Below are positions 1 to 64,000 of a stretch of 64,000 nt of DNA, one piece after another. The DNA is taken from the NCBI GenBank assembly GCA_950295325.1, contig OX485809.1:37515081-37579080 (forward strand). The letters run 5' to 3'. Numbering within the stretch: position 1 is the first letter of the stretch; the number at the start of each line of letters is the position of its first letter. The notes beneath the pieces are model-generated. The model was not told where the DNA came from. It saw only the letters and a list, made by a program, of their open reading frames with translations, and searched no databases. The position numbers and the translations under genes are program-made. This stretch comes from Polytrichum commune. Taxonomy: Eukaryota; Streptophyta; Polytrichopsida; Polytrichales; Polytrichaceae.

Positions 1-400
1 GTTGATTGATGAGATCGAGCACACGTGATTCCATTGGATGAGAGCAGAATAATCGATCACCTTCCTGAGCGCCATTGATGATGAGAACCTCAAATCCCCA
101 AACATTAAGATTCGGGAGAATCGCAAATGACAAACAACGAATTTATTTTATTGTAAGAATGAGGGAAAGTGATAGGTTGCTTGATGATTCAGTTAAATGA
201 CAGCAAAAAAAAAATCACCTTGTTGAGAGCCATTGATGACGAGGACTTCATAACCCCAAACATTGAGATTCGGGTCTAAAACAAACAACGGATTCATCTT
301 CACAAGGGAAAGTGGTAGTTTAATTGATGATTTGATTGAATGAAAGTAAAAGAGTCAATCACCTTCTTGAGCACCGTTGATGATGAGCACCTCTCGCGAG
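1..400 (-). repeat. Tandem triplication of the GLOX exon-3 end and splice donor
   Basis: The last ~18 codons of GLOX exon 3 with the donor GTGAT occur three times. The functional copy has its donor at 362-361 and two further copies have donors near 218 and 60, spacings about 144 and 158 bp. The extra copies read without stop as ...PNLNVWGYEVLVINGSQQG and ILPNLNVWGFEVLIINGAQEG, compared with ILPSREVLIINGAQEG in the gene. The intronic spacers repeat too (ACAAACAACG at 129 and 281; AGGGAAAGTG at 165 and 304). They lie downstream of the exon in the gene's own direction. Whether they are used as exons cannot be told here. Confidence 0.8.
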
Positions 401-2752
401 GGCAAAATGATCATGTCACCCATGCACCGGGGGTAAGGCATAGTCTCCATCGCCCAAGTAGCGTTAGGATCCCAAACCGACATTCGACCACAAGTCTGCG
501 AACATGTGAGATTCGCCCCCGGAGTTTGGAATGCCCCGAACTGAGCACCCCCGCAGACAAGGACTTCCGCGACACCATAATTCTCCGAAGCCATCAATGG
601 AAGCATGACCGAAGATCCAGCGGAAGGGTAGTTACGGGGCTCGCCAGGGATGGTCGGGAACGTCTTGATCACCGTGTTGGTGATGTAGTTGTAGATGATG
701 GAGTCTCGGTTAGCGAAGATGTAGAGAGTGCCATCCGGAAGCAGGTGAACATAAGGATACAAATTGTCTGTCTGTGCATCTTGCGTCGCCTGTAAGAATG
801 GAAGCTGCACTTCTGGAATTCCATTTGCAGGCAAGAACTCGTATGTGAAGGTAGATCGACCGCCGATGATAATCTGCCGACCGTCTGGTAACAGCTGGTT
901 GGTTGCATACCATCGACCGGTTTGCAACGTCTCGAATGGAGACTCTACCCAATCGCACGTCCCATTCGAAGGGCATGGGCTAAATGTCCTGCATGAGCAA
1001 TTCAATCACAGAACATGCTTTGGTTTAGGGGAATTCTATCAGAAGACAACATAGTTATCCTTTAACTCGATGGGACTTTCCATAGGGAGTTCGTCCCGGC
1101 CTGTGATTTCCACTAGCTGAGGTAGTAATTGAATCTGAATGAAGAGCGACCTATTTCGGTTCATTGAGGGCTAAACTCACCCTCATTGAATCAATACAAA
1201 TTGGTCTTTGTTCAAAACTCCGCACGACCTCCAAGCATGCACTGAAAAACTTACCCGAGCATAATTTTTGTAAGCAAAACAACCAACTCACTACCAAAAG
1301 TCACGTTGAGTTAGTCTAGGATAACTCTAATGTCTATAATGTGAGTCCTTTCAAACTAGACGCTTTATACTTAAATAAGTTTTTGTTGCGGATTGGTAGA
1401 GTGGAGGATTAAGGTTGCGGTGAGAAAATTTAATACCTGACTTTGGTGTTGCCATCGAAGTCGCCACCGGTTTGCACCAGAGTCCCGTCGAACGTGAATT
1501 GGCCCGAGGAGCACCAAGTATCAGTTTCAATTGTGAGAGCACGCACTGTGTTCGTCAAAGGATCGAATAAAGCTGAATGCGCTGAGCAGTCGTGCTTTAG
1601 AACCAACTCATTTGGGTCGTCTCTGCACGCACCTCCTGCAATTCCATAAAACTTAATATCGTTTCATTAGACCGAATTAATGATTTGTTGGGCTCCTTGA
1701 TTCTCCTTCTGCTCACTTCGAGGCTTCTCTGGCATCTTTTTTGTACTGAATCTCTAGCTCTATCAATGTCATTGACCATTATGATACTTTCGCTGGTTTA
1801 TTCTCAAGTGACTTGTTGCATATACGCTCCAAAATGAAAGCGGAAATCATCACCAATATCAATTGCATGTGAAGCCCGGGCTAACAGGTGACTGATGCGC
1901 AGTGACTAAATTGAACCTCGAATGAAAGCTTTGGAAATGACCCATAAAATTGAGCATTCAGCTGAGGTTGTGAAAACTTTACGCAGGAAATCTGCGGTGT
2001 TCATGTTCAGGTTTCAGCCACCCACTACTGTCTTCTACACCTCTAGGTTTGTTGATGTCATTGACCTTATTGACTCTTTTGCTGCTCTATGATTCGTAGC
2101 TTATTTAATGTCCACTTCAAATTAAAAACGGAAATCATCACCATTACAACTTGTGAAGCCCGGTCGAACAGATGACTCATACGCAGGGACTTTGGTGATT
2201 AGGGAATAACTACCCAGGATGCAAGCTCTTACTCATTGGTAGTTTTGGAATTGAACCACAACCTATGAACTCAGGTATTGAAACTTTACCAAGGCAATCT
2301 TGGTTTAATGTACAGGTTCACGTTTCTGAAACCTTGAATCCATCTTGTACTATATGCAAGGAAAACATCCCCCCTAACCCATTTCACAGAGAACGGTGAA
2401 CCGATAATTGTTGACAAAGCATGTCGGTAAGTTGTTCACCTGGCAGCGGAAGAGTTGTGGCACCGATGTCTGTCCTATCGAGGAGCACGACATTCCCATA
2501 ACGCGTTAACCCTGCGTGCATAGAAGCCACCCCTGCATCCGGAACAACAATTTCCCAGCTCCCTGGAAGACCACTTTGCCCACAGGTTTGTCCCACACAA
2601 AATGCATACAAAATGCATACCAACACTGGACCATACTGTACCTGTGTACTGCTGCTCCGGCTGATCCCCTTGGAGTTCGGTGTCGTTGCAGGTGTTCTAA
2701 TATAACACCGAAGTAGAGTACTAGATTGAGTTTTTCCAAACATCGCCGCCAT
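363..2752 (-). CDS. Aldehyde/glyoxal oxidase (GLOX), 5' three exons, partial
   Basis: Secreted copper-radical oxidase of the plant GLOX family, which oxidises aldehydes or primary alcohols to acids with release of hydrogen peroxide, usually in the cell wall or pollen surface. Three exons read from right to left: 2752-2440, 1635-1437 and 988-363. All junctions are GT-AG and the phases agree (CCA-G/GA-GGT and AG/G). Exon 1 has a hydrophobic stretch (VLVCILYAFCVG) that looks like a signal peptide, then GSWEIVVPDAGVASMHAGL and VVLLDRTDIG. Exon 2 has DTWCSSGQFTFDGTLVQTGG, whose Cys aligns with the cross-linking Cys of galactose oxidase. Exon 3 has GRWYATNQLLPDG, with the Tyr partner, and ends EVLIINGAQEG. 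The later Tyr-His and His copper ligands must lie beyond the left edge; about 379 residues are present of a family length near 550-600. The start ATG is uncertain: one in-frame ATG lies 14 codons upstream, and the N-terminal 40 residues are not family-like. Confidence 0.88.
1050..1332. mobile_element. MITE family A, copy 1 (GLOX intron 2)
   Basis: Ends in TAGTTATCCTTTAA and GGATAACTCTAATG, an imperfect terminal inverted repeat. The interior contains CTTTGTTCAAAACTCC and CCAAGCATGCACTG, shared with three further copies in the introns of the LRR gene at 39.1, 40.4 and 41.6 kb. It lies wholly inside an intron, so the host coding sequence is untouched. Confidence 0.7.
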
Positions 2753-4370
2753 CCTTGCCAATTCTATTTCACAATGTATATATTCTACACGCACGTTGCA
2801 GTACGCTAGCTACACCAGATACCTCGATTCAAGTCTGATTAGCAAACTCGACAACAAGCAAATGTAGTCGGCATTCCCCCAAGCACCAAAATCCAGGAGA
2901 GCTTAAATTCACGGAAGAAAAGATTGATATTAACTAGTCATCTGCTTCGATGGTTGCGATCTTTTTCTTGTTACGTAGTCAACAGAAAGGCCGCGGTTAA
3001 ACTAGTTCGATTCAAAAGTGACTCACAAACCTAAAATTCTTTGCTTCGTTCGAAAGTCCGAAGTAAGCTAACGAGCTACAAACTGCAACTACTTACCCTC
3101 AACGTTCAGAAGCCTTCGGATTAAAACAACCAGTAACCAAAGCTCCAAAATTCAGTCTCAACACCAGGATTTAACACCAATGCAGGAACATAGAGTGACT
3201 AGATTCTGATCGAAAACAAAAACACAAATCTAGAAACCTACGCGTCGACTAAATCCAATTTTTAAACTTCAGTCAGAATGTGCACACACAGGGGTCAGAA
3301 ATTCAAGGTAATTCTCAATGGTGAGTAGAGTAGTAATCTAGAGACTGATCCACATGAGGTTCCGAGCACAAGAGCTTTGACTCGCTGACAAACTGGCAAA
3401 GAAAACTCGGTTATCAACACGAGGATGCAGTTACTGCATTCCAGAAGTGATTCGATGTCGATGGAGGCAGATACTGTTTCTCACACGCTGCCTGGGAGCT
3501 GGTGAGTGTAGAATGGCCACCTTCTCATCAGCGGGACAACGTTTGGTTGTAATGAATGATCCGATGAAAGTAGGTAGATAAAAGAAACTTCTCACTGGCT
3601 GCCAGGAGTCCTTTTAGTTTGGTATGGTTTTGTTATTGTTTGTTATTGTTTGTTATTGTTTTTGTTTCTGTTGACCACCATCGCCGGCGTCGGGATCGCT
3701 CCTGACCGTTGCTGCAAGACAAGCGTGACTCACTCCTCTCTCTCTCTCTCTCGGCTTCAGCCGCTTCACTACGTAATTTTCTAAGTTAAGTTCTTTCTGT
3801 CCAATGAGCGGCGAGAACAACTGCTAGTTACAGATGAAGCGGTTGAGTTTGAGATTATAACTTCAGGTTGATTTCAAAGACTTCAGGAAAATTGCCCATG
3901 ATTTAGAAGAATTTGTGGACTATACTTCAAATTAAAGAAAACGCCACAGGTCACAACATGTAACCGGTTGGACTTGGAAACACTACGATGTTGACCAATT
4001 ATTTCCCTGACACTGTTTCTGTCTGATCTAAGATTAGGGAGATATCTCGTAACTTTTCCCCAGACCTGTACGTGTACCGAATGCTCAAACCTTTCTCACA
4101 ACGGTTGGTATGAAAGTCCTTCTTGTGATTCTTCTTCTTGCCAAATGTCTTCCGTGAGTGTCATCGTCTTATTTTAAGATCATGCTATATTTGCACATGC
4201 GACCTACCTCGGTTGCACACACTTTGATGTTCAACCAGACTGATTGCTTGCTCCATAAACGACTAGTCGATGGCTTCTTACACTCAGGCTATTTATTGGT
4301 AAAAGGCTAGAAATTGTCAGACATTTTGTTGCCCAAAATTATGGCGATTTTCCATTAAGGCAGAGTTTGT
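2753..4370. other. Upstream region of GLOX, no gene seen
   Basis: Probable promoter and 5' region of the GLOX gene. It holds three 10-bp repeats of the type GTTATTGTTT at about 3634-3665 and a (CT)n run at 3737-3753. The stretch 3828-4016 belongs to a dispersed repeat described separately. No TATA box could be assigned with confidence. Confidence 0.5.
3828..4016 (+). repeat. Dispersed repeat B, copy 1
   Basis: Matches 55395-55610 in the same orientation at roughly 70 percent by eye. Shared blocks include GTTACAGATGAA, GGTTGAGTTTGAGA, AAGACTTCA and CAACATGTAACCGG. No ends or target duplication were found. Confidence 0.55.
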
Positions 4371-4378
4371 GTTGAAGT

Positions 4379-5045
4379 GTCCCCTATACAACGCAGGTAG
4401 ATGAGGCTAATATGGATTCAACTAATGGATTCAAGTATTAGGAGTTAGAAGGTTAGTTGTTGTGAATCGGGACTAAAGAAATTGGAATCGTTGAAACCGG
4501 AGTTGAGAAGGTGTTGATCTACTAGGCTTTAGAGTCAATAATTCTTTCCAATATGGTGTTATAGGGGCAAACTCTTCTATCGTTCAATGTTGATTCTACA
4601 TGGGTCATTTGCCACTGAAAACCAAGTTTGATGCTAATATTAGTTGTGTCATGTCTCTAAAGTGGTCACATGTAAGATAAAATGTTCTTGAATTGGCTTT
4701 TCGTTATAAAAAACCCCACAATACAAGTTGGTTGGCACCTCATAGCCACATGATGCCTACTGTGTGCCCAAGTTGTTGCCTCCTAATGTGCCCACCTCAC
4801 TCACAAAATCAAGCGTATCATAGCTCAGTGGATAGCACTCCTAATTATGGAGGATGATGGGTGTGAGTCAATTTGAATTTTGCGAAGATGACCAACCCAA
4901 ATATCATTAAGATGATGGTTAAATCATCATATAATACTCACCCACCAAATTAGAGAGATTGTAATGCCAATTAGGAGCCAAAATAAGTGTCTAATTAAGG
5001 AAGCCAACTGAATTAGCCTCATCTACCTGACATTGGGGACAAGTC
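4379..5045. mobile_element. TIR element with embedded tRNA-like segment
   Basis: The ends are inverted copies of each other over about 35 bp: TGTCCCC...AGGTAGATGAGGCTAAT at the left, ATTAGCCTCATCTACCT...GGGGACA at the right. Inside, near 4816-4866, is a tRNA-like stretch with a good A box (TAGCTCAGTGG) and a weak B box (GGTGTGAGTCA), which could be the head of an old tRNA-derived SINE. No open frame is present. Confidence 0.5.
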
Positions 5046-8000
5046 CCCTTCCCTAATTCAAAATGTAATAAACTCTAAACTCCATAATATCAACCTCTTT
5101 AATGTCACTCGTTCTCTTATATCTTACAACCTAAGGAACGGATGTCCTCAATTCAAATCTCACTCCTTATTGTCACATTTTTCTCCCATACACCATGGGT
5201 TTTGACATTAAAATAAACCACCAAAGAATTCAAACCACACGCTTCCACGCAACACGTTATCATCATTGTAATTATTATCATTATTACAATATTGACTATG
5301 TGTAATTCCATAATATCACATGCTCCACTAATCCTCTTTTATCACACATCCATGTTAACACTACAAAACTCCTTAATATCATGTGCATTTTGGTTGCCAC
5401 TATTAAGGTAGCATTCAACACTATATTTTATGAAAATGACCTTGGTAAACCAACATATAAAAGCCATACTAGTTGGCCATAGGTTGTGAGAATTGCTAAA
5501 AATGGCATTTTAGTGGTTGGCGTCAAATTTGTCCGCAGTACAACTAGCTGTTGGAGTTGGCACTAGTTGGTTTTCTAATAATATTATTTTACTACTAAAC
5601 ACTAATAGTGGTAAAGAGTTGGTAGGTAGGATTCTGAGCATGTTCCAACCCCTAAACGAGAAGTTTAGGGCATCATACACTGAAGGAGCATTCTAAGGAT
5701 GAAGCACTAGCTAGGGAGGTATTTTCACAAAACTTAAACATGACTTCCTGCGAACTAGTTAATGGAGCAAGGAAGGAGTGCAAAATCCGCTACTAGCCAT
5801 AAGTGTGATATTATGGAGTTTAGAATGTACAAGGTAGTCTCAAATCAAGTTTATTCCAACTAAATCATCAAGTTGATATCGGTCTATTGTTATTTTGTTG
5901 AGGCCACTACACTCCATTACTATATTGACATAGCATTTTCAACAACATCATGTTTACGTATATTTTGAATCCCATCATCTTGATGGCTTCCTTGAGTTTT
6001 GAATCAATTTCATTGAAATTTTATAATAATATAACATGCATGCACTACCAACATGATGCTTGTGGTGTTGGTAGTGCGGCCATCACCCTACAATTCCCCG
6101 CCGTTCCATAAAGGTTTGGGAACCATGTTAAACTGATGTGTAATATATATGGGTGCAAAAGGGTTGGGACAACACGGCCCCATATTAATATCCTACACCT
6201 CACATACACCTCATTCCCTTCAAGCCTAGTTTAGGAGAGACACCATGAGAAAATATGGAATTAGAATTAAAACACAACTCATACAAAAAACAAGGCTTCA
6301 CACCTTTGTTTGTAGCCCCTAAGTTAACCTTTTATTGCTCTTGGCATCATCTCTTGTTGGGAGATTGTTCTAGACCACCACCTCACACCATCATCCGGAC
6401 TTCCCACTTGACATGGTGATTCTTATTTACTTCAAGAAGAGATAAGCGCAAGTCCCGTTAGATTTTTAATTTGATATCACTAGAAGGAAACTTATATATT
6501 ACAACCATCTGTTACAACTTGGCCATTGCGACTCATCATGGCAAGAGAATGTGTAAATAAATCAATTTTGTTGTTAACCAAAGGTTTTTTGCTACAACTT
6601 TTGGACAATGGGTAACCAAAACTTACCCTCCAATTGACAACCAAAATGGTTCATTTATGCATTTTCATGCCATGAGGCACAACAATTAGTTACAACGGAC
6701 AAATTTTCTTCTAGTGTATGAAGGAGAATGATGCTCCGAGATGAACTTTGAACCTCGTACAAGGTCACTAAGACTTTAGCAAGGAGGCAAGTCTTTCTTG
6801 CCTTTGGGTTTTGCTCGTTATAAAAATGAGTATCTTTGGCAGTTTGGGCAACACCCAAAAAAACAAGCTCCAAAGATGGCATTCAAGGTCAATATGAGGA
6901 ACACCCATCATTTGGTCAATGAGCTTTGACCACCACTAGAAGAGATATATGAACTCTAAATTTGAAAAAAATAAAAAATCTCATATGCATTTTTCTAGTT
7001 TTCTATAAGTGTATATGTTTTAATCCAAGGGCCACATCCATCCATCATTCAAATCTTAAAAAACAAGATTCTCATTAGCTGCCCCAACTTGATAAATTTA
7101 ACTTTGCAACTGTTGGATCTTCTTGAATGTTGTTGGAATGATGATATTTTTGTTCACACCTTCATTAGTTCAATTACATCCCTCAAGCTTTCAAATTGAT
7201 TAATTAAAATTGGTAATATGGTGTTCAATCTCTTTTCGTCTCTTCTAAATTAGCAAACCAACATTTAACTTAGTGATTTTTTTAAAATTAGTTGTTGTAA
7301 TTTTCAAAAGTCTAGTGGTAAGTGATAGAAACTAAGTACCGAAACCTAAATGAACTATAATTGAGCAATCAAGTCTAAATCCACAATCAATTGGCCACAC
7401 TCTCAATATCCAACCTCTTGTCCCAAGTATCAAGTCTCATAGCGTAGTGTAGGCCATAGTCTCTAGTCACAAGTAAACATCAAATCCTCTAAATATTTGG
7501 TTCCTTCTCATTATATGCTGGCTCTTGGGCTTCCTTCCCAACAATATGGGATATCTTCTCATCTCCTCCCTAACTTGGTCCATCTTCCCATCCCAGGCGC
7601 TTCGTTCTTCCCGACCCTTCCTCACCACTGTACACTAGGATCCTAGCATTGAAGATTATTGTTCAATGCACCATTCTAAGATGGTTACTTAGACAATGGT
7701 CCTTGCGAAATTTGGTCACGAGCTTCACTCCGACGCCCCAATTCTCAATTTCATTGAGTTATCTCAACTCACAACTCACTGTGCAACACCACATTCTTCA
7801 CACAAGAGAGAGTTATGTTCCTCTCTCAGAAAGAACATTTCACTTACATATCCCTTGGTGATAACATTACCCAATCCTTGGGAGATTGACATAAAGATAT
7901 CTCAACAAACACAATTTGCTCTTATCATGTTGAAAATAAACATGTGATTAGCTGCACTACTCTACTTTCTCCCATAAATTATCACACTTTAAAGTTGTCC

Positions 8001-8179
8001 AAATTATACTTCTTCTCTCAAAGTCGCATGTATTGTCACTCTGACAACTTGACATCGATTGGGTGCCACATACATGCCTAATCCTTTCACATGTTAGATA
8101 GATTCATCGAGATGTAGAGGTAAGTTATTAGAAAAAAATTGCACCGAACAAGTCATCCTATTTCACGTCCTCATACATA
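5046..8179. other. Intergenic, no feature recognised
   Basis: AT-rich sequence of about 3.1 kb with only short open frames that show no codon bias or family motifs. No RNA gene or confident inverted repeat was seen. Confidence 0.5.
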
Positions 8180-8770
8180 CCAACCTAGGATAAGGAGTAT
8201 GCTTAATGTTAATTATTTCTCTGGTAAAGTATAAGGCTTACAAGGTTTCACACCCTTCTCTAACAAATTGACACAAATAGAAATAAGGAGGTTTTTACTC
8301 TTCACGAGCAAGGTGTGTTGCCTTGGCTTCCCTTGAAATTAACCAATCCCCACACAACACCCTCATAATTGTATTAAATGATTTGTCCTCACGAAGAACT
8401 TTATAATTAAAAGAGTACAACACACAATGAGTTTTGTGGGAAATGTGCGTCACATTTTTATATCATGAAAAGATCTCTTTTACAAATCAAGGGTTTCACA
8501 CCCATAAAATGCCATCACTTTATAGACATTAAAGGTTACTGAAGAAGAAGATACTCTCTTCCCGAGAGGAGAATAATAACCCCTCTTCTCTTTTCCTCCC
8601 CTTGCCTATGGTCTATATCAACAAAAAATAGTCTCTTCAACTGATGTGCCTGCCCATAGCCAGATCCCATGAGTCCCTTTCAATTTGATCATATGTCTAT
8701 GGTCTTACCTAGACGACTCTCCCGTCCTGAGATATATTCAGTGAGTAAGAAGAATTTAGTTCTGACTCAC
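8180..8770 (-). repeat. Dispersed repeat C, inverted relative to the 58.5-kb copy
   Basis: The reverse complement resembles 58480-58800. Shared pieces include a GGATATAGA-like stretch followed by GAGAAGAGGGG, a block with CCTCTCG..AAGAGAG, AATAGACATRTGA, GATCTGGC and GGGTGTGAARCCCTT. It is probably part of a long LTR or other interspersed repeat. The identity is moderate and the boundaries are unknown. Confidence 0.45.
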
Positions 8771-11260
8771 TTCCACAAATTAGTCACCAATCTCCTATTT
8801 ATTTATAACTTCCAACATTCTAACTTCTAGGCCTAAATTTCATCAAAATTAAAAAAAATCACCTATTTTGTTCAAAAAATCGTATCACACCCACCTATCA
8901 CCAATTCAATCAGGTCCTTGGAGGTCCCAAATCTTGGTTGACACATTTTTGGAAGTAGTTGGTTCTGGTATGCAAAATTTATAGGGCAAAGTTGGAGGTC
9001 AACAAACACATATGCATGCCCAAAAATGTCTATAAAAATTAGGGGAGGGGAGGGAGGGGGGGTAGACTCCTCATTAATAACCTAAATGACTTGCATGTGT
9101 CACTAAGAAATTTAACCCCTTTGTAAAAGTAGTTTACAGTGAAAAACAAATGTATACATACTAATTGCATGCTAGAAAATGGACTCGTATATTTATATTA
9201 AACTTTCAATGTAATGTGACAAATATCTCCACTACATATTACAAATATTAATAGTAAATAAATAGGTCTTTATTACATATAAATCCATATTCACTATCCA
9301 ATGAGAAAGTCATTGAGCATTTATCCATAGGATGTAACTCAACAATTGCTGCAACCAATCAAAATAAGACATAATTACTTAGCCACGATCCGGAGAGCAA
9401 AACTCAAGGGAGCTCAAGAGCACTCCAAGAGCCTCCACTTTATCAAAACCTAGAAGCCAAATGCAAACCCTATCAATAATGGAGAGGGAAGTCATTAAGG
9501 AATGTTTCATATGATACCATGGATGATAACATGAATTGGATGAAACTAATATATCTATTGTCAATTTTTTCTATGAACCTTAGGGCTCCCTTGTGCATAT
9601 GTACCTATTTAAATGTACAAACTAGAGAAAAATGATACATCTAGTTTATGTAGATACATCTAGATACGCTAACGCCTCCAATAATATCCCTTGTTTCGCT
9701 CACGTGAAATTGGCATTTAAGTATATTTGGACAAACCACTTGTCCGAAATTGATAAGGGATATGTACTTGTGGGAACAAAGACATCAAATGACAACATCA
9801 AAAGTAACATCACAACAACCACAACTTTGAATGTTTGTATTCTATGTTCGCCAACCACCATATTTGTGTAGTTTTGCAATCCAATGTACGTCATATTGGT
9901 GGTTGTAATTGTCCAATATTCATGCATAGATCTAAGTATACTTAAATCTAGTTGTTCAATGATAGTTCTTACGCTCACATGGTATGAAGAGGCCAACCCA
10001 CGCGTGGCATTCACAAATAATTAAGAAAACAAAGTGAGTTAGAGTGGAAGGTCATTTAATCATATACTTCAAGTGAAAATGATATATTTTCAAGTGATTG
10101 CATCCCAATTGCAGCAAATTTCAATCATATGTAACAATATTTTATGAAATATGTAGATTTTAAATTTAAATTTTTATAATTTAATATAGGGTTAATGGAT
10201 GTCCCCAAACATTGCCAACAGTGTTCCCTTAAATGTTCTCACTTTTGGCTTTGTGATACAAGTATTAAATATGATTAGGGAGGCACTTAGATTTTTTAAA
10301 TGAATTGTTGTTTGTTGTAATTGTGACATGGCCTAATCATGCTTTGTCATAGTGGAGCCTAGGGTTTCTCAACACTATAAGTGAAGAAAGTTATGCATTA
10401 CATGTTAGAATCTGCTAACATTTGATTGACATGTTATTATTTTAGTTTTTTTGGGGGTAAATACTAATGTTTGCTACCTTGTTGTTGATGTGTGTTTAGT
10501 TTATAGATTAATTATATAATTTAACCCTTAAATACTCAAGCAACACGAAATGGGTCGCCACCTAATATTTCTATTGGGGTTTGCAACACACTAGGTAGCA
10601 ATCTATGTGGATGGAAAGGTATCTACTAGTGTAGGGTGGTGCCCACTACCATGTGAGCCAAAATAGCATAGAAAAACATGTAAGATTTTTTATTAGGTTG
10701 GCATTGCTTGTTTTGGGAGGCGGTTCCATGTGTTGCTCAAATGTAGGAGCCAAATTTAAGAGCCAATATCTTTCATGTACAGTAATGCCCAATTTTAGTG
10801 GGGTTTTTTTTCCATAGGACAAGGTGACGGTTGTGCACAACATGATTGGATGGATTTGGACAAAAACTTAGTGCATATGTTGCATGCTCCATGAAAAAGG
10901 AAAAGTCTTCCAAAATCACCTTATGTGACCCCTCCAACTTTGAGGGTGATGGACTTCATTCAAATTTGCTTTGAAAACTCCAAATTTCATTGAGTAGCTT
11001 ATTTTTCATCCACATAACATAGTATGGCAAAGTTGCCAACTTTCTAAAATTTGTGGCATGACCAAAATGGTCATTTGTGAGGCCAAACCTACCACCCTTA
11101 AGCGTCCTAGTCCGGGTGTGAGATTGTGACCAACACAATTCTGAACTACATATTGGGGTGCACCCCCTTGACCCCCATGGCATCACTGAACTCAACCAGT
11201 CTTTATTCCACACCACAACCATTCCAAGTGTTTAAAAACACTTTACGCTACAACGCTCAA
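8771..11260. other. Intergenic, no feature recognised
   Basis: AT-rich DNA without a credible coding region. One purine-rich run of G with scattered A lies at about 9041-9063. The remaining open frames are short and look random. Confidence 0.5.
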
Positions 11261-12430
11261 CAACAGTCTACCTTAACTAAACCACTCTTAACCCAACCCT
11301 AATCGGCTTGGAATGCCCTAGCCTAACCCCTAAACCCTACTTATCCTAATCCCCTACTTAAACTATTCACTAACTCCCTCTCGGCTAGGTCACTGTTCGG
11401 GCAGGGGAGGCCCTGTTCCCAGTATCTGCTTCGGCTGGATGCCACCTCGAACTGTCCAGAGAGCCCCTCGGCTCAAGCTCTACCATCTTCGGTCAGCCCA
11501 GAGGCTCGCCTTCTCTCCCCTTAGCCCCTGGCCGGTATGGTGGCCCTTTGAGGCACTTGGCCCTGGCCGCCTTCTAATGGCGACACCGAATCCGAACAAA
11601 CGCCTCATCAGAGCGCCCTGCACTCCGCACCCAACCCATGGTCTGAAGGTCACTCATCCACCCAAAATCCACCGCCTGGTTTCCAGTTGACTTGCACTGA
11701 GTTCGACCCTTGTCATTTTCCTCCTCCCCTGGTTCTCCGAATGGTTAACAATTGGGACCCTGAATCAGAGCTGCCGAAACCTGCACTGAATCCCTCACTA
11801 AATTGTCACCCTCCTGGGCATTGCATCCTTGCCTCAGAAGGGATTATTTTTATGTGATTTCCCCGCTCCTACCCCCTTTCCTACATCCCACACCCTCCTA
11901 TCAATCCCAGTCAACCACTTCGTCCATCTCCCCATCCACTGCCGAAAACCATTCACATTATTCAGTTGCCGGCTCCTTGTTGTTTCCTTCGCTCTCCGCC
12001 ACCCCCTTGGCTGCCCTGTTCGAAGAGGAAGGTCCTGGTGTCAGCTACGGGGCTTCGACATTCCCCTGATCCGGATTTCTTGCGGATAACGGCCAGCCTT
12101 CCCAGTCAGAGGTGAGCCTGCCCTAAATGGCCATTCGAGGGCCCCAAAACCAACATCAGGTTGCCCCTTAAGCCACATCAGCCCTAACCATTCGGCATTA
12201 AGCCACATGCCGACCCACTAAGCTAATTAATAAAATCAACACAACACGCTCAAGCTTAAATGGCCAACAAGCTTAGCCTCAATAAGCAGAAGCATAACCT
12301 AACCCAATTAGCTAACCCAACTAATTGGGCCACCTAGCTAGCCCAATTAAATCAACCTAACTACATAACCCACTATTAAAGCAAAGACCCAACGCTCACA
12401 CTTAAACCCAATTCCAATCCAAACTTAAGA
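11260..12430. other. G-poor, C-rich island of unknown nature
   Basis: The plus strand becomes C-rich and G-poor, with repeated CCTAA, CCCAA and TTAAGCCACAT-type words (for example AATTAGCTAACCCAACTAATT). A more GC-rich core at 11390-12110 holds two short open frames with no recognisable motifs. The composition differs sharply from both flanks and recalls the non-coding parts of Ty3-type LTR elements, but no LTR pair, PBS or target duplication was found. Confidence 0.35.
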
Positions 12431-12716
12431 CCGACACACTTTTTATGTTTTCCACCTTTCTTACTGGGGATTCAAAACCTAATTGCAAATGAATAAGTGT
12501 CAAGAACACATGTGGGCACCATTTTGGGCTCACATCATTTAACAAAAAAAAATTCATAGTTTTCTCAGTTGCCACCATGATGAAGGCCATGTTCACATGT
12601 AAATCTGACCTAGCAAAGGTGATCCTATTGACTTCAAATTCTCACATCAAAAAAATGGTAGTCTAGTTTACATTTGTATGGTTGGATTTGAAGAAACAAA
12701 GTCTATTTTGCTACAG

Positions 12717-12752
12717 AACAACAACAACAACAACAACAACAATAATAATAAT
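12717..12752. repeat. (CAA)n(TAA)n microsatellite
   Basis: About eight ACA/CAA units followed by four AAT/TAA units, uninterrupted. Confidence 0.9.
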
Positions 12753-12924
12753 ATAAAAAACAACACTAGTGCAGGAGGTGCCCAAAGATGGAATGTGAAG
12801 GCTTGAGTGTTTAAGGGTTAAAAGTTGGGATCAAACTTTTCTCAACTTTGAAGAAAACTTGCATGCTAAAAAAAACCAAGGCCCATGATTTATGAATAAT
12901 CTATGGGTACTCATCGACCATCAA

Positions 12925-14200
12925 CATTACCAACATTGGTTTATGATGTTTATGTCCAAACCTTTTTGGGGATCAAGGTGGATTTACAAGTTAAATATGA
13001 GGCTAGGAGAGGACCAAAAACACTATAATCATAAATGTTTTGCCTAACCTCCCAATGTCAGAAGCAACCCTTAACACTTCCAGTGATGTTTTATGGCGTT
13101 CTTAGCTAAAATCTTTTGGGGTCTCGGGTAAATGGTTAAGTTGAATATGAGGTTGAGAAGGCCCCAAAAACCCATGGCCACCGCTGTTCATAAATTTTTG
13201 CCTTCCTTCCCAACATTAGAAACGGCCTTCAACATTGTTAGTGTTGTTTATAGTATTTTGGTCCAAATTCTTTTGGGGTTTTGATGGATTGTTAAGTTGA
13301 AAATGAGTATGGGAAGGGACCCAAAAAGCCATGACCACAAAGGCCATATATTTTTGCCTTCCCTTGTCATTGCCAACTATGGTTTATGGCGTCTTGGTCC
13401 AATTTTTTTGGGATTCTTGATGGATTGTTATGTTGAATATGAGGCTAGGAGGGGACCAAAAAGTCATGGCCGCCAATGCCCATACATTTTGGCCTTCCTT
13501 CCCGACGTTGGAAGTGGCCCTTAGCATTGCGAAAGATGGTTTGTGGCATTTTGGTCCATGGAAATTTGGGTCTTAGTGGATTATTAAGTTGAATATGAGG
13601 TTGGAAGGGGACCCAAAAAGCCATTGCCGTTGCTGGTGATACATTCTAGTGTTCTTTCCCAACGTCAGACTAACACTTAGTATTGTTGGCATTGGTTTAT
13701 GGCATTTTGGTTCAAATATTTTTGGGGTCTTGATGGATTATTGAGTTGAATATGAGGATATGAGAAGACCCAAAAAGCCATGGGCACCAACGACCATGCA
13801 TTTTGGCCTTCCTTGATCCTCAACAATACCAGTAATAGTTTATGGCATTTTGGTCCAAATATTTTTGGAAAATTTGGTGGCTTTAGATATTGAATGTGGA
13901 TCTAGGAAGGAACCCGAAAGAACATGGCCATTGGCGGCCATACATGCTGGCCTTCCTTCCCAATGTTGGAAGCAACTCTTAGCACCTCCAACATTGGTTT
14001 ATGGCGTTTTGGTCCAACATTTTTTTGGGCCTTCGCGGCTTTAAACATTGAATATGATTCTAGGAGGGGGCCAAAACAAACATGGCCGTTAGCTGCCATA
14101 CAATTTTGCCTTCCCTCCCAACATTGGAACCAACCTTAAACAGTGGGCAAAGTTGGTTTACGAGGTTTGGTCCAAATGATATTGGGTGAAAGTGGATTTA
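12925..14200 (+). repeat. Nine-copy ~150-bp tandem repeat array
   Basis: The unit starts near GGTTTATGGCGTTTTGGTCC, continues with TTTTTGGGGTCTTG, GGATTGTTAAGTTGAATATG and AGGGGACCAAAAAGCCATGG, and ends with TTGCCTTCCTTCCCAAC. The first block recurs at about 12931, 13090, 13240, 13381, 13530, 13692, 13838, 13997 and 14154. Copies are diverged and differ in length by several bases. The open frames here are by-products of the repeat. Confidence 0.85.
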
Positions 14201-14856
14201 AATTTCAACATGAAGATTTTATTTCATTTAAAAAAATAACTCTTTATAGTGATTTTTTTAATGACTTTTCACCTTCAAAATGTTGGGTAGATTTATTTAC
14301 AATTTCTCTCATATGTGTTTCATGAAGTTATTTCTTGGATGCTTATTGACTTGGGCTAGATGTAAGGCCGTGCATTGGGAGGGAAGGAAAATGTCATGAT
14401 TCCTTGTAACTAAACAAAATACCCCCTCCCCCAATGGTTTCATATAATAAGGGGGGGGGGGGTTCAAGATTGGTGAGGTAGTAATCCCACATGTGTATTA
14501 CCAATGGTTGGGCATTTTTTGTGTGGGCGATTATCATTCACGTTCACTACCATATTGTTCAAGTTGTACATCATATAACTTAGACAAATCAATTCTAAGC
14601 ATTTACCTACACTATTCAAAAAAAATGTTTTTATGTAAATTTGGGATAATAATAAATACTATTAATTTGTATATAATTTTTTTCGTTTGATGTCATGGAA
14701 CCACAAACCCCAATTTATTTAGAATGTACGACAGGCAAATACATGGCTTTGTCTTTCAATAAAATATACCAAATGTATGATAGGAAACTAAGTGTAGGAA
14801 AAGATGAGTGCAATTGCACCTATCTAATATAATGACTTCATTGATTTCATTATCCT

Positions 14857-15576
14857 CTCGAGGGGGGTAGTCATTGGTTGGAGTAGCAATATACGTGCGA
14901 ACAAATGATAGGGTATTTTTAAAACATGGGGGCAAAAAATTATAAATGGACTTAAGAGTAATATAGGGTATCAAAAACGGCACTGGACATCTTTAAAGTA
15001 TTATAGGGTATGGAATAATAGGTAATTTGGAATTATAATGCAAGCCATTTTTCTATTAACCCAAAGTAGAAATTTAGATAGATAGAAACTCCGGTCCCTT
15101 TTTAGCAAGGGGCCGGCGTGAATAAAGTGTCCGTTCGTAATGCCAATGACCTGATGCCCACTGGACAAGGGGACATTGGGACAATACTACTCTCCCCTTT
15201 CGAGGATGGACACTATAGCGACACACTATACTAGTTCCTAACTAGCCACTAGTGCCTTGAAGATACCGGACATGGTATCCCCCCAAAGGGCTTTGAGGTA
15301 CCCATACAACAAGGTCCAAGGACCCCCCACCATAGTTGGGTGGACTAAGGTAGTGAGCACCACGCCGGCATGGGGAATAGAACCCACAACCTCCTCATTG
15401 GGGGCCATGAGCCCTAACCACCAAGCCAAGGCCCGTGGTGCCTCAAGTAGAAATTTACATAATGATAGCATGTGAAAAAAAAGAAGAGAATTGAAAGTAA
15501 TACCCCCCTATAAAATAGTGGTTGTTCGCACCTATATCCTTAACTTTTTAACACACTGCCCCCCCCCCCCCCCGAG
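14857..15576. mobile_element. Transposon with poly-G terminal repeats and 8-bp target duplication (copy 1)
   Basis: Begins CTCGAGGGGGG and ends with a 15-base C run followed by GAG. It is flanked by the perfect 8-bp direct repeat ATTATCCT (14849-14856 and 15577-15584). The subterminal region has TAATATAGGGT-type words (near 14958 and 15000; TATAGGGG on the reverse strand near the right end), shared with the second copy at 29.5 kb. Removing the nested SINE leaves about 340 bp without coding capacity, so it is non-autonomous. The 8-bp duplication fits hAT or KDZ-type transposases. Confidence 0.75.
15077..15444 (-). mobile_element. tRNA-derived SINE
   Basis: A 368-bp element on the minus strand flanked by a perfect 13-bp target duplication, AAGTAGAAATTTA (15064-15076 and 15445-15457). 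Its 5' end carries a Pol III promoter: A box TGGCTTGGTGG (15428-15418) and B box GGTTCTATTCC (15384-15374), one base from consensus, spaced as in a tRNA. The 3' end is a short CTATCTATC tail. It sits inside the poly-G-ended transposon, so it inserted later. Presumably it was moved by LINE machinery. Confidence 0.85.
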
Positions 15577-16252
15577 ATTATCCTTGGCAACTTAAAACCA
15601 AATAGATGAACTTTATTTCCAACTTTTTAAAGCCCCTTGAACATAGTTTCCCAAAGAAATAATAATCAACATGTGATTTTTTTCTTCAAATTGAACTAAT
15701 TCATGAGAAAATTCTTCCTTGTAGAGTTCACAAAAGGTATTAATAAACACACAATCAAAATTTCAGAACAAAAAAAAAACCTCAAATTGGTAGCTCATAT
15801 TTGACTTTTTTTAAAACAATTATCTCAACTTGATAATTTATTTAGACTATGCATTGCATAACAATACCATTACATTGTTCATTACTCATTTTCATGATTT
15901 GAGAAGTTTCTTTGTAGGATCTTGCTTCGTGGCAATATATGTCCTGTTAGATTATTTCTCTTTTGTCCATGATTGTTTATAATGGTGACACCTAATACAT
16001 GCATGTGAGACCCATGGAGGTAACCCGGGTTACCGAATTTTTAGAGTGCGTGAACACAATTGATTAATTAATTTTTGGGATGGCGGGTTATTGAATTTAA
16101 AAAGTACGTGAACGCTATTAAAATAATAATAACAAATTTTTTGGAGGGTGCCCAAAAGAGGACCAACATTTGGTTTGCACTTTGCGAATAGTGCAGTCTC
16201 AACAATAGGGACATGAGACGGGCTTCATCATTGCGTTTATTGGGGTTCGTGT

Positions 16253-17125
16253 ATGTGTTTGCTATCGTGTTTGCTTGCAATGTCGCAGTGGTCAAAGTTT
16301 GCCATCTTCCATCACGGTGGGATGTCATTCATACCGATCGACGTCAGTGGCAATGGCAACTGCTTATATCATTGTGCTACTTGCTCATCGGTCATATCAT
16401 GCAACGATGCGTCCATAATCCGTAAACGTGTCCGTGACTACGCTATTGGTGTAGGTCGTCCTGTTGCTGAAGACATTGTGCGGCTATTGCATTCAGTCAT
16501 ACTAGGTGGATGCATTCATTTTGAAGAAGTGTTCAGCAACATGTGCCATGAGAGCACATATGCATCAAATGTTGACATGATGCTTTTGGCAATCTTGTAT
16601 AACGTGAAAATTGTATCATATTTTAACTACTCAATGGGCATTCAATCATTTGCGACGGCGGCGTTCATAGATGGTCACATGCAAACATACATAGTCGATT
16701 CCCAGCACACATTGTTCCTATATCATCATAGCTATCCAAACCCCTTGACGCCCATTGAACTGCAACATTGGATTTGCCTGAACCACTTTGCGCTCCTGGT
16801 GGAGAACTCTGCATTTAGGGTCAGGGTATCCAACTTGGAAGGTGAAGATAATGTTGAGGAAGATGCAAACGGCGCCTCTACATCACGCCATCGGGCTACT
16901 ATTGTCTATGTGCCCACAACACTGCCCCATCAAGTTGGTGGCATCAGTGGCTCTCCTCAGATGGTTCCTCATCGTAAGCGCAAGCCCCAAACTGATCGGA
17001 AGACCAATGCATCACAATGCGTCAAGAAGACTCCCGGTGAGGATGAGTTCAATCGAATCACAGAGTTATGGGGCCACCTAGAGAGCAACAAACGCGAGCA
17101 TGCTCAATGCGATGCATCATCATGA
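16253..17125 (+). CDS. OTU-domain cysteine protease-like protein of a transposon
   Basis: The open frame gives 290 residues; a start at the ATG of MSQWSKF... is also possible and fits the domain better. The N-terminal part contains FIPIDVSGNGNCLYHC, the GxGNC motif around the OTU nucleophile (Cys at residue 37), followed by a helical region with VRDYAIGVGRP. Later NVDMMLLAILYNVKIVSY and LNHFALLVE supply the usual OTU core strand and the candidate catalytic His (residue 178). The last 100 residues are polar and low in structure. OTU domains are deubiquitinases in the host but are also captured by several transposon groups. The position directly before a transposase-like gene on the same strand favours that here. 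The frame is intact while its neighbour is broken, so it may be the youngest or best preserved part. Confidence 0.72.
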   Translation: MCLLSCLLAMSQWSKFAIFHHGGMSFIPIDVSGNGNCLYHCATCSSVISCNDASIIRKRVRDYAIGVGRPVAEDIVRLLHSVILGGCIHFEEVFSNMCHESTYASNVDMMLLAILYNVKIVSYFNYSMGIQSFATAAFIDGHMQTYIVDSQHTLFLYHHSYPNPLTPIELQHWICLNHFALLVENSAFRVRVSNLEGEDNVEEDANGASTSRHRATIVYVPTTLPHQVGGISGSPQMVPHRKRKPQTDRKTNASQCVKKTPGEDEFNRITELWGHLESNKREHAQCDASS

Positions 17126-18235
17126 CGCTCATTCGACTCAGTCTCTCCCATATCGAAGTACGCACCATGCTTCACATTGGCGCTCCTCAGTTTGAATGTA
17201 TTTGCAAGGTGGTGGAAGAAGGCGCAGCCCTGGAGACTTTTCAGAGTCGACATCCTCGTAAGAAGCCCAAACACGCAATCAATGAGGAGGATTTGGCAAC
17301 GATCCATGTGCACACCAAATAAAGCCTTCGAATTGGAGGATGGGTTCCCATGCTCACACCATCGTTCGATTCAGTATTTTGTGAAGCCGGGAACGATATG
17401 GTTCAGCATCCATGCTAAATACACAGCAATCCAAGAGGTTGGGAATCGTCGTGTTTTATCGTTGTCCCGATGGCACCAATACATTCAATTCTACTACCTG
17501 GGCATGCGTTTAACGTGCTCAAAGGAAGACGTGTGCGATGCCTATATTCGTCTCAACATCCAACTACAGCGTGACGATCTGCAGGCCGATGAACGCACTC
17601 GACTCATGCTCAAGAAGGAGATGCATTTGGATGCGGTGATCGAGCATCGTCGCTTTGTGACCAAGTTTGTCTAGAAATACGTCAATTGCATCGCGCCTGA
17701 GCATATTGTTCCCGGCAAGTTGAATTCCCATGAGCTTGACGAGAACACGACGATGAATGACAATGATATTGTCGATGTCGATGCCGAGAAACCTCATGCC
17801 CATCCATCGACCGAGATTCGGGCTTAGATCCAAATCGAGGATTTTGGTAGATGTTTTGTTCTGCCTCAATTCGGACACCTTTGTCCATCGACCGATTATT
17901 TTGAGTCGAATCTAATGATGCAGAATTTCATCATCGCCGACCTAATCAAAGGCGTCAACAACGTGATCTTGTATGACGAATGCGGCCAAAGCAAGGACGT
18001 TGATGCGTTTTGCAGTCTACAGTTGCGTCAACACCTAGAGATTGCCAAGCAGGAAATGCCTCCCGATACCCTGTTCCTGGTTCTCAACAATTGAGTCAGG
18101 CAGAACAAATCGATCGCAATTTTCCAATTTTACGCGTTGTTGTGCTTGTTGTTCTACAAGAAGGTGGTCATTCTATTCTTGTTGCTTGGGCATTCGCATA
18201 ACCAAGCCAAATCGGGTAGTCGCCGACCTTCACAA
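17126..18235 (+). pseudogene. DUF7869-like transposase, N-terminal and central part, broken
   Basis: Degraded coding sequence in at least two frames. In order: a segment ending EEDLATIHVHT, a frame change, then FELEDGFPCSHHRSIQYF and RRFVTKFV, a stop at 17672-17674, then FVLPQFGHLCPSTDYFES, NVILYDECGQSKDVDAFCSL, TLFLVLNN-stop-VRQNKS and FYKKVVILFLLLGHSHNQ. The order 'YDE..KD', 'LxDNCxxQNK', 'LFYKKVxxxFLxxGHSH' recalls the DUF7869 domain of large eukaryotic transposons. The expected DNC reads NN-stop, so a presumed acidic residue is lost. The sequence ends at the Copia target site and resumes at 24803 in the same frame. Family assignment is from memory of the motif pattern. Confidence 0.6.
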
Positions 18236-18543
18236 TGTTGTTGACAACAAGAATTCTTCAACTGATACACACAGGAAAATTACATTCTCACTTACACACT
18301 GCAGACACGCATGATTAAGGAAACTTTTTATTCATGAACTAATTGCTACAGACAGGCAGACTACTAGTTTCTGCTGTGCAGACACGCATCACCTACGCAT
18401 ACGACATACACTCACACCTACAGCTCAGGAGTGAAGTTGTCCTTTTATTCTACTGCTGAGAAGCTTCTATCACTAATCAGTATCCTTGTGTAACTAATCA
18501 AGTAACTAATCTCGAATCAATGCGAAACGAACTAACTCCAATA
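18236..18543 (-). repeat. Copia 3' LTR
   Basis: Left-hand LTR on the plus strand, which is the 3' LTR of the minus-strand element. In element orientation it starts TATTGGAGTT and ends TTGTCAACAACA. The start is TA instead of the usual TG, and both LTRs share this. Confidence 0.93.
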
Positions 18544-18600
18544 CTCCCACTCGTTGAGCATTGAAAGATGAACCAAGGCTCCCACTCAATGCTCAACTGA
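18544..18600 (-). other. Copia polypurine tract and pol-end inverted repeat
   Basis: Directly before the 3' LTR (element sense) is GAGTGGGAG, the likely polypurine tract for plus-strand priming. The same nine bases occur a second time about 30 nt upstream. A perfect 12-bp inverted repeat, GTTGAGCATTGA (18553-18564) and TCAATGCTCAAC (18586-18597), lies in between; one arm contains the pol stop codon. Confidence 0.7.
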
Positions 18601-21318
18601 GCACATGCCAAGCTGATGGCGTAGTCGTTGAAAAGTGTCTTTGGGCAGTGCTTTGGTGAATATATCTGCCAGCTGATCGTGAGAAGAGACAAAAGAGGGA
18701 AGAAGAAGATCTGCAAGAAAGGCTTCTCGGATCACGTGATACTGGACGTCAATATGCTTGGTCCTGCGGTGAAATTCTGGGTTTTTGATAAGTCGCAGAG
18801 CACTTTGGTTATCAGTGAACAGAGGAGTGGGAGAAACAGGGGTTTTCCCAAGGCTACTAAGTAACCGTCAATGCCAGATAATTTCTTTAGTGGTTGCGGA
18901 GGCAGCAAGATATTTTGCTTCCGTAGTACTGGAGGCGCAACTGGCTTGTTTTCTGGAGGCCCAAAGAACAGGGCCGTGATTGATGAAGAAAATAAAACCG
19001 GATCGTGATTTTCGATCATCGAGGTCCATGGCGTAATTTGCATCAAAGTAGGCAGAAAGGGAGATGGGCTGATGGTTGCCAGAAAAAGAAATACCGAGAT
19101 GAAGGGTACCTGCTAAGTACTTCAAGATTCGGCGAAGAGCATTGCAATGGGCTGGTGAAGGGTTGGTGCAGTATTTAGCGGCAATACTCACGGCATAGGA
19201 GAGGTCAGGTCGGGTGCCAATGCAAGCGAACTGGAGACAACCCACAATAGTCTGATAGGGAAATGTTGAAGTGGAGAAAGAATCATCAGAAGGTTGGGTG
19301 TGTGGATCAGCGGGGACGGAGAGGGGCACCGCGTTAAGAAACCCAAATTTCGAACTAGTTTTGTAAGATAATGGGTTTGATCCAAGAAGATTTCTTGGGA
19401 ATCCCTGTGGCGGGTAATCCGCAAACCCACATAGCAGCCGGCAGGACTGCGAGTGTTGGAGAAGGCCTTATCCATGGAATTCAAGATAAAATTGATGTTA
19501 GTGCCTTTTGAGAAGCAGATGAGCCCATCATCCACATATATGAGAAGAATAATGGTTTGCCCGCCTTGTGAAGAATAGTAGGCACAGGGGTCGGCATCAC
19601 TGACTTGGAACCCAAATTGAAGGAGAAAAGTGTGAAACTTGTGATTCCAATTTCGAGAGGCTTGTTTGAGACCATAGAGAGCTTTCCGGAGAAGACAAAC
19701 ATAGTCAGGATGGTCCAGGTCAACAAAACCTTCAGGCTGCTCCATGTAAAGAAGCTCTGCAATATCTCCATTCAAAAAAGCTGTCTTGATGTCGAACTGT
19801 ACGATTTCGAGATCATCAGCCGCGGTAATAGCCATTACAATTCGAACTGTTTCGAATTTTACTACAGGAGAAAACGTCTCGCTGTAATCAATGCCGGCCT
19901 TTTGAGTGTAGCCTTTAGCGACTAAGCATGCTTTAAACTTATCAATATCTCCATTGGGAAGATATTTGGTCTTGAACACCCACTTACATTGGATGGCTTT
20001 TCGCCCATCAGGAAGGCGAACCAGCTCCCATGTCTTGTTTTCTCGGAGGGAATGGATTTCCTCTGTCATGGCTTTAACCCACTGAGCAGCATTAGGACTG
20101 TGAAGAGCTTCCAGATAAGAGAAAGGATCATCTGGAGAAGAGTCAGGAGAGATAGGGTTTGTGGGTTGCGAAGAGTAGGCGGAGGACTCGAGAGAAGAGG
20201 AACTGAGACTCGGCTTATCAGGAACTGCGTGACTTAGGTGAGCTTGAGTGAGCGGAGGAGGAGTGGTAACAGATGAGGATGAACCAGTAGGAGGAGGGGC
20301 AATTTCGGCAAGAGATCGTAGACGAACATGAGTATCTGGCTGATAATTCGGATGTAAGAGAAGAGTCCGTGGTGTGAGGGAATTAAGAGCCTCGACAGAA
20401 GAAGGCACAATAGGACTAGTAGCAAGAATTGGACAACGTGAGGTAGCAGATGCAGGAGTGGAGGTGAACTCAGAAGGAGATTGAGTTGGGGTGAGCTCAG
20501 AGGGATTTTGAGGTGAGAGGGACTCAGAAGAAGAAGAAGAGGAAGAAGAAGGGAGTTCATCTGTAGGATTTGGAAGAGAAACAGCAAGAGATGACAAATT
20601 ATCAGCAGGGAAGGAAGAAGGCCGTTCTACTGGACTGCCATAGAGGAGCTGTTCATTAAAGACCACATCACGACGGATCAGGACCTTAGAGGTCACCGGA
20701 TCCCAGAGGCGATAGCCTTTAGTATGATCACAATAGCCCAAGAAGTAGCAGAGGTGACTCTTAGGATCTAATTTGGTGCGCTGCTTCTTCTCAATATAGG
20801 CATAAGCATGGCAACCAAAAATTCTGAGATGTTCCAGGGAGGGTTTGAAACCATACCAGAGTGTGAAAGGTGTGTTTCCAGGAATTAAGCGGGAACCAGT
20901 GCGATTTAGGGTATACACAGCCGTGTGACAGGCTTCACCCCAAAAATTCAAAGGAAAACCACTTGTGTGTAGAAGAGAACGGACACTTTCCATGATAGTG
21001 CGGTTATCACGCTCACAGAAGCCATTCTGCTCTGGTGCATAAGGAGCTGTAGACGTCCTGTAGACACCAAAGGGCATCAGACTTCTCAGGGATGCAGAAA
21101 AGATGTCGATATCCGGAGTAATCGTCCTTAAAAAGGATGTAGTAGAGGGCTCCTCCCAGTGAAACATGGGCCATAGGACCACAGAGATCTGCATGAATCA
21201 GGTAGCTGGGAGCCGAAGAGGGTGTGCGAATTGGTGAACTGATGAAGCTGTGCCGGTGACTTTTGCCAAGAACACATCCCTGGCAGAATTCGGGGATAGA
21301 CTTATTTTGTAGAGTCAT

Positions 21319-22273
21319 TGTAATGTAACTATACCTAGTTACCATCCTACGATGACGAGGCGTCCTCAACGACGAGGCTAATTGACAATATGATATTGTA
21401 AAGTAACTACACCTAGTTGCCATCCTACGACGACGAGGCGTCCTCAACGACAAGGCTAATTGACAATGTGACATTTAATGTATACCATGATGACGAGGTT
21501 GGGTGTATGGACACCTAGTCATCGACGGTAGTGTCATTGTAAGGTAAATACCAATATTGATGGATAATTGAATATTCTAACCACATGTGCCAGTGTGTAA
21601 GCGGAGGATGATGGGAGCTAGACAACTCCTAGTTGAAGATGGATGGATTGGAGTTAGACAACTCCAGATTGACAACATGTGCACTGGAGTTAGACAGCTC
21701 CGCATATAGTGCATTGGAATTAGACCATTCCATATTGAGAACATGTGCACATGAGTTAGACAACTCTCGATGAGGTGCATTGGAGTTGGACCGCTCCAGA
21801 ATTGGAAAGATGAATGTTATTCATTGGAGTTAGACAACTCTTAATGAATAGATGGATCTAGTTGGAATTAGACAATTCCAACTAGAAGAATGAATGGATG
21901 AATTTAGTTGGAATTAGACAATTCCAACTAGAAAGAAGGATGGATGAATCCAATTGGAATTAGACAATTCCAATTGGAAGAATGAGATTGAGATAAGAGA
22001 TGGAAGAAGGTTCTAGAAGAACCAAAGATAGAAGATTCATAGTAGAACTAAAAGATAGAGCTATGAATATGATACTTTTACTATATGTAAAGATAGAAAG
22101 TAAAAGTAGTGCTTCGGCATAAGAAGAAGCTCGGGGGAGGAGAGAGGACCTTTGGTCTCTCTCCTATGGTCGGGTGGTTGAGCTTTAACCAAAACATACT
22201 TGGTCTATGATTGTTTTGGGTTGATACGTGTTAGTGTGGAAGTTGGTGATAAACCGGTGAGAGGTTCGTTACA
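21319..22273. mobile_element. Solo-LTR-like insertion inside the Copia integrase
   Basis: A 955-bp block begins TGTAATGTAAC and ends TTCGTTACA, giving short terminal inverted repeats TGTAA/TTACA. It is flanked by the 5-bp direct repeat GTCAT (21314-21318 and 22274-22278). It separates the gag-pre-integrase part from CQGCVLGKSH of the Copia polyprotein. There is no coding capacity. The left end holds two ~78-bp direct repeats (ACCTAGTT.CCATCCTACGA, GACGAGGCGTCCTCAACGA), and the middle holds an array of small hairpins. TG...CA ends and a 5-bp duplication fit a solo LTR left after recombination between LTRs. Confidence 0.8.
21614..21985. repeat. Array of ~11 covarying GGAGTT-AGAC-AACTCC hairpins
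   Basis: The motif GGAGTTAGACAACTCC and variants recur every 25-50 bp. The two six-base arms are complementary around an AGAC centre. Variants keep pairing: GGAATT-AGAC-AATTCC appears three times, in longer stems (AGTTGGAATT/AATTCCAACT and CAATTGGAATT/AATTCCAATTG). GGAGTTAGACAGCTCC and GGAGTTGGACCGCTCC keep the outer four pairs. Spacer sequence between units is poorly conserved apart from CATGTGCA. Confidence 0.8.
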
Positions 22274-24475
22274 GTCATCCCAGTGACTGCTTCTGTTCGG
22301 TCCATAGCTGGATAGTGGGATAGTTCAGATGGCAAAGTCGTTGGTGCCAAATTGCCAGGTTTCTAGTCCCATCAAGTTTAGTACTGGTCCCTAGGGACTT
22401 GATCACATTTGCATGAGAAGGAGTAAATAGAGCTCTGATATGGAGTTTATAGAGCATTCCTTCCAAAGATCCCTCCATAAGCACAATGCCATTAGCAAGC
22501 ATTTGGCAGCCAGTCTTAGTGTAGAGAGTGTTAATATTTTTGCATGCTGCCGAAGAGACAGAGAAAAGATTTCTCTGAAGTGTAGGGACGTACATAACGT
22601 TGGTGAGGAGGCTGCGCTCCCACTGATTTCGGATTTTGATCTCAATATGAATATCACCAATCCCTTCAACATAGGTTGTGTGTCCTCCCACTGCCTGAAC
22701 TGGCCAAGTACCGGGATGAACAGCAGTGAAGTTTGTGAACCAAGATCTTTGGTCAGACATGTGGTGTGATGAGCCACTGTCGGCAAGCCAATCGGTAGAG
22801 TGCACTTCTTGATCAAGAAGTTGTGCCATAAATGCTCGTGGTGTTGTCATTGTCGGATGAGACAATTGTGCTGAATATCGGGAGTCCTGTGAAAAAGAAG
22901 CGGCTCTGGACGCTGATGCAGGATGCGATTCTGTCGAAATACTGGGGGCATTTCGATTGGTGACAGGTCTTCTTGGGGGTTGGGGGCACTCTTTGTGCCA
23001 ATGGCCAAGTTCTCCACAGTTTCCACAACGTGAGATCTGCTTGCGAGTAGCAATTTCTTGAGCACGCTGGAAGCGGGGATCATGGTACTCATGTGGTGAA
23101 AAGGAACGGGAGGCTCTGTTCCCGTCTGGTGTGGCGTCGTTGGGACTCCCTCTGGCAGGAAAATTAGGCCGATAGCGCCCCGAGTCGCCATAAGATTGCG
23201 AACTCCGAGAATAGAATGCCGAAGTGTGATTGTGGGTGGAATTCTCGGACTAGCGCTTTCAAATGGCTCGCTCCTCATCGAGAAGCCATGTCTGCAGGTG
23301 AGTTAGAGTCTGCTGCTCTGGAGCCACTGTCTTCCACATAGTTTGAAAAGTATCATAGGCTGCTGGCAGGTTGCTCAGCATTTTGGAAACAACCATTGCC
23401 TCAGAGAAGGGCCTGGCGCCGAGTTTTTCGATCTGACTATTCAACATTTCGAGATCTTCAATGAAGGTAGCCATATCGCCATTATCCCCTAGCCGCAGGT
23501 TGTAATAGCTCTCTTGTAACTGGTACAGTGACTGCACAACAGTGCGTTGATGAATAAGAGCTAGCTTATCCCATATTTCCTTTGAAGTTTTGCAGTTAAT
23601 GATCTGGTGAAGAATTGGTTTGTCAACCAATTGAATGAGAATAGAAAAGGCTTGTTTATCCCTTTTCTTGAAATCAATAATGGCATTTTGGACTTCCTCC
23701 CTTTGGGCAGGAGACATTCCTTCATCAGGAGTCGGGGTAACCTCTGAGAATAGAGTACGCCCAAACTGGATCTCAGGAATTGGGGTGGAAGATTGTGCAC
23801 ATGGTAGGATAGGCATAATTTCAGTGCCGTCGACAATTCCCATAAAATTTCGGCCATCAAGATAGGCCTAAGCCTGAAACTTCCATAGATTGTACTCCTT
23901 TCCATTGTACTTCTGTAGATTACTTAATTCCTTGAGATCGCTCATAGTGATGACAGTTTGCAGATGGGATTTGCTGTTGATCACCGTGAGGAGGACAGAG
24001 AGGGCAGCAGATATCAAGAAGGAAGAAAGAAGAAAATGGGAAAATATGTTTTAAGAGGCACCACTTGAGCGATAACTATCGAAAACGTCAATCATTGGAA
24101 TACGCCAATGTGCTGTTAGGGAAGAAAAAGAGAACGAGGAAAGACCAAGATTCGTTGTTTCATGTTATATGTATGCTTTCTGAGGAGAGCTCCGGAGCCT
24201 CTCCAACGCAGCGTTCCTTTTCTCTTAGATTATGATCATGGCAGACATGGAGGCCGAGAATGTCCCTATCCCTGTGAAGGTTGTGCCCGAGACTCTGCTT
24301 AAGAAGCGCAAGCGCAATCGTATGTTGTATCAGAGTTGAGGGTAAAAGACAGACGCAAGAGGCAGGCAGTTGTGGGAAGAAAGAATCAATGCAAGAAAGA
24401 AAAATCACTTATCAGCAAAAAAACAGGAACAGCTAGCAACATTCGACACTCATTAGCAACTCGGAAACGCAAGAT

Positions 24476-24489
24476 GTGGGCCCATAACC
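24476..24489 (-). other. Copia primer-binding site for the initiator tRNA-Met anticodon half
   Basis: Directly downstream of the 5' LTR in element sense is GGTTATGGGCCCAC. This is the exact complement of the anticodon arm of plant initiator tRNA-Met (GTGGGCCCATAACC, anticodon CAT). Most LTR elements pair with the tRNA 3' end (TGGTATCAGAGC). Pairing with the anticodon region is known from Drosophila copia, which uses a cut 5' half of the same tRNA. Confidence 0.8.
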
Positions 24490-24797
24490 TGTTGTTGACA
24501 ACAGGAATTCTTCAACTGATACACACAGGAAAATTACATTCTCACTTACACACTGTAGACACGCATGATTAAGGAAACTCTTTATTCATGAATTAATTGC
24601 TACAGACAGGTAGACTACTAGTTTCTGCTGTGCAGACACGCATCACCTACGCATACGACATACACTCACACCTACAGCTCAGGAGTGAAGTTGTCCTTTT
24701 ATTCTACTACTGAGAAGCTTCTATCACTAATCAATATCCTTGTGTAACTAATCAAGTAACTAATCTCGAATCAATGCGAAATGAACTAACTCCAATA
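24490..24797 (-). repeat. Copia 5' LTR
   Basis: Right-hand LTR of 308 bp, about 97 percent identical to the other by eye (eight transitions, no indels). A leader of about 530 bp separates it from the gag start at 23945. Confidence 0.93.
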
Positions 24798-24802
24798 CAC
24801 AA

Positions 24803-25442
24803 TTCAATGTGGAAAGCTGGACCTTTTTATCCCATCTGAGGTCATCGCGACGTGGAATAACGGTCAAGTCCATTGAGGCCGTGTTCCTGGATCACAATGA
24901 TCTCAATCGCCCATTCTTCACGGGATGGGAGCCGCTATTGTCCAAATACTTCAAACGCATGCCAGTGAATTACATGAAGAACTTCTTCTTCGTGCTCGAT
25001 TCGGGTGTGTGCACAATGCAACTCGCCGGAGGAGGAAGCCGTCATGTTCTCGATGATCAAACCTACGAACATTAACCTTATCCAGTGCAAGCTAATCAAG
25101 AGTCTATGGGTTTCGGTGGCGCCCTGGTTGTCGATGAGAGACGCCTCGATTTGCAATTTGGTATTGTCTCGCACATCGGTCGGCACCTTGACGGCCAAGA
25201 AGCTGAAACCGTTTTCAAAGAAGTATTTTTTGATCGAGACCGTCTATATTTCATACTATCCGGCCAGGTCAGACGATGGTGATGACATTGAGCCAGATTC
25301 AGGCCTGGAGACTCGCTCCAACACACCAAAGAAGACGCTGAAGAAGAAAGTCGCATCTGGCACAGAGGCGCCAACCTCAAAGCTCGTGTCAGTCGCCCGA
25401 AGCAGAAGGCAACGGCTATCTCCAAGTAGCCGTCCGTCCTAA
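24803..25442 (+). pseudogene. DUF7869-like transposase, C-terminal part, broken
   Basis: Continuation of the transposase after the Copia insertion. With one copy of CACAA kept, the reading frame runs across the junction without a shift into FNVESWTFLSH, AVFLDHNDLNRPFFTGWEP and YMKNFFFVLDSGVC. A frame change near 25010-25020 is needed to reach SPEEEAVMF and LKPFSKKYFLIETVYISYYP, followed by a lysine- and serine-rich tail that ends at a stop near 25440. The smooth frame shows that the Copia element landed in a still recognisable gene. The frame change is a separate lesion. Confidence 0.6.
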
Positions 25443-25990
25443 GGGCCGCTTTATATTAGGGCCCATTTCTAGGGCCCATTTCCAAACCCTAGGCATCAAC
25501 CAATGAGAGTGCTTTAGATTGCCCAAATGGGCCCTAATATGGTCCCGAGGGCTTTATATTGAGAGTCGGTCCACTTCTCCTAAAGCTTGCTTGGAGGGTG
25601 ACATGGCGGCGTTTTGGAGGGAAAAAAGTGGGTCGAAGGCAAAAAAAACGGGTCGAGGGTTTATGGAGACCCACTTCGCATCTACGGCTCACTTCACCCA
25701 ACTTCCGTCATATAGTCATTAATGACTTTATGACTTTATGGTTTTATGACTTTAGTTCAAGAAAGGGCATAATTCATTTAAGACAAAGTGGGCCGTGGAT
25801 TGGGCCTTACAATATAAAGTCCCTAGGCCCATTTGAAAGGCCCACTTTAAAGCGGAATTTCCAATTTGGGCCCTACAAGTGGGCCTATGGACTTTATATT
25901 GCAAGGCCCACTCAACGGCCCACTTTGTAAAGTAGGGCTAAAGTTAGAGTAAAGTGAGGCCCACTTCACCCTAAGTCCACTTCACCCTAA
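25443..25990. repeat. GGCCCA-rich foldback repeat, left copy
   Basis: Starts TAAGGGCCGCTTTATATTAG, a start shared in direct orientation with 29208. The first 100 bp form a hairpin (TATTAGGGCCCATT pairing with AATGGGCCCTAATA). The part 25751-25967 is a near-perfect inverted copy of 29274-29490, about 95 percent by eye over 217 bp. Words such as AATATAAAGTCC and GTGGGCC recur. Its position directly after the transposase stop suggests insertion into the transposon's 3' flank. Confidence 0.75.
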
Positions 25991-27137
25991 GTTTCTTCTC
26001 AAGGAATAGTCCCCCATCACCGGGCCTTAGATACTCCTCATGCCCCGTGCTCATGCCCAAGCGCACTGACCAATTGCGTATTCTCAAAATAAAAACCGAA
26101 GTCTCAAAAATTGTTGTCATTGTGAGGGCAAATAGAGCTTGATGAGCCCGACAATTTTAGCCCCTTCTCTTTTGATTTGGACCAATTTTGAGGTAGCTAT
26201 CATAATCCGCGCACACCCGGGTTACCGCCATCAGTCTCATGTGTCCATGTGTGAAGCCAACATGTTAATGCTCCACAATGGCCATGTGGTAGGGTAGGCC
26301 TACAATGTACTAATGTATTGATAAATAGATCATCAATAATAAACCAAAGCCACCTAATCTATGATAACTTTTCATCCACTTCTCCAATTACATCAAATCT
26401 GTGGTAGGGTGGAGAAATTGACTTCTTAAGCAATGGGAGTTTGAAATGGATGAGTAAGCCTATTGCTTTGGAATATAATGATAATTGATGACACAATATA
26501 GGGTAATTTAATTTAAGACGGTTAAGAATATGTGCACAGACTCCTAACGCCTTAGAATATAAATGGCCACATCATCCAAATGATGAAATGTATTGTTAAT
26601 GGCATGTCACAAGGTGAAATGAGAAATACGCCAAACATTTGTTTTATTGGGGCTCACAATATTCTATCTTGTTTGACAATAAGTATCATGTAACAATTCT
26701 AGATCGTAGCAACTAGAGACAGTACATGATATGTGAATAGTACCTCTATAATTACTAAAATGTTATTATTTAATACAAAATATATTGAATGTTTAAAATA
26801 GCAAGAAACATGGTGAATACACCTTTGATATACATTTTGTATCTATTTCATTAGTACCTCTAATTGTGCAAAATTTTGAATATGCTTCAATTTACTTAAA
26901 TATTCCAATCCATAACAACCTTTGGTTTAAGTTTTGGGTAGCATGTTCCAAAATTTAATTTTTCTCATGCAACCTGAAAATACAATTTTTTTGGGAGTAG
27001 CCCGTAAAAAATGAAATCCTTGAGGCAACTTTCAAAAACACTTGGAAGGTCCAAATATAGCCCTTCAAATCCATAGATATAGGCCCTTGCTCATGCTCAT
27101 GTCCTACCTTCACTCATCACTTTGAGTACAAAACAAT
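25991..27137. other. Intergenic, no gene
   Basis: Right subterminal part of the OTU-type transposon up to about 26262, then AT-rich DNA with no coding signal. Confidence 0.5.
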
Positions 27138-27309
27138 TAATGGCCCATCCCCGCCCAACCTTATCAAATAACCAAAGTCTTTCCCAAAAACATGGCAAAG
27201 CTCTCTTGGTTATGGCAAAGGCACCCGAGTGCACCTACAAGAACTACTCCAAAGATTTTCGAGTAGGTTTAGTTAAGTACACTAGCTATGATACTTAGTG
27301 TCACCAATT

Positions 27310-27719
27310 CACGGGGAGGTCACTCCATTGTCAAGTTGAACACCACGTGCGACCAAAAAAAATCTTCTTTTGGTAAGTTGCACCACCAAAATGGGTCAAT
27401 TTTTTATCAATTCTTTTTCATGAGTAGATATACATAGTACTTATGACATAATTAAAAGTGGTAACTAAATTTGATGATTTGTTTTTTTTCATAAAACATA
27501 CCATTTCTAACTAGAATGACACATAATTGAACTAAAAAATTACTAAAAAAAATAAAGATGACTAAAAATTTCAAAAAAATATACAAAAGATGCTATCAAT
27601 GGTTATGTATATGTAGAAACAATATCATAAATTTTAAAATTATATATGGCATGTAATATAGGGGTAGCAAACCTTGTCCGCACGTGGTGTCAACTTGACA
27701 ATGAAGTGACCTCCCCGTG
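27310..27719. mobile_element. 410-bp MITE with ~42-bp TIRs and 8-9-bp duplication
   Basis: Terminal repeats CACGGGGAGGTCACTCCATT... and ...AATGAAGTGACCTCCCCGTG match over about 42 bp. Flanks carry CACCAATT (27302-27309 and 27720-27727), extendable to nine bases CACCAATTC if the left end is set one base later. This length fits hAT or Mutator-type transposition. The interior is AT-rich and non-coding. Confidence 0.85.
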
Positions 27720-27862
27720 CACCAATTCTAATTGTCCTGCTCAATATTGATTGTAAACTACAGTATAGTGTCACCAACAGTAAGTGTTAACCCAATATTC
27801 TTTGTCATTTCTTGTAAAAAAACAATTGGAGGATTAAAGAGTTACAATGTTACAGTCACTTA

Positions 27863-28272
27863 CTCCCTCCATTTCAAAATAAAAGTTACATTTTAGAAAA
27901 TTCGTGGGCTTAAGGTCATTTACCACACTTTTAGCATGAAACAACATCGTTGCATAGCTCTCACTAAGCGCTTTCCGGCAAGCTAGGGTTGTCCATAGTA
28001 ACGCCCATTCATCGCCATTGACGATTGACACCGATTGATCTCACACATAAAACCGCATTGATGTGCATAGACACCGTCAAGACCAAATATCAATTGTTAA
28101 ACAAGTGTAAACTGTTATCTAACTTAGTAGTTCATTAGCAACAACATTTACATTGTTTCTGGCAACATTCCAGTTCGTTTGGTGAAGTTTTAGAGAAATT
28201 TCACCAAATGTAACTTTTATTTCATGGCGCATCTTATGTGCAAACGTAACTTTTATTTTGAAACGGAGGGAG
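27863..28272. mobile_element. Stowaway-like MITE
   Basis: Begins CTCCCTCCATTTCAAAATAA and ends with the inverted TTATTTTGAAACGGAGGGAG, the well-known Tc1/mariner-type plant MITE ends. It is flanked by TA dinucleotides (27861-27862 and 28273-28274), the expected target duplication. A second internal AACTTTTATTT motif near 28210-28220 extends the stem. Confidence 0.85.
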
Positions 28273-28455
28273 TACTACGTAATTTTCATCCAACTTTCAA
28301 TCATCCATGACAACATTTTCATCACAAGTTGTTGACAAGAGAAGGTACGGTTTTGGCCAATGGATGAACTCATCCATCATCTATGACAATATTTGTTCAC
28401 TTATTCAGAAGAAGTGTCATCCAAAAAGTTACCATAGTGACATTAAATATCATAT

Positions 28456-28969
28456 TTATCTACCTTACCATCAATGTTGTTAGTGGAGTTCCTCACGCCT
28501 TTATAAGTAATTTAACTAAGAGACAACACATTTAAAGGCCTTACATGCTTACCTCATCTCTAGGTATGCATGAGAGGAGGGAGGGTCAGTGCTAAAAGCA
28601 TTCCACATCCTTTGTCAACTAGGCTCAGGACTAGATAGCATCAATGATGTGGAAGCCATGTCTTTAAAAGAGACTCTTATGCCCCCTCCCCACCTGACTT
28701 TAGCGAAGCCTAATAGTTAGTTATGAAAACACAACCTCCACACCATCGACATTATCTAGTGCCAAGCCTAGTTGGCAAATGATGTGGCATGGCTTAAAAG
28801 TGGAGGTTTTAAGCCCCAAGCACCGACCCTCCCATCGGTACCTAGACATGAGGCAAGAATATAGAACTTTTAAAAGTGTTGCCTCCCGCCCTTGTGATAG
28901 GTTGCTTTTTAGTCTTAGCTATGAGGGCACGAGGAGCTTCATTAACAAAAACCGATGGTAAGATAGATG
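28456..28969. repeat. 514-bp imperfect foldback
   Basis: The left half from TATCTACCTTACCATC and the right half ending GATGGTAAGATAGATGA fold together along most of their length, with blocks GGAGTTCCTCACGCC/GGCACGAGGAGCTTC and GAGGGTCAGTGC/GCACCGACCCTC. The loop carries ATGCCCCCTCCCCACCTGAC, which is a further inverted copy of the outer end near 29199. Confidence 0.6.
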
Positions 28970-29207
28970 AGTAGTAAGGGATTTGGGGATGGGACAAAAA
29001 CTATCCAACATTCATTGCTTGGTAGATAAAACCATAAACATGTGTGAAAGCTACTTAACTAAAAGCTACTCAAAAATCTCCGGAACAAGTTCTTGTAGGT
29101 GCATTGGAATAGCTGGATGCCTCCCCTATAACTAAGGGAGCTTTACCCGGGTGTTTGGAAAAACTTTGGTTATTTGGTAAAGTCAGGTGGGGAGGGGGCA
29201 TTAGGCT

Positions 29208-29513
29208 AAGGGCCGCTTTATATTAGGGCCCATTTGGCGGCCGGCCCATTTGGAGTAGAGTCCACTTGGACTTGAAGTGGGCCTTACTTTACTCTAACTT
29301 TAGCCCTACTTTACAAAGTGGGCCGTTGAGTGGGCCTTGCAATATAAAGTCCATAGGTCCACTTGTAGGGCCCAAATTGGAAATTCCGCTTTAAAGTGGG
29401 CCTTCCAAATGGGCCTATGGACTTTATATTGTAAGGCCCAATCCACGGCCCACTTGGGCTTAAATGAATTATGCCCTTGCTTGAACTAAATAACTTAAAT
29501 GACTTTATATTGG
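29208..29513. repeat. GGCCCA-rich foldback repeat, right copy
   Basis: Starts with the same AGGGCCGCTTTATATTAGGG as the left copy in direct orientation, but 29274-29490 is the inverse of 25751-25967. It is interrupted at TATATTGG by the poly-G-ended transposon and seems to resume after 30840 with GAAAGCATAATCCAAGGCCC. Confidence 0.7.
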
Positions 29514-30832
29514 CTCGGGGGGGGGGGCACTGGCGAAAAACGTAGGAACTACGTGCGATAAAATATAGGGTCTTGTATAAAAATTTGGCGTAAAATTTGT
29601 AAATTATTAGATGTAGTATAGGGTGCTTTGGGATTGTGAAACATGATTATATGTAATATAGCATTTGACAAAACATGATTAAATTACCTAACTGGTACAT
29701 ATAAAATAGCATGGAGAAAAAACGATAGTTTCAAAAATTAAATACTTTGCCACCAAAATATGGCATGTTCTATATAGGAAGGGTTCAAAAGATAAGGGTG
29801 AAGGTTGGTACTAAGTGGGGCAATTGTTGGCAACCCATTGACTTGATGAAACGTGTAGTCCAGAACAGAAATAGAGAAACGCTCTTCCCAACTGCTATGG
29901 CTTACCTCCATTGGTTCAAAAAACAGCTGGGTCTCAACAAATATAAGTATGTTGAGAGTGACTATGTGTGGGTTGATGTGGATGCTATTATCTCAACTGT
30001 GTCTCTACTGTATGAATCAACTAGCAAAATCTACACCTTAGATGAGGTAGATGCAAACTCATTGAGTGAGTTCATTTCAAATAAAAAATAAAACCTGCTA
30101 AATTTGTACTATCTCACACATGTGGAGATATAATTTGGAAAAATGGTTGAATGATCATTAGTATACCTTGAAATCTGTAGTAGTCATTTCAGTTCGAGTA
30201 CCCTCATATCTCCCACATGTGTAAATGGTAGCCTAGCTAGTTTAGGTGGATTTTGCTTGCATGGCGTGGGATTTTCCTCCAATGTGTAGGATTGGAAGAT
30301 CAAGGCATCAATTATAGGGATTCTGCAAACCTTGTAAATGTGACTTTGAGACACATGTGGCTGGCCTGTTCCCTAAGACCTCAAGGTTTCTAATTGTGTT
30401 ATCCAACACAAATTTTATTCGTTGGCTCGTGTTGCTTAATGACATGTAATTGCAATCTTTTGTTGTTATTATTTAGTGTTTTGCTTTGCCCAGACTTCAG
30501 TGTGACCCTGAACCCTAAACCCTAGTAAATGTTTGTTTCTCTTACTCTGTACATGTGCTTCTAATGAGAATTCTATCATATCATACACTTTAAGGAATGG
30601 GGGCAATCAGGGGAAAAAAATACATATAAGTAATATAGGGTACCATAAAATCAACCATCCAAGAATTTATAATTACCAATAGGGTACAAATAATCACAAC
30701 AATTTACCATTATTTCAAAAATTAGCATCCCTTATAATCCTTTCTCATAGGTAAATAGCCCCCATTTTAATAGGTCATTATCGCAGGTGTATGCAAAATA
30801 TACAAGGGTGTGCCCCCCCCCCCCCCCCCGAG
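29514..30832. mobile_element. Transposon with poly-G terminal repeats and 8-bp target duplication (copy 2)
   Basis: Begins CTC, an 11-base G run, then CAC; ends GTGTG, a 17-base C run, then GAG. Flanked by the perfect 8-bp direct repeat TATATTGG (29506-29513 and 30833-30840). The interior has AATATAGGGT words near both ends, as in copy 1. It also contains a 114-residue open frame, so this copy is closer to an autonomous ancestor. Confidence 0.82.
29747..30091 (+). CDS. Unknown protein fragment inside poly-G-ended transposon
   Basis: No family recognised with confidence. The open frame has no ATG at its start (it opens at TTG in LPPKYGMFYIGRVQKIRVKV) and looks like the tail of a longer protein. 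It is rich in Lys, Tyr and Val, with KWGNCWQPIDLMKR, AMAYLHWFKKQLGLNKYKY and YVWVDVDAIISTVSLLYES, and ends SEFISNKK before TAA. Composition and the lack of internal stops suggest a real coding relic of about 115 residues. It may derive from the transposon's own protein, since it lies within the element's boundaries. No catalytic motif can be named. Confidence 0.5.
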   Translation: MPPKYGMFYIGRVQKIRVKVGTKWGNCWQPIDLMKRVVQNRNRETLFPTAMAYLHWFKKQLGLNKYKYVESDYVWVDVDAIISTVSLLYESTSKIYTLDEVDANSLSEFISNKK

Positions 30833-30869
30833 TATATTGGAAAGCATAATCCAAGGCCCAATTCCTTAC

Positions 30870-31815
30870 TACCGTAGGTTCATAGCTGGTTCGACAGAAA
30901 ATAATTCTAAAAATAGATGCCGAAAATTTTGGAATATTATTGGCATTTTTTGCCGAATACACAATTAATTATTTTTCAAAATTGCCAAAAAGTTAGAAAT
31001 TTTTACTTCTCACTAGAGTTTTACTTACAGTGGAAGCATATGTGAATTTTGAAAGAGAGAAGGTGCTCCTTTTGTAATCAAGCTCACTTACATTAGTCCA
31101 CAAAGAATATGGGTTAAGAAGTAGCAAGACTCTAGGTGAGGCTTTTCAAATGTGTTGTACACAAATTTTTGGAGTCCAATTGAGCATAGAAGATGAAGTT
31201 TTATAGAATTTTGTCCAACTAACAAAAGTTGAGAAATCAATCCTTCTTCCACTTCCAACAAGTTTTGTGTCAAAATAAGTCTTTATGCAAAAGATATGGA
31301 CAAAACATTGCAGCCGTGTAAAGATCAAACAATTAAAATGCGTTCATAACAGTTTTTCGGAGCTCATTTGTGCATAGAAGATCAACTTTTTTGGAATTTT
31401 GTTGGTCTAAGAAAAGTTTAGAAATCAAGTAATCTTTCACCTCCAACAAATTTTATGTCATTTGAAAACTCTATGCAAAAGTTATGCGTGTTATAAAAAT
31501 GAAGTCTAACTCGGTGCTTCACCTCAAAGTTTACATATCCCATATGCATTGTTGAACACAACTCCACTCTACTTGCATAAAGCACAGAGCATTCTCAATT
31601 CTTCACTCACATCTTACTTGTCATTCAATGCAAGAGAGATGTACAAGATATAAGCTTAAATAGAAAATTGGAAATGAATTTAAGCCGAATTTTTTTAAAT
31701 TAAAAGAGAAAATTGCCGAAAATACGAATATACTATTTTTAGGTGCCGAATCTACTTTTTGAATTTAATTAATTATTCGACTAACATGTGTCGAACCAGC
31801 TATGAACCTACGGTA
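30870..31815. mobile_element. 946-bp element with perfect 27-bp TIRs
   Basis: The first 27 bases (TACCGTAGGTTCATAGCTGG plus TTCGACA) are repeated perfectly inverted at 31789-31815. If the outermost TA is the target duplication, the ends are CCGTAGG...CCTACGG and the element would be Tc1/mariner-like; no longer duplication was seen. The interior is AT-rich with repeated GCCGAA words near both ends and a repeated AAAGTT/AGAAATCAA block, and has no transposase. Confidence 0.75.
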
Positions 31816-32644
31816 TGCCACTTACACATTGTCATATGTTTAAAACAAATAAAAAATCACCAAGATAATGTCACGGGTTGATCACTTAGTGCATTTTAAA
31901 AACGACGTGTGGCATAATATAGAGAGGATTAAAATCATTTGAAATAAAAATTATAAAAGAATTTCAAATAATGACGGGGCATTTAAATGTAGACAATCCC
32001 ATTATAATTTAGTAAGTTAGATGAACATAAAACGTGGGCCATTATTTTTTGTAAAATTAATATAGGGGCTGAAGATAAGGATCCTAGAAGGTATGTTTTG
32101 TATGGTATGTAAATGGGTTTAGGACTCACGGGGATGGATGATAATTGGGATTTCCCTCTGTCCAAAATTCTTTAAAATGAATATAGAGTACAACAAATTG
32201 TAGTGACTTCGACAATATAAGTAATGGAAGGGTGCAAACAAATGGGCCATTTTTGAAATTTAAGTAATTATAGGGAGGCTTTAATTCAGCCCTTGAAGGT
32301 AAATAGCCCCAAAACAAAAAAAAAACCCCAGCCACACATGGTGCACAAAAATGCCTTAGAGTGATCTACTCGTGAATAATGTGTCTCATACATACACAAA
32401 GAATAAAACTCATGATTTTTTACGTGCGCACAAGTTTCATACTAAGATGTTTAGGGTATAAATTTTTTGTAAATTTTCTTCTAGATTAAGAAATAATTTT
32501 AAAAAGAATAGAAATAGCCAAAAAAAAGAAAGTGTAGACAGTGTTTGGAGAAGTGCTTATTTATTTCCCATGATTTATACAACAAATAAAAAAACTTTAT
32601 TATTGAGGGAATAAAAAAGTACACATGAAATGCATAGGAAAAAA
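31816..32644. other. AT-rich relic, no gene
   Basis: Contains AATATAGRG words and GGTAAATAGCCCC like the right part of the poly-G-ended element at 30.7 kb, so it may be a truncated relative. No open frame of interest. Confidence 0.4.
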
Positions 32645-34000
32645 CTACTCTGAGTCCTCTTCTGAGGTAGGCAATGTAACATCACCGTGCTTTTGCACCA
32701 TAGCACCATAAAATGTTCGAGCCATAGACTCGTTAAATTGGGTTGTTTCAAGTAGTATCTTCTTTATCTTCTTTTCTTTCTGTTTCTTGGTTCTTGATGA
32801 ATCTTCTAATTCATCGTCACTTGAACCATAATCGCTCCCATCCTCGACAATTTGTTGAATAGAAACTTTCGGTTTCTGTAATGACTGCATTTGCTTGATT
32901 GATGTCTCAGGAATATAAAACATATCATTGTTGTGCAATTTACCAAAAATCCCAAGGCGTGTCTGCTCCATTTCTTCTTCTGCTTGTTTGGCCCATCGCA
33001 TGTCAAAGCCATCAATGTGAATGAGGCAAAGATTATGCAAACATATGTAAGCTGTGACTACATCCGGTACATTATCTAATTGAATATCAATGCGTTTTAA
33101 TAGAATTCGCCATCTTCCTTTCAATATTCCAAATGCTCACTCTACCGCCATTCTGGTACTCGATTGTATGAAATTCCAATACTGTTTCTCTCTAGAGAGC
33201 CTACTCTTTGAACCTTTAAATGGAAGAATAAAACAAGGCCTCATAGGATACGCTGCATCACCTATAAGTTTGTATGGCTTGAACTTTCCTTGTAAGAATT
33301 TTTTGCCTATTTCGGTTCTTTGGAACACTGACCAATCGTGATTACTTCCTGCCTAACCAAAGTCAAAGTCCCAAAACAAGCATTTTGAGTCCACGACACC
33401 TTGCAACAAAGCCGAGTAGAAACTTTTTCGACAATAATAGGATGCGGGATCTATCTTGGGCACAATAATTGGTACATGACTAACATCTACAGCACCAATG
33501 ATGTAAGGTATGCCTCTTACTTTTTCAAATTCGGATGCTGTGATTTGAATCTGTTCCTTAGTAAGTTTTGGAAATACTAAAGGTTTAACAAGAACCTTAA
33601 TTGCTTCACAACACTCCTTAACAATTATAGAGGTAGTTGACTCTGCTAAACCATATGTTTCTCCACACATCCTCAAAGTATTTCCCATCGACAATCGTGA
33701 TAAAGTAACAGAAACCTTCGTTTCTACGTCTATGCTTAACTCCATGCGAGTTCCACCTCTCTGTAGCATCGGACGTAACACCTCACACAAATACACGAAC
33801 GTATCCTAACTCAACCTTAACCTCTCTTTTATCATTTGTTGAGAAAAAGAAGATGCTTGACCGCTAATAAAGTGGCGTTGCACAAAGCCTTTCACCCTCC
33901 CATAACACCACAAACTCGAGATCTTGGACGATCAAGAACAACATAATCATCAGACTATGATTTATGCTTGTTAGGGCCACACAATGAAATGACAACAATA
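32645..34000 (-). pseudogene. PIF/Harbinger transposase (HARBI1-like), nonsense-mutated
   Basis: DDE nuclease of Harbinger transposons. All recognisable parts lie in one frame, broken by three stops. The upstream part reads GRVKGFVQRHFISGQ and SFSQQMIKERLRLS, then TAG (33808-33806). Next come YLCEVLRPML, a helix-turn-helix-like LRMCGETYGLAESTTSIIVK, and GAVDVSHVPI with the first catalytic Asp, to a TAG (33355-33353). LIGDAAYPM supplies the second Asp and TRMAVE the Glu, followed immediately by TGA (33139-33137) and AFGILKGRWRILLKR. The C-terminus is acidic (EDGSDYGSSDDELED). CGA-to-TGA and TGG-to-TAG fit decay by cytosine deamination. The partner Myb-like protein and TIRs were not found. Confidence 0.9.
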
Positions 34001-34246
34001 TGTATTTCAACGCCAAAACATACACAAGCGACACCAACACTCTCTCACGCCTTGTAGCCATTGTGCTATCACATATGTTACAGAGATATAATATTGAATA
34101 ACAAAATATCAAACATAGAATATATCAATACTGATGCAAAAAAATACATGCTTTATTATGAACTATGTATTAACTTATAATATATTATTGGTTTTTCCAT
34201 CTAAGATTAACATCAGTTATCATCTACTACTTTCTATTAATTATTA

Positions 34247-34485
34247 AGTACTTCTACACTAGAGTGCCACTAAGACCTTTTTCTATTTTTAAGTTAACTT
34301 TGGCCTATCCATGTAAATTTGTAAATACCGATGTACTCAAATGAGGCCGTAGTCTTTTATACTACTATCTGTGTAGTACCTCTACACTAGAGTGTCACTA
34401 AGACCTTGTTCTATTTTTAAGTTAACTTTTACCTATTTATGTAAATTTGTAAATACCTATGTACTCAAATGAGGCTGTAGCATTT
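34247..34485 (+). repeat. Two-copy 128-bp tandem duplication
   Basis: AGTACTTCTACACTAGAGTG...AAATGAGGCCGTAG is repeated once with period 128 bp and about 90 percent identity by eye. Non-coding. Confidence 0.85.
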
Positions 34486-35399
34486 CAATAATTGAACCTA
34501 GAATGGTGTAATATATTTTGAGCACATACTCCAATCTCATTGCAACACACCATTTTAACCTGTGTTCAGTTGAGTAATATTATGGACATATTGTTCACTC
34601 GAGACTGTAATTTACTTTCTTCTTTCAAAGCAATTGAATCCGTTCATGCATTGTAGTCTTCCTGATTCTTCTCTATAGCATCTGTACTCCCCAGTTTTGC
34701 TCCTTGTCAGAAGCAGATCACTGTACATGTATTTGCAAATTATGATGTATGTGTGCTGGTAAAGCCCATTGTTTGTTTTTGGCAACAATTTAGGTTGCAA
34801 ACAAATTTTCATTCTGTTAAAATAGAATATGGACACAGTGGTTGAAGATATCATGACCTGTACTTGTGTTGAAAGTCCAGCGGTGAAGCAAGTCGTTCGA
34901 TTTGAGCAAGAGGAGAGGATCCAGAGTAGTAGGGTAAAAGTAAACACAAAGAAAGGCAGAAAGTCCCAAGACATATCACCTCCCTCATCATATTATTTCA
35001 CTCTTTGAATATCAGTTTCAACTTCTTAGTTTCATCATTTTGAGCTGTGGTTTTCTGCACATCACAGGTAGCACCAAACGAAGCTATTGATGACAACATT
35101 CACCTGCCTGACTAAAGTAGTTGTCTGATTTTTCCATCGCTATGAACTTCGGCAGCTGTAACTGTTTCAACTTTTCTCCACCTCAATATGCATTTTGGAT
35201 TTGACAAAATATGGATCATGATGAGATGACCCTAGGATCATTACCTAAGTGAGGCTCTGCTAAAGTCAGGTGGGAAGGGGCCCTGAGCATCCAAATTAGC
35301 CAAAATTCGAATGCGACTATCTATCATAGGTGACCATTATGGGTTGGTAAAGACTCGTCAAAAACAAAACCTGGCTAAACTTCAATTGCAGGCATGCGG
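34486..35399. other. Intergenic, no gene
   Basis: No coding signal. A block at about 35250-35275 (GCTAAAGTCAGGTGGGAAGG) resembles, inverted, the loop sequence at 28681-28706 and, in direct orientation, the end near 29199, so an element end probably lies here. Confidence 0.4.
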
Positions 35400-35472
35400 C
35401 GACCATGCTGGGGATCGAACCCAGAATCTCTTGCTCCGTAGGCAAGCGCCTTATCCATTGGGCCACACGGTC
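35400..35472 (-). tRNA. tRNA-Arg(ACG)
   Basis: A 73-nt gene with a complete cloverleaf: acceptor GACCGTG/CATGGTC (one G-T pair) with discriminator G, D arm with GGATAA loop, anticodon stem CTTGC/GCAAG around CTACGGA giving anticodon ACG, T arm CTGGG-TTCGATC-CCCAG. There is no intron and CCA is not encoded, as in eukaryotic nuclear genes. Upstream in gene sense are an A/T-rich TATATTTTTT stretch and a CAA motif (CTCAACC). Downstream the first TTTT lies about 30 nt away. Confidence 0.95.
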
Positions 35473-37154
35473 CTTGACAAGGGGTGGTTGAGAAAAAATA
35501 TATTTAAATACACTATAGGATAGGAGATGGTTTGGCCTCACACAGATCGGACACCCAACCGTTTCCTCCCTCCCTCTAAACTCAATGGCGCAGAGTTAAA
35601 TCTGTTTCCCTTCGTTCAGGGCTTCCAGATTTCTGTGGTCTGCCGAATTCAAGTTGAGTTGGAATCATGGGGGACTAATGTCAAAGGGGGAAAGATTTTT
35701 TTGTTTGTTCCTTGCTCTCTGTGTTATGGAAAACTTTGATGCAGAGATGTTAGGTTTGTAATTTATAGGGTGTTGCTTTCTTGCTTTCAGGACCTTGCAG
35801 GTTCTATGAAATGTGAGGTTGAATTGCCAGTGATGATTTTCAGGGGGTGCGTGATTACTTTATTCCGTGCCCTCTGTTTTTGCATGCATTCTTGTATATG
35901 GTGGAAAAATCTGTTGCACATTAATTCTGTCTTATTTCTTTCATAGCTTGCAGATTCTGAATTTGCAGTAGGAGGTCTTTGTTGCCTCTCTGACGTTTGC
36001 AGCAGGGGGATTTTTTGATGTTATGGAGTGATCTGGTTTAGGGAAGCTTGGTTTGGGGTTGCAAGCTCTTCTTCCGGATGGCAGTGGGCATATCTCACGA
36101 TCTGTTTCCCGTTTTCTGTCCTTGTTTGGAGTCGTTTAGGTTCTTGTGTCCAGTAGTGTCCAGAATGTTGCAGTTATCCTTACAACTTAGGAGTTTCTCC
36201 ATTTAAGTTGAATTCATTAATCGTTTGAGTACCAAGGTATAAAGAAGTCTGTGAGAGACATACCTAAAATGGGGGATTGGGATGATAATTTGAGCATGCT
36301 TGAAATTCGACGGGTACATTTATTATTACCTGCATGTTCGAGGTCAGAGATCCTCTATATCCTTCTATTTCACTGCAGTACAGGGGTTAAGAGGACTTGG
36401 TGGAAGATGTAAGCAGGACCTAAATTGGAGAGCAATCGTTTAACCCAATTACACCTTCACGAGAGCCTGATGTGCTCCTGCTATCTGATATCCTTCTAGG
36501 TCATCGACAAAGATCAACAACAAGCGGAAGATATCTGCTTCAGAGGTACTAAGTAGACCAGCTCCACATTGTCCACCAATGTGACCTGATACAAATATTT
36601 TCCATCACACATTTCTTTAAGCTTTCCGTGTACACACAGCATGCATAGCATTCGTAAGCATGCGTATGGACGCTTGCTTCCTATTCTAGCTTCAAGAATC
36701 AAGGTCCTTTAGTACATGCATGAATGTCAAGCATAGTCAAGTGGCAAGCTCTCATTAGTGGACACCTCATTGTTACCATTCTTCGGATACAAAACCTTCT
36801 ATCTACCAAGATTTATTTGAAGAGGTGCGTCCCAAATGGAATCATTCTCATGTTATCCGGATTATCTTAGAATAATTCTATTTGCATTGAAACCTAAATA
36901 AGCTACTTAAGGATGTTTCTAATATCGATTGCCAACTTCGAGTAAGCTTGTGTAAAGACATTCTCTCTCTATTCTAGCTTCAATAATAAAAATTTAAGAA
37001 TCAAGGTCCTTCATTACATAAATAGTGCCGAGCACAAGTCAAGTTGTAAGGTCTCATTAGTCAACATCTTATAAAAGAATATTATGTGGATTGAGCTAAA
37101 TAGAATGGAGTTTTGCTTCCCAACTCCTATTTCTTTGCATGTGACACAGGCAAA
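35473..37154. other. Intergenic between tRNA and LRR gene
   Basis: Contains T/G-rich DNA with no open frame of note and a duplicated pair of short blocks (TATTCTAGCTTCAA, AATCAAGGTCCTT, about 36680-36710 and 36970-37015). Probable promoter and 5' UTR of the LRR gene at the right end. Confidence 0.4.
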
Positions 37155-38257
37155 ATGGATAGTAGGAAGTATCATCACGAAGCCACAAGCTCAACACCAT
37201 CCATCATGGAACGCCGAGTCTCTCGCCAACATGCGAGCACCGGAACCCTAGCTCGCACAAAGAAAAAGCCTCTCAAACCTCCTGTCTTGTGTATCGAGGT
37301 CAGATAAACTTCTCACCATCAACCCATGAGCCTATTATTCTCGTGCTTTACAGGTTTCTATCGACAAGGTCCAAAACTACCGTCCTCCACTATGTATGAC
37401 TCATTTCATGATGTCATGGCACAACCTCGAAGCATGAGTTGCAAATTAATTTACAGTCATTTAATAAATCTCTCTAACCAGCAATTTTCAATAACATACT
37501 TATCTGAAGCATCTCTTTCCGGATCAAACAACTATTGTAAAATTATAAGGAGTCATAGAAGCATTTCGATATACTCCTCACCCCCTTTCTCCTTGTAATG
37601 TCTCTTCTCTCCTAAATTCTCAACTAGTTACAAGCCAACCGGATGAAATGGCAATAAAAGCTCATTCAAATTTCAAACCTTGGGGAAAATCATTTAGAGG
37701 CATAGCAGACAATATTCTCTACTTCATTATTTCTTACGGCTAAACTGTTATTCTATTCCAAAAGATCGGCTAGCTTTGGAAACTTAGGATCTGACCAGTT
37801 GTTTCCAAATGCAGAAGGATCTGAGCGAGTTGACATTTCCAAGTCTTGTCGCAGTAGCCAAGAAACTTAAGGCTCCCGGAGCTGTTACTACTTTGCGATT
37901 GTTTGTGTCCCCAGAGGAACAAGGCCTTGGTAAATTCTCCTCACTTAGTCCCATATTCAGCCTTAAGGATGGGATGGAAATTGAGAACCCTGGGGGCCAC
38001 TTAAGGTTCCAATTTTAATTACGTAAGAAAGCTTAACATTTGTTTCTTTTTGCCAAATACTCTACTGCCAACCACAGGTTTGATTGGAGGAGAGATTGAT
38101 GTGATTGACTGTTTCAACTGGGGTGCAGTTAATCAACGATTCAGCTCACTGGATGAAAGGACTACTGATGCAATGTTTGCGTTCTCCAGGTTTTGAGCTC
38201 CATATGCCTCTATTATTTTTGCGATACTATTTTACATCCCATCAATATTTTAGTCTC

Positions 38258-38306
<49 letters not shown>

Positions 38307-41300
38307 ATTAGACTTACCAAATCAATTACAATTCTTTTAATGACGTTGGTCTACACAGCTGTCAATAGTAGGTGACTAAGGCTTTATTGAGTTGCTTTTT
38401 GATGCAATACTACTCATAAATCTTCATGGTAGGTGTTGGAAATGGCTAGAGCTGTGTCACATGCAATCGAAGGATGGATGAACAATGTGGAAATAGGGCT
38501 CTGCTTGTGGAATCGTGACCTCAAAGCTTTGTCTGAGGCTTTCAGTAAACATGCTTCACCACCTCCAATACACAAGCATATTTAAGTTGAATAACACATT
38601 TTTTACCAACACCTACTAATGAGATCTGGCTGAGAAAAGTTCAAATTCATGTAATTATTAAAAGCAAGAAGGCAGGCTCATGGAAAAGATGTGGCCATAT
38701 GCAATCCGTTGACCATAGAAATTCATCAAACATGACCCCTAAACTGGGGCACTTTTATGGGCCTTCCAAGTACTTTGCTTTATTAGTATATGAAGTCTTG
38801 TATAGTGCCCTTAAGGTGAACAAGGCTGACATTGTACACAAATCACCTCTTCGGATATTGCTTCTATCTTAACGAAAATATTTCTCAAATCCTCCACTAA
38901 CGCTTGACCTTCAATCAAGCTTTGACCATCTTACCCAAAATGCTGTCATGGATATTACTTGCAGGTCTAACTAAAACACTTCGACATTTGTCATTTGCAA
39001 ATAGTGGACTTGGAGATGTTAGGCTCCACATCTTGGTATGTTCTGAGCCAAACACTTTGCATTGAACAGAATGAGCTTACAACAATAGAGTTATCCTTTA
39101 ATTCAACCTGAGCTTTGGTCAGGAGTTGGTTGTTTTGCATACAAAACTTTCCATGTTTGGTGAGTTTCGATGCATGCTGGAGTCGCTGTGGAGGTTTGCA
39201 CAAAGAACACTATATTGGTTCGTTGGGGGTCAAACTTGTTTTAGCACCACTCTGACTCCTGACCAAATCTCGGTTGAATTAAGGGATAGCTCTATTGATT
39301 TGAAAGATTCAGTGTATTGATTGATCTTCTTGTGTATTATGCAGTAAGCAACAATCTTGTTTGTCACCAGAATGAGATTGCAACGATGAGAAGATTTTCC
39401 AATCATTAGATCAATTTCAGTACCAGTCTCTGCAGAATTTTGAATATGTCCAGCAGATGAGAATCTGTAATAACGATGTGGTTCAATCTACACAACAGAA
39501 ATTAAAATAAGTATCCTTAAATGTGGCAGGAAGTTGCATGCATGCACCTCTGATGAATGCTGAATAGAATATTGTAAATCTTGTGCAGTCACGAGGCCTG
39601 CGTGGTTGCGTGCCCTTGCAGACCCTGGACTTGTCAGGCTGTGCACTCACAGATACTTCAGCATCCCTCATATGTGCGATTGTAAAGGTTAATGCAAAAC
39701 CATCATATTTATCAACATGTTGATTGACTACAATGATTATGGTATGGTAAATATTGTGGACCACACTATTGAAGTTATTCCACACTAAAATCATTGGAGA
39801 TATAATTGTGTGTGCACACTATGTACCAAACCCCCACTATTTAATATCAGAGGTGCACATTCCAGGTATTTCTATTGGATTGAAGGAAGTGTGCATCTGA
39901 AAGACATCCAATCTAGACTATTTCTTAACAAATTATTAGTACAATAGGCTGAGAACCAGCACAAGTTAAGCTACAAGAAATGTTCCAGACCCCTTCTTGT
40001 ACTCAATCGGTTACTTGAGTCACATGCATTGACGTGTCCAAACATAAACACTGGGCATCACCATTCCCATTACATGAAACATAGTAATCCTAAATCCAAT
40101 TGCACCTCACCTTTTTGGATACTCATCCCTGACAAAATGGATATGTAGAGCGCCATCACCCGGAAAGTAGAGATGGATTGGCAGGCCAGCCTGCGCGAGC
40201 CTTTGGTTCACCTAGAAGGTCACCCAATGAGGACATTTATGTCAATGAGTGGTCTTAGTGGCTTGACGGCCCTTGATCTCTCCTATAATGCTTTCACTGA
40301 CTTTCTTCCTGAGGAGCTTGGTGTTGTTCTACGAATGGGAGCTCCCCTTTATGGTAAGCAGGTACATTTGTCAACAGTGAAATTAATACATTTCTCTTTC
40401 ATATTAGAAATACCCTTTAATTCAACCAGAATTCTGGTCCGGAGTTGGTTGTTTTGCATACAATACTTTCGGTAAGTTTTCTGTGCATGCATAGAGTTGG
40501 TGCGGAGGTTTGAACAAAGAACATCCTATATCAGTTCACTGGGGCCAAACTCATATTAGCACCTCTAGGCAGGTATCCATGGTACTAAAATGAGTTTGGC
40601 CACAGTGAACTGATATAGGATGTCCTTTGTTCAAACCTCCACACTGCCTCCAAGCATGCACAGAGAACTTATCGAACATGGAAGTTTTGTATACAAAACA
40701 ACCACTCCCAACCAAAACTCCAGTTGAATTTAGGATAACTGTATTGGAGCTTAAATTTGGAGGTCTATTAGAAGACCCTTAACTTCAAGGATGTACATTA
40801 CACCCATTGTTGTTGCAAGGGTGCATTAATAATTAGTAGTAGATGCTTTCACCAGGATTTGACTTCATTACTTTCTGACAGTCGTAATGGAATGGGTCTG
40901 TTTTGAATGGAAGCTCTTAATTTGAGGTGCAACAAAATTACTCGAGCAGGCGCCAAGCCACTATTGCATGTGATGCAAGAATTGAGCATCCTGCGTTTGG
41001 TGGACTTGCGTGACAATCTAGAGGAGGACCTCTTGGGAGTACTTGAGTGTGGGAAGCATTACATCACATTTTCTAAATTTCAGGTGATTAGTTCCACATA
41101 GTTCTACTGTCCTATTTCATACAGATATCTCATGTAACCTTGTAGTTGAGTGGGTAGTCAATCATTCCATGCAAGCAAGTGTGCACCAGGAGACGAAAGA
41201 GGAACAAAATAGTCCACTAAATTTCCACCTAGGACGGGGACAAGGTGAAAGTGATTAACTATAAGAGTCTACGCAAACAAAATGCTATGTCCATGTCAAC

Positions 41301-44300
41301 ATAACATTCTTGAGCTTAAGCAACAGTGTTCAATTTCTAATCCTACCTGCTTAGCTTCCTAATCTTGTCTGGACGTTGTCAGAGTCATTGTTCACTGGCC
41401 CCCAATCAAGTTTCATGGTCACTTCGGTGGCAGATAATGCAAGTTTGACAATGTTACCAACCTCATGTTCCTTTTTGGAGCACTTTGACTTGCTTGTCCG
41501 GTAGTCCTCTCCCCCTAGTACCTTCAGATTGAGACTGAGGATACTCCGGGATGTGGACACTTTGAAGTAGATTCGAGAAACTTTTCCCTAGGTATTGGCC
41601 CCACTGAACACCTACTAGGGGCTGAAGAATGAGATTGCTCTTAAATGAACCGATATAGAATGTCCTTTGTTCAAACCTCCACGCCAAGTCCAAGCATGCA
41701 CTAGAAACTTACCGAACATGGAACGCATTATAAGCAAACAACCAGCTCCTGACCAACACCTTATTTGAATCAAAGAATAACTCTAATGAGGAGTTCTCAT
41801 ATGAGATGACATTTTTTCTATGGGGGCACTAGAACCAGGAACAACAAACAATCTCCTAAGTTGTTGGTTCATGTCATCATGTGAACCACGCACAGGAAAC
41901 GTCCTTGCAGGTGATTTCTGACCCTGGAGGGAAGTTAGCTTTTCTCCTTGTCATGGCCAAAATACAGAATGTCTATGTTGGACACTGATACACATACATA
42001 TTCCTATGTTGTAATGGCACAAACCTTTGTCTGTGTAACAAATTGGTTCTTTCCTGTAGTCAGGCCCCATTTTGGCTGGCTCCTACAGAACTTGACCAAG
42101 CCACAAGAACCAGTACAAAGAATCGGCAGATGATGAAAAAGACAACCCTGGAAAGGAAGACGATTGCATCAAGGTCCGCAGATCAGCAGGCTAAAAAAGC
42201 CCTTGCAAGCCAAAAGATTTGTCAGATTACAAGTCAGAGATCACCGTCACCAACAACCACCACAAGTGCAGAGGACACTCAATGCTCCAGGACACCTGTT
42301 CCCACACTGCCACAACTCCCACAATCTCTGTTGCAAGTAAGGCATGCTTTCCACGTAAACCGGATCTCATGGAGATTCCAAGCTTAATCCGCCTAAGGTA
42401 TGCAGATGTTATTCAGTTACTTGATCAGACACCCTTTTTGATTGGTGTGCGGTTAGGTGAGGATCACATAACAAACACCATGAGGACACGTGTCTAAAAG
42501 AGATTGCAGTATGTCTTCAAATTCTATTAATTGCTCCATACTCAATAGTGCACACAATTGAGATGACCTATGTTTTCAATTAAGGAATCAATAAACATGC
42601 ACTTTCATTATTCATAACCAAATCAAAAGAGCTCCAATTTTCAGTCTAGTTTTTGTTGACGTTTTATAATAGAACTTGTATTTTAACAAATTTCAAAACA
42701 TAAAGAGTAGAGAATAAGAAAAACCATCCAAATAACACTCACATACCATAAAGGTCAAGTTCCATGGAGTGAAACGGGTGCCATGGTCCAAAGTACTTTT
42801 TTGGCTTAATGGAAGAGGACGTGCTCATTGAAAGCTTTAAAAGATTTCAAACAACCACCCCTTGCCCCCAAAGCATACGAAGCTTCCAAAGTGTGAGGTT
42901 CTTGGACCACACCACCACTGTGGTCAAAGTTCTCCATGAAATGAACACTCTTGATTGTAGGACATATCAGGAGGAAATTAAGAGGTGACGGACCCTATAA
43001 TACAAATGGGAAATAACTTGAGAAAGTGCACATTCTACAAAAAGTTCCCCCCCCCCCCAACCCACCCCTGGCAGGGGTGGCTGCCCGCAAGGCTTGTGGG
43101 CCGTTGATGGGCCCCGGGCACTCCAATGGCCCGGATTGGGTCTGTGCTTAGGGCCATGGAGCGCCCCAGTGACACAGCCCGAGTGCTTGCATGACCATGG
43201 ATGGAGGGCTCCACCATACATGGGAGTATTTATAGGCATAAAAAGTGCTCGCATCCCCCTCCATGGAACTTGTCCCCAATAAGGCCAGAATAGGTTGGGA
43301 TGGGTGACCTTTCTTGCACTAAGTTTGCCATATACCCTACTACCCATGGTCCACCCAAACGTAGTGGTTGTAAACAGATCTTCTCAACCAACCATGTGGG
43401 AACCCATCAGCTGACCCTTGGGGGAGATAAAGCTGCATGTTGACTTGTCCAGGGCCATTCAAGGAGCTTACTTCTAAAATGAAATGCAATCTGCAAGGGG
43501 TCCCTAATTCTCGTGATGCCCATTTCAAGATTACGTATAGAGTTAGACCAACTCAAAGATGAAGCAACACCATATTTCATGCTGGTGACAACATCAGATT
43601 CATCTTCTTTTCTGTTTTTTTTTTTTTCAAAGTACATCAATGGGCCATTTTCTAAGACAAAAATGTTAAGCTGGCTGCAGGGCTGTGCGGTTACAGGGAT
43701 GGGAACCAATTCTATGGAGAAAGGCTCCAACACTGGCGTTGAAAGTAGCTCCACGTCATCAACATGGGCAGACAATTTATGTTTGAAGGATAACAAGAAC
43801 TGTAGGCCAATGACTGCAACTAAACTTGATCCCTGCCTTCCAGCAATATGGGACGCAGAATTTGCTCGCAGGATGATGTCACCCACAGCTACGATTGACC
43901 CTCCAAAGGAACATTCTCACAACTCGACACAAGTACCAAATATGTGGAACAATGAGTTATTTGAGGTGGACATCAAAGACATTACGACAACATCTATTAA
44001 GGGTCTCAAAATGAGGTTTCCCCAAGAAGGGGAAAGGGGGCAACACAACAGTGGGTACAATAGCTACAAGCAGGGTTCTCAAAGAATTTCTGGAACCGGA
44101 CAAAGGAAATCCTCTGCACTTAAAAACAAGAGGTACCAAGGCAGGAGATCAAGAAGACCGGCACAAATTCCCATATTACAGCATTATGAGAATGTCAAGG
44201 AAGCCAACCCACCCAAAAGATATAAAAAGAAACTATCCAAGGCTTCTGAAAGTAATCAAAAACGTCAACAGATGAAAGCAGCAGTGACAAAAGAGCACAA

Positions 44301-45213
44301 GAGCGAAGAAGAGTGGAACAATTTTGTGGTTGAGATGACACAAACCCTGCTACACCTTAAAGGTGTGCATTAAGGAGATCGCAAACCACATTCCTAGATA
44401 TGAGGTATAAATTTGTATGTTTATTACACTCTAGAACAAAAACGGTTGTAGTCATTTCTGATGGTCAGTTGTATATTCCCCTTGCTTGTTCCAGATGGGC
44501 TTGACCGCCTCATTGGACCATCAGAAGGTGAACTTGCAACTGTTGCAGAGCAAGCTGCTGCACAACTGCCACAGGTGATACTTTACCTCTAAATCTTAGA
44601 GATTACATTCAAAAGCATAGATTTGTCACATTAGGGTGACAGATATGTAAACCACAGAAAAGCTCTCGACAAAGATGAGCTTGCTATGTTAGGAGGTAAA
44701 ATTGAAGGGATTTGTCACCCTTAAACCCATAGTTCCTTTTACATCTAGGAAACTACGTTCAGTTAAGATTGAGATACTCGGAATCATCATGCAGATATGC
44801 CTGAAACTCTTCCTTTCACGTTGAGATATAAGTTCCTACACATTACCTTTAAAGGACACAATCTATAGCAGTCAACAGATGAAATAAACCAAACATTCCT
44901 GTGAAAATTATAAATACACATAGTCCAACTTGGAAGAAGATTGACCTTGAAAATGTTTCACTAACCTGAATGTCAAATTACTCAGATGTCCACTTCCTTC
45001 TTTAGAGCGGGAGCATTACGACAATTGGAGCGTTCTTGTCGAGCTCTTGATTCTCATGTCTTGTCACTCAATGACAGGCACCAAAAGGCTCTCAAAGAAT
45101 GGCAGATGCACCTTGCCCATCATAGTGGAATAGAAGCACCCACCATGAATGTCCAGTTACCCAAGGAAGAAAATTATAAGGAAACAAAAGAAGAGTTACC
45201 AGAAAGAGCATGA
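37155..45213 (+). CDS. Leucine-rich-repeat protein with basic C-terminal region, 13 exons
   Basis: Exons proposed: 37155-37298, 37354-37437, 37815-37929, 38078-38189, 38450-38544, 38965-39035, 39599-39687, 40173-40353, 40914-41083, 42064-42336, 43681-44362, 44495-44574, 44986-45213. Every donor is GT, every acceptor AG, and phases agree at every junction. The middle exons encode ribonuclease-inhibitor-like LRRs (LRHLSFANSGLGD, LQTLDLSGCALTDTSASL, LTALDLSYNAFTDFLPEEL, LNLRCNKITRAGAKPLL, LRLVDLRDN). Exons 10-11 are Lys/Ser/Thr-rich. The last exons are helical (GELATVAEQAAAQLPQ, RQLERSCRALDSHV). The product would be about 770 residues, probably a scaffold; the family is not recognised. Exon 2 ends in an in-frame TGA directly before its donor, so either that boundary is wrong or the gene carries a nonsense change. 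The exon-11 acceptor could instead be near 43632. Confidence 0.7.
38262..38305. repeat. (AG)22 microsatellite in an LRR-gene intron
   Basis: Uninterrupted AG run in the intron between exons 4 and 5. Confidence 0.95.
39083..39297. mobile_element. MITE family A, copy 2 (LRR gene intron)
   Basis: Begins CAATAGAGTTATCCTTTAAT and ends ATTAAGGGATAGCTCTATTG, inverted repeats of about 22 bp. The interior has GGTTGTTTTGCATACAAAAC and GGAGGTTTGCACAAAGAACA, shared with the other copies. Confidence 0.8.
40408..40746. mobile_element. MITE family A, copy 3, near full-length foldback (LRR gene intron)
   Basis: Two arms, about 40410-40560 and 40580-40746, are inverted copies over some 150 bp (GGAGGTTTGAACAAAGAACA against TGTCCTTTGTTCAAACCTCC). 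The whole element is one hairpin with a short loop. It ends GGATAACTGTATTG. Confidence 0.8.
41640..41788. mobile_element. MITE family A, copy 4, half element (LRR gene intron)
   Basis: Only the right arm is present: ATAGAATGTCCTTTGTTCAA, CTCCACGCCAAGTCCAAGCA, ending GAATAACTCTAATG. The left arm is missing. Confidence 0.7.
43021..43330. other. GC-rich block in LRR-gene intron
   Basis: A GC-rich stretch after a 12-base C run (43047-43058), with GGGCCCCGGGC-type words and TATTTATAGGC at about 43228. It contrasts strongly with the AT-rich intron around it, suggesting a transposed segment. No family recognised. Confidence 0.4.
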
Positions 45214-45907
45214 TCATGTGCAAGGGTGCATAAAGTCATGATCCATCAAGGACTTTGAGCATCAAAAAATTCAAGCATCAGCTTAACAGAGCTCCTTGTT
45301 AACGGAGGGAGAAACAAAGCTCACTTCATGAAACTTGAGTTTCCTATGTCTATCTCCTAATTAATGCAGCTCATTAATTCCTTGGAGAGCTGATTGGCAA
45401 TTTGTCTATCTTCTCGGCATTGCAGCAGGAGTGAACATAGATGTCAAGAATTCAGCACATATGCAGCCTCTCAAGTGACTTCTGGCAGAATTTAGTCACG
45501 TCAATGACCAGAAATTAAGGAATACTTGTGCCTTGTTGTGGTTGTGGCTCTACCCTTGAAGGCCATGTATGACAATACCTGAAACAAGCTCTGGTAGACA
45601 CCTCATAGGTGTGAAGTGATTAAAGGTCCAGGCTTTTGAGGAGCTACTCATAAACGAATGCATGCCACATGTTTCTTGTTTCTTCTTGAACACACCTTCT
45701 GCTTCAGGGCAGTTACATTAGCTGCTGCGAAATAAGTACCTTAAAATATCACACAAGAGCAATCTACAAAGCTGCGGTAAGATAGATCATAGCATAATAT
45801 TTGTTATCCAACATAATCATGTGTCCATTCCATAGCTTAAGGAACACTGCATTTATGCAACCAAAGTGTACAGAATTGGAGGAGATACATCCTTGCACTG
45901 TTGCTTG
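45214..45907. other. 3' flank of LRR gene
   Basis: Probable 3' UTR and spacer between convergent genes. No further coding region seen. Confidence 0.45.
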
Positions 45908-47296
45908 CAGCAAAAACTTCCTAACCTACTCCTACAACTTCTTGTCATGAATATGTGATTCATTCCTAGAGGTCAAGACTCAAGACCTCAACAAAATATG
46001 TGCTTATAAAGTCTCCCAAATTCAATACTTGGGGACTCCTTTTCTGCGACTACTTAGACAAAAAATGATACACAGGATACCAGTAGGAAATGGAGGTAGA
46101 TCTCAAAATCTGGAGTGGTGAGGAGTATAGAACAACCACACCCTAATATATGGATACAAGGAATTGTTAAAGTGATGCAATCAGCTTTGAAATCAATACA
46201 GATATACCATCCACCTCAGGAACCCTAAAACTCACAATTTTGGTCATTTATCACCAAAATATTGTCATCAATCTGGCAAACCACCTTTGGCATAGTAATT
46301 CTTCAGAACTATTCTTTGTTGAAAAAGCTTTTCTCTCCTTCTCCAACGGAGATTCCACCTAGAGAAAACCTTAAAACCTATAAACTCTAATTTTCTGGCA
46401 ACAAACACATACCCAAAGATGATGAGTATCAAACCAATACTCCTCGAGTTGCTTGCAACAAAATCTTCCTAATCTACTTCCACAGCTTTCTGTCATGAAT
46501 ATGTAATTCATTACAAGTGTTCAAGGCTAAAGACCTCAACAACATAGGTGCTTAGACAGTCTCCCAAAATTAATCCTTAGGGACTCCTCTCGAGATATAT
46601 ATGAAGTGGAGGTAAAGCTCACATTGAGATGGTGAGTATAGAACAACCACACCCTCATAATATATGGATACAAAAAACCACTAAAGTATGCAATCGGCTT
46701 TTGAAAATCAATAGTGACGCACCATCCACCTCAGGAACCCTAAAGACATGTTTTGTTCATCCATCACCTTGGAACAACCAAAATATTGCCAACTATCTGG
46801 CAAACCACCTTTTGGAAGACTACAATTTTAAAAACTGTTATTATACAGTCTCCCAGATTCAATCCTTGGGAACTCCTTTCAGGCTACTACTCAGACAAGA
46901 AAATTTTGCAACGGCACAAATAGAAAGAGAACATTCAGCTCAAATATATTGGTGAGGAGTATAGGAAACCCACCATCCTCGTATATATGGATACAAGAAA
47001 TCTCTGAAGTGATGTAAACAGCTTTGAAAATCGATACAGATTACACCGTCCACCTTAGGAACCCTAAAACTCACATTCTTTTGTTCAGCTATTACCTTGA
47101 AACAACCAAAATATTGACATCAATCTGGCAAACCACCTTCGGAAGAGTAATTCTTTAGAACTAGTCTTTCTTGAAAAGACATTCTCTCTTTCTCCAACGG
47201 AAATTCCACCTAAAAAACTCTATAAAACCTATAAACCCTAATTAATTTTCTGGCAAGAAACACGTACCCAAAAGACGATGATGAGTAAAAGTAATT
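45908..47296 (-). repeat. Three tandem copies of the prefoldin-2 stop codon and 3' flank
   Basis: Units start at about 45908, 46455 and (partial) 46840. Shared blocks are ATGAATATGTRATTCATT, GTCTCCCAAATTCAATACTT-like, GTATAGAACAACCACACCCT, CCATCCACCTCAGGAACCCT, TCTCCAACGGARATTCCACC and TTTTCTGGCAASAAACAC. The leftmost complete unit ends at 46429-46450 in a copy of the last seven codons and stop of the prefoldin gene (ATRGVLV-stop compared with AAQGVLV-stop at 47297). The middle unit is shortened. The gene's own 3' UTR is the rightmost unit. Confidence 0.8.
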
Positions 47297-47749
47297 TCAA
47301 ACCAACACTCCTTGAGCGGCACTGTCTTTGCGCTGGCTCTCGGACGCCACAACATCTCCTTCGTCACCGCCTTTGCGAACTTTGATCTTGTACTTGGCCT
47401 CGAACTCGGCAAATTCCGTTCTCTTCTTCTGCAACGCTTCCATGAGGCGGCCGATGACTTCCTGTAACCCTTCCTTGTTACGTTGCACGGCGGGCAGGAC
47501 CTCCCCGACAGTCCGTTCCACCAAGACGCCTCCAATCATGCGGAAACACTTGCGCGAAGGGTCCAGTGGCTGAATGGCATTGATTACCAGGTTGTGCTCG
47601 TTCAGCTCCTGCTCCAGCTCGTTGATCTTGCTGTACAGCTGGTTCATCTCCGACCGCATAAAGTTCCACTTTCCTGCCACCGCTTGCTCGCTCATCATCT
47701 CCACTCCCGGCTTCTCAACGCCTTTGTTGCCTCCTCCGCCCTCCGCCAT
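47297..47749 (-). CDS. PFD2: Prefoldin subunit 2
   Basis: Beta-type subunit of the hexameric prefoldin co-chaperone, which takes unfolded tubulin and actin in the cytosol and hands them to the CCT chaperonin; plant prefoldin also has nuclear roles. 150 residues in one uninterrupted frame. An N-terminal coiled coil (MRSEMNQLYSKINELEQELNEH) is followed by the diagnostic LVINAIQPLDPSRKCFRMIG and VLVERTVGEVLPAVQRNKEG hairpin region, then the second coil (LMEALQKKRTEFAEFEAKYK) and the conserved end AQGVLV. The start was set at MAEGGGG. An upstream in-frame ATG 13 codons earlier adds MSLKFIWNWQFGA, which is not family-like. No introns lie in the coding region. The gene converges with the LRR gene. 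Confidence 0.96.
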   Translation of the reverse strand: MAEGGGGNKGVEKPGVEMMSEQAVAGKWNFMRSEMNQLYSKINELEQELNEHNLVINAIQPLDPSRKCFRMIGGVLVERTVGEVLPAVQRNKEGLQEVIGRLMEALQKKRTEFAEFEAKYKIKVRKGGDEGDVVASESQRKDSAAQGVLV

Positions 47750-47999
47750 CGCTCCAAACTGCCAGTTCCAAATAAATTTCAATGACAATGTCAGACCTAA
47801 GAATCTCTCCTATGCTTCCATGCGCACAGACAGGCAAATCCCTCCCGCACAATTGAAAGGCTTGGAAGTTGGACATACAATCTCTGAGTTCCTCACTCTT
47901 GCGCACAGCGATTCCTGAATCAGCTTCGGTTTCTCTCCAAGGAGGACCTCTCTGGATGCCTTTCATCCACAAATATTGTTTGTTCATCCAATTTTATAC

Positions 48000-48565
48000 T
48001 TTGGCTTCACACTATGGCCGTCGAAGTCGAGAGGCCGTGGGATTGTGGCCAAACTTTGTTGAGAGTCCAAAGAAATGGGCTGAAAATAGCCAATAAAATA
48101 TAGTAATTGGAACTTTCGGGCAGGCATAGTGTGAAGCCTTCAAAGGCCAAGCCCAAAGTCCAAACCTTTGGCCATGAACTCCCACGGCCTCTCAACTTGG
48201 ACGGTCATAGTGTGAAGCTTCCAAAGGCCAACCCCAAAGTCCAAACCCAAAGGAGCATCCCACTTTTCCTTGTCCAAAATAACCCTTCGAATCTAACGGC
48301 CAAGATCTTGCCAATGATTGATTTTTTATGAAGAAAAAAAAAATCGACGGCCTCTCGACCATAATTTGGGTTTCCATTCCTATCTGACCCAAACTTCCTT
48401 CAAGAGTTTGTGGCCTTCTTCAAAAAGTAATCACTTTAAATTGCGACGTCCTTTGGACTTTGGCCTTAGTGTGAAGGGTCAAGAGGCCAAACTCTTGGTT
48501 TCTTGCAATATCATTGGTGGAAATCGACAGCCTCTTGACCTTCGGCCATAGTATGAAGCACCCCT
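48000..48565. mobile_element. Foldback element, ~565 bp
   Basis: The ends GGCTTCACACTATGGCCG and CGGCCATAGTATGAAGCACC are imperfect inverted repeats. Internally the words TAGTGTGAAGC.TCCAAAGGCC, CCCAAAGTCCAAACC and CGGCCTCTCRACC recur three or four times in both orientations, so the element is a nested set of hairpins. No convincing target duplication. Lies about 250 bp upstream of the prefoldin start. Confidence 0.65.
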
Positions 48566-48994
48566 TAGATTAGGGCTTGGGATTTCGTGGTGTTTGTGTG
48601 AACTCATCCATCATGGATGAAGAAGGGGCTCTAGTAAAACAAGTCCCACATAAGATCAAGGGTTGAGTCATTCGAGTTGGACTCCACTAGACTTTACTGG
48701 AGAGCAACTTTCGGAGTTAATCGTCTAAACATAGTCATTTATATGTTACAATACATTTCATTGTGTTTTCACATATGCAATGGATGAGTTTACATAAGGT
48801 AGAAGGTGCTTACACCAACCCTTGGTTGATTTAACCTATATGTAGTTTCCTAATTGTATAAGTGAACTTAAACATAACTTAGCAAATGGAAGCACATTGC
48901 CATAGAAGAATAAAAATAAAACTCCACCACAACATGAATATAGTAAGGCAGCTTTTTTCCACAACATGTAGAGTCAAACCACCTATTTTTTTAA

Positions 48995-49545
48995 CATGAT
49001 CCCATCATGAATCTATAGGGTGCATAATTTTGATTAGGTTGGGACTAATTTTGGTAATTTGTGGTGATAAAAGTAAGGTTCCACATTTCACAGTTTCTAA
49101 GGGTCATTTTCCACGTAGGTTGCTCACCCATCATATTCTAGTGGAATTGTAGATGCCATTAGGTGGAATCTACATTTTCACTGGAATTTGGTGGGCGAAG
49201 TGGGCCACATGGAAACTAACCCCTAAGTCTCCAACTTTGGTTATGGTATCACTAGGGAATCGATAGTACCATGACAAAAGTCCCAAGTTATGAGTGCTAA
49301 AATGAAGAGGAATTTGTCTCAAAGTGTGCGGTCATGGCATAATCTAGACATTGGTGATGTACACATGCCAACTTTGGGCTTCAAATTTTTTTAGTAATTT
49401 CAATTCAAGGAATAAAATCACCAACCAAATTGCAGTATTTTTTATTATTATCTTCTTACAAGGGAAAATTTTGTACCACCTTATACTTCTCCAGATTTGG
49501 CGAATAAGCTCTTAAGTGATTGCTTATGGACACCTCTGCTCTACT
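48995..49545 (+). repeat. Dispersed repeat D, copy 1 (contains hairpin)
   Basis: Matches 61105-61640 in direct orientation at roughly 75-80 percent by eye. The best block is AAGTCTCCAACTTTGGTTAT. A foldback of two ~45-bp arms (ATTCTAGTGGAATTGTAG and CTACATTTTCACTGGAAT) sits at about 49105-49215. Confidence 0.75.
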
Positions 49546-52500
49546 ACATTGAATATCTCATTTAACGAGGGATGGCTAGTAGTGTGTGTGGGAAATTGGT
49601 GAAGGTGATACTTAATTTTTATCCCGCTATGAAATTAGTGCCACAATAGGATCTAGGGTTTTTGGCGCCCTAAGTGATTTCAGTATTTTTTTTTTTTGCT
49701 AGGTTTTTTTTTGAGACAAAAGGCCGACAAGCCAGCGCCAAAGCTCAAGAGGCAATTGACCACCTGGCAAGTTCTCCATCAAGTAGAGAGGAGATTTCAT
49801 AGTCAAGATTCGAACCGCCAAGCTCTTCCTTGAGATTTGGGTATCTCTCCACCATCATCCAATAGTTTAGGGTCATCTCGGACCCCCTTTTTTTGGCTAG
49901 GTTTTCTGATGAGTAGCAACGTTACCACATCATTTTATAACGCTTCATCATAACATCTTAGAGCACACGCTATTTTTTCTTTAAATTAAATAATAAATGA
50001 GAATGTTTGCATGAACTTAGTGTCACTCAATAAACATTTCAACCCTTGCTAGTTTTGAGATTTGGCAAAATAGTTTGTGTTTGGAAATTAGTACCACATG
50101 CACTACATGGGATTATCAATGTAGTTTTGTACGTAATGACATACTCTATGGGTGTTTGACTAGGCCATTGAGTACATAGTTGCAAATTAAAGCAAGCCTT
50201 TATGATACTATCCCACTCCTCACAATCGACCTCTTATAAGGTAGAATAATGGAAAATGATGAATGACCACTATTGGTGCACTAGACTACTAGTAGAAAAT
50301 ATATTCTGAGACCCAAAATGACTGATTATAAAAGTGGTGGCCCCAAAAAAATGCAGTGATAGGCCGTATACTATGATTGGCCATATATAATGATTAGCAG
50401 ATACAATGATTGGCCGGACAGACCATGTTTCATACCACTTGGGATCACATTTGGGTGCCCTTGACTTATAGTCCACCCTCGATATGTTACCTCAATAAGT
50501 GTTGAAATCGCATATCTGTTAAGGAAATTGCACTCCCCTAGAGAATCCCAAAAACAATCTAGTATTGTTAATTGTTAAATGTTGAGAGAATTCATAGAAA
50601 CTATGCTCCCCTCTTCAATGAGTTCACCTTGATAAGTGTTCATTTGGATGAAAGTGAGGATATGATATTTTTATGAATTGGATGAATTGACATGAACCCT
50701 TACCCTAAACCTTACTACCTTACTTGAACAACTACCATTGGTATCTACAAAAAATGAAATCGGGCCCACTATGAATGCACATGAGTTCGTCGATTATGAA
50801 CTAGAAGTTGATCTAAACAATCCCTACATATATATTGAGGAGGACATTAAAGGTATGCTTGATGGGTTTAGGGTTTGGGGGTAACCGTAATTGATAGTCA
50901 ACCCATTGAAGAAGTTGACAATGTGCAAATTGGTGATGTGGTGATAGGTAGAGTAAGATTCAAGGATGTTGAAAGTGCATTAGTGACTTTAACACAAAGT
51001 TTTGGAACAAAAGATCTAATGATGTTACACTTTATCTAGAGCATTCAAACACTTGTAAAGGAACTAGGATCTTGGTGTGCACGAGAATCTCAGCAAACTA
51101 TTGTGAATTTGTTCTTTCATTACGCTTAGATGTATGATGGCATTCATATCTTATGTAATTTCAAATTTTATTTATTCAAGTATTATTATTTTTAGTTCCA
51201 AAGTCACATTAGTGTCATTCATGTAAGTGTTACAAATTGTCTTTGCTACCCCCAATAAGTGTTACCGTTAACACCACATAAAGTGTTACAAGTTTCCTTG
51301 CTCCGAAGTGTTAGCGAATATCGAGAGTGTAGTGTAACCATTATGTGTGCATTTGTGTGCAAAGTATGATATTTTGACGCTTAAATTAGGGAGACTTTAT
51401 TATACAAGCAGGGGATTTGACTTACTTGCTTCTTTGACAAAATGTATCCAATTACTTACATGGAATAAAACCACTAATCTATTGGGAAAACCCCAGTAGA
51501 TAAAATTCAATCATTATTTGAAAAAGCAGTTATAGAGAGTCTTGATTATTTCTTTCAATTGGACCGTTAAGCCGACGATGACCCCTATCTCACGGAGGCT
51601 ATTGCAATCCGCCACCTTAGGGATTTAGCGGGTTTGACACTAGAGTACTTTAATCCCATTTAGGGTTTTGGCTTCTGTGACTTTAAATCAGTTTCATTCC
51701 AAAATCGATGTCACAAGGAAATAACGATGTCAAAGAATTTATCATTCTGCCTGCCTTTGCCTCCATCTTCCTCCATTGTTTCAAACTGGCAATACCAAAG
51801 ACATTCCAATGCCAATACTATACTTACCAGACCTAGGAATTCATTCTATAATTCTATTCATTCTATAATTCTATGTGCACACAGAGGCAAAATCTCTGTA
51901 TGGAACGATCAAAAGCCGGGGCATGCAATCTCTAAGGGCCACTTCACACACGAGACTGAAGGCCCGTGACCATTGAATTCTAAGATCTCTCATCGATCGA
52001 AAAGGCCGAGACCGTCTAAGTTCATTTCACACTAAAAGGTGAAAGCCTAAGGGCTCAAAGAAATTGTCATGAATGAGAAGTCCACATGGACCCTACATGG
52101 GAGACCATATTATTCTTTTCATGGTCTACATGAATTTGTATAAGACCCACCTTCAAGAAATAGACATGACGCAAATTCTAACACACCAAGTCAATTTCTA
52201 TGCAAAATAGCTTTCCCATGTCTCATGGCACGGCCTTTGGATTCGAGCTAAGGGCCCTCACAATACCATAATCATGGCCCTTGGCTCGTGCATGAAGTGG
52301 CCCTAAATTCTTACCTCTTGGGCAAAAACGGTTATTGAATCATGATTTGGTTTCTCGAAGAAGGAGCAACGGATGGTTTCATCTACAAAGACTTCCTTAC
52401 AGCCAGTTCACACAAGGTCCCAAGTCCTAAGTCTCAACTCATTTGAGGTCAATCCATGCAATCTCAACCATTAAGATAATGGAACACGGGGCCCCAAGTC

Positions 52501-54177
52501 CTAGGACTAAAAGTATGACATGGACGCTTGCATGGCAACGCTTTTTGAAGGTGAGGCTTGGAACTTGTGTTGAGAGTTGGGTCGAGCAAAAAATAAGACC
52601 CAACTCTGAACACAAGTGTTGCAAGTTCTTTTTGGCATAAAATAATCAAGAGCTCACTTTGATGATAATGAATCATATACTAATAGTTCCGTGAGGCTCA
52701 AATTTTGGGATTGGCTAACATGAGCAGGATTTGGGACTTGGGACCCCATGTGAATGGCCCTTAGATATGTATCCATGATGTTTCAATGTATAACCTTATA
52801 ATCACTTATAAGTTGTCTAAGTGTATGCTTTGCAAATCTTGCTCTTGTGGTATTGAGAGCCTTGAACATGCACTCTATGTTGCAAACAATGAGTCTTGAA
52901 TCGAGCTTTAGCAATGAATGTCTTGCATCAACTGAGACTTTCTATGTTCATCCCATTATCATATTTCCATACTTTCATTGGTCTATGATATTGAATCCTT
53001 ATTTAGCACAAACTTACCATAAGAGGAAGTGAGAATATATTCACATGAGACAACTATGATTCGGTATACACGTCATAATTGTAATTAGGTTTGGGTTAAT
53101 CATACAAACTCTAATCTCATTATAATTGGGATTTACATGCATGTATACTCCAATTGGAATAATTCAATATGACAAATGAGATAATTTTAGGTAGGGTTAT
53201 TCTTAAAATTTTAAGTTAAAATATCAATAAAGGGGTTTCCAACCCTACATATAACATCTTGAGATCCATTGTGGGTTACTCAAACGTCTCAAAAGTCTAA
53301 GTGGACAAAATGGTGATTTTAGCACATGTTATGAAGCAATATTTTCAAGGGTTCTTTCATATGTATTACAAAAGATGTTATATATGAGGCATTCATAACA
53401 CTACTCAACAATAGGTTTTCGCATCATAAGGCCAAGAATTAAACATGCGTAATGCCTTGCTTAATTTGGGATTCTCTTACAAAATGACCAGTACTCGTGT
53501 CAAGTAGCATTCACTACATGACACTACATTGACAGGTACCCAACCTCAGGCTCACGTCATAAGTAGAGTTACTTTTAAAGAACTTTGCACTTTTGTGGTG
53601 GTCGTCGGTGTTGGACCCTGCATGGCAATAAAAAACTATTATGTTGATTTCAACCAAGAATAATGGCCAATGATTTCAACATGACATTAACCTACCACTC
53701 TATTGTTCTCGTTTAAAGAAGGAATGACATAAGTAAGTTGTTAATGTTATGCTATTAAATGATCAAACCCATACATTCAAGGTACAAGTTTACGGCATTC
53801 TCAAAATACCAAAACTTTGAAACTAGAGATAAGAACTTTGAGAACTCGTTTTAAATACAAATTTTATTGTTTTATGGGAAAACTCACATAGCTCCCTACC
53901 TATATAAGTTCTTTGAAGGTGCTATAGAGAATGCTTGGTTGGCCTCCGGATTTTCTCCTCACAATGGTGACTTTTGCTAGCAATGACAAGGACTTGGCTC
54001 CTAATGCTTCCAAAGGCATGCCGGGATGCTCTCTTATGTAGCCACTCAAATCACATGCCAATGTGCAGCCCAAACTTGGGAAGGGGTCTAACAATCCTAT
54101 TAATGGCAAGGAATATTTCTCAACCTAACAACAGACTATAGAACACAAGCTTTGGTATGACTCGCTTGTGTTTCTAG
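49546..54177. other. Intergenic, no gene recognised
   Basis: About 4.6 kb of AT-rich DNA. The stretch 50780-50870 reads as a short protein-like piece (FVDYELEVDLNNPYIYIEED) with stops on both sides, perhaps a worn transposon. Other open frames are short and without motifs. Confidence 0.4.
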
Positions 54178-54189
54178 TGGATGAGAGCA

Positions 54190-55289
54190 GGGCTGATTTT
54201 TCACAAAGTTTTTGCCTGTCCACGTCCAAAAACCTTGAATTGAAAGGCAAAAAAATTGCAACCCGTCCCAAAACCGGTAGTTTCTAAACCAACCCGTTCA
54301 TGGAAAGGTTAAAGAAAAAACAACCCGTCCCAAAACCGGTTTGGAAATGAAAATACCCGTCCTGCAATACGTATAAATAAGTCTCTTACAATGTTGGTAA
54401 TTTTTTTTTTTAAAAAAACCAAAAGATGTTGACATGCGACTGTTTGCACTTGAAAACAATAGGATCTTCACAAATTATGCCTTCAATGCCTGTCAATTAT
54501 TTGTCTTTTATTGTCAATTCTCATCTTTCTAGTACACCCCATTCTAATTTCCTCTGTCCCCATCATTTAATTTTATTTTTTGTCCTTCAATCTCCCATTT
54601 CTTTCCCCACACTCTATCCTCAAGGTGTATCCATCACCCGTTATCGCCCATCCGTACGTCACCACCCGCATTCCCTCCACAAGAGGGGTTTTTCTAGACA
54701 AAACCTAATCAAAAGTCATCTACGTGCTAGTTTGAAGTTAGAGACTTTAGATGCTTTGATGCGCATTTCATGTGCAAATATTCCAGTTGAAAACATCAAT
54801 TGGAATGCAGTGATGTTTGTTTGGAGAAACATGAAGGATAGGAGAATTCATCCACTTCTTTGAAGGGTGAGTAGCTCTTTATTTTCAAATTTTGAACATG
54901 TTCATATATACTAATTTTTATTCAATTGCTAAGTTTACCTTCAATTATAATCTTTGACATTATGTTAAAAGGTTCTAAATTTTGTGGTCGATGAATTAAT
55001 GTATGCAGGTGAATCAAGCACTTCAAGATGGATATTTTGATTGGGTATTAGTGGTTTGATTGCATTATGCTTATATTCACATGTCATATATGACATAATG
55101 TAACTGATATTTGTACCATTTATTTTTTTTGGAAAAAATTATCAAAATAATTGTTATTTTAAGAATCCGTCCAAAGTGGATTTGACACGTCCAAAAACCG
55201 GTTCATTTTCTAAGAACCCATCCACTGGAAAGGTTTTTTTTAATGAACATGTCCTTGGACATGTTGGGGACCTTGTGAAAAATCACCAC
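54190..55289. mobile_element. 1.1-kb element with 12-bp flanking repeat
   Basis: Flanked by the perfect direct repeat TGGATGAGAGCA (54178-54189 and 55290-55301). Ends GGGCTGATTTTTCACAAAG and CTTGTGAAAAATCACCACT are inverted. Subterminal GTCCAAAAACC and ACCGGTT blocks recur. A weak open frame of 145 residues at 54426-54863 has no recognisable motif. A duplication of 9-12 bp points to Mutator-like transposition; the element is non-autonomous. Confidence 0.78.
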
Positions 55290-55394
55290 TGGATGAGAGC
55301 ATCAAAGTCATCCCAATCTTCTATTTGAGAGAGTGTATGAGAATAAACCTATGAATTTATATGCTTACATTGAGTGCTTCCATTTATGATCGGG

Positions 55395-55610
55395 GAAAAC
55401 TAGCAGTTGGTTACAGATGAACTGGTTGAGTTTGAGAAATACCCAGTTAAAGTCCAAGACTTCAAGAGAATTACCAATCATTTTAAAGGATTTTATGGAA
55501 TATATCTCAAATAAATATAGAAAAAACTGAAGGATGTCAACATGTAACCGGTCGGACTTGCAAACACTAGGATCTCAACCGATTATGCCCAAAAATCTCC
55601 CCGATCACTG
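55395..55610 (+). repeat. Dispersed repeat B, copy 2
   Basis: Direct-orientation relative of 3828-4016 (GGTTACAGATGAACTGGTTG, TCAACATGTAACCGGTCGGA). Confidence 0.55.
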
Positions 55611-57904
55611 GCTTCCATATCTTTTAGGTTTCACACCTTGTATATTTCAAACAACACATTGTCTTCGGGATTCACTGAGCGGGTTTACCCTTGCGCTGTA
55701 AACCTTCTTTAGGTTTTACATATGAGTTCACATCTATGATCAAGGTGAAGTGTGTCTCTCTCTCTTCCCATTCATCCATCCAATAGGTTTTTGAATTACA
55801 CATTTTCAAGAACCTAACTCACAAGACAACAATTTTAACTTTTAATTCCATTGTATCAAAGGAAACGATGTAGTTAAAAATTCTTTCTATGAGGTTCACA
55901 AAATTCAAACAAAATATTGATTTCAGAATGATTTAGCGGTCTGCATATGAGCTTTGAAAGGGTAGAGTCACTTCTACTTCCAAACTTTGTAGAAATGAAG
56001 GAAGCGACAAGTAGAATGAAGATTGAGTGAAGACCTACCGGTACTAGTTTTTTTCCCTGCTTCCACCAACCACTTCATGGTTGATACGGTCATGAAGGGG
56101 TTGTTTTACATTATAGACGATTAAGTCGTCCCAAGGCCTTGTAAAATCTTTGATTGGTTGTTGAACTCGTCTTGGGACCATTCTAATTTACACTAAAGAA
56201 AAAATGTTAGAGTGGCCATGGAGTTCGAGGTCCCCAAAGACTTATTTTAAGACCTACATTATCTACTGACATGGTCCAACGGGTTTTGTGATAGAAGAGG
56301 CCAATTTGTTTATTATATATGGTGTTTGCATAGAAAAAGGTAGGGGCCTATAGCAGAGAATGTTGTTATAATGTGTGTGTGTGTGTGTGTAAATAAACAA
56401 ACTTTGGGGAAGAAAAATGAAGATAAGAGGAGGCGAAAGAATGGTCACACTTTATTTATTTATTTCAAAATTTGCCTTTTTTAGGCATATATTAAAAAAA
56501 TCAGCACATTAACTTTTTAGGGCATGGTCGTTCCTCTTGGTCCACATTCAGTTTACACCTAGTGAGGGGCCCAAATGCTTTTGTAAATGTTTATTTATTT
56601 ATTTAAAAATAGACCATGGAAGTTAGACCATCAAGTTGGACCATGGAAAAAGGCCATCTTCCATGGTCCAACTTCCTGGTCCATGGTGTAAATCGGCCCT
56701 AAGCAGGGGTTGAGTATTGCCTCAAGTGTGCCCACCTACACAAAGCTTTCAGCTATCATCAACCCATGAATTACTAAGGATTGAAAACTTCCTTGATCAA
56801 AATTTTCAAGACAATAATTCTTTCAAATATGCTTAAGAAATTTATGAGGTATACATACAATCACTTATCTTAATTGGACACTTGTATTTGAGTGGTATGT
56901 GGATAGGTGTGGCTCAAAAAATAGAGATAAGAAGACACATGTGTTTACAAGAGATTAAATTACGTGTTAAAAATATGATGACCATTACGGGCTCAATGGT
57001 CACCATGATACGGGGGAGGGGTCTATATGATCACTTATTGAGCATGAGGATCCTCACTATGACAATGAAGAATATATTCTTATGAGCTCCAAAAACTATG
57101 AGGAAAGTGGTTATGGCCTCAAGTTGGGTTTGCTAACCATCTCATGCTAGTTTTGTGTTTCATATCCTAGGAGAAGTGGGCTAGTTTGAAAATTCAACCA
57201 CCTAAGACCCATTTAGTCTACCTTAGTCGACACATGATTGGTAAAGATTTTGAAGGGGCCTCGGGTTATTTAGGATGAGTTTCCATGTAGGATGCTTGCC
57301 CACCAAATTCTAGATAATAGCGAATTGGAGGTGTTTTCATGTAGATAAGCACAAGCTGCCAACAAACCACATTTTGGTGGCCTACTAGAATGTGGGGCCA
57401 TGGACATGGGCGGCTAGACTTCCATGCGCCTTCGAAAACACCTTTTTAACCTACAAGTGCTTGCTTGTCACCAAAGGATTGAAGATGGAGGTCCATACTC
57501 GGCAAGGTGGAGGCATCTATAACCGATAAAATAAGAGAGTTTGCATTTCTTTACGAGGAGTAATAGAAGGGATTTTTTCTCTTGTGAAGAGAAACAAAAT
57601 ATAAGAAAAATGAAAATTTATTTAATTTTTTGTCATGAATATGGAAATTGCTACAATTTTTGAAGTGGTGAAGTTTAGAATAATACATAGTCGATTTATA
57701 GGTTAACCCATTACCACTCATCTAAATACTAATTTTTGGCTACAACAATTGTCAAAACTCTTATAAGGGTAATCAATCACAAGCCACCACCACCTAAACC
57801 TAAATTTTGTTCGCCTAGAAAATATAGATCTCATCCATGTCATCATTGCATGACCCTAATAGGAGGTTAGATGGACCTGGTCAACCATAGATGCATTGAC
57901 CTTA
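55611..57904. other. Intergenic, no gene; (TG)n and MITE relic
   Basis: A (GT)n run lies at 56372-56390. The stretch ending at about 56700 (TCCATGGTCCAACTTCCTGG, then GTGTAAATCGGCCCTAAG) resembles the right end of the Tourist-like MITE at 58.2 kb and contains an internal TGGACCATGG hairpin, so an older relative probably ends there. Confidence 0.45.
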
Positions 57905-58266
57905 GGGCCGGTTTACACTACGGTGGAGAAGTCCACCAGTCATGAAAAAAAGGGCGTTTCTCAATTGTGATTGGTCGAAAATGCAACTCTTGACCGGTGG
58001 GTGTTTACACTAGGTGAAGAAAACAATGGTGGTGAATTTTTCTCATGGATGATAAAATGACATGGCGGCACTTCTTGGAGTTGGGCTTCTCCGGCCTCAA
58101 GAGGCCGGACAAGAAACTCCTCCTCCGGAGAAGCCCAACTCAATAAAAATATTTTATTGCCTTTAATTCTTCTCCGGCACATCCACCATTTGCCTCATAT
58201 AACCATGTCTTGGCCAAGCATTCTTGACCGACCGGAGGCCTTCTCCACCGTAGTGTAAACCGGCCC
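57905..58266. mobile_element. Tourist-like (PIF/Harbinger) MITE
   Basis: 362 bp with perfect terminal inverted repeats of at least 25 bp starting GGGCCGGTTTACACTACGGT and flanked by TTA on both sides (57902-57904 and 58267-58269), the target duplication of Harbinger elements. The perfect TIRs suggest recent movement. The interior has no coding capacity and contains a CCGGAGAAGCCCAACT/AGTTGGGCTTCTCCGG inverted pair. Confidence 0.92.
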
Positions 58267-58479
58267 TTAACATGAAGGAGGAAGTTAGTAGGTAGGCTTG
58301 GATTTCACATATGAGAGTAACTAGAGTCAAACCATCTATTCCCGATTATGACCCTGTGGTACAACTTTTTGGTCTCAGAATAGTCATTTTAGGATTTTGA
58401 TAGGATGTGAATTCATATCGACACTTGCAATGTGAAATGGACACTAAAGTAAGTTATTAGTGATCAATTATCCGAAATG

Positions 58480-60600
58480 AGCTAAGGGTGAGACATTTAG
58501 TTCATATGAAACAGTTCCAAGAGGAAGAGTCTTTTGGGCAGGGCAATAGACATGTGACCAAGTCGAGGAGACTTATGAAATCTGGCCCCAAGAGGCAAGG
58601 AAGCTAGTTCAGGGGATATAGAGGAGAAGAGGGGGGGGGGGGAGAAGTTAGTTCCTCTCGAAAAGAGAGTCTCCCTCGTCTTGCAGTTTTTGAGCGAGTC
58701 TAACTTGGGTGTGAAGCCCTTTTAAATGTACATTTTACTCTACATAATATAAGCGTGAAGCTATTTTGTCAATTCTATGTGAGAAGATTGAATTTGTTGT
58801 GTGGGTATACGTTGTGAATTAATTGAGTCAGAGTATATTTCCTGGTTTCGGGAAGAATCCAGAGTGAAGTTGCGACGTCTTACTTCTGTGAAAGAAGTAA
58901 ATTAATTGTCGTGTGATTTCAATGGTGAAAGTCTATCAGTCACCGGGTTTGAATGTGAAATTCCAACGTGACTGATTGGTAGTGGTCCTCTCGGGAAGGG
59001 AGAGACAATCTCTCTACAGTTGCTGGAGTCTACCTTGTTTAATTACTCTTGGCGTGAAGCCTATTGAAGATTGTAAATCGTGTCTTATGATTCACTCCCG
59101 GTAATGGAAATGTAAGTTCGCATTGTGAACTCATCATGTCGTCATCGGGTGAATGTGAAATTTGTCCCTTCAGTGTGTATTCGGCCATGAGAATTGATTG
59201 GATTAATCCCACTCTATCTGATGTGAATTCAGGGTAGAAGTTTGAGAAACATCTTGTCTTCTCTTTGGAAATTCCTATACAGGTGCAAGTTGAAATCAAA
59301 CATCGGTGAAAGAAGTGAATTCTATTTACCTTTGTCTTGTGATTGTCTGAGGTGAAACTGTGCGAAGCAGTTTAACCATATTATATCCTTTGGGCTTATC
59401 TATGTGCATGAGTGGAATGAGGAATGTGAAATTCCGTGAGAGCCACTTTATGTCTTAATTCTGTAAATTTAATCAGGAGACTCCAAGCCAAATAAGTAAG
59501 TGTGTCTGGACGCCTGAGGTGATAAGTGTCTTAATTGAATGCAAGAACTTATTTCAGTGAGCAAACCCCCTTCCTTTCATGGTTGTGATGGTCGTGGTTA
59601 ACTTACCGTGAATGATTGAAGTCGAACTCTCGATCAGAATGAAAATCCAGTGTCGAAAACTCATCAGCCAAAGGGAAGAGAGTAGTGGAGATTACTCGAA
59701 ATGAATTCAGTATAGAAGATATCTTGAAGTCAAATCCTTAGATAACATACTCATTTGATAACTAAGGTGCTATTTGAGTGAAGGAAAATACCTGTCCACA
59801 CAGAGTTTGTCTGTAACTCCAAACGGATAACAACGTTATGTTTTCAGAGTAGAGATTCGTCGGTGGAAATCACTACTGAATTAAGTGTCGAGTGAGCAGG
59901 TGTAATGAGGCTCTGAAAGTTTGCCGCGATGGAGTTTGCTAAGTGGTAGTAGCAATTATCACCTTGAGAGAGAGTGCGAAGATTGTTCTGTCGAAGCACT
60001 TTGTCTGATGCACGGAATCGGTGTAGTGATTACTCACCATAATGATGTGGATAAGCTCAAATGCATTCAAAGGAAGAAGTGTTGCTGTGATAAACTTGTC
60101 GCCAATTGCGAAGAGGGGGAACGAAAAGCGTAGATGTGGCCGATCGGAGAGGAAGTCGCGCGCGCGGGAGTGAAGACTGAAAAGGAAGGAGTCGCGGGAG
60201 AAGCGTGGGTATTTAACCCATATCGTTAGGGGGAGCACTCAAAGGCAAGCATAAAAGGAGGAGCAGCCTGCTCCTTAGCCGAGAACAAGACGCTGACTTG
60301 GTTACTGGCTACTTGTTACTGGTTACTGGATACTAAGACTATGGCCCTCTCTATGAGACGTGACTTGACACTGGTTACTTGTGACTGTTATTGGTGACTA
60401 GACTATGGCCGTGCCGTGCAGACTATGGTCCTACCGATTAGACTCTTACGGTCCCGGTCCGGTTCAGTTCGCTTCGCTTAGACTCGGTCACTAGGTTTCT
60501 GTCACATGTTAGACTTTTGTTAATTTTAATAATTTATTTTAATGCATTCAATTCCACTGAGATAGTGTTAAGTCTAAAACTGACTAAGGAAATAATTCAT
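58480..60600 (+). repeat. Dispersed repeat C, long copy with recurrent GTGAARY words
   Basis: The first 320 bp match the inverse of 8180-8770. Through 58.7-59.7 kb words of the type GTGTGAAGCC, GTGAAATTCC and GGTGAAAG recur every 50-100 bp. Beyond 60.2 kb GGTTACTGG and AGACTATGG recur (60300-60780). It is probably a long non-coding LTR or similar. A short frame at 59921-60133 has no family motif. Confidence 0.4.
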
Positions 60601-61104
60601 TACTGTGGTCTATAACTAATTTAATTAAATCCATCACTTAACCATAGGAGGAGTCAATTGTGAACATAATATCCTTACTGACTGTGGTGTGGCCTTTCGA
60701 TACTTGGCTACTTTACTGAAGAGACTATGGTTCACCTCAAGGAGTTTTTGCCTTGGGTTTCTGAGACTATGGCGTACTCAAATGTCTATGGCTGAGCTGT
60801 GACTCCCTGAATTGCAAAACACATTATAAGAGTGATGTTACTGATGAGAGTGGGTTGTGAGGGAGTGACTGATCAATTGCATGTACTGCTGTGAGTGACC
60901 CTCAACCTTAATTAAATCAATCCTAAAACTCATTCTAGAAGTCTTTTTCCCTGTGTTTGTTGTCCTAAATACATCTTAATTCTCTTGTAATCTATCAATT
61001 AACTCAATGGTGATCCCTAGATGCAACACCTGACACTCATTTGGCCTTCCCTGTGTGGTTTTCTTAATTGGAACCCAATCTAAAAACCTATCTACAAACC
61101 CCAT
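60601..61104. other. Intergenic, no gene
   Basis: Contains further AGACTATGG and CTATGG words and no coding signal. Confidence 0.4.
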
Positions 61105-61640
61105 CATGAATCTACAGAGTGCATAACTTCAATTAGGTCGGGATTGATTTTGGTAATTTCATTTTGCGGGTGACTAAAGTAAGGCTCCATGCTTCATGAT
61201 TTCTAAGGGATAGTTTTAATGTAGGCCACTTGCCCACTGTAATCTAGTGGAAATGTAGAGCCACTCGATGGAATCTACATTTTCACTAGAATATGGTGAG
61301 CAAGCGGCCTACATGGAAACTAACCCCCTAAGTCTCCAACTTTGGTTATGGTATCACCGAAGAAACAATTGTGCCATGACAAACGTCCATGGTTCAGAGT
61401 GCTAAATTGAGGAGGAATTTGTCTCAAAATGTGTGGTTATGGCAAACTCTATACATTGGTATTGTGCTCAAACCAACTTTTGGTTATAAAAATTCATAAT
61501 GATTTCAATTTAAGGAACAAAATTACCAAAAAACAATTCCTTCTTCTCGATTTCTATCTTCTCACACTATAATATTTTGCACAACCTTACATTTCTCAGT
61601 ATTTGGCGCAAAATCTCTCAAGTGATTGGTTATGGGCGCC
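61105..61640 (+). repeat. Dispersed repeat D, copy 2 (contains hairpin)
   Basis: Direct-orientation relative of 48995-49545. Its hairpin arms are at about 61214-61258 and 61272-61320 (GTAGGCCACTTGCCCAC pairing with GTGAGCAAGCGGCCTAC). Single arms of the same hairpin recur at 57271-57320 and 61710-61745. Confidence 0.75.
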
Positions 61641-64000
61641 TCTACTCCAATTGGCACATACGAACCCTACCCCACTAAATTCCATCCACATTTGGGCGAC
61701 TTTGTCCTTATTCCCACTAGAATCTAGTGGGCAAGTGGCCTACACAAAATTCGCCCGTATCTTGTCATATGGATTCATAGCTTGCTAAACAACAACTATG
61801 ATGATGAGCAATTAGAAAAATGAACTTATTTCATGTAAAAGAGGGCCTTCGAGGGTCATTATTTCCCTCTAAAACTTCAATATGAAACCCAAAATAACTT
61901 CATTAAGTACCGGTAGTGTGCGTTTGTTCATGTGCAAGGAGATCTCATATTAAGTTCGAATTTGCACTATGTTGGGGCATTCTATTGTTATATTCTCCCC
62001 ACATGAATGAATGCACACACCTTACAAATGTTATGAAATGTCTATCAATAGTGGTACTAATTTGGCAAGGTAATATATTCCAATGAGCCTTGTGTATGAT
62101 TTGGAGCTAAATGAACAAGGATTCATGGCAACCATGTAAGTTGAAGGTTATATTGTAGAAACCCCATATATTGTAGTCCCATATGGTCTAGGCAAATCGT
62201 TGTCGAATAATTTACATATATTAGAGCTTCTATTTGTATGAGGAATATTTTTATAGATTCTCACGTTTCCTATACAAAGAGGAGGTTTTTATGGTAATTC
62301 ATTTCAATTTTTTGTACAAATCTTCAAATAACATAATTAACGCCAAAAGCTGACATGGTACTATGGTACCATGGAAATTTGAAAGCTTGTTTGATTCCAA
62401 AGTTAGCATAAGAGATCCTAAATTAATCTAGTGAGAAGATTAAGTTGGGATAAACCAACCATAAATCTACATTGGGTAGGTTTTATTGGATTCCTTGGCA
62501 TGAGTACCTCATTATCTCATAGTTTTTGTGTATACGTGCATTGGTGTTTCTGGGGAGAGGTTTTTATCATATATATAACCTATTTCTCTACTTCTACTTT
62601 GTCCCATAATCTTGCACCCTTTGAACTTTAAAATTTCCATTTAAACTTAACCATGTGTTAAATTAATAAAAGCCTTTTACATGTTGTTTGAAATCATCAT
62701 ATGTGTTGTGTTTTAAGGCGCCCTATATCAATAAGCTTAGTAATACAAGAGAGCTTATTAACATGACATATGGGTTACCTTATGTTGCTAAGTATGTTAA
62801 TAAAGGGTGGCATAGATACAACATGATGAACAAGAACACTACTAAACAATACAAAACACTATAATTACACGACTAAATGCTCAAGAGTTGAGGTTGTGAG
62901 TGGGAAAAACCTTGTGACCCTCTACAAGTTTTGTACCATCCTAAACTTAATACCCTATACAAAATATGTAATGCATAGCATTATAAGGTATTATATAGCA
63001 ATGCGAATAAAATTGATGTTATATTTATAAATTTTCTTGCAAGAATAAAGAGTACTCTATATTAGGTCTCACTTTATTCGGAATATTTCGCTAGTGATGT
63101 GCCCGTGATCCTTGGCTTGACACTTGGAAGGTGTGGACTAACTTGTTGATGTCTACATTGTTGAAACAATTGTGGCTTCCTTTACTAATATAGACACCTA
63201 TACCTAAAACCGACATTGAAATGTGGTACATAATGTTCATTTTGGGTACCATGAAGAACCCCCCAAATGTATGACCGTGATACATAATGTTTATTTTAGT
63301 TCAATATTGGTTTTGGATACATTCTCCCCCCCCCCCCCCCCCCCACAACACACACACACACATTCAATGGGTCCAATAATATGCATTCACATCTTTGGTT
63401 TGAACTTCCCCCCCCCCCCTTTTCCTTTTTGTTCCCTTGACTTTAGAGTGAAAACCCGACAACCCTATGAGTATAGGTTGAGGAAGACGTAAAAGGCAAG
63501 GCAAAGATGATTGATGTTTATGAATGCCTTGAAAATTGAAATGCCCATGCCATGGAAAGTCTTGCATCTCACATCCAAGGACAACCTTTATTGCCATAGT
63601 CGGCCCTCACATATACAGGCTTAGCCGCCCCTAGCAGCTTCACTTGTGAAATTGTCTTGACTTAGCGCATGTGTTGAAATGATAACATAACTTGAATGTC
63701 ATGACAAGTTACAATCATGACGTTGAAAGACTAGTCTAATTGATAATAAAAAGAAGACCCTTAAATCATTGTCATTATAAATGATCTTTGAGTTTGGTAG
63801 AAAAATTGTATCACAAAAGTCCAAAATGGGTCTTGTGGACATTCTAGGGTTAAAATAGTCACACCCCAATTGACTTGATAAAATATCTTGTCATAAAAGC
63901 TCCCCTAAAATCTTCTCAATTTATGCATTCACCATTATTCAATAGCCTAGTAATGCAAGGGTGCAATTATATAGAATTAGACTATCCCCACTCACTGTTT
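61641..64000. other. Intergenic, no gene; homopolymer and CA runs
   Basis: AT-rich DNA without coding signal. A 19-base C run (63326-63344) is followed directly by a (CA)n run, and a 12-base C run lies at 63408-63419. Confidence 0.5.

Follow-up and report, generated by a model that had tools for sequence, protein, structure and literature searches.

The two short G/C-ended elements in the window (the whole 64-kb stretch of DNA analysed here) are most probably non-autonomous members of one cut-and-paste lineage, in which an 8.4-kb full-length element carries the gene for a putative DDE transposase; we put the probability of this reading at roughly 0.87. The lineage, with ends of the form CTC-N8-CA(C/G)T, is real and recently mobile, and its more than 1,000 matching ends are far above chance.

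Two short elements and their copies across the genome

The first-pass annotation had described two elements with inverted G/C ends and perfect 8-bp target-site duplications (TSDs), at 14857-15576 and 29514-30832, and the sequence confirms both. Their features are as follows.

14849..14856, no strand: left 8-bp TSD of element 1, ATTATCCT (sequence)
14857..15576, + strand: element 1, a MITE of the family with the full-length copy C5:50059283-50067708 (sequence, comparison)
14857..14871, + strand: 5′ terminal repeat of element 1, CTC-GAGGGGGG-TAGT, 15 nt (sequence)
15081..15444, − strand: SINE-like insert inside element 1, foreign to the transposon (17-bp duplications at 15064-15080 and 15445-15461)
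15555..15576, + strand: 3′ terminal repeat of element 1, ACTG-C15-GAG (sequence)
15577..15584, no strand: right 8-bp TSD of element 1, ATTATCCT (sequence)
29506..29513, no strand: left 8-bp TSD of element 2, TATATTGG (sequence)
29514..30832, + strand: element 2, a 1.3-kb non-autonomous deletion derivative (ends, TSD, match to the C4 gene copy)
29514..29531, + strand: 5′ terminal repeat of element 2, CTC-G11-CACT (sequence)
29562..29571, + strand: AATATAGGGT, a subterminal word of element 2 close to its 5′ end (word search)
29729..30091, + strand: 120-codon open frame of element 2, its last ~100 codons a putative remnant of the transposase C-terminus (gene comparison)
30809..30832, + strand: 3′ terminal repeat of element 2, TGTG-C17-GAG, family consensus AGTG-Cn-GAG (sequence, 30-locus comparison)
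30833..30840, no strand: right 8-bp TSD of element 2, TATATTGG (sequence)

The left end of element 1 reads CTCGAGGGGGG, with the run broken by an A and followed by only 6 G, and its right end reads C15GAG. Because the nested SINE-like insert accounts for 364 bp, with matches of 97-99% at at least 39 other places in the genome, the element's own size is about 340 bp, not 720. Its 5′ and 3′ ends are 91.4% and 88.6% identical, respectively, to those of the full-length copy on C5, and on this comparison element 1 is a non-autonomous 0.34-kb MITE of the full-length element's family, swollen to 720 bp.

The ends of element 2 read CTC-G11-CACTGG and C17GAG. Subterminal words had been noted inside the ends of both elements, and AATATAGGGT-type words indeed occur in both, with further matches at 30632-30641 in element 2 and at 14960-14969 in element 1. 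Over 1.06 kb (positions 247-1306), element 2 matches the 3′ portion of a broken transposase-gene copy on C4 at 95.6% identity. Because this gene copy ends in the 3′ region of element 2, element 2 derives by internal deletion from a sister lineage, for which the only full-length counterpart seen was that broken C4 copy, its 5′ end not located. A C-terminal remnant is all that the 64-kb window holds of the transposase-like gene. The 120-codon frame had no Pfam match, and the 120-aa remnant folded alone gave a predicted structure with a pLDDT of 36.6, which is unusable.

A search of the genome (407.8 Mb, 64 contigs) for ends, inverted partners and TSDs substantiated the proposal of a transposon family with more copies. 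At least 40 copies are 97-98% identical to element 2. All 30 element-2 loci extracted as the best-scoring matches have an 8-bp TSD (perfect in 25, with one mismatch in 5). Their ends read CTC(G)n on the 5′ side and (C)nGAG on the 3′ side, except that one has CAAG in place of CGAG at its 3′ end. On average these loci diverge by 1.2% from the consensus, a value skewed low because they are the best-scoring matches; two of them (L011 and L012) share a TSD and are therefore probably one duplicated insertion. Separately, some 20 equal-scoring element-2 copies were considered as a recent burst and rejected: the five that were checked share one TSD and flanks and are therefore passengers of another repeat.

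Exact end patterns were counted genome-wide against reversed-pattern controls. The two ends of element 2 gave 182 and 174 matches versus 2 and 0, CTCGGGGAGGNCACT gave 158 versus 0, and the element-1 5′ ends gave 1,072 versus 0. On C1, 100 CTCG8 sites formed 31 inverted pairs, compared with 1.5 on average and never more than 6 across 1,000 shuffles, and the spacing of these pairs was mostly 332-356 bp. Element-2-type ends paired at distances of about 0.8 and 1.3 kb.

The full-length element and its 1,518-codon gene

A diverged copy of element 2 on C1 (69% identical) runs upstream into a longer gene, and a 150-aa query from this upstream part brought up numerous loci with extended open frames, the longest of 1,549 codons. 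At one of them, L073, an unbroken frame of 1,518 codons is followed by a 3′ flank that is the 3′ end of element 1. The element containing this frame spans C5:50059283-50067708 (8,426 bp); it ends at the 3′ side in C8GAG followed by the TSD GTGATTTC, and begins at the 5′ side with GTGATTTC followed by CTC-G11-CAGT. The matching GTGATTTC and the 5′ end turned up as predicted from the 3′ end. The frame lies 740 bp from the 3′ end and about 3.1 kb from the 5′ end.

Two further full-length copies, with the perfect TSDs GTTTAAGG and GCAATGGT, were found at coordinates predicted from the C5 copy; they were read at both ends only, and 1,518-codon open frames are listed at both loci. All three full-length copies thus have CTC-N8-CA(C/G)T at both ends and perfect 8-bp TSDs that differ from one another, and their first ~320 bp are identical outside the G-run. 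The suggestion to look for a full-length copy with a transposase was therefore borne out by three 8.4-kb copies with a candidate transposase gene. A further gene copy, on C6, shows 99.6% identity across 1,063 codons; the near-identical gene copies have 13 differences, too few for an informative dN/dS. The C5 element is apparently intact and probably the autonomous partner, and since the apparently intact full-length copies are nearly identical, activity is directly testable.

Two other candidates were set aside in the search for a partner. L057, which has four ATAGGGT words, is an unrelated tandem repeat, and L069, a 6.8-kb locus that has the older ends and at first seemed autonomous, is a MITE of about 0.6 kb split by an insert of about 6 kb with PIF1-helicase remnants.

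The 1,518-codon protein had no match in Pfam (E ≤ 10), NCBIfam or PDB sequences, and three family members likewise had none in Pfam at E ≤ 10. No relatives of the transposase-like protein were found in viral and prokaryotic contigs, and a literature search on the motif SDGDSRRR returned no matching paper. Among divergent members, 4-fold degenerate sites are 25-30% identical, that is, randomised, while second codon positions are conserved at 50-65%, the mark of a real gene under protein-level selection. Conserved blocks were sought in three divergent members, whose core regions share 34-51% identity with L073, and AEDET, NPL/LPRLV, GHxSDGDxRRR, QDxxHxGKKLxNPL and GSDxCExFFS were invariant in all three. 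The candidate catalytic residues of the L073 protein, chosen from motifs by eye, are D716, D835 and E1077. Between the last two lies D882-x-x-H885, invariant in the three members; its reading as the DxxH feature (as defined in PMC9587614) holds only if the candidate D and E have been chosen correctly. The conserved motifs would suit a transposase of RNase-H (DDE) type from the hAT/P/MuDR/Kolobok/Dada group, an assignment that rests on motifs recognised by eye because sequence searches gave no statistically supported match to a known transposase.

We propose that the 1,518-codon protein acts as an RNase-H-type (DDE) transposase that would bind the AATATAGGGT-type subterminal words together with the inner CACT/CAGT motif of the end, cut at CTC and insert with an 8-bp stagger at the target. 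Sharing their ends with the full-length element, the MITEs would be moved in trans by this transposase.

The terminal repeat and its variable G-run

Long G(n) had been taken to be the terminal repeat itself, a view that the relatives do not support, since they share a 15-nt end without a pure G run. Across the aligned families this end is CTC-N8-CA(C/G)T, with TAGT at the element-1 5′ ends. N8 is G8 in the young families. The older related family CTCGGGGAGGTCACT has a CTC-N8-CACT end in which N8 is GGGGAGGT, not pure G, and a related copy, CTCGAGGGGGCCACT, has the same form of end with GAGGGGGC as N8, again not pure G. The outer element at L025, of the older GGGGAGGT family, has an 8-bp TSD.

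Run lengths vary among copies. For the element-1 5′ ends the distribution has two modes, 7-8 and 12-14. Among 100 listed element-2 3′ ends, retrieved with a pattern that demanded a run of at least 7, a length of exactly 8 was commonest (33 ends), none was shorter, and the tail reached 21. The three full-length copies have 11/8, 8/8 and 8/9 at their two ends. A single insertion inside a larger repeat (same flanks, TSD CTTAGGGA) shows 5′ runs of 13, 14, 15 and 10G-T-4G. Because copies of one insertion differ in this way, the run length alters after insertion, and a long G-run is therefore not what defines the element. The G8 core is thus mutable, its length shifting after insertion, presumably through replication slippage and often to 12-15 or more, and the long homopolymers would arise secondarily from an end that contains G8 and would not serve as the recognition element.

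Two other origins of the length variation were weighed. G/C homopolymers are prone to sequencing error, and the lengths were taken from the assembly alone and depend on its accuracy, so that the variation might reflect sequencing or assembly error with no biological slippage. We consider this unlikely, given that the interrupted run 10G-T-4G is common to two copies and that the length distributions are asymmetric, with a peak at 7-8 and a broad upper mode or tail. Such error would leave the elements, their ends and the TSDs unaffected. It is also improbable that the long runs were acquired during transposition, for example by gap repair at the ends, and not by slippage at rest: run length and copy divergence are uncorrelated (rho 0.04, p 0.81), as gain in transposition would have it, but runs of differing length occur even among copies of one insertion that was amplified within a larger repeat and kept its TSD and flanks. 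The more than 1,000 ends, presumably close to G8 at the outset and each drifting on its own since, amount to a natural experiment on homopolymer slippage.

These ends were also thought to explain part of the homopolymer load of the genome. They do contribute to it, but the share is minor: 2,877 of the 41,946 G8+ runs (6.9%) begin with CTC, versus 516 in the reversed control, so these ends account for little of the homopolymer content.

Relation to known superfamilies

The 8-bp TSD of the lineage matches a feature of both the hAT and the P superfamily. The first-pass annotation had pointed to hAT and KDZ, and neither lead held, as there was no Pfam match at E ≤ 10. That the elements are hAT transposons or MITEs with odd ends, moved by an ordinary hAT transposase with the 1,518-codon gene riding along as an unrelated passenger, is very improbable and already largely refuted. 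Although the 8-bp TSDs fit, and hAT dimerisation domains are common in the genome (150 scored matches), the long gene has no match to the dimerisation domain PF05699 or any other hAT domain at E ≤ 10, is enclosed by the ends in all three full-length copies, each with its own TSD, and has left a remnant inside element 2. As possible hAT partners, 30 PF05699 loci were scanned for matching ends and had none of their own; one nested MITE aside, CTC-N8-CA(C/G)T ends were found downstream of 0 of the 30. The lineage resembles hAT in its 8-bp TSD and abundant MITEs and differs from it in its CTC... ends, unlike the usual hAT termini, and in lacking a match to Dimer_Tnp_hAT or other hAT models at E ≤ 10.

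KDZ/Zisupton elements likewise make 8-bp TSDs, but the KDZ transposase domain of Pfam had no match in three members of the lineage. Novosib also has an 8-bp TSD.

The best lead, because of the 8-bp TSD and the by-eye likeness of motifs, is the P superfamily (the Drosophila P element and the zebrafish THAP9 transposon), which has 8-bp TSDs, short TIRs with subterminal repeats, and internal-deletion derivatives (PMC7776569). The lineage has such TSDs and deletion derivatives, as well as short TIRs and subterminal repeats. By eye, AEDE/SDGD/DxxHxxKxxxN/CExFFS resemble FDEM/SDLG/DTPHLIKLVRN/VEHFFG of Drosophila P, and the order of the candidate motifs (D, D, DxxHxxKxxxN, E) is shared. In contrast, hhalign to the Drosophila P core gave a probability of 0.1% (E 0.55), and the Pfam models of the P-type RNase H and GTP-binding domains (PF21787, PF21788 and PF21789) matched P itself, used as the positive control, but not the lineage proteins. 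The lineage also differs in its protein of about 1,500 aa with no detectable homology and in its host, plant-like to judge from what the window contains and how the genome is organised. Because of the negative hhalign result, we do not file the lineage under P; that it is nevertheless a divergent branch of P in a plant-like host, and nothing new, is a reading to which we give somewhat less than an even chance.

We hold equally tentatively that the lineage is a previously unrecognised superfamily, recently mobile, marked by CTC-N8-CA(C/G)T ends and 8-bp TSDs and encoding a DDE-like transposase of about 1,500 aa that falls in the DxxH group. Whether P-like or a new superfamily, it is apparently undescribed, and it may already be deposited under some name. 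Since it combines 8-bp TSDs with no hAT protein, it would probably be misfiled as hAT; a new superfamily of this kind, if real, is likely to be mistaken for hAT wherever classification relies on the TSD.

Element-2 copies borne by a larger repeat

One copy of element 2, the 1.3-kb non-autonomous deletion derivative, is carried within a larger repeat (loci L070 and L084-L091, on contigs C3, C1 and C2). Copies of this repeat-borne element with equal scores were found at about 20 places, and both the flanks and the target duplication CTTAGGGA were identical in all five copies checked (5/5).

Nested and other putative mobile elements

Window 15081-15444, -, SINE-like repeat inside element 1, in which tRNA-like box A/B motifs are recognizable by eye
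Window 18868-23867, -, open frames of a Copia-type retrotransposon, assigned by eye (integrase, reverse transcriptase, RNase H-like)
Window 32645-33805, -, open frames like PIF/Harbinger-type nuclease, by eye
C2:67049780-67056680 (L069), CTCGGGGAGGTCACT MITE split by an insert of ~6 kb

The SINE-like repeat is flanked by a 17-bp duplication and recurs, 97-99% identical, in no fewer than 39 other places. The insert at L069 contains PIF1-like helicase remnants and is possibly a Helitron.

Genome-wide homopolymers and a distant transposase relative

The G/C homopolymer load is very high, with 41,946 runs of at least 8 G on both strands of the 408-Mb genome, and across the whole genome more than 90% of these runs are unaccounted for by the CTC-N8-CA(C/G)T transposon ends. 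The putative transposase gene has a deeply diverged relative:

C7:23872000-23875400 (L078), open frame of 1,120 codons, ~30% identity
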